A stretch of DNA of 64,000 nucleotides from a candidate division Zixibacteria bacterium HGW-Zixibacteria-1 (GTDB lineage Bacteria; Zixibacteria; MSB-5A5; GN15; PGXB01), in NCBI GenBank assembly GCA_002838945.1, contig PGXB01000007.1, positions 1-64,000 on the forward strand, given 5' to 3'. The position numbers and the translations under genes are program-made. Under the pieces are notes generated by a model, which was not told the origin of the DNA, ran no database searches, and saw nothing but the letters and a program-made list of their open reading frames with translations. Shown here one piece after another: positions 1-64,000 of the stretch (its first letter is position 1; the number at the start of each line of letters is the position of its first letter).

Positions 1-98
1 CGGCGCTGGGCTATCGCACGCCAAATCAAATGGCAGAAACCTATAATTTAACCACGAGGACTCTCTTAGAAAAGGCTTGCTAAATGGGGAGCATTACA
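1..98 (+). mobile_element. 3' end of an IS3-like transposase and its putative right end
   Basis: An open frame enters at base 3 and stops with TAA at 81-83. It encodes a tail beginning ALGYRTPNQMAE, which matches the end of the DDE integrase core of IS3/IS481-type transposases (usual form HxALGYxTP). The catalytic core lies outside the window. Just after the stop, the bases GGGGAGCATTACA at 86-98 end in CA, as an IS3-type right terminal repeat would; this boundary is inferred because the left end is not visible. The next gene starts only 20 bases later, so the element may have replaced that gene's upstream region. Confidence 0.65.
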
Positions 99-117
99 CA
101 GGGACGATATTAAACTC

Positions 118-3069
118 ATGGGAATCAGAATGAGACAAATAATGAGACTATTTCATGCCCCCGTATTGCTGTTCTTGCTTTTTCTCGCTGCCATAAGCCC
201 GACCTATGGCCAGGTCAGTTTTGGCGGCAAACCTGTCAGCTTCGAACGAAAAGTCCGGACCGAAATCCAAAAAGTGACCACGCCGGCGGTTGACGTTCAG
301 GCCCTTCTGGCTCAGGATGACATCGAAGAGGCGGAGGGAATGCCGTTTCGATTCGGTGAACCTATCGAAGTCGATTATGATCTTATCAATTCGGGAACGT
401 GGGAAGAACTTCCCGACGGCTCCGGCCTGTGGCGATTGGAAATCCGGTCGGACGGGGCCTATTCACTGAATTTGATTTATGATCGGTACTGGCTTCCGCC
501 TGATGCGAAATTATTCATATATAATGAGGACCGCTCGACGACCATTGGCGCCTTTACCGAACAGAACAACAAGGAACACGGCCAATTCGGCACGGCGCCG
601 GTGCCGGGTGATATCTGTATTCTGGAATACTTTGAGCCTGCCGGCGTACGCGGGCAGGGCGAAATCGCCATCTCACGCGTGGTCCATGCCTATAAAAATA
701 TTTTCGATTATAGTACCACCAAGGAGCTTCTTGATTTCGGCAGTTCCGGTTCCTGTAACAATAACATAAACTGCCCGGAGGGTGAACCCTGGCAAAGCGA
801 CAAAAGATCGGTGGCCATGATCCTGACAGCTTCGGGATCGCGTATATGCACCGGCACCCTGGTTAATAATGTGCGGCAGGATCGGACGCCGTTCTTCCTG
901 ACCGCCGAACATTGCCTCGGCGGTGAAGAAACCTGGGTCTTCATGTTCAATTACGAGAGTCCGACCTGTGAGAATATCAATGGCCCGACCTGGATGACTG
1001 TCTCCGGTTCGACCCTTCTGGCCAATTACGGCGGCTCCGACTTTGCCCTTTTGATGCTTGATGAATCACCGCCCGATTCTTACTACGTTTACTATGCCGG
1101 CTGGTCAAATGTGGATGTCGCCTCGCAAGCCTCGACCGGAATCCATCACCCCAGGGGTGATATAAAGAAAATTTCATTCGATTATAATCCGGTAACCTCG
1201 GCCAATTATCTCACTACCAGCGGCACCACTCATTGGCGGATCGGCTCATGGGACGACGGCACCACCGAACCGGGCTCCTCCGGCTCGCCGCTATTCGACC
1301 AGAATCATCATGTCGTCGGCCAGCTTCACGGCGGCTATGCTTCATGCACCAGTATCACATCCGACTGGTATGGGAAGTTCTCGCTCTCCTGGACCGGCGG
1401 CGGGACCCCGGCCGCTCGTCTGCGCGACTGGCTCGATCCTTACAGCTCCGGCGCCACGACTCTGGATGGTTATGATCCGTTTGCAACTGTTGTTATCAGC
1501 CATACCCCGCTGGGCAATACCAGGGATACCGTCAATGATTACGAGGTCGTTTGCACCATCACTTCGAACGCCGATTTGATTGACGATTCACTGCTTTTAT
1601 ATTATGAAATTGCCTCAGTATGGAATACGGAATTGCTTTTGCCGACCGGAATAAACAACCAATACCATGCTTTTATCCCGGCTCAGCCGGCTGGAACGGC
1701 TATTGGCTATTATCTGTTTGCAAAGGACAGCGCCAACACCGCCGATACCACCGGAATTTATACTTTCAACGTCGAATATTCACCGGAAATCGCGGTTTCA
1801 CCACTGTCCATTTCGCACACTCTGCCGGCCAATGATTCGACCACCGATGAAATAATAATTGAAAATACCGGTGAGGGTTTCCTTGATTACACGATCGACG
1901 TCGAGATGCTGATTGCGGTCAACCCGTTTTATGATTCCCTGGCGGCGGCCGATTTGCTCGCGCCGGCGACACGCGTTTATCCCGAAGGATTCGATGACAA
2001 CTACATCGACGTGAAGGGACTCGAGGATTACCGAATTGGTTACACGGTTGATAAAAACGCCGGCGGACCCGACCTGTTCGGATATTACTGGATTGACTCC
2101 GACCAGAATGGCGGCCCGGTCTTCAGTTGGATGGATATCTCGGCCACCGGCACCGATATAACCGCCGGGTTCGACGATGACAATTTCACGGGGCCGTTTG
2201 AGATCGGTTTCACTTTCCCGTTTTATGATGATAATTATACTCAGTTTTATGCCGGATCAAATGGATTGATCGGTTTCGACACGACCAATCTGAAATCCCG
2301 CACCAAGGTGGCCATTCCCAGCGGAAATACGCCCAATGCCTTTCTGGCCTGGCTGTGGGATGACCTCGACATAACCAACATAAATAATCCGGGCGGTCAG
2401 GTTTTCATGCAGTCCGACGGAGAAAAATGTATCATACAATTCGTAAATTATCCCGAGTACAACGGAAATGCCGGTGATGCCATCAACGCGGAAGTGATCA
2501 TGGAATCTGACGGAACCATAACCTTCCAATACAACAGCATCGCCGCCGGATTTGATGTCGCTTCATGCGCGGTTGGAATCGAAAATCAGGGCGGAACCGA
2601 TGGCCTCGAAGTGGCCTACCTTACGCCCTATTTGAGTGATGGTCTCGCCATCCGTTTTGACCGGCCGAAGCAATGGCTGATTCTTTCGAAATTCAGCGGC
2701 TCCATCGGAGCCGGTCTCGCCGATACCGTTTTTTGCATGATATCTTCCGTCGATCTCGATACCGGGTTGTACAATTCCAATGTTCTCATCTCCAATAATG
2801 ACTCTGACCCTGCCGACACCCTCTGGCCGGTGCCGGTGATGCTGACCGTTACCGATATGCCGTCGTACATGTGCGGTGATGTCGACGGCAATTTGAGCAT
2901 TAATCTTCTCGATGTCACCTATTTGATAAGCTATCTGTACAAAGGCGGCCCGCTGCCGATTCCTGTCGAAGCGGGCGATGTCAATAACAGTAACTCGACT
3001 AATTTACTTGATGCCACCTATTTGGTAAGTTTCCTGTATAAAGGCGGTCCTGCTCCGACCTGTCCATAG
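118..3069 (+). CDS. Secreted trypsin-fold serine protease with C-terminal dockerin-like repeats
   Basis: The protein has 983 aa. A signal peptide occupies about the first 30 residues (hydrophobic core, cleavage near PTYGQ). The protease domain resembles lysyl-endopeptidase-type S1 enzymes: His265 in TAEHC, Asp308 in GGSDFALL and Ser388 in GSSGSP form the expected triad. After about residue 450 come a beta-rich domain, an ASH-like segment (PEIAVSPLSIS) and a second beta-sandwich region with many Gly/Asp residues. The last 65 residues hold two dockerin-type calcium loops (CGDVDGNLSINLLD and GDVNNSNSTNLLD). Extracellular proteolysis is the likely role; the dockerin pair may anchor or stabilise it. 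ATG at 118 is used, but ATG at 130 or 142 would still give a complete signal peptide, and no strong ribosome binding site decides between them. Confidence 0.85.
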   Translation: MGIRMRQIMRLFHAPVLLFLLFLAAISPTYGQVSFGGKPVSFERKVRTEIQKVTTPAVDVQALLAQDDIEEAEGMPFRFGEPIEVDYDLINSGTWEELPDGSGLWRLEIRSDGAYSLNLIYDRYWLPPDAKLFIYNEDRSTTIGAFTEQNNKEHGQFGTAPVPGDICILEYFEPAGVRGQGEIAISRVVHAYKNIFDYSTTKELLDFGSSGSCNNNINCPEGEPWQSDKRSVAMILTASGSRICTGTLVNNVRQDRTPFFLTAEHCLGGEETWVFMFNYESPTCENINGPTWMTVSGSTLLANYGGSDFALLMLDESPPDSYYVYYAGWSNVDVASQASTGIHHPRGDIKKISFDYNPVTSANYLTTSGTTHWRIGSWDDGTTEPGSSGSPLFDQNHHVVGQLHGGYASCTSITSDWYGKFSLSWTGGGTPAARLRDWLDPYSSGATTLDGYDPFATVVISHTPLGNTRDTVNDYEVVCTITSNADLIDDSLLLYYEIASVWNTELLLPTGINNQYHAFIPAQPAGTAIGYYLFAKDSANTADTTGIYTFNVEYSPEIAVSPLSISHTLPANDSTTDEIIIENTGEGFLDYTIDVEMLIAVNPFYDSLAAADLLAPATRVYPEGFDDNYIDVKGLEDYRIGYTVDKNAGGPDLFGYYWIDSDQNGGPVFSWMDISATGTDITAGFDDDNFTGPFEIGFTFPFYDDNYTQFYAGSNGLIGFDTTNLKSRTKVAIPSGNTPNAFLAWLWDDLDITNINNPGGQVFMQSDGEKCIIQFVNYPEYNGNAGDAINAEVIMESDGTITFQYNSIAAGFDVASCAVGIENQGGTDGLEVAYLTPYLSDGLAIRFDRPKQWLILSKFSGSIGAGLADTVFCMISSVDLDTGLYNSNVLISNNDSDPADTLWPVPVMLTVTDMPSYMCGDVDGNLSINLLDVTYLISYLYKGGPLPIPVEAGDVNNSNSTNLLDATYLVSFLYKGGPAPTCP

Positions 3070-3090
3070 GTTTACCCCGTTGATACAATT

Positions 3091-3127
3091 AAAAAAGGAC
3101 AGCTATAACAGCTGTCCTTTTTTATAA
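3091..3127. terminator. Bidirectional rho-independent terminator
   Basis: The inverted repeat GGACAGCT / AGCTGTCC is flanked by A6 on the left and T6 on the right. It lies between the convergent protease gene and priA and can stop transcription from both sides. Confidence 0.85.
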
Positions 3128-3145
3128 AAAATAATAATGTCGCTG

Positions 3146-5542
3146 CTACATCATATCATAAGGATCAATGTCGATCGTCAACCTGATCGAAGACGGCAGG
3201 CCGTAGTTAGCTTCGGCCTGTTCCCAGGTCCCGAGAAAACCAATAAATTTCAAAATCGACTTGGTCTTCACGAACATGTGGCGGCGGTACATTCCGCGCA
3301 GACGATACAGCGGGCACGGCGCCGGCCCGAGGATTTGAACCTTGAGACCGACCTCACTCAGTCTGGCCTCAAGCCTATCCTTGAATCCAAGCGACTGTTT
3401 TATGGCGGCATCTTCCTTCACTGATGCGAACCTGAAATTGATAATATGCGAAAACGGCGGATACAACAACTCCCGACGTGATTGAATCTCCCGGGCATAA
3501 AATGATTCGTAGTCCTGCCGTGCGGCATCATCGATAAGGTCAAGTTCCGGCCTGAATGTCTGGATAACCACCTCACCCGGAATGATCCCGCGTCCGGATC
3601 GGCCCGCCACCTGTATTAATTTCGCAAAGAGTTTTTCCGAGGCCCGGAAATCCGGCATATCCATCCCGATATCAGCCATCAAGACACCGACCAGCGAAAC
3701 GTCCGGGAAATCGATCCCCTTCGTAACCATCTGCGTCCCGAGTAACAGGTTGTACTTCTTTGATGCAAAGTCGGATAATATCAAATGCGCCCTCTCGCGG
3801 CCGGAAGCACTGTCCGAGTCGAGCCGAACGACCCTCGCCTGTTTGACCAGCTCTCCGATCTGATCCTCGATTTTCTGCGTTCCTGTCCCCAGATATACAA
3901 AATGATCCCCGCCGCATCCGGCGCAGATATTATACCCCGCGTTGATATAGCCGCAGAAATGACACATCAACCGATTTCCCGATTTATGATAGGTCAGGCT
4001 GATATTGCAGTGCGGACATTCGGGCGTGTGGCCGCAGTCGGTGCATTTTATTCTGGGCGAGAATCCCCGGCGGTTAAGGTACAAAATGACCTGCTGGTCC
4101 TTATCCAGCGACTCCCTGATCATTCTCAGCAACGGGTGCGTAAAAAAGGGATTGTCCCTGACCGGCGGTTCTTCGCGCAAATCAATCAGCCGCACCAGCG
4201 GTATCGCTGCCTCTTCCGGGCGACGGGTCAGTTTCAGAAGGCGGTAGCGGCCCTGCTCGGCATTGTAAAAGGATTCCACCGAGGGTGACGCCGAACCCAG
4301 CACGACCGGTACTCCGGCAAGCTTGGCCCGCATCACGGCTGCATCCCGCGCCTGGAACCTCGGCGCCGGATCATCCTGCTTATACGACTCATCATGTTCT
4401 TCATCGACAATGATCAAGCCCAGATCGGGCAGCGGTGCAAAGATGGCCGACCTTGCGCCGATAACTATCCGGTACTTGCCGCCCTTGATATTCTGCCAGA
4501 CCAGCACTCTCTCCCTTGCACCCAGGGCCGAATGAAGCAGGGCGATTTCGTTGCCGAAAAAGCTCTTGAAATAACTCAAAAGCGTCCCGGCCAAGGCTAT
4601 TTCAGGCACCAGAACGAGAACCGTCTGCTTCCGTTCAAGGATCTTTCGGGCAGCATGACAGTACACCAGAGTTTTGCCTGATCCGGTGATTCCATACAGC
4701 AGAAACGGGTCAAACTTGCCGGATGCCGCCGTAATCGCTTCGATGGCCGCCGTTTGCTCGTCGGTCGGTTTTATTTTTTCGATATCCGGGCGCGGCTTGA
4801 AATACGCAAAAAGATCCGGCATCCCATAAACAGGTTTAACGGCTCCGCAATCAAGAAGCTTTTTAAAACGATACTCGCTGATTCCGGATGAAATAATATC
4901 GGACTTGTTCAACAAATGATCCGAAGCACTGATCTTATCAAGATACCCGGAGACATCTTTCTCCGCTGACAGAGCACTATCTATTTTATATCCCAGCAAA
5001 AGTCCGGAAATGACCCCAGACTCATCCACCCAGCTTGGCCTAATTCCACCCTTATCAAGCAGTTTCTCAGCTGCACCGGGCACCATTTTTTCCAGCAGGG
5101 TAATATCACGAGGCCGCAGGGATGATTTCTTTTTTAATGATTCCCTTATTTTTTCGGGAATCTGCAATTCATCAGCCGCCTCAATAAAATATTCGGTAAT
5201 GATATAATTCGGCTTCTTTATTTTTCGCATATCGGGCGGAAGCGCCGCATTGAAGACATCGGCCGAATTAACATAATAATACGAGGCCATCCATTTGAGG
5301 AACTTGATAAGCTTATCATCGAAGAGAGGCTGGGGATCAAGAATCTCCGTTACATTTCTTAGCTTCGCTTCCGGTTTTTTTGTCGCCGTTTCGATAAAAT
5401 ACCCGATGGCGCGGCGGCGCCCGAAAGGGACTATGACTCTTTGCCCCGGCTGAAGCGGTCTTTGCGCCTGTTCCGGTTCCAAATAGGTAAACAACCGGTT
5501 GGGAGTATTCGGAACGGCAATGTTTAGTAATTGTTTTGTCAT
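3146..5542 (-). CDS. priA: Primosomal protein N' (replication restart helicase PriA)
   Basis: PriA is the 3'-to-5' superfamily 2 DNA helicase that recognises abandoned replication forks and starts reloading of the replisome. The 798 aa agree with the family. An N-terminal 3'-DNA-binding region is followed by Walker A GITGSGKT, the DEEHD box (Walker B) and the helicase C-lobe. Between the lobes, the paired Cys motifs CTDCGHTPECPHC and CHFCGY...CAGCGG supply the two zinc sites typical of PriA. The gene stands alone on the minus strand between two terminators, so it is probably transcribed on its own. Start is the ATG giving MTKQLLNIAVP; no clear ribosome binding site precedes it. Confidence 0.95.
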   Translation of the reverse strand: MTKQLLNIAVPNTPNRLFTYLEPEQAQRPLQPGQRVIVPFGRRRAIGYFIETATKKPEAKLRNVTEILDPQPLFDDKLIKFLKWMASYYYVNSADVFNAALPPDMRKIKKPNYIITEYFIEAADELQIPEKIRESLKKKSSLRPRDITLLEKMVPGAAEKLLDKGGIRPSWVDESGVISGLLLGYKIDSALSAEKDVSGYLDKISASDHLLNKSDIISSGISEYRFKKLLDCGAVKPVYGMPDLFAYFKPRPDIEKIKPTDEQTAAIEAITAASGKFDPFLLYGITGSGKTLVYCHAARKILERKQTVLVLVPEIALAGTLLSYFKSFFGNEIALLHSALGARERVLVWQNIKGGKYRIVIGARSAIFAPLPDLGLIIVDEEHDESYKQDDPAPRFQARDAAVMRAKLAGVPVVLGSASPSVESFYNAEQGRYRLLKLTRRPEEAAIPLVRLIDLREEPPVRDNPFFTHPLLRMIRESLDKDQQVILYLNRRGFSPRIKCTDCGHTPECPHCNISLTYHKSGNRLMCHFCGYINAGYNICAGCGGDHFVYLGTGTQKIEDQIGELVKQARVVRLDSDSASGRERAHLILSDFASKKYNLLLGTQMVTKGIDFPDVSLVGVLMADIGMDMPDFRASEKLFAKLIQVAGRSGRGIIPGEVVIQTFRPELDLIDDAARQDYESFYAREIQSRRELLYPPFSHIINFRFASVKEDAAIKQSLGFKDRLEARLSEVGLKVQILGPAPCPLYRLRGMYRRHMFVKTKSILKFIGFLGTWEQAEANYGLPSSIRLTIDIDPYDMM

Positions 5543-5548
5543 CGGAAA

Positions 5549-5578
5549 AAAAAGGCAGGTCGCGTTAGACCTGCCTTG
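5549..5578 (-). terminator. Rho-independent terminator for the TPR gene
   Basis: On the minus strand, AAGGCAGGT, a short loop and ACCTGCCTT are followed by a run of T. It lies between the stop of the 5.6-7.0 kb TPR gene and the priA start. Confidence 0.85.
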
Positions 5579-5597
5579 TTGTTTTATCTAAAATCAA

Positions 5598-6980
5598 TTA
5601 AAGATTCTCAAGTTCGGCAATCTTATCCCTGGCCTCTTTGGCTTCTGTCTCCTTGCCCGCCGAAGTATAAAGATCAACCAGAACGGTCCAGACCTTTACA
5701 TCACTGGGATCGATTTCTGCTGCTTTTTCAAAAGGCGTCAGGGCCTCGTCGAATCGCTGCAACTGGATCAGACAATCTCCCATGTCAATCCAATGTTCTT
5801 TGCGAAACGGCTCAATCTCGGCGAGTTTTTCGAAGACGCCCAGAGCATCATCATATTTGCCGCGAATCATGCTGATAATGCCGAAATTGGTAAGAGCATC
5901 CATATTTTCAGCGTCCAGGTCCAGACCCTTCTTGAAATAAACCGATGATGAGTCGAACATGTTATCACGCATCTTGATATTGCGTTCGGCCCCCTTGCCA
6001 TCCGCAAGATCCTGATAATACTTTACGGAATCCGAGAAATCGCGGGACTTGACCAGCCAGTACTTGCCGATATCGATAAAAGCCACCGCATCGTTGGGAT
6101 TTGCCTTGAGCGCCATCATATTATATGAATAGGCGGAATCATAATTCTGAAGATTGTTATAACAAGCAGCGATATTCATCATTGTGGTAGCATCATCAGG
6201 AATCAACTCAACCACTTTGTTAAACCAGGTTACGGCATTCTGCCAGTCACGATTCTGAATAAAGGCATAAGCGGCATTCATGGCCATATTGGCCTCACCC
6301 GGCTTCATTTTACTCGCTTCGATAAACCAGACCGCCGACGAATCAAATTGATCGTTACGGTCAAAAACAAGCCCCAGTCCTTCATAGCATTGCGAACTGT
6401 CCGGAATAACCAGAATAGCCGACCTGAAATACATGGCCGAACTGTCGACAGCCGCGGCCCTGGCCGCGATTGCCGCCTCTTTTGAGGTCTCATCCACGGC
6501 ATTGTCTATGTCTGTCTGATATTTTTCATCAAGGTTACCCAGGATTTGAACCGCATTATTATAATTTTCGCGCCAGTAATAGGCCTTGATAGAATCGACT
6601 CTTTTGATAAATTCGCTGCAATTCTTTTTCCACTTCTTCTTTATATCATTATCGCCGCAGGATTCAAAAAGAGAATCATAATAAACCGACATTGTATCCA
6701 GAAAATCGATTTTCTTGCGAAGATCATATTCCCGGCTGGCGTACTCGCTGAAAATATTGCCTTTATAATAGTAAGCTTCCGGATGCGGCCCATGCAGCGA
6801 TAATACCTGATTGCAGAGCTCTAGCGCCTCCTCGATTCGGGGCGGATTGGCATATAGAGCGATTCTGGCCGATGACAACAAGGCCCCTTCGCTTTTGACG
6901 GCCTCTTTCCTTTGTGCCATTGCGGGCAGGGCCAAAGCTGTCAATAAAAACAGAACCGTCAGATATCTAAAATATTTCAT
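5598..6980 (-). CDS. Secreted tetratricopeptide repeat protein
   Basis: This 460-aa protein begins with a signal peptide (hydrophobic stretch LTVLFLLTALALPAMA, cleavage after AMA), so it is likely periplasmic or outer-membrane associated. Residues from about 35 to the end form TPR-like helical pairs, with recurrent patterns such as AYYYKGNIF, AAYAFIQNRDWQNAV, AACYNNLQNYDSA and the final unit ALTPFEKAAEIDPSD. No enzymatic domain is visible; a scaffold or assembly role is inferred from the fold only. A GTG at 6998 extends the frame, but AGGAGG at 6986-6991 sits ideally (5 nt) before ATG 6980, which also begins the signal peptide properly. That start is chosen. Confidence 0.85.
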   Translation of the reverse strand: MKYFRYLTVLFLLTALALPAMAQRKEAVKSEGALLSSARIALYANPPRIEEALELCNQVLSLHGPHPEAYYYKGNIFSEYASREYDLRKKIDFLDTMSVYYDSLFESCGDNDIKKKWKKNCSEFIKRVDSIKAYYWRENYNNAVQILGNLDEKYQTDIDNAVDETSKEAAIAARAAAVDSSAMYFRSAILVIPDSSQCYEGLGLVFDRNDQFDSSAVWFIEASKMKPGEANMAMNAAYAFIQNRDWQNAVTWFNKVVELIPDDATTMMNIAACYNNLQNYDSAYSYNMMALKANPNDAVAFIDIGKYWLVKSRDFSDSVKYYQDLADGKGAERNIKMRDNMFDSSSVYFKKGLDLDAENMDALTNFGIISMIRGKYDDALGVFEKLAEIEPFRKEHWIDMGDCLIQLQRFDEALTPFEKAAEIDPSDVKVWTVLVDLYTSAGKETEAKEARDKIAELENL

Positions 6981-7073
6981 CATTTCCTCCTGTTTCACAA
7001 TTGCCGGTTACCTTACAACATAGTTTGCGAATTTAATATCTTTTCATAATTATGTCAACCCCGTACATTTTTT

Positions 7074-8432
7074 TTATCTCGAAGTCCTGACCATGTATTT
7101 CACGACCTCCTTGCCGTCCGCCTTGACCGGCACTTCGAAGGTTAACGTGTTGGCATCCTTCTTCTTGAACTCATGGCTCGACTGCGTCACGTCCCAGTCG
7201 CCATAAAGTTGTTTTTCAATTATTATTGAGACGTTTTCTTTCTTGTGATTGCGCAATTCAATCTTATATTCACGTTCATCTATCTGCGGAGAAATTCTAT
7301 TATAACCAAGCACTGTTTCTTCGGCCGAGATATCAAAAGCATAACCGATCGTGAGCTTAACTTCTTCGTCCCGCGGCGTATGATCGATATTATCTTCACC
7401 GAGAAGAACCATCGAGCCGTCGTCATCGGCCTTAAAAACCCTTGTCCGTCCCGCCGGCAGAGGAATTCCCAGTCCGGCCTCTTTGGAATTGGTGAACTTT
7501 ATGACAACTTTGACTTTTTTGGCATTAAATGCCGGCTGATAATAATACTCCTTTTTGATGGTGGTGGAAGCCGGCTCGAATAGGGCGATCTGCTTTATCT
7601 CATTATCAGCAATGGTCGCTTTCCGCGGAAGTGTATACATATGATACTCGAAAAATTCCTTCTCTTCAAAACCGGCCGCGGAAGACTTCAACATGACGGC
7701 TTCATCAGCCATACCCATCGGCGCGCGCATGCGGGGCGTCGGGGCACGGTGAATATCACCCGCAATTAATTTTAGCGTGGCATTTTTATAAGTCGCCCCC
7801 GACCGATTATTGATTGACGACCAGCCGGTCAGATCAAGATTCTTCTCGTCGCCGGAAAGAATCCCCACATATTCGGCATTCCAGTCGATCCCGCTGGTCT
7901 GGTAACTGACTTCGCAGTCGGCCTTGCCCGAAAAATCGGAATCGTAAAGCCAGAAAAGTGTCGGCCGTGTGATCAACCCTTCGGGGAGTTCGGGGAAATT
8001 GGCATTGACAACCTGTTCCACCCGGACAATCTGGACCTTGCTGTTATCTTCCCTGAGAACAAAGGCCCCGCCGGAGAATGATAACAGCGTTCCGCTGAAA
8101 ATATTGCCCGATTTGTCAAAGAGATCAATCTTCTTATCAATATATTTGGAATATATTTTTTCCGGCGAAACCAGGTCATAGGCGTAATTCTGCTCAAGGA
8201 TGACCGCCGATTTGCCCGGATCGGACATTTCGAATCCAACTGAAGTCGGATCAATCTGTGATGGAACATCGGTAAATGAAACGCGGCCGCTTCCCTTTTC
8301 GAAATTCAGGGTTCGGGTTTCATGCACCACACCCAGATTACTATTATAGACAGTGACCGATATCTCATCAGCCACAACTGTGCCCCAAATCAATGTTCCC
8401 GCAAGCAGGAACAGAAGAGCTGTTCTTCTCAT
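7074..8432 (-). CDS. Secreted DUF4139-type protein
   Basis: The 452-aa protein has an N-terminal signal peptide ending near VVADE. The opening ISVTVYNSNLGVVHETRTL and the following FTDVPSQIDPTSVGFE are the hallmark of DUF4139 proteins, a widespread family of periplasmic beta-rich proteins of unknown biochemical role. The middle (RPTLFWLYDSDFSGKADCEVSYQT) and C-terminal half (YRIELRNHKKENVSI-like segments) fit the family over the full length. ATG at 8432 follows AGGAGG with 5-nt spacing. The gene is transcribed divergently from the sigma-54 activator at 8641. No terminator hairpin is evident after the stop. Function cannot be given beyond the family name. Confidence 0.8.
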   Translation of the reverse strand: MRRTALLFLLAGTLIWGTVVADEISVTVYNSNLGVVHETRTLNFEKGSGRVSFTDVPSQIDPTSVGFEMSDPGKSAVILEQNYAYDLVSPEKIYSKYIDKKIDLFDKSGNIFSGTLLSFSGGAFVLREDNSKVQIVRVEQVVNANFPELPEGLITRPTLFWLYDSDFSGKADCEVSYQTSGIDWNAEYVGILSGDEKNLDLTGWSSINNRSGATYKNATLKLIAGDIHRAPTPRMRAPMGMADEAVMLKSSAAGFEEKEFFEYHMYTLPRKATIADNEIKQIALFEPASTTIKKEYYYQPAFNAKKVKVVIKFTNSKEAGLGIPLPAGRTRVFKADDDGSMVLLGEDNIDHTPRDEEVKLTIGYAFDISAEETVLGYNRISPQIDEREYKIELRNHKKENVSIIIEKQLYGDWDVTQSSHEFKKKDANTLTFEVPVKADGKEVVKYMVRTSR

Positions 8433-8640
8433 AAATGCCTCCTCTTTCTTTTATTTATACAATGACGATTGTGAAAACTTCCGATACAATCAACAAAAAA
8501 CTCCATCAATAAACCTAAGCTGTTATGATTGAACTGGATAACCCACCCCGTCAAACATTGACAAAACTTGGAACCTTGCCGGAAATAGGTGGCTCGACGC
8601 CCTTCTTAATTATATTTCTCCCGTGCCGATAACCTCTTAT

Positions 8641-10038
8641 ATGGAAAGAAGTTGTCCCTCCAGAGTAATAGTCTTTGGAGCCAGACTGTTTCTTGATGAA
8701 TGGGAACGTCTGCGCTCACCGGATTCTCATCAGGATAGCAGTGTCACTTTACAGGATACGGCCGCCATACCGGATACGGATTATTCCGGCAGCACCGCCT
8801 TCGTTGATCTGGATGATGAAAAATTCCGCAGCCCCGAATTTCTGAAGGAACTATCAACATCCTTCGAAAAATTGCAAATAATCGGTATTTCCAAATCCAT
8901 TTCTCCGAATCAAACCATTGAAGTCGCCAGGATGGGCGTTTCTGAAATCCTGACCCGGGACCAATACCAGACACGGGTCTCATCCTATGCCGAGGCGCCT
9001 GCCGCCACTGATCCCCCGCCTGTTCACACAGCCGGGAATCAATATACCCCGGCATCGATCATCGGGATCTCCCCTCGAATAAATGAGATCAAACAGATAA
9101 TCGATAATCTCAGCGATGTCGATTATCCCAATGCCATCCTTTTCGGGGAGACCGGAACCGGGAAAGATCTGCTGGCCAAGGTGATGCATTATTGTGGCGT
9201 CAGGAAAGACAAACACTTTATTGAAGTCAATTGCTCGGCGATACCGGATGAACTGTTTGAATCCGAACTGTTCGGACATAAAAAGGGATCATTTACCGGC
9301 GCCAAGTCCGATAAAATCGGCTTATTCGAATTTGCCGATAAAGGCACTATTTTTCTGGATGAAATCGGCAACCTGACTATATCGGCGCAGGCCAAGCTGC
9401 TCAAGATTCTGGAGAGCCGCAAGCTGAGACCTTTGGGAGGGGTTGAAGAGAAAGATATTAATGTCAGGGTGATTGCGGCCACCAACATTGATCTTGAGGA
9501 AGCGGTAAAGCAAAATCGATTTCGCCAGGATCTTCTTTTCCGGCTGAATCTGATAGCCATACACCTGCCACCCCTGCGAGAGCGTATTGAAGATATCAGC
9601 GAGTTGGCCTATCACAATTTTGACTTTTATCGCTCATTATATAGTAAGCCGGATTTAACCATCAGCGATTCAGCCATAAAGAAACTTCTCAATCATAAGT
9701 GGCCGGGCAATGTCAGAGAATTAAGGAATGTTATCGAGCGGGCCGTCCTGCTTTCGACCGGCAATAAGGTCGATGCCGAGGAAATAAGTAGCGCCATGCG
9801 AAACGGCCGTGAGAAAATCAGGGAAAGACGCAATATCGTTATCGAAATCCCCGAGCATGGCATTCCGCTTAAATCAATTGAGCGCCAGGTGGTTGGTGAA
9901 ATCCTGAACATGGTCGAGTGGAACCGTTCCGAGGCCGCCAGGATTCTGAATATATCACGGGCAAGGCTTCGCAGGATCATGGAAGAGAACAATCTTGAAA
10001 AGGATCGTCGCACTTGTGTTGCTCCTGGCACAAAATAG
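8641..10038 (+). CDS. Sigma-54-dependent transcriptional activator with atypical receiver-like N-terminus
   Basis: The central AAA+ domain shows Walker A GETGTGKD, the sigma-54 contact loop GSFTGA (a Ser variant of GAFTGA), Walker B GTIFLDEIGN and the sensor region RVIAATNIDL. The C-terminus is a Fis-type helix-turn-helix (NRSEAARILNISRARLRRIM). The first ~130 residues look like a degenerate response-regulator receiver: FVDLDD could hold the phosphoacceptor position, but the usual acidic pair near the N-terminus and the conserved Lys are not in place, so control by phosphorylation is doubtful. The protein should activate sigma-54 promoters. A GTG at 8623 would add six residues; neither start has a good ribosome binding site. 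The downstream gene cluster is a plausible target. Confidence 0.88.
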   Translation: MERSCPSRVIVFGARLFLDEWERLRSPDSHQDSSVTLQDTAAIPDTDYSGSTAFVDLDDEKFRSPEFLKELSTSFEKLQIIGISKSISPNQTIEVARMGVSEILTRDQYQTRVSSYAEAPAATDPPPVHTAGNQYTPASIIGISPRINEIKQIIDNLSDVDYPNAILFGETGTGKDLLAKVMHYCGVRKDKHFIEVNCSAIPDELFESELFGHKKGSFTGAKSDKIGLFEFADKGTIFLDEIGNLTISAQAKLLKILESRKLRPLGGVEEKDINVRVIAATNIDLEEAVKQNRFRQDLLFRLNLIAIHLPPLRERIEDISELAYHNFDFYRSLYSKPDLTISDSAIKKLLNHKWPGNVRELRNVIERAVLLSTGNKVDAEEISSAMRNGREKIRERRNIVIEIPEHGIPLKSIERQVVGEILNMVEWNRSEAARILNISRARLRRIMEENNLEKDRRTCVAPGTK

Positions 10039-10233
10039 ACCACCCATCATTATCACTCATAAGTCGTTATCAATCAATTAAGTCAATTCTATTTTAGAAT
10101 ATTTGTAAAAAAACCGACTGGTCCATTCTATACCGGTCGATCCGATTTGTGACTGATTCCGGCTATTTGCGAACACCTCATAGCATCCCGTAACTCTTTG
10201 CCAGTGAAAAAGTTGTCTAATATTATGCGGGAC

Positions 10234-10249
10234 CGGCATAAGAATTGAA
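10234..10249 (+). promoter_or_regulatory. Possible sigma-54 (-24/-12) promoter
   Basis: CGGCATAAGAATTGAA keeps the GG of the -24 element, with ten bases before a GA in place of the -12 GC. It sits 48 bases ahead of the lipoprotein gene at 10297 and just downstream of a sigma-54 activator gene. The -12 mismatch makes this a weak match. Confidence 0.2.
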
Positions 10250-10296
10250 TATGTATTCTGATACAAGAACGAAGATGAAAACCGAAAGGAGAGAGT

Positions 10297-10830
10297 ATGT
10301 CCAAGGTTAGAAACTTCACGTCAGTCATGGCACTCCTGGCCGCTCTGTGCTTTGTCGGAATCATGGGTTGTTCGCAATTACCGACTGCGAACGATGAACC
10401 GGTTATAGCCGATAATCCAATTCTGCTAACACGCGCCGCTTCGGCCGCCAAAATTCTGGGCGATTCGGCCTATGTGGAAACCATCATATCCGCACAGCTG
10501 GGCGGTGTCGTCAGCCTCATTGATGTGGAACTGTCTTTCCCGCCCGGGTCTCTGAACAATGACACTTTGATTTCTATTGCCATCCCCGACCTCTTCGTTT
10601 TCGAAAATCACTTCGGAACCGACGGTCTGGTATTTAATATGCCGGTCAAGGTTGTCATGAGTTATCGCGACGCCGATCTTACCGGAATCGATGAAACCTC
10701 GATCAAGATGGCATGGTACAATGACTCGTTCGATCACTGGGACATTATTGATTGTGAAATCAATTTTGAAAACAAGACAGTTACGGCATTTGTCAATCAC
10801 TTCTCTGCTTACGGACTGATTTCTGACTAA
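10297..10830 (+). CDS. Lipoprotein with ZU5-like domain
   Basis: The protein has 177 aa. The N-terminus is a lipoprotein signal: basic start, hydrophobic core and lipobox GIMGC, predicting acylation of Cys25. The rest is a single beta-rich domain (VSLIDVELSFPPGSLNNDT ... VVMSYRDADLTGIDETSIK ... FVNHFSAYGLI) that resembles ZU5-like domains found in extracellular bacterial proteins; the SFPPGSL and HFSxYGL motifs are characteristic. The start has the ribosome binding site AGGAG seven bases upstream. It precedes two TPR genes on the same strand and may be the first gene of that unit. The molecular role is unknown. Confidence 0.75.
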   Translation: MSKVRNFTSVMALLAALCFVGIMGCSQLPTANDEPVIADNPILLTRAASAAKILGDSAYVETIISAQLGGVVSLIDVELSFPPGSLNNDTLISIAIPDLFVFENHFGTDGLVFNMPVKVVMSYRDADLTGIDETSIKMAWYNDSFDHWDIIDCEINFENKTVTAFVNHFSAYGLISD

Positions 10831-10874
10831 GGAGACTGAACCGGTTAACAAAACGGTAACAGGTGGTAATTAAT

Positions 10875-11942
10875 ATGAAGACCAGTGCAGATCGAAAGAG
10901 AGGTGATCGTATGACCCACAGCGCACAGCAACTGCTCGAACTGGCCAGGGACTGGATGAAGCAGGGCAACATTACGATTGCATTTCAATTGCTCAATGAT
11001 GCACTCAAGCGAAAGGAATCCTCAGAGGATAAAGTCATCCGTGGCGAGATATCCAAAGAAATCGGCCGGATTCATATGCAGACCGGTGAATGGAGCCGGG
11101 CCGAAGACGCTTACAATCAGGCGACCTCATTATTCCTTGACCAGGGTTACTTCAAAGGTGCGGCCGAATCAGTCCGGAATCTCGCCAATATGAAATTCCA
11201 GCTCGGGCAATTCAGCGATTCGAACTCTCTGTGTGAAAAAGCCGTCGGTTGGGCGACTCATTCCGGCGACTTTCAACTGCGCGCCACCATACTTAACACT
11301 CAAGGAGCCATCAAATCAATTGAAGGCAAACAGCATGAGTCGATTAAGATATTTAAGCTGTGTTTATCCGATTTCAGGCGATCAGGCAACAGGCTCAGAG
11401 AAGCCTATGTCCTTCATAATATCGGTCTGGCTTATCTGGAAATAAGCGAATTTGCAAATGCGTCCACAGCGCTCGAGGAAGCCCTGTCTCTGGCCCTGGA
11501 GAGCAAAGATGCCACACTGGTGGAACTTTGTTATCAGAACATGGCCAAACTACACTTGCGACAGGGCGACGCCGTCGCGGCACGGTCACTGATCAAATCG
11601 GCCGGGGAATTGCTTGAAACGCTCAAATCCCCCAATCTGGCGGCAGATCTATCCATAATCGAGGCCGTGGCGATGAGGATGACCGGCGACCTGACCGGAG
11701 CCGAAAATATTCTGGAGCAGACCCTGGTAAAAGCGCGCGAACACGGCCTTTTGCAGCACGAAGGTGAAATCCTTTATGAAGCCGGATTGGTGGCAATTGA
11801 ACGGGGGCAGGCCGAAATGGCCCGCTCGCGCCTGGAAGCGGCAATAACACTTTTTAAGAAAACCGGTGGTGCACAGCTTGAAAAAGCAATAAACAAGCTA
11901 AAGGTTTTGGAAGCTTCGGCGAAACATTCACTAAGAATCTAA
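10875..11942 (+). CDS. Cytoplasmic tetratricopeptide repeat protein
   Basis: This protein of about 355 aa is built almost entirely of TPR units (for example AEDAYNQATSLFLDQGYFKGAAE, YVLHNIGLAYLEISEFANA, AENILEQTLVKAREHGL). It has no signal peptide or membrane segment, so it is likely cytoplasmic. Its repeat style matches the N-terminal half of the next protein, the TPR/HD-GYP protein 18 bases downstream, suggesting an operon and perhaps a partner or an old duplication. AGGTGG at 10861-10866 supports ATG 10875; AGAGAGGTGAT before ATG 10911 supports an equally good shorter form. No catalytic motif is visible. Confidence 0.8.
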   Translation: MKTSADRKRGDRMTHSAQQLLELARDWMKQGNITIAFQLLNDALKRKESSEDKVIRGEISKEIGRIHMQTGEWSRAEDAYNQATSLFLDQGYFKGAAESVRNLANMKFQLGQFSDSNSLCEKAVGWATHSGDFQLRATILNTQGAIKSIEGKQHESIKIFKLCLSDFRRSGNRLREAYVLHNIGLAYLEISEFANASTALEEALSLALESKDATLVELCYQNMAKLHLRQGDAVAARSLIKSAGELLETLKSPNLAADLSIIEAVAMRMTGDLTGAENILEQTLVKAREHGLLQHEGEILYEAGLVAIERGQAEMARSRLEAAITLFKKTGGAQLEKAINKLKVLEASAKHSLRI

Positions 11943-11960
11943 TTTCAAAGGGTGAAGGCA

Positions 11961-13829
11961 ATGGTGCAATTGGACAACATTCGGGCACAGGAAAGCGGAA
12001 ACGGCAACTGGAATGACACTCTGTCCGAGTTTCTCAGCCTGGCCCGCACAGCCATTGCCGAATTCGATTATGAACGCGCCCTTAGACACCTCTCGACAAT
12101 GGAGGAATTGTGCGAGCGCAAGGGGCTTCCGAATGATTCGCTGGAACTACGCTATGAACTGCATAGCGAAAAAGGGCGGGCTCTTTCCAAAATGGGGCGA
12201 TACTCTGAAGCGGTCGACGAATACCAGAAACTGCTTGAATTCTGCCAGAATCATAAACTGGTTGAACAGCGGGTCGAAGTCTTTCTCGAAATCGGTCAGC
12301 TTCTGGCTAAAACCGGAGAGCATGACCGGGCCCTTGGCTATGTCCATCGCGCCCTTTCGGGTTACCGCCGGCTGAATGACTCCAACGGAGTCTGCCGGAG
12401 CCTCCGGAATCTGGGCGTCATCTATATCGAACTTGGTGAGTTCGATGACGCCGAGACCGTTTACGAGGAGGCCATTGGAATCTCGCTCGAGAACAATTTC
12501 AGACTTCTCTACGCGGACCTTCACAATAATCTCGGGACCATCAAGAACATCAAGGGCGACTGGAAAGCCGCTCTTGATTGCTATTACAGGGCAAGAGAAG
12601 TATATGATCAGGAAGGTGAAGTCAGAAAAAGCGCCTATAATCTGAATAATATTGGAATCACCCTTATGGAGCAGGAGCAGTATGAAAACGCCCGCGACAT
12701 CTTTCAGTCGGCTCTGGATGTGGCCGGGACCATTAAGGATGCTTCGCTCCTGCTGATTCTGAACATTAATCTGACTGACTTATCATTGAAAATGGGCGCT
12801 TTTTCCCGGGCCAAACAGTACCTGGATGCGGCCGAAGATTATTTCCTGAGAAAAAATTTGAAAAACGGGCAATTGGCCGAAGTCGGTAAGTTGACCGGGA
12901 AAATTGCCCTGCATGAACAGGACTTTGACAAGGCTCTTGATTGTTTCGACCGGGCTCTGGAACTCTGCGAGGAACTCGGCCTGCAATATCAACAAGCCGA
13001 AGTTCTTTTTGAAAAGGGAAACCTCTTTCTTATTACCGAACAGCATGTGGAAGCGCTCCAGGTGCTCGAATCCGCCTTTAAGCTTTTCCATCAACTTGAT
13101 GTCACCGGGCGCGTCGAAAAAACCGAAAAACTGATCAGCTCTATCGAGGAGTTGTATCTCAGGATTTTTGAGGCTATGGCAGGCAAAGTCGATCAGAAGG
13201 ATCCTTATACCAAGGGTCATTCCGATCGCGTGGCAAATATTTCTTTGATCCTGGCCCGAAGTCTGGGCCTCTCCGATCATGACATCAAGGCGGTTGTCGC
13301 CGGAGCACTGCTGCATGATATCGGAAAACTGAAGACCCCCGACGAGATCCTCAAAAAGACCGGTCGCCTGACCAGCGAGGAATATGAAGAAATCAAAAAT
13401 CATCCCGATGCCGGCGTTCAACTCCTGTCCGGAATCACCCTTCCCTGGAATGTTATCCCGCTGATACGCTATCATCATGAAAAATATGACGGAACCGGAT
13501 ACCCGACCGGTCTTGCCGGCGAAGATATTCCGCTTGGCGCCAGAGTAATTTGCCTGGCCGATGTCTTTGATGCCCTGACATCGGAACGTCCCTATCGCGA
13601 AGCCTTCTCGCCCCGGAAGGCGCTGGAAGTAATGAAATTCGAAATGCTGGCCGCTTTTGACCGGCTCGGGCTGGAAACGCTCGACCGGCTGGTCAACAAT
13701 GGCAAATTGGATAAAGTCATCAACCGGCATACTGATTCCGACGAGCTCTATAAAATTTGGGCGCAATGCCGGATAGATGCAGGCTATGAAGCCTGTCAGC
13801 CTAACGTCGCCGAACATGTTCCGGCATAG
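11961..13829 (+). CDS. TPR protein fused to an HD-GYP phosphodiesterase domain
   Basis: Residues 1 to about 400 of 622 form TPR-like repeats. The remainder is an HD-GYP domain with the expected signature: KGHSDRVANIS, the metal-binding HDIGKLKTPDEIL, HPDAG, and YHHEKYDGTGYPTGLAGEDIP followed by ADVFDALTSERPYR. HD-GYP enzymes hydrolyse cyclic di-GMP or related cyclic dinucleotides, so the protein probably couples a protein-protein interaction input to second-messenger breakdown. All conserved His/Asp positions are present, so activity is expected. AAAGGGTGA precedes ATG 11961 at good distance; a GTG nine bases earlier overlaps that ribosome binding site. It is likely co-transcribed with the TPR gene upstream. 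Confidence 0.92.
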   Translation: MVQLDNIRAQESGNGNWNDTLSEFLSLARTAIAEFDYERALRHLSTMEELCERKGLPNDSLELRYELHSEKGRALSKMGRYSEAVDEYQKLLEFCQNHKLVEQRVEVFLEIGQLLAKTGEHDRALGYVHRALSGYRRLNDSNGVCRSLRNLGVIYIELGEFDDAETVYEEAIGISLENNFRLLYADLHNNLGTIKNIKGDWKAALDCYYRAREVYDQEGEVRKSAYNLNNIGITLMEQEQYENARDIFQSALDVAGTIKDASLLLILNINLTDLSLKMGAFSRAKQYLDAAEDYFLRKNLKNGQLAEVGKLTGKIALHEQDFDKALDCFDRALELCEELGLQYQQAEVLFEKGNLFLITEQHVEALQVLESAFKLFHQLDVTGRVEKTEKLISSIEELYLRIFEAMAGKVDQKDPYTKGHSDRVANISLILARSLGLSDHDIKAVVAGALLHDIGKLKTPDEILKKTGRLTSEEYEEIKNHPDAGVQLLSGITLPWNVIPLIRYHHEKYDGTGYPTGLAGEDIPLGARVICLADVFDALTSERPYREAFSPRKALEVMKFEMLAAFDRLGLETLDRLVNNGKLDKVINRHTDSDELYKIWAQCRIDAGYEACQPNVAEHVPA

Positions 13830-13869
13830 CCTTTTTCAGGCTCCGGAATTTCCATAATTACCGATTTTT

Positions 13870-14118
13870 TTGTCCGAGCCCATCATTTATATTTTGAAGG
13901 CCAAGCGCATTTCGAATATATTATCGGATGTGACCAAAAATGGACCCGAAAATAAGACTGATCCGGCCTGCCCCATGCCGTCGAAGTCGGAAACGGTAAT
14001 TTATATCAAGGAGGGGCAACTCTGCCCCAATTGCCGTTTTGCCAAATTGATTCGGGAACCGGGGCGTATTATCCGCTGCCCGATTTGCGGCTGGGGCAAT
14101 GCCGCCGGATGCACCTGA
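13870..14118 (+). CDS. Possible small zinc-ribbon protein
   Basis: An open frame of 82 codons ends in a compact two-CxxC ribbon, CPNCRFAKLIREP then RCPICGWGNAAGC, which could bind one zinc ion. The frame begins at a TTG without a ribosome binding site; GTG at 13930 or ATG at 13975 are alternatives that keep the ribbon. It fills a stretch of nearly 400 bases between the HD-GYP gene and the phosphatidyltransferase gene in which nothing else is visible. The cysteine spacing argues for a real short protein, while the poor start argues against it. Confidence 0.35.
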   Translation: MSEPIIYILKAKRISNILSDVTKNGPENKTDPACPMPSKSETVIYIKEGQLCPNCRFAKLIREPGRIIRCPICGWGNAAGCT

Positions 14119-14217
14119 TAACATTAGGTGCATCGCCGGTCGGCGATCGACCCCCCCTGCAATCACTGTTGACTGACAGGCATAAAAGACTTATCCTCAA
14201 ATCGTATTTAAATAATT

Positions 14218-14922
14218 TTGCTTTTCGAGAATCGACTGTTGAGTATAAAATTAAACATCAAAACCGGCGACTTGCTCCTCCCCCCCAATTTGATGTCGCT
14301 GCTCCGCATTGCCCTGACCGCTCCGATCGCTTATTTTCTGGCACAAGACAGCGATGCCGGCGCCCTGACCGCCGCTGGCCTGCTTATCGCAGCCGGGGCC
14401 ACCGATTTTCTGGACGGCCTGATGGCTCGCAAACTGAATCAAATTACCGCCATGGGACACATTCTCGACCCGCTGGCCGACAAACTTCTGGCCATTATAT
14501 TGATCATCGAACTTATCATCTTCCGGGATTTCCCCATCTGGCTGGCCGTTGCCGTATTTCTCCGCGATTTGGTGATTCTGACCGCGGGCCTTAAAATTAT
14601 AAGGGGCCGCCATGAAATCGCGGCCTCGAGTCTCAGTGGAAAATATTATTTCGCGTCACTGGCGATACTTCTGGGAAGCTATATTCTTCGTTTTGAGTTC
14701 GGCATAAATCTCTTCTTCTGGATCGTCCTGATATTCTTCACCATGTCATCGATCAATTACGGGCGAGCCTTCGCCGCGATCCTGCGCAACAAACGGATTC
14801 CGCAATTTAATGACCGGCCGATTTATGTCCGGATCCGGGGGATTCTTAATCTGTCTGTCTGGATCATCTTTCTCTATCGTTTATATACCGATATCCTGTC
14901 AAAATTTATCAGTACTATATAA
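14218..14922 (+). CDS. CDP-alcohol phosphatidyltransferase family protein
   Basis: This is a polytopic inner-membrane enzyme that transfers a phosphatidyl group from a CDP-alcohol to another alcohol in phospholipid synthesis. The family signature D-G-x2-A-R-x8-G-x3-D-x3-D is complete, from DGLMARKLN to GHILDPLAD. About five or six hydrophobic segments follow, including IILIIELIIFRDFPIWLAV and the C-terminal LSVWIIFLYRLY. The acceptor alcohol cannot be read from sequence; a phosphatidylglycerophosphate synthase (PgsA-like) role is the most common. The start is uncertain: TTG at 14218 is the longest, TTG 14242 and ATG 14293 are alternatives, and an N-terminus near LLPPNLMSLLRI fits the family best. 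Confidence 0.85.
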   Translation: MLFENRLLSIKLNIKTGDLLLPPNLMSLLRIALTAPIAYFLAQDSDAGALTAAGLLIAAGATDFLDGLMARKLNQITAMGHILDPLADKLLAIILIIELIIFRDFPIWLAVAVFLRDLVILTAGLKIIRGRHEIAASSLSGKYYFASLAILLGSYILRFEFGINLFFWIVLIFFTMSSINYGRAFAAILRNKRIPQFNDRPIYVRIRGILNLSVWIIFLYRLYTDILSKFISTI

Positions 14923-15001
14923 TCACTTCTAATGGGCATTGTTAGTATCGCAGCTTTCATAACTCGATAAATATAAGTCTGAACTGAAATCTCTCGTGCA
15001 A

Positions 15002-15032
15002 AAAAAAGACCGCTCATATGAGCGGTCTTTAA
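15002..15032 (-). terminator. Rho-independent terminator for prs-rplY
   Basis: AAGACCGCTCAT / ATGAGCGGTCTT forms a strong stem, followed on the minus strand by a run of T. It lies 40 bases after the rplY stop. The plus-strand reading has only a short T run. Confidence 0.85.
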
Positions 15033-15070
15033 TTCCTGTTCGATTTGCCGAAATTCTGCAAATAAAAAAA

Positions 15071-15745
15071 CTATTTCTTCTCGGTCTCTTCTTTCTTTTC
15101 TTCGCCTTCGGCAGCACCCTCGGCAGCCTCGCCTTCAGCCGCTTCGCCTTCGGCGCCTTCACCGGCAGCCGCTTCGGCAACCTTGATGACTGTCGGCGGA
15201 ACGACCGTCACAATCGTCCGCACCGGAGGGGTTAGAATATCCACTTTATCGAGCTGTATGTAGCTGACATGAATCGAGTCGCCAATCTCCAGCTTGGAGA
15301 CATCCAGCTCTATCCTGTCCGGAATATCGATAGGCAGGCAGGCGATCTCGAGATCGCGAAGAATATGCTGCAATATGCCGCCCAGCTTGACCCCCTCGGG
15401 TGTTCCGGTAAGGTGCACGCGGACCGTCATATTGAGTTTCTTCTTCATGGAAACCTGATAAAAATCGACATGTTCATACCCGCCGGTTACCGGTTCCCTT
15501 TGCAGTTCGCGGATAATGACCTTGCGCGGCTCCTTCTCATCATTCAGATTAAGATCGATCAGTTTACCGGTGCCGCCCTGCGCACGCAGCAGAGCCGCCA
15601 GTTCTTTGATATTGATCGAAACCGGTTGCGCTTCCGTCTCCGGGCCGTAAACCACGCCTGGCATCAGTCCTCTTGCTCGCAATTTGCGGGCAGTACCTTT
15701 TCCAACGCCGTCTCTTCGTTCGGCAATAAGTTTGATTTCATCCAT
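15071..15745 (-). CDS. rplY: 50S ribosomal protein L25/Ctc
   Basis: This is the 5S rRNA-binding ribosomal protein of the long CTC (general stress) form, 224 aa. The N-terminal L25 domain (RDGVGKGTARKLRARGLMPGVVYGP) is followed by the beta-barrel TL5-like C-terminal domain (FYQVSMKKKLNMTVRVHLTGTPEGVK-type strand, DIPDRIELDVSKLEIGDSIHV). A low-complexity Ala/Glu/Gly tail of about 40 residues ends in KK. A TTG at 15763 would extend the frame, but it overlaps the GGAGG at 15757-15761. ATG 15745, giving MDEIKLIAERR, is therefore the start. It follows prs by 33 bases, the same order as prs-ctc in Bacillus, and shares its promoter and terminator. Confidence 0.93.
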   Translation of the reverse strand: MDEIKLIAERRDGVGKGTARKLRARGLMPGVVYGPETEAQPVSINIKELAALLRAQGGTGKLIDLNLNDEKEPRKVIIRELQREPVTGGYEHVDFYQVSMKKKLNMTVRVHLTGTPEGVKLGGILQHILRDLEIACLPIDIPDRIELDVSKLEIGDSIHVSYIQLDKVDILTPPVRTIVTVVPPTVIKVAEAAAGEGAEGEAAEGEAAEGAAEGEEKKEETEKK

Positions 15746-15778
15746 TTCTATCTCAACCTCCAAATATTTATTTTCATA

Positions 15779-16723
15779 TCAGTCGGGAAAATCGTTAAAC
15801 AGCGAAGAAACCGATTTTTCACCCGATATTCTCATAATGGCTTCGCCAAAAAGATTGGCGCAGGACATCACCTCAAATTTATCCGTCAGTTTTTTCTGAG
15901 GTCCATTTATCGAATCGGAAATAAACATCTTCTTTATAGCCGATTCCTGGATTCTTTCTATGGCATTACCGGAAAGCACGGCATGCGTACAAATCGCCAT
16001 AATGCTGATCGCCCCGGCATTGGCCAAAGCATTGGCGGCCTGGCACAGAGTGCCGGCGGTATCAACCATATCATCGCGAATTATAATATTCTTATCCTTT
16101 ACATTACCGATAATATTGACCACTTCCGAAAAATTCGGCGCCGGGCGCCTCTTATCTATAATGGCCAGGTCGGCCTTAAAATGCTTGGCAAAGGCCCTCG
16201 CCATTTTTATCGAACCGACATCCGGCGAAACGATTACGAGCGGATCGCACTCAATATTTGAAACCATATCCTTAAAGACTCTGGTCGAATAAAGGTGGTC
16301 GTGAGGAAGATCGAAGAAACCCTGAATTTGGGAAGCGTGAAGATCCAGCGTGATAATCCTCTGGGCGCCCGCAGTCGTGATCAGATTAGCCATTAACTTG
16401 GCCGCAATCGCCACCCGGGGCCGGTCTTTGCGATCCTGCCGCGCATAACCGAAATAAGGAATTACCGCCGTTATCCTGGCGGCCGAGGCCCGCCGCGAAG
16501 CTTCAATGAGCATCAACAGCTCAATGATATTATCCGCCGGAGCATTAGTGGGCTGTATAATGAATACATCGGCCCCGCGGATATTCTCATTAATCTGGAC
16601 AAATATCTCACCGTCCGAGAACCGCTTTACCTCACAAGCGGCCAGCTCAATTCCAATATACTTGGCAATTTTTTCCGCCAGGGGGCGGTTCGAATTACCG
16701 GTAATTAACTTCAACTCAGGCAC
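15779..16723 (-). CDS. prs: Ribose-phosphate pyrophosphokinase
   Basis: This enzyme makes 5-phosphoribosyl-1-pyrophosphate from ribose 5-phosphate and ATP for nucleotide, His, Trp and NAD synthesis, in the cytoplasm. The 314 aa match the class I enzyme. Visible motifs are RFSDGEIFVQINENIRG, the ATP-binding ARQDRK, the metal-binding LDLHASQIQGFF and the PRPP-binding loop around IIRDDMVDTAGTL. It is the first gene after a good sigma-70 promoter at 16768-16796 and is followed by rplY. Upstream on the same strand are tRNA-Gln, spoVG and ispE, the conserved order of this region in many bacteria. Confidence 0.96.
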   Translation of the reverse strand: MPELKLITGNSNRPLAEKIAKYIGIELAACEVKRFSDGEIFVQINENIRGADVFIIQPTNAPADNIIELLMLIEASRRASAARITAVIPYFGYARQDRKDRPRVAIAAKLMANLITTAGAQRIITLDLHASQIQGFFDLPHDHLYSTRVFKDMVSNIECDPLVIVSPDVGSIKMARAFAKHFKADLAIIDKRRPAPNFSEVVNIIGNVKDKNIIIRDDMVDTAGTLCQAANALANAGAISIMAICTHAVLSGNAIERIQESAIKKMFISDSINGPQKKLTDKFEVMSCANLFGEAIMRISGEKSVSSLFNDFPD

Positions 16724-16767
16724 GGTTCTTCCCCAATTTTTTAAAAACCCGTCTTCTCAAGTCAAGT

Positions 16768-16796
16768 ATTATAATAGAAAACCGAGGTTTTGGCAA
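16768..16796 (-). promoter_or_regulatory. prs: Sigma-70 promoter for prs-rplY
   Basis: On the minus strand a -35 TTGCCA (16791-16796) and a perfect -10 TATAAT (16768-16773) are separated by 17 bases. Transcription should start near 16761, leaving a short leader before the prs ATG at 16723. Confidence 0.7.
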
Positions 16797-17145
16797 ATGG
16801 TAATTTAAGGGAATATTAATAAATTGGTTCCGGCGCCGGACGCGGTAAAGTGGGAGCAGATTATTGATGTTTGAGCCAAAAGCATTGGCCCTCCAAGAAT
16901 TACAATCGAATAATCTAAGATCAATATAGTGAAATGACCCTTATGCAAACGGGAATCAATAACCGAGATTCTATAACAGGGGTTGGCGCAGAACGCTTTC
17001 ACTTTTGGAAGGTATTTGAAGGAATGGACCGATGGCCGGCACATAATATTTTTATAAGCCGGCAGGATTGGACATCTATAAAACTCGGATTACTTTGGGA
17101 GAATGACCGCTTAGGCAGACCGACAGGCCAAAACATCCTAATATG
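16797..17145. other. Intergenic stretch between prs promoter and tRNA-Gln
   Basis: These roughly 350 bases hold no convincing gene. The open frames here (for example 16805-17044 minus) lack a ribosome binding site and any recognisable motif. In Bacillus the corresponding place carries glmU; no trace of it is visible here. Confidence 0.6.
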
Positions 17146-17217
17146 CTGGGGTGGCAGGATTCGAACCTGCGAATGCAAGCTCCAAAGGCTTGTGTCTTAC
17201 CGCTTGACGACACCCCA
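17146..17217 (-). tRNA. tRNA-Gln (anticodon TTG)
   Basis: On the minus strand the acceptor arms TGGGGTG and CACCCCA pair fully, with discriminator G. The anticodon stem CAAGC/GCTTG encloses loop CTTTGGA, giving anticodon TTG (reads CAA/CAG). The T arm GCAGG TTCGAAT CCTGC is canonical. CCA is not encoded. It begins two bases after the spoVG stop, so it is probably processed from the ispE-spoVG transcript. Confidence 0.95.
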
Positions 17218-17219
17218 GT

Positions 17220-17492
17220 TTAATAGACTTCGGTACGGCTTTTCAATTCCACTTCATAAGCCTTAAGGACCGCCTCCTCGACAACTCTGCGGGCATCGTT
17301 ATTAACCGGGTGAGCAATATCCTGATGAGTCCCATCGGGTCTCCGACGGCTCGGCATGGATACAAAAAAGCCCCGGCCTCCCGAAATAATCTTCATCCCG
17401 CGAATAACGAACATATCGTCGAAGGTTACATTGGCAAAGCCCTTTAATTTGTCTTCGTCGCGTAATATAATACGCACTTCAGTTATTTCCAC
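17220..17492 (-). CDS. spoVG: Septation/regulatory protein SpoVG
   Basis: SpoVG is a small RNA- and DNA-binding regulator found in many non-sporulating bacteria. The 90 aa begin EITEVRIILRDEDKLKGFANV and contain the family motif FVIRGMKIISGGRGFFVSMP followed by RRRPDGTHQDIAHPVNN, a near-complete match to the family. The frame is open further upstream, into the end of ispE, but GTG 17492 is preceded by GGAGG seven bases away and matches the family N-terminus. It lies between ispE and tRNA-Gln. Confidence 0.94.
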   Translation of the reverse strand: MEITEVRIILRDEDKLKGFANVTFDDMFVIRGMKIISGGRGFFVSMPSRRRPDGTHQDIAHPVNNDARRVVEEAVLKAYEVELKSRTEVY

Positions 17493-17518
17493 GGTAAATC
17501 CTCCAGCCGACCTAAAAA

Positions 17519-18397
17519 TTAAATAAATCCGTCCCAGGCTGGCAGAGAAATCGGACGCACAAAGAAAATATCCCACTCCCCCTGGGTTAACTGAGAAAAA
17601 ACCTTCTCATCGGGCTTGTTCCCAAAAAGGCCGAACATTGTCGGTCCTGATCCACTCATTCGAGCCAATAAGGCTCCGGCGGATTTTAACATCCGCCCGA
17701 TTTGAGTCAGGACAGGGTAGCGGCTGAAATGATTCGTCTCAAAATCATTTCCCAGCGTCATGATCTGTGCGACCAAATCCGCGAAATCACTACAAGCTGA
17801 GAACTTAACGCCGGCATCCGATGATGTCAAGCCCAAATTAAGCCGCTCATAACTCTCTTTTGTTGAAACTGCAATTTTGGGAACAACTAATGCAATCGAA
17901 TAATCAAAAGGCAGATTAATATCCCTTATCTTATCACCCCTTCCGGTGACCTCAGCCTGCCCCGATGAAAAGAAGAAAGGAATATCGGAACCAAGCTCAA
18001 GGCCGATTTTGATCATTTCACTGGTATCAAGATCCAATTCGAAAAGTTTATTAATGGCGTATATTGTTGCTGCCGAGTCAGATGACCCTCCGGCCATGCC
18101 GGCGGCAACCGGTATGTTTTTCTGAAGAATTATATCGATCCCGCCCTCCGGAACAAACCTGTCCAACATTAGCCGGGCGGTCTTGGTTATCAGGTTCCCA
18201 TCGCCTGTTGGTACTGCATAAGCACCTTCACAATAAAGGTTTAGCCCCCTTTTATCCCCTTTGGTAAAGGTTAAATTATCAAAGAGGTCTATCGCCTGGA
18301 ACCACGAACAGATGTCGTGAAATCCGTCGGGTCTCATCCCCAACACATTCAAAAATAAATTAATTTTCGCTGGTGTCCGTAATTTTAGCATGTCCAT
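17519..18397 (-). CDS. ispE: 4-diphosphocytidyl-2-C-methyl-D-erythritol kinase
   Basis: IspE is the GHMP kinase of the non-mevalonate isoprenoid pathway that phosphorylates CDP-methylerythritol at the 2-hydroxyl. The N-terminal substrate motif PAKINLFLNVLGMRPDGFH, the ATP-binding glycine loop PVAAGMAGGSSDSAA and the late ARMSGSGPTMFGLF are all present. The frame can be extended to GTG 18472, but the extra 25 residues (YRIFEKKNIFIVSKLR) are not family-like. ATG 18397 or ATG 18391 gives the usual N-terminus; 18397 is used, 292 aa. It heads the ispE-spoVG-tRNA-Gln run and is divergent from the aconitase gene. Confidence 0.93.
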   Translation of the reverse strand: MDMLKLRTPAKINLFLNVLGMRPDGFHDICSWFQAIDLFDNLTFTKGDKRGLNLYCEGAYAVPTGDGNLITKTARLMLDRFVPEGGIDIILQKNIPVAAGMAGGSSDSAATIYAINKLFELDLDTSEMIKIGLELGSDIPFFFSSGQAEVTGRGDKIRDINLPFDYSIALVVPKIAVSTKESYERLNLGLTSSDAGVKFSACSDFADLVAQIMTLGNDFETNHFSRYPVLTQIGRMLKSAGALLARMSGSGPTMFGLFGNKPDEKVFSQLTQGEWDIFFVRPISLPAWDGFI

Positions 18398-18616
18398 ATC
18401 TCTAAGAGTAATATGACGAAGTTTTGATACAATAAAAATGTTCTTTTTTTCAAAAATTCGATATTTTTTCACAATTTACTCCAAAAAAATCTATTTATAT
18501 CGCCTTTTGCCAAAATATCCCCATTTTTTACTCCAAACAAAATTATTGACTTTTCGGATGCAGTCCGTTTCTTATGTATTCTTGATATAAAAAGCGTCTA
18601 TTGAAGGAGTTGTAGA

Positions 18617-20545
18617 ATGGGCAAAAACATAACTGAAAAAATCATCGCAGATCACATTGTAACTGGAAAGATGATCCCCGGCGAAGATATAGCCATAAAA
18701 ATCGATCAAACCTTAACCCAGGATGCCACCGGCACCATGGCCTATTTACAATTCGAGGCCCTGGGTTTAAAAAGGGTCAAAACCGAAGTCTCGGTTTCAT
18801 ATGTCGATCATAATATGCTTCAGGCCAGCTTTGAAAATGCCGACGATCATCAATATCTTCAGTCCGTAGCTTCCAAGTATGGCATATATTTTTCACGCCC
18901 CGGCAATGGCATCTGCCACCAGGTACATCTGGAACGCTTCGGTGCCCCCGGCAAAACCCTGCTGGGTTCGGATTCCCATACCCCCACCGGCGGCGGTATC
19001 GGCATGATGGCCATGGGCGCGGGCGGACTCGATGTGGCGGTGGCCATGGGCGGCGGTCCCTTCTACCTTAAAATGCCCGAAGTCATCAACATTCGGCTGA
19101 AAGGCAAACTCAGACCGTTCGTGACTGCCAAGGATGTCATCCTCGAGGTCCTTCGGATTTTGACCGTCAAGGGCGGCGTCGGCAAAGTTATCGAGTATGG
19201 CGGCCCGGGTGTCGCCGGATTGACCGTTCCTGAACGCGCCACGATCACCAATATGGGCGCGGAGTTGGGCGCAACCACATCGATTTTCCCGTCCGATGAA
19301 AATACGAAAGAATTTTTGAAATGGCAGAAACGGGGCGATGTCTATAAAAAACTCGAGGCCGACCCCGATGCCGAATATTCCCGCGTGATCGATATCGATC
19401 TCGGCAAGCTGGAGCCGCTTATTGCCCAGCCGCACATGCCCGACAATGTTATTGAAGTCAAAAAACTCAAGAAAATAAAAGTTAATCAGGTGTGCGTCGG
19501 AAGTTGCACCAATTCATCCCTGACCGATTTGACCCGCGTGGCAAAAATGCTCAAAGGGAAAAAGGTTCATCCAAATGTTTCAATGACCATCTCGCCGGGA
19601 TCAAAGCAAGTCTTTGAAGCCATCGCCGACAGCGGCGCCCTGGCCGAGATAATCGGTTCCGGCGCCCGAATAATCGAATCGGCCTGCGGGCCGTGTATCG
19701 GCATGGGCCAGGCCCCGTCAACCGATGCGGTCTCAATCCGCTCATTCAACCGCAATTTCCTCGGTCGTTCCGGCACCAAGAGCGCTAATGTGTACCTGGC
19801 CAGCCCCGAAACCTGCGTGGCGGCGGCGCTTACCGGTGAAGTCACCGATCCCAGGGAACTGGGAAAATATCCCAAAGTCGAGATGCCGAAATCAATCAGG
19901 ATTGATGATAGTGGTATTATCCCGCCGTCAAAGACGCCGGCCAAAGTTAAAATCATCCGCGGCCCGAATATTGCCGAACTGCCGCTGAACAAAGAAATGG
20001 CCGAATCGATATCGGGAGAGGTTCTTCTCAAAGTCGGCGACAATATTACCACCGATCATATCATGCCGGCCGGAGCCAAAGTCCTGCCGCTTCGTTCCAA
20101 TATTCCCAAGATTTCCGAATTCGTTTATAATGTGATCGATCCCGACTTCCCCAAGCGCGCCAAAGAAAAGGGCGGGGGCTTTATTGTCGGCGGTGATAAC
20201 TACGGTCAGGGTTCTTCGCGGGAACATGCCGCTCTGGCGCCGATGTATCTGGGTGTCAAAATGGTCGTGACCAAATCATTTGCCCGAATTCACCTCGCCA
20301 ACCTGATTAATTTCGGCATCCTGCCCGCCACCTTTGCCAATCCGGCCGACTATGATAAGATCGAACAGGGGCATGTTCTCGAAATGCCGGATATCAGAAA
20401 ATATGTCAAAGATTCGGACACCGTTGAAATCGTAAACAAGTCAACCGGCGATACATATAAATTCACCATCAGCCTGACGCCACGCCAGCGTGCAATTATC
20501 ATGGCCGGTGGTCTGCTTAACTATACCAGATCTGGAGGTAAATAA
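18617..20545 (+). CDS. Aconitate hydratase (short, Aquifex-type)
   Basis: The enzyme interconverts citrate and isocitrate in the TCA cycle, using a [4Fe-4S] cluster. The 642 aa correspond to the compact Aquifex-like aconitase subfamily. Substrate motifs LLGSDSHTPTGGGIGMMA are present, and the cluster ligands lie in VGSCTNSS and ESACGPCIGMG. The C-terminal swivel domain carries NYGQGSSREHAAL. ATG 18617 follows GAAGGAG. It is the first of a tight three-gene run with gcvT and comB (gap two bases, then zero). A related isopropylmalate or homoaconitase role is possible but less likely given the aconitase-type length and motifs. Confidence 0.9.
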   Translation: MGKNITEKIIADHIVTGKMIPGEDIAIKIDQTLTQDATGTMAYLQFEALGLKRVKTEVSVSYVDHNMLQASFENADDHQYLQSVASKYGIYFSRPGNGICHQVHLERFGAPGKTLLGSDSHTPTGGGIGMMAMGAGGLDVAVAMGGGPFYLKMPEVINIRLKGKLRPFVTAKDVILEVLRILTVKGGVGKVIEYGGPGVAGLTVPERATITNMGAELGATTSIFPSDENTKEFLKWQKRGDVYKKLEADPDAEYSRVIDIDLGKLEPLIAQPHMPDNVIEVKKLKKIKVNQVCVGSCTNSSLTDLTRVAKMLKGKKVHPNVSMTISPGSKQVFEAIADSGALAEIIGSGARIIESACGPCIGMGQAPSTDAVSIRSFNRNFLGRSGTKSANVYLASPETCVAAALTGEVTDPRELGKYPKVEMPKSIRIDDSGIIPPSKTPAKVKIIRGPNIAELPLNKEMAESISGEVLLKVGDNITTDHIMPAGAKVLPLRSNIPKISEFVYNVIDPDFPKRAKEKGGGFIVGGDNYGQGSSREHAALAPMYLGVKMVVTKSFARIHLANLINFGILPATFANPADYDKIEQGHVLEMPDIRKYVKDSDTVEIVNKSTGDTYKFTISLTPRQRAIIMAGGLLNYTRSGGK

Positions 20546-20547
20546 GA

Positions 20548-21663
20548 GTGGAGGCGGAACAACCCGAGCGTGAGCCTAAAAAGACTCCATTTAATAAATA
20601 CCATATAGAGGCGGGGGCCAAAATGGTCCCCTTTGCCGGATATCTCATGCCGATCCAGTATTCCGGCATCACCGAGGAGCACCTGGCCGTCAGGAAAAAT
20701 GTCGGCATGTTCGACATCTCTCACATGGGGGAATTCGATGTGTCCGGCCCGGATGCCCTTGCCTTTATTCAAAAGCTGACCGTCAATGATGCATCCAAAC
20801 TTACTGTCGGTCAGATACAATATTCCTGCTTGTGCTATGACGACGGCGGCATTGTCGATGACCTGCTGGTGTACCGCCTGAAGGATCGTTACATGCTGGT
20901 GGTCAATGCCTCGAATCTTGACAAGGATTTCAAATGGTTGGAAGATCACCTGGAAGGCGATGTCAGACTCATCAACCGCTCCGATGAATACGGCCTGCTG
21001 GCCATCCAGGGTCCCAATGCCTGGAAAGTCGTGGCCGAGATGTGCAACTATGACCTGGACTCCATACCTTACTATCATTCCGCGGTGGCGAAGATAGCCG
21101 GTCATGAAGTCCTCTTTTCGCGTACCGGATATACCGGTGAGGATGGCTTCGAAATTTACATCACCCACGACGCCGCCGATGATATCTGGGCGGCGGCCGT
21201 GAAGGCCGGTAAAAAATATGACATGAAACTGATCGGGCTCGGCGCGCGTGATTCCTTGCGGCTGGAAATGAAAATGACCCTTTACGGTAACGACATCGAC
21301 CAGACGACCAATCCGATCGAAGCCGGTCTGGCTTGGATCGTGAGTTTCGAGAAAGGCGGCTATATCGCCCGTGAGATCCTTGAAAAAGAGAAACTTGAAA
21401 AACCCAAACGACGCCTGATCTGTCTCGAACTGGAGGGGCGCGCCTTTCCGCGGCATGGCCATGAACTGGTCGCCAACGGCAAAGTGGTCGGCCATGTCAC
21501 TTCGGGTACCTTCTCCCCGTCGCTTCAAAAGCCGATAGCGATGGGCTATCTGCCGCTCGAAATGACCAAGCTTGGCCATCAGGTCGGGGTTAAAATCAGG
21601 GATAAGGTCTTCCCTGCCGTCGTGGTCAAACCACCTTTCTATAAGGAAGCGACGCACAGATAA
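20548..21663 (+). CDS. gcvT: Aminomethyltransferase, glycine cleavage T protein
   Basis: GcvT transfers the methylene group from aminomethylated H protein to tetrahydrofolate and releases ammonia. The 371 aa match the family. Seen are MVPFAGYLMPIQYSGITEEHLAVR, FDISHMGEFDVSGPDAL, RTGYTGEDGFEI, the GLGARDSLRLEMKMTLYGND signature and the late VTSGTFSPSLQKPIAMGY. The start is GTG 20548 behind GGAGG, two bases after the aconitase stop, so the two are translationally close. gcvH and gcvP are not in the window and must lie elsewhere. No glycine riboswitch is visible, in line with an internal operon position. Confidence 0.94.
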   Translation: MEAEQPEREPKKTPFNKYHIEAGAKMVPFAGYLMPIQYSGITEEHLAVRKNVGMFDISHMGEFDVSGPDALAFIQKLTVNDASKLTVGQIQYSCLCYDDGGIVDDLLVYRLKDRYMLVVNASNLDKDFKWLEDHLEGDVRLINRSDEYGLLAIQGPNAWKVVAEMCNYDLDSIPYYHSAVAKIAGHEVLFSRTGYTGEDGFEIYITHDAADDIWAAAVKAGKKYDMKLIGLGARDSLRLEMKMTLYGNDIDQTTNPIEAGLAWIVSFEKGGYIAREILEKEKLEKPKRRLICLELEGRAFPRHGHELVANGKVVGHVTSGTFSPSLQKPIAMGYLPLEMTKLGHQVGVKIRDKVFPAVVVKPPFYKEATHR

Positions 21664-22392
21664 ATGAGAGTAGATTTATTTTTGGTTCCGGGGCCGGTCA
21701 ATGAGGAGCGCCTGTCCAAAAAGACGCTGGTCCTGATCGATGTTCTGAGAGCCTCGACAACCATTTGCCGATCACTTAGTTGCGGTGCCAAAGCGGTCAT
21801 ACCGGTCAAAAAGCCGGGCGAGGCCGCCGAAATGAGATACAAAATCGGCGTCGAGGATACGGTCCTTGGCGGTGAGCGAAAGGGAATCAAAATAGAGAAT
21901 TTCACCCTCGGGAACTCGCCGCTCGAATATAACGAGGATGCCGTCTCGGGCAAAATAGTGATTCTGACCACATCGAACGGAACCCAGTTATATTCGCGTG
22001 CCAGACATTCCAAGCTGGTCATTACCTGTGCGCTGGTCAATATCTCGGCCGTGGCGGCCAGGCTGGCGCAAACATGCGATGATGTGGCAATACTTTGCGC
22101 CGGAGAGGAAGGCGATTTTTCGATCGAGGATTCCCTGTGCGGCGGAATGATTATTGACAAGCTCCGGACCGAATTCAATCTTGAACTTGAACTAAATGAT
22201 GCCGCGGCCCTGGCCCTGCTGCTGTATCAAAACAACAGTAACTGCCTCGCCGGGGCCATTGCCAACGGCGAGCATGGGCGGTATCTGGCTGAAATCGGGT
22301 TTGCCGATGATGTCAGATTCGCCTCACAAATCGATTCAATACCGGTTTTGCCGGTTTTGAAGGACAGAAGAATCATCCTGGCGGAAAATTAA
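21664..22392 (+). CDS. comB: 2-phosphosulfolactate phosphatase-like protein (ComB family)
   Basis: ComB hydrolyses 2-phosphosulfolactate to sulfolactate in the coenzyme M route of methanogens; many bacteria carry homologues whose substrate is not settled. The 242 aa show the family's motifs: LVLIDVLRASTTICRSL near the N-terminus, TLGNSPLEY, KIVILTTSNGTQ and the acidic CAGEEGDFSIEDSLCGGM. The gene begins directly after the gcvT stop, so it is part of the aconitase-gcvT transcript. No other coenzyme M or sulfolactate gene is nearby. The family assignment is firm, the physiological substrate is not. Confidence 0.88.
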   Translation: MRVDLFLVPGPVNEERLSKKTLVLIDVLRASTTICRSLSCGAKAVIPVKKPGEAAEMRYKIGVEDTVLGGERKGIKIENFTLGNSPLEYNEDAVSGKIVILTTSNGTQLYSRARHSKLVITCALVNISAVAARLAQTCDDVAILCAGEEGDFSIEDSLCGGMIIDKLRTEFNLELELNDAAALALLLYQNNSNCLAGAIANGEHGRYLAEIGFADDVRFASQIDSIPVLPVLKDRRIILAEN

Positions 22393-22429
22393 TTCCAACA
22401 TTTGATAATTCTGGTTGTAGAACAAACAT

Positions 22430-24343
22430 ATGAAGAAATTAACCCTGATATTAACAGTGGGGCTTCTGGCATTTTTATGCCTGACCCCGGAAATTCGTGC
22501 TGATGAATCGGATGCCATCCGGTTCGAGCTAATCGTCCGGCAAAAACCGGAAGCAATCGACCGTTATTTCGAAATCACCAGAGACACTATCGATGCCTAT
22601 GTCGGCAAAAGCATATCGACTTTCCTGGTCAACATGACCGTCGATATTTCGATCGAGGCGGCCGACACGCAGTCGGTTACTTTTAACAGCCACCTTGTCA
22701 CCATCGGCCCCAACCCGTACAATGCCGCCAAAAGGTTTCGTATTGAATATAATCTGCCGGCCAGGTTCGAGAATATCCCCGGCAAGAACGGTTCCATGTA
22801 TCAGCTTCTGATCAGCCCCCGTCAGCGGGTCAGGATTGACAAACCGCTGTGCGAGATTGAAGCCAATGACCGCTATTTTGGGATGGATCCATCAGCCAAT
22901 TTCGATCTGTATTATGTCAAAGGTTCGCTAGGCGACTTTCACTGGAACAACGTCAAGAATTATCTTGAGGCCGACTACACCAGGTTCCGCGAAGCCTTCG
23001 ACATAACTACCCCCGGCAAAATCGGCCTGTACCTCTGCCCGTGCGCCGTTGAAACGATCAATTGGGATAAACGGTTCGGATATGCCATCGACCCCGGCCG
23101 TTCAACGGTGTACACCCTCTACAATCACGATTTCTCTTCGGTCGATGTTATCCTGCCGAATATGCTGATGCTTCTTAAAATCCATGGCTACGCCCCGCCG
23201 TTTATCGTCGAGGGCCTGGCCGGATATTTCGACTTCGTGCCCTACAACATGAAAAAACTGAAAAAGGAAGCATCCGTTCCAAAGATAAAAGATATCCTGA
23301 CCACATCGGGCTATTACAGCATCGACCCGGTAACCGCCGAAACCTGCGCGGCATCGTTCCTCAAATATCTGGCCAACAATTATGGCATCACCAAAACGAT
23401 TAAATGGTACGATCAGGCCGATGATTTGACTATCCTGAGAAAGCTTGAAGAAGTCTTCGCCAAACCGCTCGATTCGCTGGAAAACGAATGGCTTTACTGT
23501 GTCGACACCATTACATTCGATCGAAGTATCTTCGATTATTATGCTTCCCGGGCCAATGCTCTCTATCAGTCCGATAAGATGATCGAATACATCCAGCAGA
23601 TGACCCACTATGACCAGACCGGCGCCGATTCGGTCGATACGTGGAAAAAACTGTCCACCACCTACTATCAATATGGTCATTATTATGATGCCATCGAGGG
23701 ATACCACCGGCTGATCGAAATCGACAGCAGGCTCCCGCTGTATTATCAGGTGCTGGGCCACCTGTACTGGATCAGCGGCGAGTATGACAGGGCCTGGGCC
23801 TGTTTTGATACCGTTCTCACGCTCGATACTACCTATGCCACGGCCGGTCTAATGCAGGCAAAAATCGCCGCCATCCGGAGCGACACTGCGAAAGCCATTC
23901 GGATGGCCGAAAATTACTATAATATCGAGCCGAATGTTCCCGGCAAGATTGAAATCATGCTGTTTTTGGGTGATATGTATGGAGCCTCCGGGACTTATCA
24001 TGATTCCGCGAAAGCCGAAGGCTATTATTCCGATGCCCTGATCTGGTCGCGCGAGATGATACCGAAAGCACCCGAGGACCCGATTTTCAGACTGCGGGCC
24101 GGTCTGGCCCTGATGGGCCTGGGCGAGTATGATGAAGCGAGGCAGTATCTCGAATTATGCGACTTTATCGAATTGAGGGCCTATTACCTTGGATTGATAA
24201 AACTGAATCTGGGTGAGCTTGCCGACCTTCAGGGAAATCATGCCAAAGCGATTGAATCCTATCGCGACGCCCTTTCGGTGCCTCTGGCCGACTATTATCG
24301 CAAGCTATGCGAGCAGTACATAGAGAAACCATATTGCAGGTAG
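22430..24343 (+). CDS. Secreted protein with peptidase-MA-like domain and TPR repeats
   Basis: The 637-aa protein has a signal peptide (LTLILTVGLLAFLCL, cleavage near IRADE). Residues of about 150 to 340 resemble the gluzincin peptidase MA family, with the characteristic APPFIVEGLAGYFDF near the third zinc-ligand region. However, the helix before it (LPNMLMLLKIHGY) lacks HExxH, so the protein is probably not an active metalloprotease. Residues of about 370 to 630 form TPR units (YYQVLGHLYWISGEYDRA, DPIFRLRAGLALMGLGEYDEA). It is likely periplasmic. It follows comB by 37 bases without an obvious ribosome binding site and may share its transcript. Confidence 0.75.
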   Translation: MKKLTLILTVGLLAFLCLTPEIRADESDAIRFELIVRQKPEAIDRYFEITRDTIDAYVGKSISTFLVNMTVDISIEAADTQSVTFNSHLVTIGPNPYNAAKRFRIEYNLPARFENIPGKNGSMYQLLISPRQRVRIDKPLCEIEANDRYFGMDPSANFDLYYVKGSLGDFHWNNVKNYLEADYTRFREAFDITTPGKIGLYLCPCAVETINWDKRFGYAIDPGRSTVYTLYNHDFSSVDVILPNMLMLLKIHGYAPPFIVEGLAGYFDFVPYNMKKLKKEASVPKIKDILTTSGYYSIDPVTAETCAASFLKYLANNYGITKTIKWYDQADDLTILRKLEEVFAKPLDSLENEWLYCVDTITFDRSIFDYYASRANALYQSDKMIEYIQQMTHYDQTGADSVDTWKKLSTTYYQYGHYYDAIEGYHRLIEIDSRLPLYYQVLGHLYWISGEYDRAWACFDTVLTLDTTYATAGLMQAKIAAIRSDTAKAIRMAENYYNIEPNVPGKIEIMLFLGDMYGASGTYHDSAKAEGYYSDALIWSREMIPKAPEDPIFRLRAGLALMGLGEYDEARQYLELCDFIELRAYYLGLIKLNLGELADLQGNHAKAIESYRDALSVPLADYYRKLCEQYIEKPYCR

Positions 24344-24370
24344 CGAAATAAATAGGGAGTTCGAGCTGTA

Positions 24371-25285
24371 ATGGACATTATTGAATCCAGAAATCTCTAT
24401 TGTGCCTATTTAGATATTCTTGGTTTCAGTGAGATCGTGAAAGATTGGGACAGAGCAAAAGACCTGTACCTAAAATTTCAGAAATTAATTGAGAAGGACC
24501 TTTCCTTGCATAGAAAGACTGCGGACATAATTGATCACCTCACGGATATAGACCCAGAAGACAGATTTAAATATTTTATAATTTCTGATTCCATTATTCT
24601 TATGGATTATAATTTTCGTAGATTGCTGCAAGTGATTCCAACATTAACATGTGATCTAATAAAAGAAGATATCTTCATAAGAGGTGGCTTGTCTTTTGGC
24701 AAACACTATTCACGCCATAGTTCTGAGAATCATTTAATACTTAGCCAAAGTCTGACAAATGCATATATAATGGAAAAAAGCATAAGCTACCCAATTTGCA
24801 TACTGGATCCAAATTTATATTCTCGAATAAAACATTTACCAATTACAAACACACCAAATGAAGTTCTTGATAATTGGTATTATAATAGGATGCTGGGGAC
24901 TCTTGTACAATGCGATGACCAAAACTGGGCTATTAATCCTTTCTTAGAATCAAGCCAACAGGAGTTGGATGAACTTAAGACCGTCATTGAAAAAAAACTC
25001 TCTGAGTACGAAAAGGATAAAAATATATATTTAAAATATATTTGGCTTTATAGACTTCTTATTCAATGGATGAATATACCTAAATTGCATAATGACGCTA
25101 AGAATTTAACGGAGCTTCCTCCGAAACGTATTGAAATAAAAAAAAGTGATATAATCTATAATGACAGTTGCCCTAGTTTTGTATTTTTATTGCCAGAGTG
25201 GCAAAATAATAATGGCTATGTTCTTTCTCAACTTGGCAGAAGTTTTAATCAAAACATAAAAATTTTGCTTGATTTAAAGTCATAA
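24371..25285 (+). CDS. Orphan protein with class III nucleotidyl-cyclase-like signatures, AT-rich
   Basis: The 304-aa protein opens with YCAYLDILGFSEIV and continues with FIISDSIILMD, IRGGLSFGKHY and SQSLTNAYIMEKS. This is the order of class III adenylate/guanylate cyclase motifs: first metal Asp (here Asp15), second metal Asp (Asp73), the hydrophobic-GI.G strand and the Asn/Ala helix. It has no signal peptide or membrane segment. The C-terminal ~120 residues are Lys/Asn-rich and match no domain I recognise. Base composition is much more AT-rich than that of its neighbours, and it is squeezed between genes with gaps of 27 and 7 bases, both signs of acquisition. Cyclic nucleotide synthesis, possibly in phage defence signalling, is inference; a non-catalytic homologue is equally possible. 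Confidence 0.6.
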   Translation: MDIIESRNLYCAYLDILGFSEIVKDWDRAKDLYLKFQKLIEKDLSLHRKTADIIDHLTDIDPEDRFKYFIISDSIILMDYNFRRLLQVIPTLTCDLIKEDIFIRGGLSFGKHYSRHSSENHLILSQSLTNAYIMEKSISYPICILDPNLYSRIKHLPITNTPNEVLDNWYYNRMLGTLVQCDDQNWAINPFLESSQQELDELKTVIEKKLSEYEKDKNIYLKYIWLYRLLIQWMNIPKLHNDAKNLTELPPKRIEIKKSDIIYNDSCPSFVFLLPEWQNNNGYVLSQLGRSFNQNIKILLDLKS

Positions 25286-25292
25286 TTTCGCC

Positions 25293-27371
25293 ATGTTCAA
25301 CTTCCTCAATTCAGCGGTTCTGGTTGCGGCGGCCGCCGCACTTATCCCTCTCCTGATACATCTGTTCTCCAAACGCAAGGTCCGCATCATTGAATTCTCG
25401 TCTCTCAAACATCTCAAGGAGATGCAAAAGCGGCAGGTCCGGCGGATTAAAATCCGCCAGTTGCTCCTGCTGCTGCTGCGCATGCTCATTATATTAATTG
25501 CGGTTCTGGCCTTTGCCCGTCCCGCCACCAAAGGCGGCTATATCGGGTCGCATGCGGGTGTGTCATCGGTCATCCTGCTCGACCGCTCGGCCTCGATGCA
25601 GCGTCAGGTAAAGGACGGCGAAACATTTGATCTGGCCAAAAAGAGCGCCGAGTCTATCCTGGAAAATTTCGGGCAGTCGGATGAAATCCTGGTCATCCCC
25701 TATGATCGCAAGACATATTTCCCGGCCGGAGAAAAATTCTTCAGCCGCGATATCGCCGAAAATGTTCTCGCCGAAACGAACGCCGGTTATGATGCCGATA
25801 ATTTCGGTGATGCGTACAATAAGGCGGTCGGTTTATTGGAGCAGTCGCAAAATCTTAATAAAGAATTATATGTCATCACTGACCGGCAGTTAAGCTCCCT
25901 GCCCGATTCGGTGAATAAAACCACCGCCGACATATCGACTTATTTCGTCGATATCCCGGTCGAAACCGACGGCAACTGCGGCGTGGTCGATATCGATATG
26001 GGCGGGCAACTGATTGAAGTCGGGGCCGATTTCTCGGTCAAGGCGGAAATACAGAACTATGACACCTTCGCCAAATCGCAGCTTCTGGCCTCGCTGTTTG
26101 TCGATGGTATCCGGGTCATGCAAAGTGAATTTTCAATCGATGAAAGCGGCCGCCAATTCGTGCAATTCAAGACGGCCGTGCATCAGACCGGTTTTCATTC
26201 CGGCTGGGTGGAACTGTCCGATGATGGTTTCCCCGCCGACAACAGATATTATTTCAGCTTCATGATACCCGACCGCTTCAATATCCTGATAGTCGATGGC
26301 GACAACAGCGGCGAATTGGTTCGACTGGCACTGGTTCCGGCGGAAAAGCTGGCCATGTACTGGTCGGTCAAGATGATTGACCCGGATCGTCTCGGGACCG
26401 TCAATCTCCGCGATTATGATGCTGTCGTGATGTCGGGGATAAAATCGCTCGGTTCGGTCGAAACCTCACAACTGCTCAAATTTGTCGATGGCGGAGGCGG
26501 CATGTTCCTTATCGCCGGCGCCGATATGGAACCGCAGTATTTCAATCAAAATTTCGCCTCAAAGCTGGATATTAATCTCATTGCGCCGCCTCCCTCTTCT
26601 TTCACCGGGGCGGGCTATTATACTCTTGAAAGATTTGACTACACACATCCCATATTAAAGGCCTTTTCCAGTTTCCGGCAGGACTCTCTGCCGACTTTTC
26701 GCTTCTATGCTCTGCCCAAAATCGAGGGCGCCGGCAGCCGAAGCCTGGCCTATTTTTCCGACGGAACTCCGGCTATTGTCGAAACCGCCTACGGACTTGG
26801 CCGGATAATCATGATGACCTCCCCGATTATTCCGCGCTATACCGATCTGCCTTCACATTCGTTTTTCGTGCCTTTTGTTATCCGCACTATGGAATATCTC
26901 GCGGGCAGCGTTTCCGAATATGAATCGAAGAATCTGGTCGGCGAAAATGTTTTCAGATCGGTAACCGGACGCTTAACCAAGTACGGCGCGGTGCAACTGA
27001 TGACACCGGATAATCGTATCTTCGATATTACCGGGACCGAGCAGGTCGGCCGCCAGTTATATGCCTGCCGCCCGGTTGACATACCCGGCCTTTATCAGCT
27101 TCGCGGCAGCGACCGGCTGATCGATCTTTTCCCGGTTAATTTGAGCCCCTCGGAAGGCAATCTCGCCTCGGTCGATTTTAACCGCTTTAAGTCGGCCCTG
27201 GGAATTGAAAAATTCAAAATGATTCCTTATAATAATACGGCTGCTGCCGTGATCTCGGAGGCGCGGTTCGGCCGTGAGCTGTGGAAAATATTCCTCTGGG
27301 CCGCGGTTATTATTATGGCGGTGGAGATGCTTTTCTCCCGGGAAACCGAACCGGAACTAAAAGAGCCATGA
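25293..27371 (+). CDS. BatA-type membrane protein with von Willebrand factor A domain
   Basis: The 692-aa protein begins with the BatA N-terminal domain: a membrane helix (SAVLVAAAAALIPLLIHLFS), the cytoplasmic KRKVRIIEFSSLKHLKEM and a second helix (LLLLLLRMLIILIAVLAFARP). A VWA domain follows with the metal-ion site DRSASMQRQ. The middle is a beta-rich region and a glutamine-amidotransferase-like fold (FNILIVDGDNSGE, YDAVVMSGIKSL), and a last helix (WKIFLWAAVIIMAVEMLF) anchors the C-terminus. Such proteins are linked to MoxR/Bat systems, but no MoxR gene is present here. The stop overlaps the start of the ABC-F gene (ATGA), implying coupled translation. Confidence 0.85.
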   Translation: MFNFLNSAVLVAAAAALIPLLIHLFSKRKVRIIEFSSLKHLKEMQKRQVRRIKIRQLLLLLLRMLIILIAVLAFARPATKGGYIGSHAGVSSVILLDRSASMQRQVKDGETFDLAKKSAESILENFGQSDEILVIPYDRKTYFPAGEKFFSRDIAENVLAETNAGYDADNFGDAYNKAVGLLEQSQNLNKELYVITDRQLSSLPDSVNKTTADISTYFVDIPVETDGNCGVVDIDMGGQLIEVGADFSVKAEIQNYDTFAKSQLLASLFVDGIRVMQSEFSIDESGRQFVQFKTAVHQTGFHSGWVELSDDGFPADNRYYFSFMIPDRFNILIVDGDNSGELVRLALVPAEKLAMYWSVKMIDPDRLGTVNLRDYDAVVMSGIKSLGSVETSQLLKFVDGGGGMFLIAGADMEPQYFNQNFASKLDINLIAPPPSSFTGAGYYTLERFDYTHPILKAFSSFRQDSLPTFRFYALPKIEGAGSRSLAYFSDGTPAIVETAYGLGRIIMMTSPIIPRYTDLPSHSFFVPFVIRTMEYLAGSVSEYESKNLVGENVFRSVTGRLTKYGAVQLMTPDNRIFDITGTEQVGRQLYACRPVDIPGLYQLRGSDRLIDLFPVNLSPSEGNLASVDFNRFKSALGIEKFKMIPYNNTAAAVISEARFGRELWKIFLWAAVIIMAVEMLFSRETEPELKEP

Positions 27372-29275
27372 CATTACTGGCCGGCGAAAACATTATCAAG
27401 CAATTCCAGGATCGGGTTCTGTTTGAGAACCTCAATTTCTCTGTCATTGAAACCGACCGGATCGGACTGGTCGGACCCAATGGCATCGGCAAGACCACCC
27501 TGTTCGAAATTATGACCGGCCGCATGACCCCCGATGCCGGCAATGTCACCCGTTCCAAAGGATGCTCTATCGCCTATCTCGAACAGGAGTTTGGCGAGTC
27601 CGAACAGATGAATCTTTTCGATTTCATTTGCTCGGCCCGCTCCGACCTGCTGGATCTGCGATCCGAAATCGATATGGTTCAGAAGCAGCTTTCGGAGCAG
27701 CCGGATTCGGTCGATCTTCTCGAAAAACTGGGCGACTGCCAGCATCGTTTTGAAGCTTCCGGCGGCTATGAATTCGAAACCGAGATTAAGATCATTTTGA
27801 TCGGGCTCGGCTTTCCGGAAAACCGTTTCCACAACCGCCTGATGGATTTCTCCGGCGGTGAAAAAAACAGGGCCGCTCTCGCCCGGCTGCTGGCCGGACG
27901 CAATAATCTGCTCCTGCTCGACGAACCGACCAACCATCTCGATATCGAATCAACCATCTGGCTGGAGACATACCTCAGAAGCGTTGGCAAGGCATATATA
28001 ATCGTCTCTCATGACCGGATGTTTCTGTCCAACACTATCGAAAAAGTATGGGAAATAACCGGCCGGAAAATCGACCAGTATTTCAACGGCTTCGATAAAT
28101 ATCTGGTCGAGCGCCAGGAACGACTGGATCAAATTGTCCATCTGTATAAACATCAGCAGGAAGAAATCAAACGCATCGAGGATTTCATCCGGCGCAATAT
28201 GGCCGGACAGAAAACCAAACAGGCCCAGTCCAGACAAAAGTACCTGGCCCGTATCAAGCGCATCAGCCTGCCTCAGACGGAATACAATGCCCCGACCTTC
28301 AAAGTCGAATCCAGCGGCCGTTCCTTTAATCTGGTGCTCGCAATTGAAGCGGCTTCATTCGGCTACGGCCACCGGGTTTTGGTGCGCGATGTCAATCTCA
28401 ACCTTTACCGGGGCGACCGACTCGGTTTTATCGGCCCCAACGGAACCGGTAAGACGACAATTCTTAAGACGATTCTGGGCGAAATGGATCCGGTCGATGG
28501 CTCGGTTTCCATCGGCCAGAAGGTCGATGTCGCCTATTTCGACCAGGAACTGTCCGAGCTGGATGAGAGTAACAGCATTATCGACGAGGTTTGGAATCTT
28601 GATCCTCTGATAGAAGCGGGACGCCTGCGCTCATTTCTGGCCCGCTTTGGCTTTACTGGAGAAAATGTTTTCAAAAAAATCTCGGTGCTGTCGGGCGGCG
28701 AAAAAACCAAGCTCTCGCTTGCCAAGCTATTGTTCAAACCGGCCAATCTGTTGATTTTCGATGAACCGACCAACCATCTCGATATCGACTCCCGCCATGC
28801 TCTCGAAGAAGCGCTGAAAAATTACACCGGGACTCTGGTAGTCGTCAGCCATGACCGCTATTTTCTGGATCAGGTGGCCGATCGGATTCTGTCGCTCGAG
28901 AATGGTCGAGCCAGGATTTTCAACGGCAATTACAGCTATTACAAAGAAAAAAAGAATGAGGAAACGGCCGTTCCGGTCAGGAAAACAACCGCTCCCGAGA
29001 AGATTCAACAATATGTCGAATTTAAAAAACTGTCGCAGGCCAAGGGCCGGATTAAAAAAAAACTGCGCTCGGTAAAATCAAAGATTGAAGATCTTGAAAA
29101 AAACCTGGTCCGGCTTGACCAGGACATTCGATTCAACATCCCCCGATCCGACTGGCAGAAGCTGGCCGATATCTCGAGCGAAAAATCTTCAATCGAGGAT
29201 GCATTATTGGAATTATATTGCCGATTAGAAGAATTGGAGAAGCTGGATGCTCAATATTCTGACACTGACGGGTAG
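27368..29275 (+). CDS. ABC-F family ATPase (ribosome-associated)
   Basis: The 635-aa soluble protein has two ABC domains in tandem and no membrane segments. Walker A motifs are GPNGIGKTT and GPNGTGKTT, signature motifs FSGGEKNRAALARLL and LSGGEKTKLSLAKLL, and Walker B/D motifs LLLLDEPTNHLDIES and LLIFDEPTNHLDIDS. The linker between the domains (about residues 240 to 300) is charged and helical, as in the P-site tRNA interaction motif, and the C-terminus is a coiled coil. ABC-F proteins act on the ribosome in translation elongation or antibiotic resistance; which applies cannot be told. The start is ATG 27368, overlapping the upstream stop, rather than an ATG 87 bases earlier inside the VWA gene. 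Confidence 0.92.
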   Translation: MTLLAGENIIKQFQDRVLFENLNFSVIETDRIGLVGPNGIGKTTLFEIMTGRMTPDAGNVTRSKGCSIAYLEQEFGESEQMNLFDFICSARSDLLDLRSEIDMVQKQLSEQPDSVDLLEKLGDCQHRFEASGGYEFETEIKIILIGLGFPENRFHNRLMDFSGGEKNRAALARLLAGRNNLLLLDEPTNHLDIESTIWLETYLRSVGKAYIIVSHDRMFLSNTIEKVWEITGRKIDQYFNGFDKYLVERQERLDQIVHLYKHQQEEIKRIEDFIRRNMAGQKTKQAQSRQKYLARIKRISLPQTEYNAPTFKVESSGRSFNLVLAIEAASFGYGHRVLVRDVNLNLYRGDRLGFIGPNGTGKTTILKTILGEMDPVDGSVSIGQKVDVAYFDQELSELDESNSIIDEVWNLDPLIEAGRLRSFLARFGFTGENVFKKISVLSGGEKTKLSLAKLLFKPANLLIFDEPTNHLDIDSRHALEEALKNYTGTLVVVSHDRYFLDQVADRILSLENGRARIFNGNYSYYKEKKNEETAVPVRKTTAPEKIQQYVEFKKLSQAKGRIKKKLRSVKSKIEDLEKNLVRLDQDIRFNIPRSDWQKLADISSEKSSIEDALLELYCRLEELEKLDAQYSDTDG

Positions 29276-29849
29276 CCCGATTAACGGCAGTTCAACCAAC
29301 TTATTGCTTGAACATATCGCCGAAGGTATCATTCAAAATGCGCCGCAACCGGCGCATAACGAAATAATTATTCTCAATCATTATCAATATCTCCCCTGTC
29401 AGTCATGCGGCAAAAGTCCCGAGCCTGATTATTGCCTGTTTCAGGACGAAATATACCCGATCTATGATCTTCTGATCGACAGCGACATAATTTTATTCGG
29501 ATCGCCCATTTATTTTGACACCGTCTCGGCCCAGGCCAAATTATTTATCGACCGCTGCAACTGCCTTCGCCCGCCCGATTTTTCGGAAGAACCGGAACAT
29601 CATTTCAAAAAAATCATCTCCCGGAATAGACTGGGGGCCATGGTGCTGGTGGGCGGCGAGCGCCAGCAATTCGAACATGCCCGTGTGGTGATCGCCGGTT
29701 TCTTTAAGTGGGTCGAGATAATAAATTGTGGAACAATCAGTTATGCCGGGACGGGGTGGGAAGCGGGGGCGGTCGGCCAAAATGCCGAAAAGCTGGAAGA
29801 AGCTTTTGAACTGGGCCGCCAGATTGTGTTAAAAATCGGAATTCAATGA
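29247..29849 (+). CDS. Flavodoxin-like NAD(P)H-dependent FMN reductase
   Basis: The 200-aa protein has a flavodoxin fold: the FMN phosphate loop LTGSPINGSSTNLLL, then a Cys-containing loop CQSCGKSPEPDYC and the SPIYFDTVSAQAKLFIDR segment that borders the flavin. This is the pattern of the NADPH-dependent FMN reductase / iron-sulfur flavoprotein group; four cysteines in the loop region may be redox active or bind a cluster. The gene overlaps the ABC-F gene by 29 bases and is likely translated with it. Electron donor and substrate are unknown. Confidence 0.82.
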   Translation: MLNILTLTGSPINGSSTNLLLEHIAEGIIQNAPQPAHNEIIILNHYQYLPCQSCGKSPEPDYCLFQDEIYPIYDLLIDSDIILFGSPIYFDTVSAQAKLFIDRCNCLRPPDFSEEPEHHFKKIISRNRLGAMVLVGGERQQFEHARVVIAGFFKWVEIINCGTISYAGTGWEAGAVGQNAEKLEEAFELGRQIVLKIGIQ

Positions 29850-29945
29850 GTCCAATGACAGCCAAATCCCGTTTTTTTCCAAAAATATTAAATATTTCCT
29901 CATTTTACCGAACCTTTTAATAATTAATCAGTTCTTTAAATTAAC

Positions 29946-29973
29946 TTGCGTTTTGGAGTCTTTTAATTATATT
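29946..29973 (+). promoter_or_regulatory. rpmE: Candidate sigma-70 promoter for rpmE
   Basis: TTGCGT (29946-29951) and TATATT (29968-29973) are 16 bases apart, 46 bases ahead of the rpmE start, in an AT-rich stretch. Confidence 0.4.
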
Positions 29974-30018
29974 TGGTGGCTAAATTGAGAAAATGACATT
30001 AGAACTTGAGGTTATGAA

Positions 30019-30255
30019 ATGAAACCGAAGATACATCCTCAATATTTTGACACGACGATCACTTGTGCCTGCGGGAGTGTGATTCAGACCAGATCGACGG
30101 TTAAAGACATCAGAGTGGAAATTTGTTCCAATTGCCACCCTTTCTTTACCGGACGGCAGAAACTGGTTGACACCGCCGGACGTATTGAGCGCTTCCGTAG
30201 AAAATACGGATTGGACAAGGATAATAAGCCAAAATCCCAGTCCAAAGACTCCTAG
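30019..30255 (+). CDS. rpmE: 50S ribosomal protein L31 (zinc-binding type)
   Basis: The 78-aa protein begins [20 protein letters not shown] and contains [29 protein letters not shown]. The four Cys ligands (CxC plus CxxC) mark the zinc-binding L31 form, which can also act as a zinc reserve. A basic tail rich in Lys/Ser ends the protein. It starts the conserved rpmE-DUF1385-prfA order. Confidence 0.96.
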
Positions 30256-30280
30256 ACAGTTTAGACATTCAGAGATCGAT

Positions 30281-30310
30281 ATTTCCCCCATCATTTCACT
30301 GGGGGAATTT
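30281..30310 (+). terminator. Weak hairpin after rpmE
   Basis: TTTCCCCC and GGGGGAA form a stem around an 11-base loop. Only a short T run follows, so it may attenuate rather than end transcription into DUF1385. Confidence 0.4.
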
Positions 30311-30367
30311 CGTATTAATATTTGATGTTTGTCTTGTTAATGTTATTATTGGAGTCATGAGGTTAAA

Positions 30368-31333
30368 ATGCCGGATTTAAGTGTTGGCGGCCAGGCGGTC
30401 ATTGAAGGGGTCATGATGCGGTCGAAAGATCGTGTCTCCACCGCAGTGCGTATTCCATCGGGCGAGATTCTTGTCAAAACCGAGAATTACATTTCACTAA
30501 GCAAAAAATTCAAGATTCTTGGCTGGCCCATTTTGCGCGGTGTCGTCACTTTTTTTGAAATGCTCGTCATCGGCGTCAAAACGCTCAATTTCTCCGCCGA
30601 TATCGCCGTCAAAGAGGTCGAGAAGGAAGAAGCCATCGCCGAAGGCAAAGTCTATGTCCCGGGCGAAAAAAGCCACAACAACCTGGCTCTTATAGGAACC
30701 GTTGTCTTTGCGCTGGCGCTCGGAATACTGATTTTCTTTTTCACTCCGATCGCCATTGCCTCATGGCTCGGCATCGAACGTGACGCCGTCGTCTTTAATC
30801 TTGTCGCCGGCGCGGTTAGAGTGATTTTATTTTTGGCTTATGTCTGGCTTATATCTTTGTTTGGCGAGTTCAAAAAAGTGTTTCAGTATCATGGGGCCGA
30901 GCATAAATCGATCTTCGCCTACGAAAACGGCGAAGAGCTGACCACCGAAAATGTCTCCAGATACACCACTTTTCATCCTCGCTGCGGAACAAGTTTTATC
31001 CTGATCGTGGCGCTGTTCGCAATTTTGATATATTCGATATCGGATTCGGTATATGCCATAATAATGGGCTACCCGCCCGCCCTTCTGACCCGCTTCGCGG
31101 TGCACTTTTCGCTGCTTCCGCTGGTCGCCGGCGGTTCCTATGAACTGCTCAAGCTGTCCGGCAAGACGCGCGAAAATTCCATTACAAAGGTTCTTATCCA
31201 ACCCGGTCTCTGGCTGCAGCGAATCACGACCAAAGAACCTTCCACCGAGCAGATGGAAGTCGCCATTGTCGCGCTTGAATCGGCCCTCGGCATCACCGAT
31301 TCAAAAATCAGCGTCAATAAGACTTGTCTTTAG
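30368..31333 (+). CDS. DUF1385 (YqhQ-like) membrane protein
   Basis: The 321-aa protein starts MPDLSVGGQAVIEGVMMRS, the diagnostic opening of the DUF1385 family. Hydrophobic segments include NLALIGTVVFALALGILIFF, VRVILFLAYVWLISLFG and FILIVALFAILIYSI. The conserved QYHGAEHKSIFAYENGEELT and FHPRCGTSFI motifs contain His, Glu and Cys residues that could bind metal. The family lies next to rpmE and prfA in very many bacteria, but its biochemical role is not established. ATG 30368 follows GAGG. The gap to prfA is about 48 bases. Confidence 0.92.
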   Translation: MPDLSVGGQAVIEGVMMRSKDRVSTAVRIPSGEILVKTENYISLSKKFKILGWPILRGVVTFFEMLVIGVKTLNFSADIAVKEVEKEEAIAEGKVYVPGEKSHNNLALIGTVVFALALGILIFFFTPIAIASWLGIERDAVVFNLVAGAVRVILFLAYVWLISLFGEFKKVFQYHGAEHKSIFAYENGEELTTENVSRYTTFHPRCGTSFILIVALFAILIYSISDSVYAIIMGYPPALLTRFAVHFSLLPLVAGGSYELLKLSGKTRENSITKVLIQPGLWLQRITTKEPSTEQMEVAIVALESALGITDSKISVNKTCL

Positions 31334-31381
31334 CTTTTCAACCTTTTATCCTGAAAACTCATCATTCGACAGGTGAATGCT

Positions 31382-32452
31382 ATGCTTGATATTATAGAAA
31401 AATTTGAGAAACGCTTCGACGAATTGAATAACATGCTGCTTGATCCGGCCGTGCTCTCCGACCAGACAAAGTTGAAAAATATTTCACGTGAACGCAGACA
31501 AATCGAGGCGGTCGTCAAAGAAGGACGGATATACAGAAAATGCCTCAGCGACATCGCCGGGGCAAATGAAATTATAGAGCAATCCGAGGATCCCGAAATG
31601 ACCGAAATGGCCCGGGATGAACTGACCTCCGCCGGCGATCTGCTTCAGAAGACCGAAGAGAAACTGAATCAGCTTCTCTCTCCGCGCGATCCCAATGATG
31701 TAAAAAATGCCATTATTGAAATCAGGGCCGGAACCGGCGGCAACGAAGCGGCCATTTTTGCCGCCGATCTCTATCGGATGTATTCCAAATACGCCGAGGA
31801 CAAAGGCTGGAAAACGGAAACGCTCTCCTCTAATTACATCGAGCTGGGTGGTATCAAGGAAGTTATTTTCATGGTCAAAGGCGATGGCGCCTACGGCAAC
31901 CTGAAATTTGAATCCGGCGTGCATCGGGTGCAACGTGTCCCGGTCACCGAATCGCAGGGACGAATCCACACTTCGGCCGCAACCGTGGCGGTTCTTCTCG
32001 AAGCGGAAGAAATTGACATAAAAATCGAAGAGAATGATATCAAAGTCGATGTGTACCGCTCCTCCGGCCCGGGCGGACAATCGGTCAACACCACCGATTC
32101 GGCCGTAAGAATCACACATTTACCGACCGGTCTGGTTGTGACCTGCCAGGATGAAAAATCTCAGCACAAGAACAAGGCACGCGCCCTGCAGGTGTTGCGC
32201 GCCCGGCTGTATGATAAAATGATCGAGGAGCAAAATCGGGAAATCGCCGAGGAACGCAAATCGATGGTTGGTTCCGGGGACCGTTCGGCCAAAATACGCA
32301 CCTACAATTTCCCCCAGTCGCGGGTGACCGATCACCGTATCGGCCTGACCCTGCATCGACTGGATGATATTCTCGACGGCAACCTGGATGAATTGATATC
32401 GGCCCTGCAAAAGAACGATCAGGAAGAAAGGCTGGCTCAAAAAAAAGTATAA
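31382..32452 (+). CDS. prfA: Peptide chain release factor 1
   Basis: RF1 recognises UAA and UAG stop codons and triggers peptide release. The 356 aa agree with the family. The catalytic GGQ lies in [19 protein letters not shown], preceded by [12 protein letters not shown] and [19 protein letters not shown] and followed by [21 protein letters not shown] 31382 is chosen because AGGTGA stands five bases upstream; a GTG nine bases earlier overlaps that site. In most genomes prmC, the methylase of the GGQ glutamine, follows directly; here it lies 6.3 kb away, separated by a restriction-modification island and other genes. Confidence 0.96.
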
Positions 32453-32502
32453 TGAATATTGGGACAATATTTTTGGAAAAACTGATAAAAATGAATATTG
32501 GG
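32451..32502 (+). repeat. 13-base direct repeat ahead of the restriction endonuclease gene
   Basis: AATGAATATTGGG occurs at 32451-32463 and again at 32490-32502. The first copy overlaps the prfA stop codon, the second ends 16 bases before the endonuclease start. It could be a regulator-binding pair or a duplication from insertion of the island. Confidence 0.6.
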
Positions 32503-32518
32503 GGCTGAGGAGTAACTC

Positions 32519-33328
32519 ATGGCCGCATTTACTGATAAGGCGAGGCAGGAAATAATAGAAGTCATTGAAGCTTTTATGACCAGAATCCTTGATAGAAGAA
32601 TATCTGGCGAACCTTTTGACGAAACCATAGAAACACAAAAAAGACCTTTTCATTATGCACTGGTTCCCATAGAGATATGGAAGAGTGCAAAATTGGAACG
32701 TTCTTTTGTCACTGTAATGGGACAAATTGGCTTTGAGCATATTGCGAAAATAATCGCTTTGGATGGAAATAATCATGCTGAAAATGGATTTCTAAAAAAG
32801 GGGGTTATCCGTAAGAATCAACTGGATACTATACATGATATTCTTTATCAATTGGAAAGAAGTAAAGAGACCGGAAGAAAACCTAATCTTGAGGCTGAAT
32901 TGAAATCCCTTGATGCCCTAAAAAACAGCGGAGAAGAAGTCGAAATTGAGGTTATGGTAGATTTATACATAAAAAGAAAAACGTCAAAAGAGGAATTGTT
33001 TATAGAAATAAAATCTTCAATGCCTAATGCAGATCAAACAAAAGTTTCAAAAGAAAAGTTATACAAAATATATTGTATGGATTCGCAAAATAAAATATAT
33101 TTTGCCTTACCAGACAATCCTTACCTAAAGAAAGAAAATTATGCATGGTCTCATCCTAAGAGGTACTTCGACATGAAGAATGACAAGATCGTCGTAATGG
33201 GTGAAACGTTTTGGAATGAAATTATTGGGAATTCTCCCAAAACATGGGATTATTTGATTGCTCTATTTCGCGAAGTTGGCGGAAAATACAGAGACCGAAT
33301 AAAGAGTGAATATCTAGGGTTAAGATGA
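32519..33328 (+). CDS. Type II restriction endonuclease, TdeIII/MjaII-like
   Basis: The 269-aa protein shows a PD-(D/E)xK nuclease core: Asp148 in EVMVDLYI and Glu163-x-Lys165 in LFIEIKSS. The N-terminal parts PFHYALVPIEIWKSAKLERSF and IGFEHIAKIIALDG recall TdeIII-family endonucleases, some of which cut GGNCC; that subfamily call is from memory and moderate. The partner methyltransferase gene is convergent, with 18 bases between the stops, a common R-M layout. The pair is AT-rich and sits between prfA and the genes that lead to prmC, indicating acquisition. GAGGAG precedes the ATG. The recognition site cannot be read from sequence. Confidence 0.7.
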   Translation: MAAFTDKARQEIIEVIEAFMTRILDRRISGEPFDETIETQKRPFHYALVPIEIWKSAKLERSFVTVMGQIGFEHIAKIIALDGNNHAENGFLKKGVIRKNQLDTIHDILYQLERSKETGRKPNLEAELKSLDALKNSGEEVEIEVMVDLYIKRKTSKEELFIEIKSSMPNADQTKVSKEKLYKIYCMDSQNKIYFALPDNPYLKKENYAWSHPKRYFDMKNDKIVVMGETFWNEIIGNSPKTWDYLIALFREVGGKYRDRIKSEYLGLR

Positions 33329-33346
33329 TAGAAATCATACAATAGC

Positions 33347-34504
33347 CTATGACTCACATATAAATACGCTCTCAGAATAATTAAGGTTTCTGCGCCCTGT
33401 TCGACGATCTACCTGTCTATTGACAACATGCTTCATCTTAATGGATGCTGTATTAAAAATTTCAGGATAAATATTTAGACTATCATTGGCCACAATAATT
33501 ATTGGGGAATTTTCTTTCAAATACTTTTTTAAATTAATTAAAACTTCCGATATATCAGAAATATAGGACTTAACAGCCAATTTGCTGCGGCCTCGATACA
33601 TCGGTCCGATTTCTTTATCTTCATTATTAATAATACCAAATAGCTCATATGCATATTCATGTTGTCTATGATAGTCAATATTTCCAACATATGGCGGAGA
33701 GGTTAATACTCCCGAAATTTCCTCGCCATATTTTACTTGCCTTGAATCGGAGTGGATTATTTTAATTGCAGTATTTTTCCGAACAGCACTGAATTCCTCA
33801 ATACGTCTAACCGTATCTTTTGAATATTGCTCAAGAAATTTCAAACCCTCTGACACTGGGTAACACATTCTAGAATGTTTTTTGCACCAGTATGGCCCTG
33901 AAACCGGATCCTTCGGATGATCAAGTTCATAATGCGGAATATTGCGCGCCGATCTTGCTGCGCGACTCATAATTAACATCAGAGTCTCTTTGTACTCATA
34001 GTCATTTAAGAAATACTTATATGCCAGGATTTCTTTCAAAGGCTTTTCCAAGTACCATTTATTTAAATATTTACTATTAGTTTGAAGCGATTCAGCAGGA
34101 ATCTTTTCCTTGAATAATGCATCCGGCAGAAAAAAGTTCCTTGTTCTATCAAGTATCCCAAAGACCTCATTGCGCAGTTTATCTATATTATAATTCCGCG
34201 TTTTTGCCTTCGAAATTATACAGTTAAACTCCGATACATCTATGCCAATTGAATTCATATCAAGTAGATTTGCCTCTACTAGTGTCGTTCCGCTTCCCAT
34301 AAAAGGATCGGCCACCGTTTCACCCTTGGAAAAAAACCTTCTTAAAAATATTTCTGCTAGCTGTGGAATAAACTTGCCAAAATATGGATGTAATTTATGA
34401 ACATGCTTCGTGCGCACAGTCTGAGGTAATTCTTTCTCTTTCCAATTCAAATTTAGATCCTGCAAATCACAATCCAGATATTTATCTAACTGAAAAACAT
34501 TCAT
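33347..34504 (-). CDS. DNA methyltransferase of the restriction-modification pair
   Basis: The 385-aa protein has the AdoMet-binding motif I DPFMGSGTTLVEAN (about residues 66 to 79) and the catalytic SPPY motif in GVLTSPPYVGNIDYHR (around residue 280). SPPY is typical of N4-cytosine methyltransferases, though some N6-adenine enzymes share related motifs. Motif I comes before the catalytic motif, with about 200 residues between them that may hold the target-recognition region. ATG 34504 is used because AAGGGG lies upstream; the longer TTG frame adds only seven residues. It should protect the host against the adjacent endonuclease. Confidence 0.85.
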   Translation of the reverse strand: MNVFQLDKYLDCDLQDLNLNWKEKELPQTVRTKHVHKLHPYFGKFIPQLAEIFLRRFFSKGETVADPFMGSGTTLVEANLLDMNSIGIDVSEFNCIISKAKTRNYNIDKLRNEVFGILDRTRNFFLPDALFKEKIPAESLQTNSKYLNKWYLEKPLKEILAYKYFLNDYEYKETLMLIMSRAARSARNIPHYELDHPKDPVSGPYWCKKHSRMCYPVSEGLKFLEQYSKDTVRRIEEFSAVRKNTAIKIIHSDSRQVKYGEEISGVLTSPPYVGNIDYHRQHEYAYELFGIINNEDKEIGPMYRGRSKLAVKSYISDISEVLINLKKYLKENSPIIIVANDSLNIYPEIFNTASIKMKHVVNRQVDRRTGRRNLNYSESVFICES

Positions 34505-34633
34505 TTCAATTACCCCTTGAAGCAAATTTTGTCTTCAAAACTTCAACAAACTCTGGTATTTCAACTACCTATATTTATAATAAAGCGAAATTATTACTTT
34601 TATGCCATGAGAAAAATAATACATTTTTATTCT

Positions 34634-34654
34634 TTGTAAATCACATATTTACAA
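34634..34654. repeat. Inverted repeat upstream of the methyltransferase gene
   Basis: TTGTAAAT and ATTTACAA flank the five bases CACAT. It lies about 130 bases upstream of the methyltransferase start and could be an operator, though no controller gene is visible. Confidence 0.35.
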
Positions 34655-34742
34655 TATCTTATACTGTCAGATAATGTCATCTCATTCACCCAATAATTGG
34701 CACTAACTATAACCTGAAAGGTTGTTTCGAAATAGCACAAAT

Positions 34743-35564
34743 TTAGTACAATTGACTAATTTGAGGAAGTCCCTTTGTATAATCAATCTCCGATCCCAGA
34801 ACACTGTGCGGAATCAGATAAACTATCAACGTGACAATTGCCGCCAGAATAATCCAGAAACGCCCTTTCCCCTCGCCGCGACTCCGCCAGAGGGCGATCA
34901 GCCAGAATAATACCGCAAAGGCCGTCTTGGAATCGGTCAGGTCATGACCCACCGGCCACCCTGTCCAGTATTCGCCGAAGGCAAATTTTTGAAGCAGCGG
35001 ACCGAAAATCAGCCCCCCTACTACCAGTAAAATTGTCGTCCAGATGGTCAGACTGTAAGTCTTCGCCCCTTTTGCCAGTGCTTCCAGACCGGCTCTTGTG
35101 GCCAGCAGCATCCCCATGAATATTATTATAATATGAGGGAATATAATAAATTTCGGAACCGCACCCTTGTATCTGATTACCACCGGTTCGTCGGTTAACT
35201 CATACCGCCTCCCGCCGGCGTCGATGAGCGAAACCTGATACATGACTTTCCCGGCCGGCCGTTGTTTGGGAACGGTGACAATCAAATTCTCTCCCTCTCT
35301 CGCCAGCGACTCGACACTCCAATCATCATGACTTTTATATCTTTTGAACTTCATTTCACCGGAAATATTGAGGTCGGCGACTTTTATTTCCATCCGGGCA
35401 TCTTCATCGGTAACATTTGTCGTCAAAAGGCGGAATTTTATCTTTTCACCATTAACCTCGACCGAGCCCCGAATCGGGTAGGTCGGCCCGGTCGCGTGTT
35501 GATAAACAACCGAACCAAGCGTGATGACAATAGCAATAATCCATAAAACAAGCGGCCGTCTCAT
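34743..35564 (-). CDS. Membrane protein of unknown function
   Basis: The 273-aa protein has an N-terminal membrane helix (PLVLWIIAIVITLGSVVY). A soluble beta-rich domain of about 110 residues follows (GSVEVNGEKIKFRLLTTNV ... YQVSLIDAGGRRYELTDEP), probably outside the cytoplasm. Four further helices come after it (FIIFPHIIIIFMGMLL, IWTTILLVVGGLIFGPLL, AFAVLFWLIALW and IILAAIVTLIVYLIP). Base composition returns to that of the chromosome, so it marks the end of the AT-rich island. I do not recognise the family. It is divergent from tldD. Confidence 0.65.
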   Translation of the reverse strand: MRRPLVLWIIAIVITLGSVVYQHATGPTYPIRGSVEVNGEKIKFRLLTTNVTDEDARMEIKVADLNISGEMKFKRYKSHDDWSVESLAREGENLIVTVPKQRPAGKVMYQVSLIDAGGRRYELTDEPVVIRYKGAVPKFIIFPHIIIIFMGMLLATRAGLEALAKGAKTYSLTIWTTILLVVGGLIFGPLLQKFAFGEYWTGWPVGHDLTDSKTAFAVLFWLIALWRSRGEGKGRFWIILAAIVTLIVYLIPHSVLGSEIDYTKGLPQISQLY

Positions 35565-35707
35565 TGAATAATATCTCCCTTTTATTGATTTACCATCAAT
35601 CGGCTAAATTACTATATGTTAATACGGATAACAAGTGTCTTTTTTTTAGGGGTGGCATAGTGAATTATTATTTTATATATTGTGGCAATTATCGGGGATA
35701 AAATATT

Positions 35708-37156
35708 ATGGAAAAAGAAAAAATAGCACAACTGGCTCTTGATCGCTGCCGGTCACAGGGTGCCACTTACGCCGATGTCCGCATCGAGAAAATCGAAGAT
35801 GAAAATGTTTCGGTATCAAGCGGCACCGTTGAACCGATCGAGCAGACGATATCTCACGGCATCGGAATCCGCGTCATCAAAAACGGCGCCTGGGGTTTCG
35901 CGGCCACCGATGATATGTCGGAAAAATCCATCGCTGAAAAAGCCATCGAGGCGGTGGCCATAGCCGAGGCCTCGGCCATGGTCAATAAGACCCCGGTGGT
36001 ATTGGCGCCGGTCGATGCCTTCCAGGGACAATTCGTATCACCGCTCGAAATCGATCCCTTTGCGATTTCACTCGATGAAAAAATATCATTCCTCATGGAT
36101 ATCGACAAGGTTATGGCCGAAGCCGGCGGCGAAACGCTGAACTCAAGAAACTGTTTTGCCGGTTTTCGCAGAAGAGACAAATATTTTGTCTCATCCGCAG
36201 GATCACTTATTTCGCAGATGCTGATTCAAACCGGGGCCGGATTATCAGTCGGCCTGACCAAGGGTCACCGCGAAAGCTATGAGCGGTCGTTCCCGACATC
36301 TTCGGGTCAATATGAATCAAAAGGATTCGAACTGCTTGAAGAATTGAAATCGAAGGATGCCGTCCCGCAGCTAGTCGAAGAGGTCAAAATGCTGCTGTCG
36401 GCGGAAGAATGTCCAGCGAAGACGACCACCTTGTTGTTGTCGGGGGATCAGGTTTCATTACAGATGCATGAATCAATCGGCCACCCGCTGGAACTCGACC
36501 GCGTCTTCGGCTCGGAAAGAAATTTCTCCGGGACATCGTTCGCCACTCCCGAAAATCTGAATAAGCTTAAATATGCTTCCGATATTGTCACTGTTACCAG
36601 CGACCCGACCACACCGCACGGCCTGGCCTCCTATGCCTATGACGACGAAGGCGTCGCCGCATATCCGGCCGATCTGATAAAAAACGGCCTTCTGGTGAAT
36701 TACCTGTCATCACGGGAAACCGCGGCCCGGATCGGGTTGAAATCGACCGCCGCGATGCGCGCCAATAGCTGGGCCAATATACCGATTGTCCGCATAACCA
36801 ACATCAATCTGAAACCCGGGGATAAATCATTCGAACAGCTTTTGTCCGAGATCGATGACGGCATATACATGAGCGGGGTTCGCTCCTGGTCGATTGATGA
36901 CGCCCGGCGGTATTTCCAGTTCGGCTGTGAAATCGGCTGGCTGATCGAAGGCGGCAAATTGACCACGCCCATTAAAAGTCCGACTTATTCCGGCTGTACC
37001 ACCGATTTCTGGAATAAGTGCAGTGGTATCGCAGACAAAAATTCATACCGAATCTGGGGAACACCCAACTGCGGCAAGGGTCAGCCGGGACAGAATGCCC
37101 GGACGGCGCAGGGCGCCTCGCCCGCCCGCTTTGACCATATCGAGATAGGAGGATGA
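35708..37156 (+). CDS. tldD: TldD metalloprotease subunit
   Basis: TldD and TldE (PmbA) form a heterodimeric zinc protease that degrades unfolded peptides and matures some modified peptides. The 482-aa protein carries the TldD active-site motif HESIGHPLELD (HExxxH), with later GLASYAYDDEGVAAYP and RANSWANIPIVRITN typical of the family. The N-terminal half (TYADVRIEKIEDENVSVSSG) is also characteristic. pmbA follows after four bases with a ribosome binding site inside the tldD end, so the subunits are co-expressed. No peptide-precursor gene is evident nearby. Confidence 0.93.
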   Translation: MEKEKIAQLALDRCRSQGATYADVRIEKIEDENVSVSSGTVEPIEQTISHGIGIRVIKNGAWGFAATDDMSEKSIAEKAIEAVAIAEASAMVNKTPVVLAPVDAFQGQFVSPLEIDPFAISLDEKISFLMDIDKVMAEAGGETLNSRNCFAGFRRRDKYFVSSAGSLISQMLIQTGAGLSVGLTKGHRESYERSFPTSSGQYESKGFELLEELKSKDAVPQLVEEVKMLLSAEECPAKTTTLLLSGDQVSLQMHESIGHPLELDRVFGSERNFSGTSFATPENLNKLKYASDIVTVTSDPTTPHGLASYAYDDEGVAAYPADLIKNGLLVNYLSSRETAARIGLKSTAAMRANSWANIPIVRITNINLKPGDKSFEQLLSEIDDGIYMSGVRSWSIDDARRYFQFGCEIGWLIEGGKLTTPIKSPTYSGCTTDFWNKCSGIADKNSYRIWGTPNCGKGQPGQNARTAQGASPARFDHIEIGG

Positions 37157-37160
37157 TGCT

Positions 37161-38516
37161 GTGTTTGAAAAAGACAAAGCTCTGGAAATAGCCAAGAAGG
37201 CCATATCATTCTCCAACGGTGACATGTGCGAAGCGGTGCTGGAGCATCAGCGGCTGTCGTTGACCCGATTCGCCGAATCACGAATCAGCGACAATATCGA
37301 TACTACGGAGACTCTTCTATACATTCGCTCCGTCAAGGACAAGCGTATCGGCGTCACCGCTACCGGGGACCTGAGTGATACCGGAATCCGTAAGGCCATC
37401 GATGACTGCGAAAAAATAATGGGCTATATGGCGCCCGATGAGAAATTTGTTTCCTTTCCGGTGCAGGAACAAAAACCGCCGGAACGAAAATATGTTATCC
37501 CCGGCACAGCCGATTTCGGCCCCAAAGAACGCGCCGATGTTGTGGAAAAAATCGACCGCGTGGGGTTGAAAGGCAACCTGAAAGCATCCGGTGCCTTCCG
37601 CATCGAACACAACGGCCTCGCCATTGTCAACAGCCTCGGCATGGAGCGGTTTTTTACGGGCAACAATGCCCAATTATCGCTGACCATGTCCGGCGAGCGG
37701 GGCAACTCCGGCTGGGCGATGGAATTTAACCGCGATGCTTCGCAGATTGATTTCCATAACATGGCCAAAAAAGCGGTCGAAAAGGCCGTCCGGTCGATCG
37801 ACCCGATATCAATCGAGGATGGTCAATACACCGTCATACTGGAACCGGCCGCCGTCGGACAGCTTCTTCTGTTGCTCTCATTCATGGGTTTCGGATGCAA
37901 AACATTTTACCAGCAACGATCCTTCATGGCCGGCAAAATCAGCGAAAAAATAGCCGGCGACAATTTCTCGGTTGGAGAAGATACCGACGATCCCGATTTC
38001 AACTACTGCCCTTTTGATTACGAGGGGGTCATTCGCAAAAACGTTCCATTAATTGAAAAGGGCGTCGCCACCGGCGTGGTATATAATTCATATTATGCCA
38101 ATCTGATGGAAACAGCATCCACCGGCCATGCTCTTCCCCCGACCAACAATTACGGCCCATATCCCAAAACTTTGTCGGTGGCGCCGGGCAACAGCCGAAT
38201 CGACGAGATGATCAAATCAACCGAAAAAGGTATTTACATTACACACTTCTGGTACCTCAATTTCCTCAATCCCATGCGGACAATGGTGACCGGGACCACT
38301 CTCGACGGAACATTTTTGATTGAGAACGGCGCTGTCAGCCGGCCGATAAAAAACATGCGCACCAACCAGTCGATATTGGAAGCCTTTTCCAGCATCGAGA
38401 TGATCTCGTCTGACAGGATCATTTATCCGCAGTATTCGGTCCTGATGAGAGTGCCGGCTATGAAAATAAATAACTTCAACCTGGCGGCTGAAGAGGAGGA
38501 TGACAGCAAATGCTGA
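37161..38516 (+). CDS. pmbA: TldE/PmbA protease subunit
   Basis: The 451-aa partner of TldD lacks the HExxxH motif, as expected for TldE. Family features include SVKDKRIGVTATGDLSDTG, IEDGQYTVILEPAAVGQLL and YYANLMETASTGHALPP, the latter close to the TldE signature. Start is GTG 37161 with TAGGAGG eleven bases upstream. Its stop overlaps the ATG of a short Tat-leader frame (ATGCTGA). It is expected to act with TldD in the cytoplasm. Confidence 0.92.
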   Translation: MFEKDKALEIAKKAISFSNGDMCEAVLEHQRLSLTRFAESRISDNIDTTETLLYIRSVKDKRIGVTATGDLSDTGIRKAIDDCEKIMGYMAPDEKFVSFPVQEQKPPERKYVIPGTADFGPKERADVVEKIDRVGLKGNLKASGAFRIEHNGLAIVNSLGMERFFTGNNAQLSLTMSGERGNSGWAMEFNRDASQIDFHNMAKKAVEKAVRSIDPISIEDGQYTVILEPAAVGQLLLLLSFMGFGCKTFYQQRSFMAGKISEKIAGDNFSVGEDTDDPDFNYCPFDYEGVIRKNVPLIEKGVATGVVYNSYYANLMETASTGHALPPTNNYGPYPKTLSVAPGNSRIDEMIKSTEKGIYITHFWYLNFLNPMRTMVTGTTLDGTFLIENGAVSRPIKNMRTNQSILEAFSSIEMISSDRIIYPQYSVLMRVPAMKINNFNLAAEEEDDSKC

Positions 38517-38731
38517 GACGTGATTTTATCAAAACGTCGGTTTTGACATTCAGCGGCGTATTGATTGCTCAAAATGCCTTAATGTCGCTGCCTCTATTGG
38601 ATACGAATCACAACCGACGTAAAACCGGCAAGCCGGCTTATCACCTGCATGGACACCGGCGCTCCGGCTGTGCCTCTCCTCCCGAATTGCAGAGGATTCT
38701 TGAAAACGGCATAACATCACTTCCCTTGTAG
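38510..38731 (+). CDS. Short ORF with twin-arginine-type leader, possible remnant
   Basis: The 73-residue frame starts inside the end of pmbA and begins MLRRDFIKTSVLTFSGVLIA, a good Tat signal (RRxFIK plus a mild hydrophobic core). Only about 40 residues follow, with His/Cys-rich HLHGHRRSGC, and no domain. Such leaders normally precede large cofactor-containing exported proteins, so this may be the stump of a decayed gene or a real small exported protein. The TGA-ATG overlap with pmbA suggests it once was, or still is, translated in the tldD-pmbA unit. prmC begins two bases after its stop. Confidence 0.45.
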   Translation: MLRRDFIKTSVLTFSGVLIAQNALMSLPLLDTNHNRRKTGKPAYHLHGHRRSGCASPPELQRILENGITSLPL

Positions 38732-38733
38732 AT

Positions 38734-39594
38734 ATGGATAAACTCGAATTTCACCGGATGATCAAAGATGCCGAGCAAAAGCTTCGCGATGTCGGTATCG
38801 ATGCCGCCGCCACCGAGGTCGAAATTATTCTCGAGTATCTCCTCGAGGTCGAACGCATCGCCATCTATTTGCATGGCTGGAAACTTATTGACACCGCCGC
38901 CCTTAAAAAATTCCACAAGATTATCGAAAAACGGGCCACGCGCTATCCCCTGCAGTACATCCTCGGTGAAGCTTACTTCTATGGCCGCCGATTCCTGGTC
39001 AATCCCGACGTCATGATACCAACCCCGGAGACAGAAACACTCTGCGAACTGGCCATTAATTATATCAATAATGAAAAAATCGAGGCCCCGCAGATTCTCG
39101 ACCTGTGCACCGGTTCGGGCGTGATCGCCGTGACCATTGCCTCGGAACTTCCCGATACATGGGTCACTGCTTCCGATATCTCCCAGGCCGCCCTGGCTAT
39201 GGCCAGAAAAAATGCCGCCATGAATGGCGTCGAAAGTATCATTCGGTTTATTAAATCCGATATGTTCGATTCGATTCGGTCCGACGAAAGATTTGACCTG
39301 ATTCTTTCCAATCCACCCTACATCCGCGATGATGAATACGACACCCTTCAGCCCGAAGTGCTCGTCGATCCCAAGATCGCCCTTGTCGCGGGCGTGGAAG
39401 GTCTCGATCTTATCAAAAAACTGCTCGACACCGCCCCTGCCTATCTGAATCCAAACGGGCGAATAATGTTCGAAATGAGTTATGACCAAACCGACAAAAT
39501 CATCCGCCTTACCGAAAACGACAAACGGTATCGATCATTTACTATAATCAAGGACTTGAACGACATCGATCGCGTGGTTATTTTAAGCGTATGA
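38734..39594 (+). CDS. prmC: Release factor glutamine methyltransferase
   Basis: PrmC (HemK) methylates the glutamine of the GGQ motif in RF1 and RF2. The 286-aa protein has the helical N-terminal domain (VEIILEYLLEVERIAIYLHG), the AdoMet motif ILDLCTGSGVIAVTIA and the catalytic NPPY within ILSNPPYIRDDEYDTLQPEV. prfA lies 6.3 kb upstream. The ATG of nth overlaps its stop (ATGA), indicating coupled expression with the repair gene. Confidence 0.95.
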   Translation: MDKLEFHRMIKDAEQKLRDVGIDAAATEVEIILEYLLEVERIAIYLHGWKLIDTAALKKFHKIIEKRATRYPLQYILGEAYFYGRRFLVNPDVMIPTPETETLCELAINYINNEKIEAPQILDLCTGSGVIAVTIASELPDTWVTASDISQAALAMARKNAAMNGVESIIRFIKSDMFDSIRSDERFDLILSNPPYIRDDEYDTLQPEVLVDPKIALVAGVEGLDLIKKLLDTAPAYLNPNGRIMFEMSYDQTDKIIRLTENDKRYRSFTIIKDLNDIDRVVILSV

Positions 39595-40223
39595 CCGTAA
39601 ATGCCGCAAAAAAGATTGTCGCCCTTCTGAAAAAAGCCTATCCCGGAGCCGACTGTTCGCTCGATTTCAAAACCCCGCATCAACTCCTCGTGAGCACCAT
39701 TCTCTCGGCCCAATGCACCGACGAACGGGTGAATATCGTCACCAAAGATCTTTTCAAAAAATATAGGAAACCCCACGACTACGCCGATGCTGACATACAC
39801 GAGCTCGAAGAAGATATCCGTTCCACCGGTTTTTTCCGCAACAAGGCTAAATCGATCAAGGAATCAGCCATTGTTATTGATAATCATTACAACGGGAAAA
39901 TCCCGGAAACCATGGAAGAACTGGTCAAACTGCCCGGTGTCGGCCGAAAAACCGCTTCGGTCATTCTCGGAACCGCCTTTAGGAAAGCCGAAGGTGTCGT
40001 CGTCGATACCCATGTTATCAGATTGTCCCGCAGGCTCGGTTTGACCGAAAACAAAGATGCCGTCAAAATCGAAAAAGACCTGATGCAAATATTGCCGAAA
40101 TCCGGCTGGATCATCTTTTCGCATCTGATGATATCCCACGGCCGGGCTGTCTGCAAGGCCCGCAAGCCGGACTGCGGTTCCTGTGTTCTGGCCGGGCTAT
40201 GCCCGTCGGCGGGCAGCTTTTAG
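39591..40223 (+). CDS. nth: Endonuclease III
   Basis: Nth is the bifunctional DNA glycosylase/AP lyase for oxidised pyrimidines in base excision repair. The 210-aa protein has the helix-hairpin-helix LVKLPGVGRKTASVIL with the catalytic Lys, the catalytic Asp in VVDTHVIRLSRRLGL, and the C-terminal [4Fe-4S] ligands CKARKPDCGSCVLAGLC in the canonical C-x6-C-x2-C-x5-C spacing. ILSAQCTDERVN near the N-terminus is family typical. It overlaps prmC by four bases. Confidence 0.96.
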   Translation: MTVNAAKKIVALLKKAYPGADCSLDFKTPHQLLVSTILSAQCTDERVNIVTKDLFKKYRKPHDYADADIHELEEDIRSTGFFRNKAKSIKESAIVIDNHYNGKIPETMEELVKLPGVGRKTASVILGTAFRKAEGVVVDTHVIRLSRRLGLTENKDAVKIEKDLMQILPKSGWIIFSHLMISHGRAVCKARKPDCGSCVLAGLCPSAGSF

Positions 40224-40263
40224 CGCTTGGCTTATCAAAATATCAGCCGACATAGTATAATAG

Positions 40264-40854
40264 ATGATGACCCTTCTCGTAATCATAGCGGCCCTGATAA
40301 TTCTTTTCTGCCTGGTTTTGGCGGCCTCGATAAGAATTCGGGCCAAATTCGACGACTCCGAAAAGACAGTCGCCGCCGCCTATATTTTCCTGAAGTCGAC
40401 CTATGATATTTCTTCAAAAACGGTAATGGTATCCGCCTTCGGTATCCGGCTGTTCTCATTTCCCATAAAATCGGAAAAAAAGAAAAAAGAACCGGCCCCG
40501 GAGGTCGAAGAGAAAAAGAAGAAGAAACGAAAGCGGTTTAGTTTTTCCGACATAGACATAAAATACCTGAAAATGGCCAAAGCCCTGATCGGTGGAACAA
40601 AAATAAAGGAACTGGCTATAAAAATAAGAGGCGGTTTTACCGAACCTTTTTATACAGGCAAAATGTATGGCTATTATTGGGCCGCGAAAGGAATGTATCC
40701 GAAATTGATGTCGCATGTTGACTTCAAGCCCGATTTCTCATCGGGAACTTTGATTTTCGAAGGAAAAGGGCTTGTCACTTTGCGTATGTACTATATATTT
40801 AGATTTGTCTGCAGTTTTCTATATGACAGGCTGAAACACAAATTAAGCAAATAA
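40264..40854 (+). CDS. DUF2953 membrane protein
   Basis: The 196-aa protein has an N-terminal membrane helix (LVIIAALIILFCLVLAASI), a strongly charged Lys/Glu stretch near residues 75 to 95, and a C-terminal domain (IKIRGGFTEPFYTGKMYGYYWAAKGMYP) that resembles DUF2953. In Bacillus the DUF2953 gene (ytfI) is the neighbour of ytfJ/gerW, and the same pair occurs here, which supports the call. Its function is unknown; linkage suggests it works with GerW at the membrane. Confidence 0.75.
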   Translation: MMTLLVIIAALIILFCLVLAASIRIRAKFDDSEKTVAAAYIFLKSTYDISSKTVMVSAFGIRLFSFPIKSEKKKKEPAPEVEEKKKKKRKRFSFSDIDIKYLKMAKALIGGTKIKELAIKIRGGFTEPFYTGKMYGYYWAAKGMYPKLMSHVDFKPDFSSGTLIFEGKGLVTLRMYYIFRFVCSFLYDRLKHKLSK

Positions 40855-40882
40855 TCTGCTTTAGAAAAGAAAGGATGAGATC

Positions 40883-41320
40883 ATGGCGGAGAATAACAGG
40901 GTATCAGAAATCCTCAAAGATATTGTCGGCGAACTGAAAGATATCGCCAATTCCCAGACAGTTGTCGGCGATCCGATTACGGTCGGAGACAAAACGGTTA
41001 TTCCGGTGGTTAAGATTTCCGTCGGTTTCGGCGCGGGCGGCGGCCAGGGCGAAACACCCGACAAAGGCGGCGGTTTTGGCGGCGGCGGCGGTGGCGGCGC
41101 CAAAATAGAACCGTCCGCATTTATTATTATCGACGGCGACCGGATTCAACTGCTCTCGGCCAAACCCGGCAAGCTGGATGCGCTGGTCGAAGCCGTCCCC
41201 GGATTATTCGGCAAAATTAAGGATATCCGGGACAGGATGAAAAAAGACAAGGGCGAGGATAAACCGGCTGAAGAAATCAAACCGGACGAAAAACCTCCGG
41301 ATCCCAATCCCGGCTATTAA
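40883..41320 (+). CDS. GerW/YtfJ family protein
   Basis: The 145-aa protein matches the GerW family (known from spore germination in Bacillus but widespread outside spore formers). It opens VSEILKDIVGELKDIANSQTVVGDPITVGDKTVIPVVKISVGFGAGGG; its centre is an extended Gly-rich run, followed by PSAFIIIDGDRIQLL, and it ends in a charged Lys/Glu/Pro tail. A strong ribosome binding site, AAAGGATGAG, precedes ATG 40883. It pairs with the DUF2953 gene and is followed by a terminator. No sporulation genes are visible, so its role is probably in the envelope or stress response. Confidence 0.88.
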   Translation: MAENNRVSEILKDIVGELKDIANSQTVVGDPITVGDKTVIPVVKISVGFGAGGGQGETPDKGGGFGGGGGGGAKIEPSAFIIIDGDRIQLLSAKPGKLDALVEAVPGLFGKIKDIRDRMKKDKGEDKPAEEIKPDEKPPDPNPGY

Positions 41321-41344
41321 AGCCAAAATAGACCGAAATTAGAG

Positions 41345-41372
41345 CCGTCGGCGCCTGTCGGCGGTTTTTTTT
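41345..41372 (+). terminator. Rho-independent terminator after gerW-like gene
   Basis: CCGTCGG pairs with TCGGCGG (two G-T wobbles) around a six-base loop, followed by eight T. Confidence 0.75.
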
Positions 41373-41477
41373 ATCGCCGACATTTCAATCTGATTTTTTT
41401 GCCGGTTCGGGTTAAGCTTTTCGATTTATAACCGAATGATTATTATATAGATAGATTATTATAAGGGAGGGAATCCC

Positions 41478-41738
41478 ATGCCCACTTCGATATGTAAAGC
41501 CTGTGCCAGGCTGATGAAAGAAAAAACAGATTTCCCTCGCGGTAATTTTGACAGTGATTACTGCGCCGACTGCGTGGACAACAAGGGCAATCTCAAACCG
41601 CGCGAAATAATCAGAGTCAATATGATCAGATACAGGGTTAATAATACCGGTATCAGCCAGGAAGAAGCGGCTGAAATAGTTGACAACCTGATGCGTTCGC
41701 TCCCGGCCTGGAATCCACCCAAAGTCAAAACGACTTAG
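41478..41738 (+). CDS. Small zinc-ribbon protein
   Basis: The 86-aa protein has paired cysteine knuckles, CKACARLM near the start and YCADCVDNKG at residues 31 to 40, which resembles the putative zinc-ribbon family Zn_ribbon_2. A helical part (ISQEEAAEIVDNLMRSLPAW) follows. GGGAGGG precedes the ATG and a terminator follows the stop, so it is a real monocistronic gene. The function is unknown. Confidence 0.78.
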   Translation: MPTSICKACARLMKEKTDFPRGNFDSDYCADCVDNKGNLKPREIIRVNMIRYRVNNTGISQEEAAEIVDNLMRSLPAWNPPKVKTT

Positions 41739-41761
41739 GAATCAATAGGTCCCCAAATTAT

Positions 41762-41791
41762 AAAGGGCGTATCTTCATACGCCCTTTTTTT
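41762..41791 (+). terminator. Rho-independent terminator
   Basis: AAAGGGCGTAT, loop CTTC and ATACGCCCTTT are followed by seven T. Confidence 0.9.
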
Positions 41792-41849
41792 ATACGACAG
41801 GCAGCAACCATATGCTGACACTGTCTTTAGTACACAGAAAAATACTGCA

Positions 41850-42950
41850 CTATACAGTTGTCATCACATCACGGCGTTTACGCACAATCACGGTTATTGC
41901 GGCCAGCACAAGTAGAATTATCAGCACTAGCAATCCATAGCCGGTTAGTGACGGAAGCCTCCTCGGTCCGGGAGAATTCGACATCGACAGCATGACCTTG
42001 ATTTCCTTTTGGCCTAAAGGTGAAATGGTTCCCAATGACCATTCCATAGCACCGGCGATGCAATCGGGACCAAGGGAATTTCTGTTCAAGAGAACCCGGT
42101 TTTCGACATCCTTATTAAGCCCCGTCGCAGGCCAAATATTACCCCCTGCATCCCGAAAATCAGCGACATCATAACGATTAAAAGGATATAAGGTCGAATC
42201 GACGCTAAATCCAATATATTCCACATTTCCAAAACTGGACTTGGCCCACATACTTATATCCCAGTGGTAATTCTGCTGGTTATACGTCGGAATGAAGGCT
42301 GGATCATATCTGCCTGTGACCTCAGGATCATATTCGTCGCCCGGGTGACCATGCAATAATTGATAGAAATAGACATTGGTCAATGGAAGTGTCGCCGATG
42401 TATTTTTGATTGTGTACGTAACATAGGCGATGCAATCGGTGCTTGGAACAAACAATCCGCTACCTATATTCATGGCCACCGGCCCGTCACATACCAATTC
42501 ATAGTCAATCTGAATTTCCACCTGGGTCATGGCCCTGTCTCGTATCGTCGATGTTCCCGCGCTCTGGTCACCGCTGGTATATGTCGGGCCGGAAACCGGC
42601 TCGAAAGTCTCAGCAGTCCTGTAATAAGGGCAGATCCAGTAATCGGTCAGCCAGGTGGCCTGAGGCGAAGTCTCAATACCATCATAATAAATAGCCGCCG
42701 CCCAGTCGCCAGAGAGCATTTCATGCGAAGGCGTGGAATCCGGATGAAACCAAAGCCAATCCGAGTACCCAAATACATCAACATCAATGGTCCATTCGCT
42801 GCAACCGGCTGGACATGCATAATGTATTTCTCCCGCCCCTTTAGCCTCTTTATCCCTCGATAGGGCCATGTCGGCCTGAAGGGTCACCAACAGCGCCATA
42901 AATATTACAATTACCAATAAAGAATTTCGGTTATTTTTATGAATTCTCAT
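41850..42950 (-). CDS. Secreted protein with CTERM-like C-terminal sorting signal
   Basis: The 366-aa protein has a signal peptide (SLLVIVIFMALLVTLQADMAL). Its mature part is rich in aromatic residues, Asp and Cys (HYACPAGCSEWTIDVDVFGY, WLTDYWICPYYRTAE) with no recognised domain. It ends in LPSLTGYGLLVLIILLVLA plus a short basic tail RKRRDVMTTV. This tripartite end (short motif, hydrophobic helix, Arg cluster) resembles IPTL-CTERM and related sorting signals processed by exosortase-like enzymes. No such enzyme is visible nearby. The surface role is inferred. Confidence 0.65.
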   Translation of the reverse strand: MRIHKNNRNSLLVIVIFMALLVTLQADMALSRDKEAKGAGEIHYACPAGCSEWTIDVDVFGYSDWLWFHPDSTPSHEMLSGDWAAAIYYDGIETSPQATWLTDYWICPYYRTAETFEPVSGPTYTSGDQSAGTSTIRDRAMTQVEIQIDYELVCDGPVAMNIGSGLFVPSTDCIAYVTYTIKNTSATLPLTNVYFYQLLHGHPGDEYDPEVTGRYDPAFIPTYNQQNYHWDISMWAKSSFGNVEYIGFSVDSTLYPFNRYDVADFRDAGGNIWPATGLNKDVENRVLLNRNSLGPDCIAGAMEWSLGTISPLGQKEIKVMLSMSNSPGPRRLPSLTGYGLLVLIILLVLAAITVIVRKRRDVMTTV

Positions 42951-43029
42951 CTTTTTCTCCAGTCAAAAGTCATAGATATTACTCGCCTGCAATTACAATT
43001 TCAAGCGATCCTGAATTTAAAATATTATT

Positions 43030-43731
43030 CTAATAAATCAAATGATGGGCCTGCCGCGGAGGGGAACGAGGCGAACATCTGAATATCAGGACTCGAGAAA
43101 TGAATACTATTTTTTTATAGCGATAAAAATGAAATGCGACATCTTTCAGATGCTTTTTCTTTTCACTCGATTTATTGAATATATAGTGCAAAAATTCCAG
43201 TAGAATGGCATTTAACAGGATTACGCCGACAGCGAAGACGACCAGACCGAACAATGTGCTGAGGCTGATTATCATAACCGATCCATTATTCTGCGGAAAA
43301 AACACGCTTCCCACTGGGCTGAATTTTTCTATAAATAACTCCTGGGGCAGCCAGGCAAGAGCGACAACCAGCGGATTGGGCCATATAAACTTTTTTATCA
43401 GGCCAAGGGAGAGACCAAAAACGGAAAAGACTATTCCAAGGAACAGCAGCTTTATTATAAATGTCATGGGCGCGATCAACAGTTCCTGCGTCGATACGGC
43501 GCCGACATAACATAACGCCAGAAGCAGCCCCAGTAGAATAGCATCAAAATAATCTGATCTTAAAACTTGCCAGAGAAATGGAATAAAGGCTGCAAATGAT
43601 AGGATAAACAGTTCCGGGATAAGATGAGAAATTGCCAGAAGCAGAGCCGTACTTCCCGAAATTAGGAATAGCGATGGAACTCGTAAAAAACGTCTCTGTG
43701 CGTAATTATAACGCGATTTCTCGACTTGCAT
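43030..43731 (-). CDS. Integral membrane protein resembling the N-terminal half of Lnt
   Basis: The 233-aa protein has seven or so hydrophobic segments (for example SLFLISGSTALLLAISHLIP, AILLGLLLALCYVGAV, LFLGIVFSVFGLSLGLI and LFGLVVFAVGVILLNAILL). The order FIPFLW, PLVVALAWLPQELFIEKFSPVG, then TLFGLVVFAVGV fits the membrane half of apolipoprotein N-acyltransferase, but no nitrilase domain with the catalytic Glu-Lys-Cys follows. It may be a truncated Lnt, a split form, or an unrelated membrane protein. The last ~15 residues are low complexity. Confidence 0.45.
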   Translation of the reverse strand: MQVEKSRYNYAQRRFLRVPSLFLISGSTALLLAISHLIPELFILSFAAFIPFLWQVLRSDYFDAILLGLLLALCYVGAVSTQELLIAPMTFIIKLLFLGIVFSVFGLSLGLIKKFIWPNPLVVALAWLPQELFIEKFSPVGSVFFPQNNGSVMIISLSTLFGLVVFAVGVILLNAILLEFLHYIFNKSSEKKKHLKDVAFHFYRYKKIVFISRVLIFRCSPRSPPRQAHHLIY

Positions 43732-44090
43732 CCGAGACCCTTTCCGGAAGGGTAATTGGATGTCATGCCCCCGGTGCTCGATCCGTTTTATAGCAAATAA
43801 AATTGATGTTGGCGGCTGATGTCTGATTCAAAGACTATTAAACAGATAAAATTAATGCGGCGAAATATTAGATTAGTATAGCCCTCGACCAACAGATAAA
43901 ATAAATATAACGATATTAGACTGACCTGTCAAGGTTAAATATGTGTTTGCCGACACATTTATCGCACTTCGCTACTCCAGATGTTGCAAATATTACAAGC
44001 ATGTGATAACAATAATTAATATTAATTAATTGCCTTGACATATTAAGAAAATATCATTTTTTAAGCATAAATACATCATTGATTACAATT
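43732..44090. other. AT-rich intergenic region ahead of the selenoprotein candidate
   Basis: No gene is visible. AACAGATAAAAT occurs twice, at 43841-43852 and 43891-43902. TTGACA at about 44034 could serve as a -35 element for the gene at 44091, but the -10 region is poor. Confidence 0.4.
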
Positions 44091-44867
44091 ATGCACTATA
44101 TACAAAAATTAGTCGTTGTTTTAGTCGCGTTCTTAATGATTCTTGCAGTGACATGCGGCGACAGCGATAATCCCATTTACAGCGGACAAAATCCATTTCC
44201 CGCGGTCAGCGGCCCCGGCCTGTATATTCCCGATACGACATTCGATTTTGGTTATGTTCCTCAGTTTGGCACCATAAGCCACAAATACCGGATGTATTCC
44301 GTCGGGGATGATACCCTGAATATCCTTCAGATCCGACCCGGCTGAGGCTGCACCAGAGCTCCTTTGGAAAAGGACCAGCTTCTTCCCGGCGATAGCCTTG
44401 ATCTGGAAATTATCTTCAGCTCCAAAGCCTATTATGGGATGGTGACCAAATCACCCGCCATTTACACGAATGAACCTGATTCCCTGATGCCCCAGAAAAT
44501 AAGGCGGATTGTCCTGACCGCAAATGTTTATCGCAGTCTCGATACCACTTACCCGATCAATATAATGCCCCACTTATTCAATATCACGACTCCCGTGAAT
44601 GAAACCGACGACACAATTCCATTTCAAATCAAAAATTTTTCCAGGAACCGGGTCTATATAAATATCGTTGACTACCCGCGGGATTTTTTGAAATTGAGGA
44701 TGCCGGATAGAATCGGCGCCGGGCAAACGGCAACCGGTTTTATTTCCCTTACGCCTCTTGGGCTGACCAGCGAATTTAGAAAATCAATCACGATCGAATT
44801 GAATGGCCCCGGCCGAACCCGCTTTACTATTCCGGTCACGCGGGTACTGCCCGATAGAACACCTTGA
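44091..44867 (+). CDS. Candidate selenoprotein: DUF1573-like lipoprotein with Sec-Gly-Cys motif
   Basis: The frame from ATG 44091 is open to 44867 except for one in-frame TGA at 44343-44345. Read through, it gives 258 aa with residue 85 at the TGA. The N-terminus is a lipoprotein-type signal ending LAVTC (Cys22). Residues ~45 to 130 match the DUF1573 fold: DTTFDFGYVPQFGTISHKY, then IRPG-TGA-GCTRAPLEKDQLLPGDSLDLEI. In DUF1573 proteins this place reads CGCT, so the TGA replaces the first Cys, the usual Cys/Sec exchange of selenoproteins. Frame, spacing and conservation continue perfectly on both sides. A second beta-rich domain follows. The protein is probably periplasmic, lipid anchored and redox active (inference). 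Alternatives are a recent nonsense mutation or a sequencing error. A TTG at 44079 is an alternative start; no clear ribosome binding site is seen. Confidence 0.75.
44356..44381 (+). promoter_or_regulatory. Candidate bacterial SECIS hairpin
   Basis: Immediately inside the reading frame after the TGA, GAGCT pairs with AGCTT and CCTTT with AAAGG, closing on the three-base loop GGA, with a three-base bulge (ACC) on the 3' side. The loop's first G is 20 bases after the UGA. Bacterial SECIS elements are coding-region hairpins with a G at the start of the apical loop at about this distance. SelB binding is inferred. Confidence 0.55.
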
Positions 44868-45051
44868 GATTAAGGCCATTTTTTCAATTAACCCCCCAAG
44901 CCTTATAATTTTTGTATTAATAATAGGAATTTATTAAAATAATCGGAATTGTGGCGCCGGCTGCCGGGCGGCCTGTCGGAACTTTCTATCCGGCTGACTG
45001 TTATAGCCATAGAATAAAAGTGTTGCTCAAAAAAGTGGATAGTGTATATTG

Positions 45052-45101
45052 TGACGATAAAATTTTCCTGTTCAGAAATTGAGCAGGCTGACGATAAAAT
45101 T
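45052..45101 (+). repeat. 13-base direct repeat upstream of yajC
   Basis: TGACGATAAAATT occurs at 45052-45064 and 45089-45101, between a weak promoter candidate (TTGCTC 45023, TATTGT 45047, 18-base spacer) and the yajC start. It could be a regulator-binding pair in the leader. Confidence 0.5.
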
Positions 45102-45116
45102 ATTAAGGAGTAAAAG

Positions 45117-45434
45117 TTGCATAACTTTTTACTGTTTTTTATGGGAGGCCCCGAAGCCTCACAGGGCGGGGGTTCGTTCTTTGCAACCTGGGGTATATTA
45201 ATCCCGCTATTCCTGATTATGTATCTGTTACTTATCAGGCCCCAGCGGAAAAGACAAAAGGAGCACGAGAAATTGCTTACGGAGTTGAAAAAAGGCGATA
45301 AAGTGGTGACCAACAGCGGTATTTTTGGCAGCATTTTCGCCATTTATGACGACAAAAACAAGATCGTGCTCAAAATTACCGATGAAGTTAAAATTGAAGT
45401 TCTGAAGTCCTCCATTGCGGGTAAGGTGGACTGA
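45117..45434 (+). CDS. yajC: Preprotein translocase subunit YajC
   Basis: YajC is a small inner-membrane protein associated with SecDF and the Sec translocon. The 105-aa protein has one membrane helix (TWGILIPLFLIMYLLLIRPQ) followed by the diagnostic RPQRKRQKEHEKLL and LKKGDKVVTNSGIFGSI. The start is TTG 45117 with AAGGAG seven bases upstream; an ATG at residue 9 is a less likely start. It leads the run yajC-def-fmt-rng. Confidence 0.93.
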   Translation: MHNFLLFFMGGPEASQGGGSFFATWGILIPLFLIMYLLLIRPQRKRQKEHEKLLTELKKGDKVVTNSGIFGSIFAIYDDKNKIVLKITDEVKIEVLKSSIAGKVD

Positions 45435-45450
45435 AAGTTAGGGAGTTTTT

Positions 45451-45969
45451 GTGGCAGACAGGCCGATAGTTTATTACGGCGACCCGGTTCTAAGGGAAGA
45501 AGCTGAAGCAATCCAGGAAGTTGACCGGGAGACAAAAGATTTGGTGAGCGATATGATCGCCGCCCTTAAAGATGCCGGCGGGTTGGGCCTGGCGGCGCCT
45601 CAGGTAGGCGTTCCCAGGAGAATTTTTATCATCGATTTGACATCGATTGATTTAACCGAATCCATAAAAGTTTTCATCAATCCCAAAATTATATATACCT
45701 CCGAAGAAGAGGTTGTATTGGAAGAAGGCTGCCTTTCATTTCCGGGAATATTTCAACGTATTCAAAGGCCGGAAGTGGTTAGAGTCCGGGCGACCGATCT
45801 TGAGGGAAAGGAATTCACACTCGAGGCATCCGGAATGCTGGCTCGGGCAATCCAGCATGAAAATGACCATCTTAACGGCGTCTTGTTTATTGATTATTTT
45901 TCGCCGTTATCCCGGGCACTGGTTAAGGGTAAGCTCAATAAACTTAGGAAAATGGCCGCCGCGTCATAA
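45451..45969 (+). CDS. def: Peptide deformylase
   Basis: Def removes the N-formyl group from nascent proteins. The 172-aa protein shows all three metal-enzyme motifs: GLGLAAPQVGV, EEGCLSFPG (Cys ligand) and IQHENDHLNGVLFIDY (HExxH). Start is GTG 45451 with GGGAG upstream, sixteen bases after yajC. It precedes fmt, whose product adds the formyl group to initiator tRNA; def-fmt linkage is very common. Confidence 0.96.
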   Translation: MADRPIVYYGDPVLREEAEAIQEVDRETKDLVSDMIAALKDAGGLGLAAPQVGVPRRIFIIDLTSIDLTESIKVFINPKIIYTSEEEVVLEEGCLSFPGIFQRIQRPEVVRVRATDLEGKEFTLEASGMLARAIQHENDHLNGVLFIDYFSPLSRALVKGKLNKLRKMAAAS

Positions 45970-46002
45970 CCTTTCGGTTATCCTGCCACAACCGAAATCC
46001 AT

Positions 46003-46959
46003 ATGAATCTCGTTTTTATGGGCACGCCGGAAATCGCCCGGCGAGCACTTGAGTATTTGTATAACAATACAAATCACAAATTACTGGCGGTTGTAACCGG
46101 CCCCGACAGGCCGGCCGGCCGCGGTTTGAAGCTGATTCCATCGCCGGTAAAAACAACGGCCGTAAAGCTGGGCGTTCCCGTCTTTACGCCCGAAGCTTTG
46201 AAAGATCCGGAATTTATCGACCGCATGAAAGAAATCGACGCCGATATATTTATCGTCGTTGCCTTTCGCATCCTGCCGGCCGAGCTTTTCACGATTCCGC
46301 CCAAGGGCTCAATTAACCTCCATGGCTCGCTGCTTCCCAAATACCGCGGGGCGGCCCCCATCAATTGGGCCATTATCAACGGTGAGACCGAAACCGGCCT
46401 GACCACTTTTTTCCTGAAAAAATCAGTCGATACCGGCAATATCATTTATCAGGAAAAAATAAAAATCGAACCGGACGACAATTTCAGCGCTCTATATGAA
46501 AAAATGGCTGAAATGGCCGGCCCGGTCATCGAAAAAACTCTGGATTTGATCGCATCCGATCAAATCGAACCGATTAAACAGGATGATTCCCTGGCCACTC
46601 CGGCCCCGAAAATATCCCCGTTTGACTGCCTCATCGACTGGGGCTTCCCGGCCAAAAATGTGGTCGATTTCATTCGGGGTATGGCAACCACGCCCGGCGC
46701 CTACACCTATTTCAAGGACAGCAAACTTAAGGTTCTCCGTGCGGTTAATGCCGGCATCGACCCTAAGGAAAAACTGCGGCCGGGACAAATCATTCCTGAC
46801 AAACATAAGTTGTTGATTGCCGTCGCCGACGGAGCCGTCGAAATAACCGAACTGCTCCCTCAGGGAAAATCAAAAATAAGCGGCAATCAGTTCTTGAGAG
46901 GCTATAAACCGGCCGACAAAGAAATTTTTGGCGAAATGCCGAAAGGGGTTACAAACTGA
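46003..46959 (+). CDS. fmt: Methionyl-tRNA formyltransferase
   Basis: Fmt formylates Met-tRNAfMet with 10-formyltetrahydrofolate. The 318-aa protein begins MNLVFMGTPEIARRALEYL and carries the folate-site INLHGSLLPKYRGAAPINWA, including the catalytic Asn/His region, and the C-terminal tRNA-binding domain. It follows def by 33 bases. Its stop is one base before the rng start. Confidence 0.96.
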   Translation: MNLVFMGTPEIARRALEYLYNNTNHKLLAVVTGPDRPAGRGLKLIPSPVKTTAVKLGVPVFTPEALKDPEFIDRMKEIDADIFIVVAFRILPAELFTIPPKGSINLHGSLLPKYRGAAPINWAIINGETETGLTTFFLKKSVDTGNIIYQEKIKIEPDDNFSALYEKMAEMAGPVIEKTLDLIASDQIEPIKQDDSLATPAPKISPFDCLIDWGFPAKNVVDFIRGMATTPGAYTYFKDSKLKVLRAVNAGIDPKEKLRPGQIIPDKHKLLIAVADGAVEITELLPQGKSKISGNQFLRGYKPADKEIFGEMPKGVTN

Positions 46960-46960
46960 A

Positions 46961-48502
46961 ATGAAGAAAGAGATTCTGGTCAACTGCTCCGAATATGAAA
47001 CCAGAATTGCGATCATGGAAGACGACAAGCTGGTCGAGATGTATCTTGAACGGCCCCAGTCCGAGAGATTAGTCGGCAATATCTACAAGGGCAAAATCAA
47101 GACGGTCCTGCCGGGCATGCAGGCCGCCTTCATCGACATCGGCTTCGAAAAAGCGGCTTTTCTGCACGCTTCCGATATCGGATCGATTTCTCCTCACGAG
47201 ACTCGCTTCGATCCCGAATTCGTCGATGAGGACCCGCCCGAAAAAATCGTCCGCAAAAGCCGCCGTGCCGGCATCGAAACGGTTCTCAAAGAGGGCCAGG
47301 ACGTTCTCGTCCAGGTCATCAAGGAACCGATTTCGACCAAGGGCCCGCGCGTTACCACCGAAGTCTCGATACCGGGACGATACCTGGTGCTGGTGCCGGA
47401 TGACGATCATGTTCGCGTTTCCAAGAGAATCTCCAGCTGGAACGAAAAGCGGAGACTGAAAAAAGTGGTCAATCCGCTGCGTCCCGAAGGATTCGGCGTG
47501 ATTGTCAGAACCGAGGGCGAAGAAAAAAACGAGCCCGATTTCCGGTCCGACATCAAGCGCCTCGTGAAACTCTGGGCGCACCTTAAAAAGGCCAAAGAAA
47601 CGCTGCCCGCGCCGTCGGTGATTCACAAGGAAGAGGAAATGATCACGTCGATCATCAGGGATATTTTCACTGATGATGTCACCCGCCTGCTGGTCGATGA
47701 CCGCCGCGAGTACCGGACGATCATGTCCTACATGCGTCATGTCATGCCGCACTTGAAAGACCGCGTCGAAATGTACAAGGGCGACACCCAGTTATTCGAC
47801 CTGTACAAGCTGGAGCCCGAAATTGAAAAAATGCTCGAGCGTAAAGTCTGGATCAAAAAAGGATCCTACCTTGTCATCGACCAGACCGAAGCCCTCATGA
47901 CAATCGACGTCAACACCGGCCGCTTTGTCGGCAAAGGTGACCAGGAGACGACCATCCTGCGGACCAACCTCGAAGCGGTCAAAGAGATCTCCCGCCAGAT
48001 CCGCCTGCGCGATATCGGCGGCCTGATCGTCTGCGACTTCATCGACATGACCAACCGCGGCAACCGCCAGCGGCTCAGCGATGAGTTCCGGAATGCCTTC
48101 AAAAACGACCGCGCCAAAAGGTCGATTCTCCCCGTCAACGAATTCGGACTGGTCGAGATGACCCGCGAGCGCATCCGCCCTTCGCTGACCCATCAGTTCT
48201 CCGAACCGTGCCCGCACTGTCATGGTTTCGGGCGCATCACCTCGCGCGACACGGTCGCCGTCAAAATCGAGCGCTGGTTCAACCGCGCCAAAATCGACGG
48301 CCGCTTCAAGAAATTCGACCTGGTGGTTAATCCGATGATGGCCGAGACGCTGGTCGGCAACGGCGCCAACCGCATCGGGAAAATCATGAAAATGCATAGT
48401 CTCAAAATTAACATCGTCCGCGACACGATCATCCCGACGCAGGAATTCAAGGTGTATGATCCGGCGCAAAACCTCGAGTTGACCGAGACGTACAAGGGCT
48501 GA
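46961..48502 (+). CDS. rng: Ribonuclease E/G family endoribonuclease
   Basis: The enzyme processes and degrades RNA by cleaving single-stranded AU-rich sites. The 513-aa protein has an N-terminal S1-like RNA-binding part (GNIYKGKIKTVLPGMQAAFIDIG, FLHASDI), the catalytic DNase-I-like motif LMTIDVNTGRFVGKGD with Asp residues, LRDIGGLIVCDFIDM, and the zinc-link cysteines in CPHCHGFGRI. It lacks the long disordered tail of RNase E, so the G type fits best. ATG 46961 is chosen over an upstream in-frame start within fmt; AGGGG lies about 12 bases upstream. It ends the yajC-def-fmt-rng unit. Confidence 0.93.
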   Translation: MKKEILVNCSEYETRIAIMEDDKLVEMYLERPQSERLVGNIYKGKIKTVLPGMQAAFIDIGFEKAAFLHASDIGSISPHETRFDPEFVDEDPPEKIVRKSRRAGIETVLKEGQDVLVQVIKEPISTKGPRVTTEVSIPGRYLVLVPDDDHVRVSKRISSWNEKRRLKKVVNPLRPEGFGVIVRTEGEEKNEPDFRSDIKRLVKLWAHLKKAKETLPAPSVIHKEEEMITSIIRDIFTDDVTRLLVDDRREYRTIMSYMRHVMPHLKDRVEMYKGDTQLFDLYKLEPEIEKMLERKVWIKKGSYLVIDQTEALMTIDVNTGRFVGKGDQETTILRTNLEAVKEISRQIRLRDIGGLIVCDFIDMTNRGNRQRLSDEFRNAFKNDRAKRSILPVNEFGLVEMTRERIRPSLTHQFSEPCPHCHGFGRITSRDTVAVKIERWFNRAKIDGRFKKFDLVVNPMMAETLVGNGANRIGKIMKMHSLKINIVRDTIIPTQEFKVYDPAQNLELTETYKG

Positions 48503-48526
48503 CATTCATATTACGGAGCAAACTCT

Positions 48527-48555
48527 AAGGCAGGCGCCGCGCCTGCCTTTTTTTA
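48527..48555 (+). terminator. Rho-independent terminator after rng
   Basis: AAGGCAGGCG and CGCCTGCCTT form a strong stem followed by seven T. It closes the yajC-def-fmt-rng unit. Confidence 0.9.
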
Positions 48556-49292
48556 TTTGCAATCTGCGCGCGGTGGGTCGCCGCCCCTAAGATATCATTT
48601 CCACCCGCCTTGGCGGTATTGGTGCCCCACAGCTTGCTGTGGGTTTGTATCTTACAAAACAGTAGCCGGGCCGAGCCTGAAATGCACCGAAGACCAATAA
48701 AGCGTCTCTGCCTTTTTAAAAACCCGATTGATTCCCGCTTTGGCCAGATTATTGCCATTGCAATCGAACCCACAGCAAGCTGTGGGGCACCCCGGCCGGT
48801 GTCCTGTCCCTACCGTTATTTGGCGGGCATACCGCCGCGGCGGGTTTCCGTTCGCACCAAACAGAGTATCCACAATCCACATTTTTGACGCACCCATAGC
48901 CATAATTCTATTCACACCCCTCTATAATACCCCCTGCGGACGGAATTAACATCAAGGTGATGGTGATTTTGCAAAGAAACATGGTTTAAGAAACCCGGAG
49001 CGGAGCTCCGGGCCACGCCAGCCGCGCCAAATTTATTTGGGGCGGGGCTTTTAAAAACACATCCCCAAACAAGTTTGGGAATGCCACCCGGTCGCCCACA
49101 ATTATACCTTATTGGGGGCGAACCATTTTTCTCCGGGGAATAGGTTTTTATTTATTTTAAAAACGCAAAAACAAAGCCAATTCCTTGTAAGCAAAATGAG
49201 GAATTCGAGTTACAAGGAAATTTCCGGCCGGTTTTATGGGGTCAAAACTTCAATTTGTATGTAATTTTGTCGGGGAATATCGCAGAAGGAAT
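48556..49292. repeat. Intergenic cluster of short palindromes
   Basis: No gene is visible in about 740 bases. A 25-base unit beginning GGTGCCCCACAG (48621-48645) recurs as an exact inverted copy at 48767-48791; each copy is itself near-palindromic (CCCACAGC TT GCTGTGGG). Further short hairpins are CCCGGAGC/GCTCCGGG near 48995, CCCAAAC/GTTTGGG near 49070 and TTCCTTGTAA (49181-49190) / TTACAAGGAA (49210-49219). The pattern resembles REP-like or MITE-like dispersed repeats. Confidence 0.7.
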
Positions 49293-49341
49293 GTCGGGTT
49301 GCTCGCTTATTCGCCTGCGCTCAGGCGCTCGTAACACCGAC
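49293..49341. repeat. Imperfect hairpin at the end of the interrupted dockerin gene
   Basis: CGCCTG/CAGGCG forms the tip, and GTCGGGTTGC opposite GTAACACCGAC forms a bulged base. It directly follows the stop of the minus-strand gene and could act as a terminator-like or REP-like element. No T run follows on the minus strand. Confidence 0.45.
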
Positions 49342-50481
49342 CTACCTTAGACTCGATTTCTTATTATTCAAAATGGCGGGGAGCCAGTCGGTGACGATCA
49401 GATTCTGGAGTAAGATGGCGGCGGCCATGTTGGGGTGGACATCATCCCCTTCATATTCGGCCCTGATACAGGCGTACCTGGGGTCGCCGTAAATCTTCTG
49501 GACCGTGGCATCATAGAAGGACCAGGTATGAAAATTGGGATAATTGTCCAAATCCTGAAGGGTGTCGAGCCAGAAAGCGTTCCAGGCCATGCAATTGTGT
49601 TTATCCACCGAATCCATAACGACACCATATCTTCCGTCATATTTGACCGGCGTTTCCATGATATAAATAAAATCAATATCGCTGTAAAGAGCCGCCGAAT
49701 CGCGCCACCGGAAAGCCTGATTGCGATACGAGGCCAGACTGTCATCGGACATCTCGACATAAATCAGCGGCCCGTATTTGAACCAGAGCATGTCGAAATC
49801 GGTGATATCGATCAATGTGTCGGGGTTCGGGATGGTATCGACAACGGTATCGACCAGCAGGAATCCGCCCTTGATACTGTCTTTGGTCATGGAGATGCCT
49901 TCCCAGAATCGGGTCAGGTGATGAATGTACATGTTGTTGATCGAATAGTTATAAATATCGTGCTGGGGATGCATCCAGCCGCAAACATGATTGGAGCTGT
50001 CGAAATCATCGGTCCGCCACCCGGCCCATGTCTCCCAGGGCGCGGTATTGGTCCGGTAATCCCACATGCGTATAAGCAGGTCATGCGCCTTGCCCAGGCT
50101 GTCAAGCCGGGATTTAAGGCCGGCAGCGGTATTATGCAGAATATATTGCCCGATAGAACTATGCTGCCACATAATCGAGAGGGTGTTGGGGCATGGCGCC
50201 GAGCCTCCCCTGTAAAGGTAATTAATAAGATAGGTGATATCCAACAGATTAATACTGCCGGAGTTATTGACATCGGCTCATGCCGTCGGCGGCTTCTCGC
50301 CACAGTCCGGGGCCGGGCCGTATTTGTAGAGATAACAGATAAGATAGCTGGCATCCAGAATATTGACGGCGCCGGAATCATCAACATCCCCGCACACGTT
50401 TGCAATCGATATCACGGGCAGCAACAGAATAATCAGGCCCAGAATCGCTGCCGGCACTCTTATCATAATAAAGTCTCTCAT
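49342..50481 (-). pseudogene. Dockerin-containing secreted protein interrupted by an in-frame TGA
   Basis: One frame of 380 codons is broken by TGA at 50278-50280 (codon 68). Before it lie a signal peptide (AAILGLIILLLPVISIA) and dockerin loop CGDVDDSGAVNILDASYLICYLYK. Directly after it the second loop continues in frame as ADVNNSGSINLLDITYLINYLY. Aligning the two loops puts the TGA on the Cys of the first. The remainder (~300 aa) begins WQHSSIGQYI and ends with a DDVHPN motif, hinting at an SGNH-hydrolase-like fold. A nonsense mutation is the simplest reading; recoding is possible, since an 8-bp hairpin sits 16 to 38 bases after the TGA, but its loop lacks the G expected of SECIS elements. 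Confidence 0.65.
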
Positions 50482-50758
50482 TCGATTTATTATACCGCCA
50501 AATCAGCAGGTGGTTCAGCCTGCCCCAATCGGCAATATATCTTGCCCAACAGATACAGAAAAGATACGAGATATATATGAGTTGGCAAGGGGAAAATGTT
50601 ATGGCATTTTTGTTGACTATAACTGTCAGATCGCAAGCTCGATAAATCTAGGTCTCTTCAAGAATTCAGGATCTTTGACAAGATCTGACAGAACATTAAT
50701 GCCAGGCAATTAATAATGTTTGAGGATGCCGCGAAAATAAGAAAGCCGCCAGGAACCT
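50482..50758. other. Intergenic stretch without a visible gene
   Basis: Nothing convincing is coded here. A minus-strand promoter for the interrupted dockerin gene should lie in the first part, but no clear -10/-35 pair stands out. Confidence 0.4.
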
Positions 50759-50865
50759 TCTCCCCTCTTGAGAGGGGTGCCCGAAGGGCGGGGTGTGTTT
50801 TCCCTCAAGCATGGCTTGCACACCCCTGAAGCCCCCTCTCGATAGGGGACTTGAGAAGAAATCTA
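50759..50865. repeat. C/G-rich dispersed-repeat-like element
   Basis: CCCCTC TTGA GAGGGG forms a perfect hairpin at 50762-50777. It is followed by GGGCGGGGTGTG, CACACCCCTG and CCCCCTCTCGATAGGGG, so that most of the 100 bases can fold into nested stems. It carries no open frame and lies in front of the membrane-protein gene at 50933. It looks like a non-coding repeat unit. Confidence 0.5.
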
Positions 50866-50932
50866 TGGGCGGGGTTGAGGAGTTTATTATGTTCTTGATT
50901 TCAAGGCCGTTGTGGATTTAATTTCGGTATCT

Positions 50933-52285
50933 ATGAAAAAACCGAATTTGAATTCAGCCATCTTCGCCGCGCTCCTGATAATCTATATAATCGGGCAGTT
51001 CCTGATCGGGACCTGGCAGCCGGCCGAGAAACGCTTCATATACAATGCCCCGGCCGATGTCGATTTTTTGTACTACGGCGCCATTATCAACTCGCTGACC
51101 GATAAAATGCCGCCGCAAAATCCGGCTTTTGCCGGCGTCAAACTAACCCAGCCGTTTATTCAATATTATCCGGCGGCATTATTGGCAAAAATTATCAATC
51201 CGTATAACACCATCCGCATTCTCAATTTGCTTTATGTCATCCTTTTCTGGTTGCTTTTCAGGAGCCTATTTCCAAACCGATACGGCCTGCCGCTGATTAT
51301 CCTGTTTGCGTCATCGGTTTTCGCGGTTGATCTGAATTCGCTGGGCGTGGATCTTATCGCCCGCGGGTTCACCCATGCGCCGTTTATTATCCTTCTGGCG
51401 GCGGCCATATTTTGCAAAAGACTGCCCGTCCGTCTTTTTGCGATTTTCGGCGCGGCGCTTATTAACGGCTACTCGATGCTCATGGTGGTGCCGTTTCTGG
51501 CGGTCATGGCAATCCTCAACCGGAAGCGCGAAGACATTTTCATCCTGGTTTCTTCCATACTCGGAACATTGGCGGCCTCGCTGATTGTCTCATCGGCGGT
51601 GACCGAAAGACCCTTCTATTTTGTCATCACCGAAGGTTTTTATTTCGATCCGATCGAGATTATCAAACATGCCGCGCCGTTCATTGTCCTTTCGGTCTTT
51701 TACAAGCATCGCGACATGACCATACTGCTGGCGGTGGCGCTGTTATTCGGATCGTTTATTCATTACAATCCCTTCTTTCCGATTTTCATGGCCTATTTCT
51801 GCGGGGCGATGATTGTCGCCGCGGGGCAGCCGCGGCTGCCGAGAGCGGAGATCCTGGCTTACCTGATAACGGCGGTGCTGTTTGTCGGATTTGTATCAGC
51901 GGCCCGGGCCAAGTATGATCCGGCCAAGGGCGGATATTACCCCCGGCATGATATCCGGCTGGACAAGGCGATGGCATGGATCGCAGATAATACCGGTGAT
52001 ACCGACTGTTTTATGGCGGTGACGGCCGAAAACAACGATCTGGCGCTGGTTATGCAGGAGCGCCCGGTGTATCTCGGGTATATCGGTCATGTGGCGCATC
52101 TTGGTTTGTCATGGCAGGAGCGGTACAATAATATCACGAAGACATACCGGATGAATCTTGCGCCCGATGAAGTGGATTATATTTTCTACGGCCCGGTGGA
52201 AAAAAAATATTTTCCCAATGCCCGGCCGTCTTTCCCGGTTGTTTTTCAGGATGAAAATGTCGTGATATATAAAGCGCGGCGCTGA
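50933..52285 (+). CDS. Polytopic membrane protein, GT-C glycosyltransferase-like
   Basis: The 450-aa protein has about ten hydrophobic segments (FAALLIIYIIGQFLIG, ILNLLYVILFWLLFRSLF, LFAIFGAALINGYSMLMVVP, AYFCGAMIVAAGQ and others). An early soluble loop (NAPADVDFLYYGAIINSLTD) and a C-terminal extracytoplasmic part (AWIADNTGDTDCFMAVTAENND, QERPVYLGYIGHVAHLG) recall lipid-linked-sugar GT-C transferases. No clear catalytic Asp motif can be asserted. ATG 50933 is used; a TTG 21 bases upstream is less likely. The gene is convergent with the pseudokinase gene, four bases away. Confidence 0.55.
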   Translation: MKKPNLNSAIFAALLIIYIIGQFLIGTWQPAEKRFIYNAPADVDFLYYGAIINSLTDKMPPQNPAFAGVKLTQPFIQYYPAALLAKIINPYNTIRILNLLYVILFWLLFRSLFPNRYGLPLIILFASSVFAVDLNSLGVDLIARGFTHAPFIILLAAAIFCKRLPVRLFAIFGAALINGYSMLMVVPFLAVMAILNRKREDIFILVSSILGTLAASLIVSSAVTERPFYFVITEGFYFDPIEIIKHAAPFIVLSVFYKHRDMTILLAVALLFGSFIHYNPFFPIFMAYFCGAMIVAAGQPRLPRAEILAYLITAVLFVGFVSAARAKYDPAKGGYYPRHDIRLDKAMAWIADNTGDTDCFMAVTAENNDLALVMQERPVYLGYIGHVAHLGLSWQERYNNITKTYRMNLAPDEVDYIFYGPVEKKYFPNARPSFPVVFQDENVVIYKARR

Positions 52286-52289
52286 CTCT

Positions 52290-53276
52290 CTATTTGCCCT
52301 TGATCAGTTCCATGATATAATCCCAGAATGAAATCAACAGCAGAATAATAAAGGCGATCAGGACCACCCAGTTCCACGAGTCCTTCGGTTTCTTTCTGTC
52401 GTAAGTATCATAATCGGGAGCGACCTTGAAATAGCTTAGTTCGTTGATGATTTCATCGACACTCTGGTAACGATGCACCGGATTTTTGTCGAGCATTTTC
52501 ATGATAATCCGGTTCAGTCGTTCCGGGATTTCGGGGTTGAAAGTGAGCGGCGGCTGCGGAGTGATCGATTTTATCACTTCGGCAACGCTCTTGCCGCTGT
52601 CGCCTATGAAGGGCTGACGGCGGGCGGTCATGGTGTAAATGAGAATCCCGAGCGAGAAGATATTCGAGCGTTCGTCGATATCTCTGAAACTTACCTGCTC
52701 GGGTGACATGAACGAGACAATATCGAACGGCAGCGAATCGATATCGCCGGCGGCGGTAATCGAGGTGTCGATCATGCTGAAATTAATGAATTTGACCTGT
52801 TTTTCGCGGGTGACGACGACCTGCTCGGGAATCATGAGCTGTGCCAGCATCCGGTTGTCATGAAGTGCCTTAATTCCGGCACAGAGTTGTCGCGATATTT
52901 CGACGGCGCCGTCGATCGAAAGACGGCCGCTTTGCATCATCTGCCTCAGGGTCAACCCTTCGGCGTATTCCATGACAATGTAATCCCGGCCTTCAAGGCG
53001 GCCGACTTCAAAAACCTCCAGCAGATTAGGATGCTTTATTTCATGGGCCCTCTCGGCGCCCTTGATCATAATATCGCGGATTTCCTTTTCGGCTCGGTCG
53101 TCATCAAACAGCAGTTTAAGCGTGACTTTTTGCTTATTCCAGGTATCTTCGGCCAGATAAACCGTGCCCAAAGCGGTGGCGCCGATTTTTCGGATAATTT
53201 CGTAATGAGATATTCTGGCTCCGGCACTCAAAGTGCCGGCGGGGCCGTTTTTTTTATTCCGGGCGTTCCAAGGCAT
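52290..53276 (-). CDS. Membrane-anchored predicted pseudokinase (Ser/Thr kinase fold)
   Basis: The 328-aa protein has a eukaryotic-type kinase fold: glycine loop IGATALGTVYLAED, beta-3 Lys54 in VTLKLL, IVMEYAEGLTLRQMM at the hinge, and the activation-segment end SFMSPEQ with ERSNIFSLGILIYTM. The catalytic HRD motif is replaced by Ala145-Gln-Leu, the following Lys by Ile149, and DFG by Asn165-Phe-Ser. Without the catalytic and metal-binding Asp it should not phosphorylate. A C-terminal helix (WVVLIAFIILLLISFWDYIM) anchors it, kinase domain in the cytoplasm. ATG 53276 follows GAGG; GTG 53291 is possible. It is divergent from an ECF sigma factor gene, so a regulatory role is plausible. Confidence 0.85.
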   Translation of the reverse strand: MPWNARNKKNGPAGTLSAGARISHYEIIRKIGATALGTVYLAEDTWNKQKVTLKLLFDDDRAEKEIRDIMIKGAERAHEIKHPNLLEVFEVGRLEGRDYIVMEYAEGLTLRQMMQSGRLSIDGAVEISRQLCAGIKALHDNRMLAQLMIPEQVVVTREKQVKFINFSMIDTSITAAGDIDSLPFDIVSFMSPEQVSFRDIDERSNIFSLGILIYTMTARRQPFIGDSGKSVAEVIKSITPQPPLTFNPEIPERLNRIIMKMLDKNPVHRYQSVDEIINELSYFKVAPDYDTYDRKKPKDSWNWVVLIAFIILLLISFWDYIMELIKGK

Positions 53277-53543
53277 AGCCTCATTCCTCACTGGTTTTAT
53301 CGTATGGTCCTGTTTTCAAGATACATTGGGGCAGCCTGAAAACAACAATAATATCCTACTTTAAAGGTCGGGGCGGTTTGGGTCGCTTGTAGAAAACTAC
53401 GATTTTCGCGGCAAAACCTGGATGTGAAAGAGGCCGGAAGTCTAAATATTTTAATTGTTTAATGACGGGCTATTTCTTATAATCCAAAGGTTATGTTGAA
53501 ACCGCATAATACCGGTAAACGTAAATTGTACCAAAGGGTTTAA

Positions 53544-54107
53544 TTGGCGGCAGACGATAAGATATTGATCGAGAGCGCCCTGGGGGGGGACCAAAGCGCT
53601 TACAAGCAACTGATGACCCGGCATCAGTCGGCCATTTTTCATATTGTTTTCAAGATTGTCCGGGATAAGGAAACCGCGGCCGATTTGGTACAGGAGACGT
53701 TTATGAAAGCATTTTCATCACTGGCGACCTATCGCGCCGAGTACAAGTTTTCCACATGGCTTTATCGTATAGGCGCCAACTGCGCGATCGATCACTTGAG
53801 AAAGCAAAAAATCCGGACTCTTTCGCTTGACGCACCGACCGAAACGGCGGACGGTACGATCGAGATGGAAGTTCCCGATGATTCCTATAATCCCGAACGG
53901 GACCTTCTTGAACGTGAACGAAAAATCTCTATCAACGACGCCATTGACTCCCTGCCGGAAAAATATCGAATGGTTATCGTTTACCGTCATAAAGACAATA
54001 AATCTTATGAAGAGATTGCCGAGGCATTGAATATACCGATTGGAACGGTCAAGGCCCGAATTTTCCGGGCAAGGGAATTATTGAAGAAGAAATTGCGGCC
54101 TTTTTAG
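53544..54107 (+). CDS. ECF-type RNA polymerase sigma factor
   Basis: The 187-aa protein has sigma region 2 (YKQLMTRHQSAIFHIVFKIVRDKETAADLVQETFMKAF, then FSTWLYRIGANCAIDHLRK) and region 4 (SLPEKYRMVIVYRHKDNKSYEEIAEALNIPIGTVKARIFRARELLK). The start is TTG 53544 behind AAAGGG. No anti-sigma gene with a zinc-finger HC2 domain follows; instead come adhesin-like and bactofilin-like envelope genes in tight order. That layout suggests a sigma factor for envelope homeostasis, controlled in an unusual way. GGAAGT (53436) and TTTAAT (53458), 16 bases apart, could be its own promoter (weak). Confidence 0.92.
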   Translation: MAADDKILIESALGGDQSAYKQLMTRHQSAIFHIVFKIVRDKETAADLVQETFMKAFSSLATYRAEYKFSTWLYRIGANCAIDHLRKQKIRTLSLDAPTETADGTIEMEVPDDSYNPERDLLERERKISINDAIDSLPEKYRMVIVYRHKDNKSYEEIAEALNIPIGTVKARIFRARELLKKKLRPF

Positions 54108-54126
54108 CATTTTAAGAGTGACCGAT

Positions 54127-55191
54127 ATGAAGAGAATTCTGCCATATTTGCTGGGATTAGTCCTGTTTTTTGGTATTGACGCCGCCGGCAAGACTTTCAG
54201 TTTTGAATATCAGAAAATAGTTGAGGTTCCCGAAAAACCGGAGTTAATCATTAATAATTCGGCCGGGGATATCAAAATAACCGGGGCGCCGGTTGAAACC
54301 ATAACAATTAATGCTATCAAGCATGTCCGGGCGGCGGAGCAGGACGAAGCGGAAGAGGTGGCCGAGCACATTGAAATCAAGGTGACGCAGGACCGGGGCA
54401 AAATTTCCATCAAGACAAACTTCCTTAAACTCAAGAGCCGGTCGGAGTCATTCTGGAGCAAGCTTTTTGGAAGCGGCGAGGATTCATTCGGCTCGGTCGA
54501 TTTTGATATAACGGTGCCGCAAAGGTGCAAGTTAAGCGTGGATAATTCATCGGGGACAATTGCGATATCGGGAGTATCAGGTGATGTAACCGCTACGGGC
54601 GTATCGGATAAGATGACGCTTCAGGATATTTACGGCGATTTGGTTCTGAATATGATGACCGGTGATGTCACCCTGACCAGTATAACCGGGCGGGCCGATA
54701 TAACGACCGGCGGATCAAATATTGATTTTACATCGATTACCGGCGCAGTTGATATACATTCGACCTCGGGAATAAAGAAAGGCTTATATATTTCAGGGCC
54801 GGTGACAATCTCGCAAACATCAGGGGCCGTGGATATCGCATATCTAAACGGCGACCTGCAGCTTCGTTCCACATCAGGAAAAGTCACCGTCGGGCAGGAA
54901 GAAGGCACGATCAGTATTCAAACACACACCGGCGATGTTGAAATAAAGACAGAACTGTTTTCGGACAAGGATTTTTACGTTTCAACCACCACGGGCTCAA
55001 TTATTTTCAGCCTTCCCGAAACGACTTCGGGAAAAGTGCGTATAGAAACAAGCAGTGGACAGATTATAACCAAGCTGCCCGTTTCGATTGAGTCGGTAAC
55101 GCAAAACAAACTGACGGGCAGTTTTGGGAGCGGCGGGCCGCAGATTACGTTGATAACGGAATCCGGCGATATTACCGTTACGGAATATTAG
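54127..55191 (+). CDS. Secreted DUF4097-type beta-strand repeat protein
   Basis: The 354-aa protein has a signal peptide (LPYLLGLVLFFGIDAAG). The rest is a right-handed beta-solenoid-like series of short repeats rich in Ser/Thr/Gly (SAGDIKITGAPVETITIN, SGTIAISGVSGDVTATGVS, TSGAVDIAYLNGDLQLRS, TGDVEIKTELFSD). This is the pattern of DUF4097 putative adhesins, often coded beside envelope-stress regulators. ATG 54127 is chosen over GTG 54118 because it starts the signal peptide properly. It follows the sigma factor gene by 19 bases, so it should be in its operon. Confidence 0.85.
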   Translation: MKRILPYLLGLVLFFGIDAAGKTFSFEYQKIVEVPEKPELIINNSAGDIKITGAPVETITINAIKHVRAAEQDEAEEVAEHIEIKVTQDRGKISIKTNFLKLKSRSESFWSKLFGSGEDSFGSVDFDITVPQRCKLSVDNSSGTIAISGVSGDVTATGVSDKMTLQDIYGDLVLNMMTGDVTLTSITGRADITTGGSNIDFTSITGAVDIHSTSGIKKGLYISGPVTISQTSGAVDIAYLNGDLQLRSTSGKVTVGQEEGTISIQTHTGDVEIKTELFSDKDFYVSTTTGSIIFSLPETTSGKVRIETSSGQIITKLPVSIESVTQNKLTGSFGSGGPQITLITESGDITVTEY

Positions 55192-55200
55192 GAGTCGTCG

Positions 55201-56550
55201 ATGACAGGGTCGTTTAAGACATTCTGGAAAATATCAGGGGCGATTATCGTGATTGCCCTGATACTGCCTTTTTATATATTTGCGGCAGCTCCTTCCGATA
55301 ATGAAAAGACCCCGCTTAAAGACTCATCTGCTATCCGTGAGATGAAGGATGAGAAAGCCGCTGCCGATGAAGAAAGGCTGCTCCTGGAAGCTGAGACCCG
55401 CCGGCTGGCTGGTCAGAAAGGTGACACTGTTTTCACGGAAATACATGTTTCTCCCGACGGCGCCTATGCAATCGACAGTGCCGGTAATGAATGGGAATAT
55501 GATTTTACGCAGGACAAGTTTATAACCGAGGAATTTGATAAGACCGGGACCAAGACAGTCTTTGGCAAAAAGCGCCCGGCTCCGCCTGTTCCGCCCGCTC
55601 TCGACGAAAAGCAGCTCGAGGAAATCGCCAAAAAGATGGAAAAAGCAAAGAGCATGAAGGGGCTCAAATTCGGGTCGGTTTTGATCGACACCGACGAAAA
55701 GGTTCGCGGCCCGATTATAGCCATGGGAGCCGTGACGGTGAGAGGGAAAGTTATCGGCGATGTCTTTTCGTATCAAAAGATTACGGTGACCTCAACCGGC
55801 CAGATAACCGGCAATGCCCGGGCTCCGGAAATTGTCAAAATGCGCGGCGGGATTATTTTGGGTGACCGGCTGGAGCAGGATTTCTTTCAAATGCCGCCCG
55901 ATATTGAAGACATTTTCAAGGGCAAGTCATTTTCCGAAAATTCTTATGTCGCCCTGATTGCCAATACTATCATATATTTTGTTCTCTTAATCCTGTGCCT
56001 GCTGGCCATAGCCATTTTTTCGCGGCCTGTCGACCGCGTAAAAGTCTGTCTTCAGAAAAGTTTCTTCAAGTCATTTTTTGCCGGTCTGCTAATCTGGGTT
56101 GCCTATACCCCGGTTATGGGCCTTTTGGTACTGACTATTATCGGCATACCGGTGGCCCTGATAGCAATGCCGATTTTAGTGACGCTGGCGGCAATTCTCG
56201 GAGTAATCGGGTTCAGCCAGTTAGTGGGCGAAAAAATGTCGAAATACATCGGCGGTATCTCCAAATCGCAAGTGTGGCAGGTTCTTCTCGGTATTACGCT
56301 TCTGGAAGTATTCTGGATTTTGATGTCACTCTTTTATATTAAACCAGGAGGCGTCGGAGAAGGCTTCGCCATTCTATTCATGGTGCTTTCGATAATTATA
56401 TGGTCCATAGCGGTGACAGCCGGCGTCGGCGCCGTCTTCCTGACCCGTTATGGTCGCAGAGAGTGTAAAGCTTCCATCGATATTGAAATCAGAATTGACG
56501 GCGTCAAACCGCCGCCACCGACGCCGCCGCCATTGAGCCCGGACAAATAA
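55201..56550 (+). CDS. Membrane protein with bactofilin-like polymer-forming domain
   Basis: The 449-aa protein has an N-terminal helix (FWKISGAIIVIALILPFYIFAA). An extracytoplasmic region with charged and Pro-rich parts follows, then a short beta-helix (RGPIIAMGAVTVRGKVIGDVFS, ITVTSTGQITGNARAPEIVKMRGGIILGD) like bactofilins. Four C-terminal membrane helices include LIANTIIYFVLLILCLLAIAIF, GLLVLTIIGIPVALIAMPIL and a last one near IIWSIAVTAGVGAVFL. The protein ends in a Pro-rich tail. It is nine bases after the DUF4097 gene. Bactofilin domains placed outside the membrane are unusual, which makes a cell-wall or surface scaffold role an inference. Confidence 0.75.
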   Translation: MTGSFKTFWKISGAIIVIALILPFYIFAAAPSDNEKTPLKDSSAIREMKDEKAAADEERLLLEAETRRLAGQKGDTVFTEIHVSPDGAYAIDSAGNEWEYDFTQDKFITEEFDKTGTKTVFGKKRPAPPVPPALDEKQLEEIAKKMEKAKSMKGLKFGSVLIDTDEKVRGPIIAMGAVTVRGKVIGDVFSYQKITVTSTGQITGNARAPEIVKMRGGIILGDRLEQDFFQMPPDIEDIFKGKSFSENSYVALIANTIIYFVLLILCLLAIAIFSRPVDRVKVCLQKSFFKSFFAGLLIWVAYTPVMGLLVLTIIGIPVALIAMPILVTLAAILGVIGFSQLVGEKMSKYIGGISKSQVWQVLLGITLLEVFWILMSLFYIKPGGVGEGFAILFMVLSIIIWSIAVTAGVGAVFLTRYGRRECKASIDIEIRIDGVKPPPPTPPPLSPDK

Positions 56551-56583
56551 AAATAACCTGAATTTTGATAGTCAGGAGTCGCT

Positions 56584-57438
56584 ATGTTTGTAAGAATAAG
56601 CATTGCCGTAATATCAGTTATCCTGATAATATCCGGCGCACTATCGGCGGGGGTGCTGGAAAAAGAGAGCTTTATTTTCCCGAAAGATGATATCGAGAAG
56701 GTCGTAATTCATGCCGATTTGGGCGCGGGCAGGTTCAGCATCAAGCCGGCCGACATGGAAGAGATATTCAAAGCGGATGTGGAATACAGTGCTCGGAGGT
56801 TAAGAGTTTTTGCCGATTATGAAAAGGAGGGCGGGACCGGCTATATCGATTTCGGTTCCGATCTAAGCTGGAAAAAGGAATTCGACACTAAAGATAATAT
56901 GTGGGACATCATCTTATCCAATCGCTACCCGGCCGAAATGGAGATTGATATCAGCGCCTGCGAGGCGGACTTTGACCTGGGTGGGATTCCAATTACCTAT
57001 CTCGATTTCGACCTGGGCGCGGCCGACGGCAAACTGGACTTCAGCAAACCAAACCCGGACATAGCCGACAAGGTCAATTTTGATGCCGGAGCGGGTAAAT
57101 TCGAAATATCCAACCTCGGAAACCTCAATTTCAGGCGGCTGTACCTTGATGGCGGAGCAGGTAAATTCGAGATCGACTTTTCGGGTAAATATACCATGAG
57201 ATCCAGAGCAAAAATATCTCTCGGGTTGGCCTCAACCGTCATCTATATACCGCGCGGAGTTCCCTTCAGCATCGAGGCCGACGACAGTTTCCTGTCATCG
57301 ATGGATTTCGATGAACTGGAGCAGTTCGAAGTTGACAAAGGTTTTTATGAATCTGACGATTATGAATCATCGGATATCGGCCTGGAGCTTGAAGTCAATG
57401 TCGGTGTCGGATCGGTGGAGTTCCGATGGGCGGATTGA
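56584..57438 (+). CDS. Secreted beta-rich protein, LiaF/toast-rack-like
   Basis: The 284-aa protein has a signal peptide (ISIAVISVILIISGALSAG). It then has repeated beta units with Gly/Asp patterns: VVIHADLGAGRFSIKPADM, LDFDLGAADGKLDFS, VNFDAGAGKFEISN and LYLDGGAGKFEIDFSG. Such ladders are seen in LiaF- and toast-rack-type domains of envelope-stress proteins. The C-terminus is very acidic (YESDDYESSDIGLEL). It is the last gene before a strong terminator, so it closes the sigma-factor unit that starts at 53544. Confidence 0.7.
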   Translation: MFVRISIAVISVILIISGALSAGVLEKESFIFPKDDIEKVVIHADLGAGRFSIKPADMEEIFKADVEYSARRLRVFADYEKEGGTGYIDFGSDLSWKKEFDTKDNMWDIILSNRYPAEMEIDISACEADFDLGGIPITYLDFDLGAADGKLDFSKPNPDIADKVNFDAGAGKFEISNLGNLNFRRLYLDGGAGKFEIDFSGKYTMRSRAKISLGLASTVIYIPRGVPFSIEADDSFLSSMDFDELEQFEVDKGFYESDDYESSDIGLELEVNVGVGSVEFRWAD

Positions 57439-57456
57439 TTCTTTTAGGAGTTTTGA

Positions 57457-57488
57457 AGAGCCATCCCAACCGGGGATGGCTTTTTTTT
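57457..57488 (+). terminator. Rho-independent terminator of the sigma-factor unit
   Basis: AGCCATCCC, loop AACC(G) and GGGATGGCT are followed by eight T. Confidence 0.9.
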
Positions 57489-57523
57489 CGAACTTTAATA
57501 CCGATAAAGTGTTAAATAATAGC

Positions 57524-57552
57524 TTGAAATGGAGTTAAAAGTTTTTTATTGT
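57524..57552 (+). promoter_or_regulatory. Candidate sigma-70 promoter for the HtrA gene
   Basis: TTGAAA (57524-57529) and TATTGT (57547-57552) are 17 bases apart, 62 bases ahead of the gene. CGAACT (57489) with TTAAAT downstream is an alternative ECF-like reading. Confidence 0.4.
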
Positions 57553-57614
57553 CATATGATATATTATTCGCGACTGTCGTCAGCAGGTCGTATAAACAAT
57601 TGTCGAGGTAACTG

Positions 57615-58988
57615 ATGAGAAAATCTTTCCTGTTTTTGGTGCTTTTGGCATTAACGTTCAAAGTCGGCCTGGCCGAAGTTTCGCCATTACAAAAAGAAAT
57701 ATTTATGGCGCGAGATAAGGTTCTTCCCGCGCTTGTGCATATACAACCGGTCATAACCGATTTCAGAACCGGCAAAATGAGAAAGCAATCGGTGGTCGGT
57801 TCCGGGGTCATTTTTCACAAAGACGGCTATGTCGTCACCAACTACCATGTCGCCGGCAAAGCCGAACGGATTATTTGCACCATGCCCGATAAAGAGCAGG
57901 TCAAGGCCGAATTGATCGGCGGCGATCCATTGACAGATATTGCCGTAATTAAACTTGACCTTTCGGAGTACTCCGGGAGTATTCAGGTTGTTGAATTCGG
58001 CGATTCCGACCAGCTTCAGGTGGGACAATATGTCCTGGCCATGGGTTCCCCCCTGGCCCTGGCGCGCTCGGTATCATGTGGTGTCATTTCCACCACCGAC
58101 CGCTATTTTCCGGGAGAAACGCGGCTTCCCTCAGGCGAGAAGACCGGCATTTACAACAACTGGATCCAGACCGATGCGGCTATAAATCCGGGAAATTCGG
58201 GCGGACCGCTGGTTGATTTGAACGGGAAGATTGTCGGCATCAATTCCCGGGCGACCCTGTTCGCCAACAACATCGGGTTTTCGATTCCGATTAACATCGT
58301 CAAAGAAGTCATCAAAAATATCCTGGAAAAGGGAAAGGTGACCAGAAGCTGGATCGGCGTGCAGTGCCAGGAACTTCAGAATCTGGAATCATGGTTCGGG
58401 ACGGAGATTAATGAAGGGGTCTTGGTCTCGTCGATCGACTCCAAATCACCCGCCGAAGAGGCCGGACTGAGGGCCGGTGATATTATTCTTAAAATGGATC
58501 AGCAGCCGGTCTCGGCGAGATTCGCCGAGGAACTTCCGGCCTTCTATAAAAAAGTCGCCGATCATCCGATCGGCAGCAATATCGAGATGACCATTTTGCG
58601 CAAAGACAAGACCATATATGTCAATGTCGAGACACATGAACTGGGTGAAATTCTCGGCGAGGACCTGGAATGTAAGGAGTGGGGATTCACGGTGAAGGGA
58701 ATTACCAAACAGATGGCGGTCGAAAATCTGCTTGAGGATACTCTCGGCGTCTTTGTCTCCGGGGTCAAGCGCGTCGGCGCCGCCGCCGATGCGGGGCTTC
58801 TGCGCGGCGATATTATTCAGGGTCTTAATGAACAGCCGACACTAACGTTTGAGAAGTTCTTCAAAACATATAACGAAGTGATTGTAGCCGGTCTTGAAAA
58901 AGTTCTGTTAACGGTAAAGCGTTCCGGAAGTACTAAGTTTGTGCTTATAAAGGTAAATAATCATAAAACGGCGGAAGAAAATAAATAA
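57615..58988 (+). CDS. HtrA/Deg-type serine protease with two PDZ domains
   Basis: The 457-aa periplasmic protease has a signal peptide (FLFLVLLALTFKVGLA). The trypsin-like triad is intact: His78 in VTNYHVAG, Asp108 in LTDIAVIKL and Ser195 in INPGNSGGPL. Two PDZ domains follow, with boundaries around LVSSIDSKSPAEEAGLRAGDIIL and VFVSGVKRVGAAADAGLLRGDII. HtrA proteases degrade or refold damaged envelope proteins. A catalytically dead paralogue starts 12 bases downstream, implying co-expression and perhaps a hetero-oligomer. The terminator upstream gives the pair its own promoter. Confidence 0.93.
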   Translation: MRKSFLFLVLLALTFKVGLAEVSPLQKEIFMARDKVLPALVHIQPVITDFRTGKMRKQSVVGSGVIFHKDGYVVTNYHVAGKAERIICTMPDKEQVKAELIGGDPLTDIAVIKLDLSEYSGSIQVVEFGDSDQLQVGQYVLAMGSPLALARSVSCGVISTTDRYFPGETRLPSGEKTGIYNNWIQTDAAINPGNSGGPLVDLNGKIVGINSRATLFANNIGFSIPINIVKEVIKNILEKGKVTRSWIGVQCQELQNLESWFGTEINEGVLVSSIDSKSPAEEAGLRAGDIILKMDQQPVSARFAEELPAFYKKVADHPIGSNIEMTILRKDKTIYVNVETHELGEILGEDLECKEWGFTVKGITKQMAVENLLEDTLGVFVSGVKRVGAAADAGLLRGDIIQGLNEQPTLTFEKFFKTYNEVIVAGLEKVLLTVKRSGSTKFVLIKVNNHKTAEENK

Positions 58989-59000
58989 AGGAGCAATAAG

Positions 59001-60419
59001 GTGAGGTTGATAGTTTCATTGATGATTGTACTTCTGTCGTTCGGCACGCTGTCGGCGCAGAATTTTAATTTTGATAAAATTTACGGCGAGGCGTCCCAAT
59101 ATACGGTGGCGGTCAACCTGGTTATCGAGGTTTCCTTCGGGACACAGACGACCGAGGCAAAAAATCGCGGCATCGGCAGTATTGTCGGCTCGGATGGATT
59201 GGTGATGTTTGACGGTACCCCGATCGACAGCGATGATCCCTTCTCGATCATGTCGGGCATGCAGGTCAGCGCCAATCCCAAGAGCATTGAAGTGGTCATG
59301 ATGGACGGAACCAAATACCCGGCCGAGTTTATCGGGATTGATCGTTTCACCAAAATCGGCTTTTGCCGGATTATTTCGGAAGACAAGAAAAAATTCCCGT
59401 CCGTAAAGTTCAAGGACAGAAAAAGCTTCAGGGTCGGTGAGTGGCTGGCCCTGTACACATTGCTTCCCGAATATGTTTCGCCGCAATTGGGCGCCGATAT
59501 CGGATTGGTTTCGGCCAACATTAACGAGCCGGAGCAGTTTATTTTGACGGCAGGATTCAACGAACTTGAAATTACATCGATTTTATATGACACTTCCGGG
59601 GCACCGGTGGGGATTCTGGGCGATCTTGAAAATCCGGCTCTGTCCGGTTTCGATGCTTCGCGTATGATGGAATCATTCTCCAATATGGAGGATTTTGTAC
59701 CGCTGCTGGGGGTTGTTGAAGCGGACCGGCTGAACAAATTGATTAAGGATCCTCCCAAACTTGGAAAAATCGACCGCGGCTGGCTGGGCATATATCTTCA
59801 GGCTTTAACACCGGATATCGCTGAATTCTGGAACGTCGGCACCAAGGGCGGTATAATCGTGAATGAAGTCGTCAAGGATTCTCCGGCCGATTCGGCGGGA
59901 ATGCTGACCGGTGATATCATTTTCGAACTCGAAGGACACCCGGTCGAGGTCAACAAGGAGGAGAATCTTCCGGTCTTCCAAAAGAAAATATCCGAACTGG
60001 GGGCGGGGGCATCGGTCGCCATGACGATCCTTAGACGGGCCGAGAATGGTCTTGACACTCTGGGATTGACCGTCACTCTGGCCCCGGCGCCGATATCACC
60101 GGCGGAGGCGCCCGAGTATGAAGACAATAATTTCGAGATGAAAATCCGTGATATGGTATTTGCCGATTACAATATTTTCAATCTCGACCGAGATTTCAAG
60201 GGTGTGGTCATAAAGGAGATCGAACCGGGAAGCTGGGGCGCGGTCGGCGGAATCTTTCCGGGCGACATAATTCAGTCAATCGATGGCGTCAAGACCGATT
60301 CGGTTGAGGACGCGCGGGTGGCTCTGGAAAAGGTCGATACCGAGCGTCCGGCTGAAGTGGTTTTCTTCATCTGGCGCGACAGCAAGACACTTTTCATAAA
60401 TATCAAAACCGACTGGTAA
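59001..60419 (+). CDS. HtrA-like protein without catalytic triad (pseudoprotease)
   Basis: The 472-aa protein has a signal peptide (IVSLMIVLLSFGTLSAQ), a trypsin-like barrel and PDZ domains (GGIIVNEVVKDSPADSAGMLTGDII and GVVIKEIEPGSWGAVGGIFPGDII). At the His site the sequence reads GSDGLVMFDGTPI, at the Asp site FTKIGFCRI, and at the Ser site ITSILYDTSGAPVGI, so all three catalytic residues are absent. It probably works as an inactive partner or scaffold of the HtrA at 57615. Start is GTG 59001 with AAGGAG upstream. Confidence 0.85.
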   Translation: MRLIVSLMIVLLSFGTLSAQNFNFDKIYGEASQYTVAVNLVIEVSFGTQTTEAKNRGIGSIVGSDGLVMFDGTPIDSDDPFSIMSGMQVSANPKSIEVVMMDGTKYPAEFIGIDRFTKIGFCRIISEDKKKFPSVKFKDRKSFRVGEWLALYTLLPEYVSPQLGADIGLVSANINEPEQFILTAGFNELEITSILYDTSGAPVGILGDLENPALSGFDASRMMESFSNMEDFVPLLGVVEADRLNKLIKDPPKLGKIDRGWLGIYLQALTPDIAEFWNVGTKGGIIVNEVVKDSPADSAGMLTGDIIFELEGHPVEVNKEENLPVFQKKISELGAGASVAMTILRRAENGLDTLGLTVTLAPAPISPAEAPEYEDNNFEMKIRDMVFADYNIFNLDRDFKGVVIKEIEPGSWGAVGGIFPGDIIQSIDGVKTDSVEDARVALEKVDTERPAEVVFFIWRDSKTLFINIKTDW

Positions 60420-60426
60420 AATTCCT

Positions 60427-60459
60427 GACCGTCGGCCGGGTTAACCGACCAACGGTTTT
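60427..60459. terminator. Possible terminator between convergent genes
   Basis: ACCGT/ACGGT and CGG/CCG form a bulged stem around GGTTAACC, with five T on the plus-strand side. Confidence 0.45.
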
Positions 60460-62795
60460 TATTCCAGGTAGCTTTCAAGATTTTTATAGAATTCGGTCTC
60501 TTCGGCTGAGTTGTGAATAAGATAGCCGACCCCGGAGGCATTAAGCATTCCAGCATACGAGATAAAGAAATTGTACTTACGCTCCACGAGGCTGAGTTCA
60601 TTCGACGAGGCATACTTCTCGACCGCCAGCAGGTCAAGGGTCGTGAGTTGCCCCGCTTTGAATTTTTTATAACTTGCTGTGAGATTGTCCGAGGCAAGAT
60701 TTTTGGTGAAGTAACTCATCGGAAGCGTCGATACCTGTGCCAGCAGTTTCTCGACCGCGGCCACGATCGTCTCCATGCGTTCGAATCGGATCATGTCTTT
60801 CTTGTAGAGCCGCTCATCCATCCCCGCTTTGAGTGAGGCTTGGTTGTGTTTCCATTGGGAACCGGACAAAAGCGGTATAGTCAGGTATCCGCCGATGGTC
60901 CAGGAATCGTTGTTGCGGCCGTATTCAGGTTCATATTCATCACTGTACGAATATTTCCCGCGCAAGGTGAGTTCCGGTAAGTACCTTCGGCTGCTTTTTG
61001 CGATCAAATCGCGTTGAATTTCGATCGACAATGCGGCCACCTGCATCTCAGTCGAATTGTTGATGCCAGTCCGGACCAGGTAATCCTCGAACTTTTTCTG
61101 TTTCTCAATATTTGCGGTATAATTATCGAATTTGCGGGCCATGGCAACCATGATTTCCGGCGCGAAATCGGTGTCATCGAGAACGACGATTTCATCGCCG
61201 GGCCGATTTAAGAGAACATTAAGGACCACGCGGGATACACGCAATTCCGAATTTGCATCATGCAAGAGCATCTTTGCGGAAACCAAGCGCTCCTGCAGGA
61301 TTAAGATGTCGAGAGTATCGGCATGACCGATCCGGGCGTTGGTCAGGGTCATTTCCCAGTACTGGCGGAGCCGGTCGATTTTATCTTCAATCGCCCGAAC
61401 CTTTTCCCCGTTTTCGAGGACCGATATATAAGCTGTAGTGATGGCATATTTGAGATCGAGTTCGGCCTGCCTGAGGTTGGCTTCCTCTATTTGCAGATTT
61501 TTTTGAGCAATATGGACCGCCTTGACGGCCGCGTATGAGAATAATTTCTGATCGAGGATGATATCGGCTGAGAACTCGCGGTTCAGGATATCGTTGTAAA
61601 CGGCCGCCGAGCTTTCATTATCAGATGCAGCAGCTTCCAGATTCAGCCTGATATCGGGATAGAACGCCGAATAGGCTTTTCCGGCCGCGGCTATCGCTTT
61701 TTGATAGAGAGCCTTGTTTCCCAGCATCGAAACATTCTCACGCAGCGCCTGGTCGATGGCTGCAGCCAGGGTGTATTTCGGCGCCTCTTCACCGGGCAGG
61801 GCCGGAATGGTTCTGGCATTATTGATATTGCTGCGATCGAAATTAATATTGAGTTTTCGGGCGGATTCAAGGTTAAGGCACATGGCGGGGGCCTCATTGA
61901 TGACGGTCGGAAGCGAAGCCGGGACGGCGCCATGGATAATCTGCATAATTTTATAGGCGGTAAACCGGGCCAGCGGCAGATCGGGCCGGACGCAGTTGGC
62001 GGCGGTGGCGCCTTTTTCAAGAAGCAGGTAACCTTCCGACGTGAAGGTCGGCACGCGAGCCATTATGGTTTCGCTGAGAAACTGCTGCATCTGTTCCAGC
62101 TCCATTCCCCACATGGGCGGGAGATAGAGAGCATCGCATTGATCCTGAATATTGGCGAAGGAAAGAAAAAAGCTGAACAGGCCTTCGGGCGAATAATCCT
62201 CGGCCGAGACAATACGGGCATTGAAACGGTCGGCGGCCAGGGCCAGTCTCGATTTCACGGCGGCGGACTCATCGGCCGACGGGAAATAAAGACAGCCGAT
62301 TCTTCTCGGCGAGAATAATTTCTGAATGGTTTCGATATCCGACTCGATTTTGCCGGGGTGATAATTTACGGTCAAATTTTCCGCGATCGGCCGGCCAAAA
62401 GCGTCAATCAGCCCCTGATCCAGAGGGTCAAACTGGCTGATACCGACAATGGCCCCTATGTAGCCGGCCTCGAGTAAATCTTCCACCACCCACGGTCCGG
62501 CGGCGATCACGATATCGATGTCCTTCATCCGGGTGTAATCGCGGCCATAGGAGCGGCAGATATCGCGCTTCCACTCGGCGCTCCGATAGCCCTGCGGCTC
62601 GAAGACAATATCCAGGCTGTCGCCGGCCATTTGCTCCAGCTCGGCTTTAATCGCGTTATTGAGAACCTTGTGAGAATAATACTGCCCGCCTTCGAAGTAG
62701 CCCATTCGGATGATTCTCCTGGTATTCTGGGCGCTGCCGGACGAGGCCGACAGTATGACAAGAACAAATATATACACTATCAACTTTTTCAGCAT
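60459..62795 (-). CDS. TolC-family outer-membrane protein fused to a periplasmic-binding domain
   Basis: The 778-aa protein has a signal peptide (LIVYIFVLVILSASSGSA). Residues ~30 to 310 resemble ABC transporter substrate-binding proteins (VIAAGPWVVEDLLEAGYIGAIVGIS, IGCLYFPSADESAAVKSRL, FTSEGYLLLEKGATAANC). Residues ~340 to 775 are a TolC/OEP domain with two long helical hairpins: AAIDQALRENVSMLGNK, the first AYSAFYPDIRLNLEAAA and the second LTLRGKYSYSDEYEP, plus YKKFKAGQLTTLDLLAVEKY. Fusing a ligand-binding module to an outer-membrane efflux channel is unusual. No inner-membrane pump or adaptor gene is adjacent. It may sense or load a substrate at the channel; that is inference. Confidence 0.82.
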   Translation of the reverse strand: MLKKLIVYIFVLVILSASSGSAQNTRRIIRMGYFEGGQYYSHKVLNNAIKAELEQMAGDSLDIVFEPQGYRSAEWKRDICRSYGRDYTRMKDIDIVIAAGPWVVEDLLEAGYIGAIVGISQFDPLDQGLIDAFGRPIAENLTVNYHPGKIESDIETIQKLFSPRRIGCLYFPSADESAAVKSRLALAADRFNARIVSAEDYSPEGLFSFFLSFANIQDQCDALYLPPMWGMELEQMQQFLSETIMARVPTFTSEGYLLLEKGATAANCVRPDLPLARFTAYKIMQIIHGAVPASLPTVINEAPAMCLNLESARKLNINFDRSNINNARTIPALPGEEAPKYTLAAAIDQALRENVSMLGNKALYQKAIAAAGKAYSAFYPDIRLNLEAAASDNESSAAVYNDILNREFSADIILDQKLFSYAAVKAVHIAQKNLQIEEANLRQAELDLKYAITTAYISVLENGEKVRAIEDKIDRLRQYWEMTLTNARIGHADTLDILILQERLVSAKMLLHDANSELRVSRVVLNVLLNRPGDEIVVLDDTDFAPEIMVAMARKFDNYTANIEKQKKFEDYLVRTGINNSTEMQVAALSIEIQRDLIAKSSRRYLPELTLRGKYSYSDEYEPEYGRNNDSWTIGGYLTIPLLSGSQWKHNQASLKAGMDERLYKKDMIRFERMETIVAAVEKLLAQVSTLPMSYFTKNLASDNLTASYKKFKAGQLTTLDLLAVEKYASSNELSLVERKYNFFISYAGMLNASGVGYLIHNSAEETEFYKNLESYLE

Positions 62796-62885
62796 ATCAA
62801 CAACCTCTATGTAATTTACATATTTATAGGTTATACCAAGATAAGGTAAAATGTTCAGGTTTTCAACTCATATGGAAGACCGGGA

Positions 62886-64000
62886 TTAAATCAATCGGTA
62901 GGCCATAAAAAGCGGAAAGAGCACGTTTAATGATATAATCAGGCCCAGGACGATATAACCCGCTTTAAGCCAGAGCGGTTTTGCGGAAGCCGCAATAATC
63001 ATATAGGCCGGAAATATGATCAGGTAGTGCCGGTAAATCGACATCGTCGTGCCGGTTGTCAGCGAAAAAAGGTAAAGAACAAGGGCGGTTATCCAGAGTT
63101 CTTTCTTCAGCCGGAACGGCATAAAAAGCAGAAAAATCAGCCCATACCAGATTATAGCCAGGTTTTCCGGGCCAAAGATCGGTTCCTTGAACAGGTTTTT
63201 CAGCATTATCCAGAAGGGAAAGGCCCAGGTTCGGTCATACTTGGCCTGAAAATGCAGCTGCAGGAAGAAATCATCAAACTTGAAATAAAAATAGGTCCAG
63301 AGCAGAAGCAGGCCTAATCCAAAAGGAATCAAATTTCCGAAAAGAGACGCCCACTTAGAAATTGGTTTTTCGGAACCGCCGGATTTCTTATGTTCGGCCA
63401 GATACCAGACCAACGGAATCACGGCAATCAGGATGCCGGTGGGGTATGTCAGCGACAGGGCCATGGCTGTCAGGAAGAGAACAATGCTTCTGGTTATTCC
63501 CTCGGGCCGGTACAGCATTATCAAATAAACCATGAACAGAAGCATAAATAGCGCATAGGGGAAGCCGGTCAGCAGGTAAAATGAAGCCGGCCCGCAGGCC
63601 AGCGCCGTAAGCGTGATTATGGCTGCTTTCAGACCATAGTGACGAAGCATGAAATGGAACAGGAGAACAAAAGAAATAAAGACAAAAGCAAAGGTCAGCC
63701 CGATGAACGTATATTTCGAGGAGCCCCCGAGCATGGGCCGGAACAACTTCACCACCAGCGGCCACATCGGATACCATCCCGAATTGCCGCATATGTCCCC
63801 GGCCCGGCCGTCAACGCCGGGAGTGCAAGGGTGCACATCATAGCCGGTCTCGGAAATATCCAGATAATGTTTAACATCCCAGACCGGCAGGAAGAAATAC
63901 TGGTTGTTCCGTTTCTCGGATATGCCCACATATATGGCCGTAAAGGCCAGATATATCAAAACGGGAATCAGATATATTTTAATTGTTTTGATATTAATCA
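62886..64000 (-). CDS. Polytopic membrane protein, PIG-V/GT-C mannosyltransferase-like (5' end at window edge)
   Basis: The frame is open up to the right edge of the window. A TTG at 63959 would start it, but upstream codons continue the same frame (INIKTIKIYLIPV, a good N-terminus), and the codon at the boundary ends in TG, so the true start lies at or beyond the edge. Motifs WDVKHYLDISETGYD and GWYPMWPLVVKLFRPML match the PIG-V/GT-C glycosyltransferase pattern (W-D-x2-HY...GY and FxPxxP). About eight membrane helices follow. The substrate is probably a polyprenyl-phosphate sugar. Confidence 0.6.
   Translation of the reverse strand, partial: INIKTIKIYLIPVLIYLAFTAIYVGISEKRNNQYFFLPVWDVKHYLDISETGYDVHPCTPGVDGRAGDICGNSGWYPMWPLVVKLFRPMLGGSSKYTFIGLTFAFVFISFVLLFHFMLRHYGLKAAIITLTALACGPASFYLLTGFPYALFMLLFMVYLIMLYRPEGITRSIVLFLTAMALSLTYPTGILIAVIPLVWYLAEHKKSGGSEKPISKWASLFGNLIPFGLGLLLLWTYFYFKFDDFFLQLHFQAKYDRTWAFPFWIMLKNLFKEPIFGPENLAIIWYGLIFLLFMPFRLKKELWITALVLYLFSLTTGTTMSIYRHYLIIFPAYMIIAASAKPLWLKAGYIVLGLIISLNVLFPLFMAYRLI

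What the first reader, a model, noticed from the sequence alone, without database searches (positions are those of the whole stretch)
44091..44867. DUF1573-like lipoprotein with in-frame UGA at the conserved Cys: likely new selenoprotein family member
The reading frame continues without shift across TGA 44343-44345. The context is RPG-[TGA]-GCT, and DUF1573 proteins carry CGCT at exactly this place. Cys-to-Sec exchange at a conserved redox Cys is the classical selenoprotein signature. The result would be a Sec-Gly-Cys pair in a lipid-anchored periplasmic beta-sandwich. I do not know of a characterised selenoprotein in this family.
Basis: partly seen in the sequence, partly recalled or inferred. 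Interest (0 to 1): 0.92.

Follow-up and report, generated by a model that had tools for sequence, protein, structure and literature searches.

The report
DUF1573 selenoprotein gene in a Zixibacterium
The internal stop codon in this bacterial secreted-protein gene is almost certainly read as selenocysteine, the 21st amino acid; the protein family was already on the list of predicted selenoproteins, but it is unusually widespread in the phylum Zixibacteria and most copies there carry an odd two-hairpin RNA signal.

Summary
A 258-aa DUF1573 frame (44091-44867, +) runs through TGA 44343-44345, at the first residue of the family's CGCT motif. The Sec reading is strongly supported. The genome has selA-selB, tRNA-Sec (anticodon UCA) and two selD genes, one with its own in-frame TGA. 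Among 92 distinct related genes in the phylum (Candidatus Zixiibacteriota), the same codon is TGA in 68 and TGC/TGT in 24. A covarying hairpin follows the UGA in Sec copies but not Cys copies. In the window gene it is UCCUUU(GGA)AAAGGA, loop 20 nt after UGA, the geometry of the same genome's selD hairpin and unique among 2418 TGAs of the window.

The novelty claim fails. DUF1573 with a 'UGC' motif is listed in the 2022 and 2026 selenoprotein reviews, credited to Zhang & Gladyshev 2007, and NCBIfam NF041425 is named 'OS_HP2 family (seleno)protein'. The window protein is a divergent, probably lipoprotein, variant scoring below that model's cut-off.

An unexpected extra: 65 of 68 Sec genes carry a second hairpin, GCUGUC(GGN)GACAGC, 42 nt after UGA, outside the published 16-37 nt range. 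The window gene lacks it. Biochemical function is unknown; a periplasmic Sec-Gly-Cys redox site is the best guess.

The parts
44091..44867 (+). DUF1573 selenoprotein gene: 258 residues with Sec at position 85, stop TGA 44865-44867
44091..44156 (+). signal peptide up to Cys22 (44154-44156), probable lipoprotein attachment site with atypical lipobox LAVTC
   Evidence: other members have a Cys at the equivalent place (VSCGD, LACGD, FACDD, GGCGK, FSCDS)
44232..44483 (+). DUF1573 domain (residues 48-131)
44343..44345 (+). in-frame UGA, Sec85, first residue of the U-G-C-T motif (Cys87 at 44349-44351)
44356..44381 (+). putative SECIS hairpin: core UCCUUU(GGA)AAAGGA at 44360-44374, loop 20 nt after UGA; outer GAGC/GCUU pairs with a 3-nt bulge
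   Evidence: geometry of the selD hairpin of the same genome
45117..45434 (+). yajC, next gene downstream on the same strand (def and fmt follow); no evidence of co-function

Best explanation
A secreted, probably lipid-anchored, two-domain beta-sandwich protein of the DUF1573 family in a Zixibacterium, in which UGA85 is decoded as selenocysteine by SelB and tRNA-Sec with the help of a hairpin just downstream. The resulting Sec-Gly-Cys motif takes the place of the family's Cys-Gly-Cys. Shown by sequence: the frame, the machinery, Cys/Sec exchange at this codon, the hairpin and its covariation in relatives. Inferred: actual Sec insertion, export, and the role. Most likely (about 60%) the Sec-Gly-Cys pair is a periplasmic thiol/selenol redox centre that cycles through a selenenylsulfide; selenol-based metal binding is the main alternative.
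For: Machinery in the same genome: selA with selB beside it on the same contig, tRNA-Sec with anticodon tca, two selD, one with an in-frame TGA; selA in 122 of 132 phylum genomes. Conservation: TGA at this exact codon in 13 of 14 relatives of the family and in 68 of 92 distinct genes, Cys codons in the other 24; about 40-44% identity continues past the TGA. Sec and Cys copies are interleaved on the tree (14 label changes), including a sister tandem pair in this genome. Hairpin: 11 inferred compensatory double changes at each of two pairs against 5 or fewer for slid partners; synonymous-shuffle z about 20 in Sec and 0.8 in Cys genes. The window hairpin meets the loop, stem, G and spacing rules of the published bacterial SECIS model and has the geometry of this genome's selD hairpin; UGA259, the terminal stop, has none.
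Against: No protein-level evidence. The window gene is on a long branch and its own hairpin has no close orthologues to test covariation. Its folding energy alone is not unusual against synonymous shuffles (z -0.2), and 7% of TGAs in the window have a hairpin of equal score if any spacing of 16-37 nt is allowed. The lipobox is atypical. No operon partner suggests a substrate.
Confidence: 0.93

Rival explanations
1. UGA85 is a true stop or a sequencing or decay artefact, and the gene is a pseudogene or two fragments.
For: Automated annotation without Sec would call a 167-aa ORF from TTG 44364. The window gene is divergent.
Against: Same codon is TGA in 68 independent sequences from many assemblies, and in two other DUF1573 genes of this genome; frame intact for 173 codons beyond; Sec machinery present; no other stop or frameshift.
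Confidence: 0.02
2. UGA is reassigned genome-wide or read through as another residue (e.g. Trp or Cys by a suppressor).
For: The frame is open under any UGA = residue code.
Against: TGA terminates yajC, fmt, rng, tldD-like and prmC genes and this gene itself; the in-frame TGA falls at a redox Cys column, not at random; tRNA-Sec and selA/B/D are present.
Confidence: 0.01
3. The protein contains Sec, but the Sec-Gly-Cys motif serves metal or metalloid binding or capture in the envelope rather than redox turnover.
For: CXC motifs and selenols bind soft metals (general knowledge). DUF1573 has no known enzyme fold; the model is a tandem Ig/ASH-like sandwich.
Against: No neighbouring metal transport or resistance genes conserved with it. 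Sec families are mostly redox (reviews PMC9312934, PMC13188914).
Confidence: 0.25

Closest known systems
DUF1573 domain selenoprotein (UGC motif) listed from the Olavius algarvensis delta-proteobacterial symbiont, OS_HP2 / NCBIfam NF041425
   Same: Same Pfam domain, same Sec-Gly-Cys motif. The 380-aa gene of this genome at C9 scores 98.1 bits against the NF041425 cut-off of 100, so it is the closest match here.
   Different: Window protein scores only 51.7 bits, has a different length and second domain, a probable lipoprotein N-terminus, and sits in Zixibacteria.
Main Zixibacterial Sec-DUF1573 clade (G000 C50 type)
   Same: About 44% identity, same Sec codon, two-domain architecture.
   Different: Those genes occur in tandem with Cys copies and have the second hairpin 42 nt after UGA; the window gene stands alone and has only the first, canonical hairpin.
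Sec-containing SelD of the same genome
   Same: Same SECIS geometry: 3-nt loop starting 20 nt after UGA.
   Different: Unrelated protein.
PDB 2qsv, Porphyromonas gingivalis protein of unknown function
   Same: Fold match and a weak sequence match of the C9 paralogue (E 0.0069).
   Different: The aligned stretch of 2qsv has no CGC motif.

Membership tests
DUF1573 (PF07610) | Pfam gathering score 26.1 bits | tested here: met
   67.3 bits, E 1.2e-18
OS_HP2 family (seleno)protein NF041425 | NCBIfam curated cut-off 100 bits | tested here: not met
   51.7 bits: related, but not a member by NCBI's own cut-off
Bacterial selenoprotein | In-frame UGA aligned with a conserved Cys of homologues | tested here: met
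Bacterial selenoprotein | selA, selB, selC (tRNA-Sec) and selD in the genome | tested here: met
Bacterial selenoprotein | Published SECIS rules: loop 3-9 nt, stem 4-16 bp, G in first two loop positions, 16-37 nt from UGA | tested here: met
   UCCUUU(GGA)AAAGGA, spacing 20; rules from PMC13188914; the model's energy threshold was not tested
Bacterial selenoprotein | Sec present in the protein | not testable with these tools
   needs 75Se labelling or mass spectrometry
Bacterial lipoprotein | Signal peptide with lipobox [LVI][ASTVI][GAS]C | tested here: inconclusive
   LAVTC has T at -1 and A at -3; related members have better boxes, e.g. IVSC in L042

The most novel reading that the evidence does not exclude
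Zixibacterial Sec-DUF1573 genes use a previously undescribed compound SECIS: the GG-loop hairpin that SelB would recognise lies 42 nt after the UGA, beyond the accepted 16-37 nt, and a covarying first hairpin in between brings it within reach of the ribosome. The window gene would then be a variant that moved the recognised loop back to the canonical first hairpin.
Probability: 0.45. Interest if true: 0.62.

Novelty: new member of a known kind. Interest (0 to 1): 0.42.

Why it matters
It adds a phylum-wide radiation (Zixibacteria) to a thinly documented predicted selenoprotein family, with three Sec copies in one genome and repeated Sec/Cys exchange between tandem paralogues, a natural experiment on when selenium is worth its cost. 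Below-cut-off scores mean that standard annotation probably truncates these genes. The long-spacing second hairpin, if functional, would widen the rules used to find bacterial selenoproteins.

Tried and rejected
Single-protein scan of genome contigs found nothing; the alignment scan worked. A viral-contig scan found no relatives. Folding energy against synonymous shuffles was uninformative for most single genes; position-specific stem scoring and covariation were used instead. Neighbourhoods gave no functional partner: the C50-type genes converge with two GWxTD-like ORFs and MacB-like permeases, synteny rather than an operon. PDB sequence search with the alignment gave no significant relative. 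The structure model is confident (pLDDT 93) but Foldseek hits are generic Ig/ASH domains. Zhang & Gladyshev 2007 is not held, so its content is taken from the two reviews. Scripts cut short or with wrong pattern. No report was accepted because fields were missing.

Full report
Observation. The frame at 44091-44867 (+) starts at ATG 44091, passes TGA 44343-44345 as codon 85 in the context RPG-TGA-GCT, and ends at TGA 44865. Read through, it matches DUF1573 (PF07610) at residues 48-131, 67.3 bits. There is no other stop and no frameshift.

Sec machinery. The genome (82 contigs, 96.7% complete) has selA (E 2.8e-123), selB beside it on contig C3, a tRNA-Sec with anticodon tca, and two selD genes, one with an in-frame TGA. 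Organism names from the alignment scan place the relatives in Candidatus Zixiibacteriota. selA is found in 122 of 132 genomes of the phylum, and Sec-type selD is common. A few genomes with TGA copies lack a selA hit (e.g. G012, G025, G068, G083); these are draft assemblies, and I read this as missing sequence.

Conservation of the codon. In 13 of 14 relatives of the same family a DUF1573 gene has one TGA, and translations show PGUGCT at one aligned place. Ninety-two distinct genes could be scored at this codon: 68 TGA, 20 TGC, 4 TGT. On a tree the Sec and Cys labels need 14 changes (clustered, 0 of 500 shuffles as low), and in this genome a Sec and a Cys copy on contig C50 are sisters (identity 94%). 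The own genome has seven DUF1573 genes, three with the TGA: the window gene, one on C50 and a 380-aa one on C9.

RNA signal. Downstream of the UGA, Sec genes share a hairpin at columns 15-20/31-36 (U of UGA = 0). Columns 17-34 are U-A 41, A-U 9, G-C 5 and columns 20-31 are U-A 29, G-C 16; the Cys genes show no such signal. By parsimony on a FastTree tree each of these two pairs has 11 compensatory double changes, while slid partners have at most 5. Column 34 is a second codon position, so amino acids changed along with the pairing. Stem scores exceed synonymous shuffles by z about 20 in Sec and 0.8 in Cys genes; related sequences are not independent, so the z is descriptive. In the window gene the helix is in a shifted register: UCCUUU(GGA)AAAGGA, loop 20 nt after the UGA, and L042 (genome G010) has CGCCUU(UGGAC)AAGGCG with a U-A to G-C exchange at one pair. 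The loop, stem, G and spacing rules of the published bacterial model (PMC13188914) are met. The selD-Sec gene of this genome has GGCCAAA(GUU)UUUGGCC with the same spacing and loop length. This exact geometry with at least six Watson-Crick pairs occurs at 1 of 2418 TGAs in the window, this one; the terminal TGA has no such hairpin. A looser criterion is met by 7% of TGAs, so the strength lies in the match with selD and in the family evidence.

A second hairpin. In one search, 65 of the 68 Sec genes carry GCUGUC(GGN)GACAGC or a near variant with the loop 42 nt after UGA; the exceptions are the window gene, L042 and L092. Forty-six of the 68 lack a canonical hairpin of score 12 or more in the 16-37 nt range. 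Protein-level reading changes with it: Sec genes read LAVGDS or IAVGDS in 64 of 68, most Cys genes read APGDS or other. The GGU loop is also used at spacing 20 in the selD gene of G068. I propose, without experimental support, that hairpin 2 is the SelB ligand and hairpin 1 a spacer in these genes.

Protein. The C50-type protein is modelled as two beta-sandwich domains (pLDDT 93.3); the nearest solved folds are ASH/HYDIN-like Ig domains and 2qsv. The window protein was not modelled itself. It begins with a hydrophobic stretch and Cys22; several other members also have a Cys there, so a lipoprotein is probable. No conserved neighbour suggests a substrate. A redox role is inferred from Sec itself and the CXC spacing.

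Known or new. PMC9312934 and PMC13188914 both list a DUF1573 selenoprotein with motif UGC, citing Zhang & Gladyshev 2007, and NCBIfam has NF041425. Only three held papers mention DUF1573 at all and the one paper with both Zixibacteria and selenoprotein does not mention DUF1573. The window gene is therefore a new, divergent member of a known predicted kind; it is not a member of NF041425 by that model's cut-off.

Noticed in passing
L025-L126 Sec genes, e.g. L052 (G000 C50): 65 of 68 Zixibacterial Sec-DUF1573 genes have a near-invariant hairpin GCUGUC(GGN)GACAGC with its loop 42 nt after the UGA, beyond the published 16-37 nt range, plus a covarying hairpin in between.
   Followed up: partly
G000 C50 (L053), also G007, G013, G014, G033, G070: Tandem arrays of one Sec and one or more Cys DUF1573 paralogues; in G000 the Sec and Cys copies are 94% identical, a recent exchange.
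   Followed up: partly
L054:6523 (G000 C9), L056, L059: A second, ~380-aa DUF1573 selenoprotein subfamily with GS-TGA-GCT, closest to NF041425.
   Followed up: partly
L018 / L019 (G000 C13): Two selD genes: one Sec-type of normal size and one without TGA in a ~736-aa open frame, perhaps a fusion.
   Followed up: no
window 43030-43731 (-): Membrane protein ORF without Pfam match; by eye it resembles the N-terminal part of an apolipoprotein N-acyltransferase.
   Followed up: no
window 41850-42950 (-): Secreted protein with a C-terminal hydrophobic stretch and basic tail, no Pfam match.
   Followed up: no
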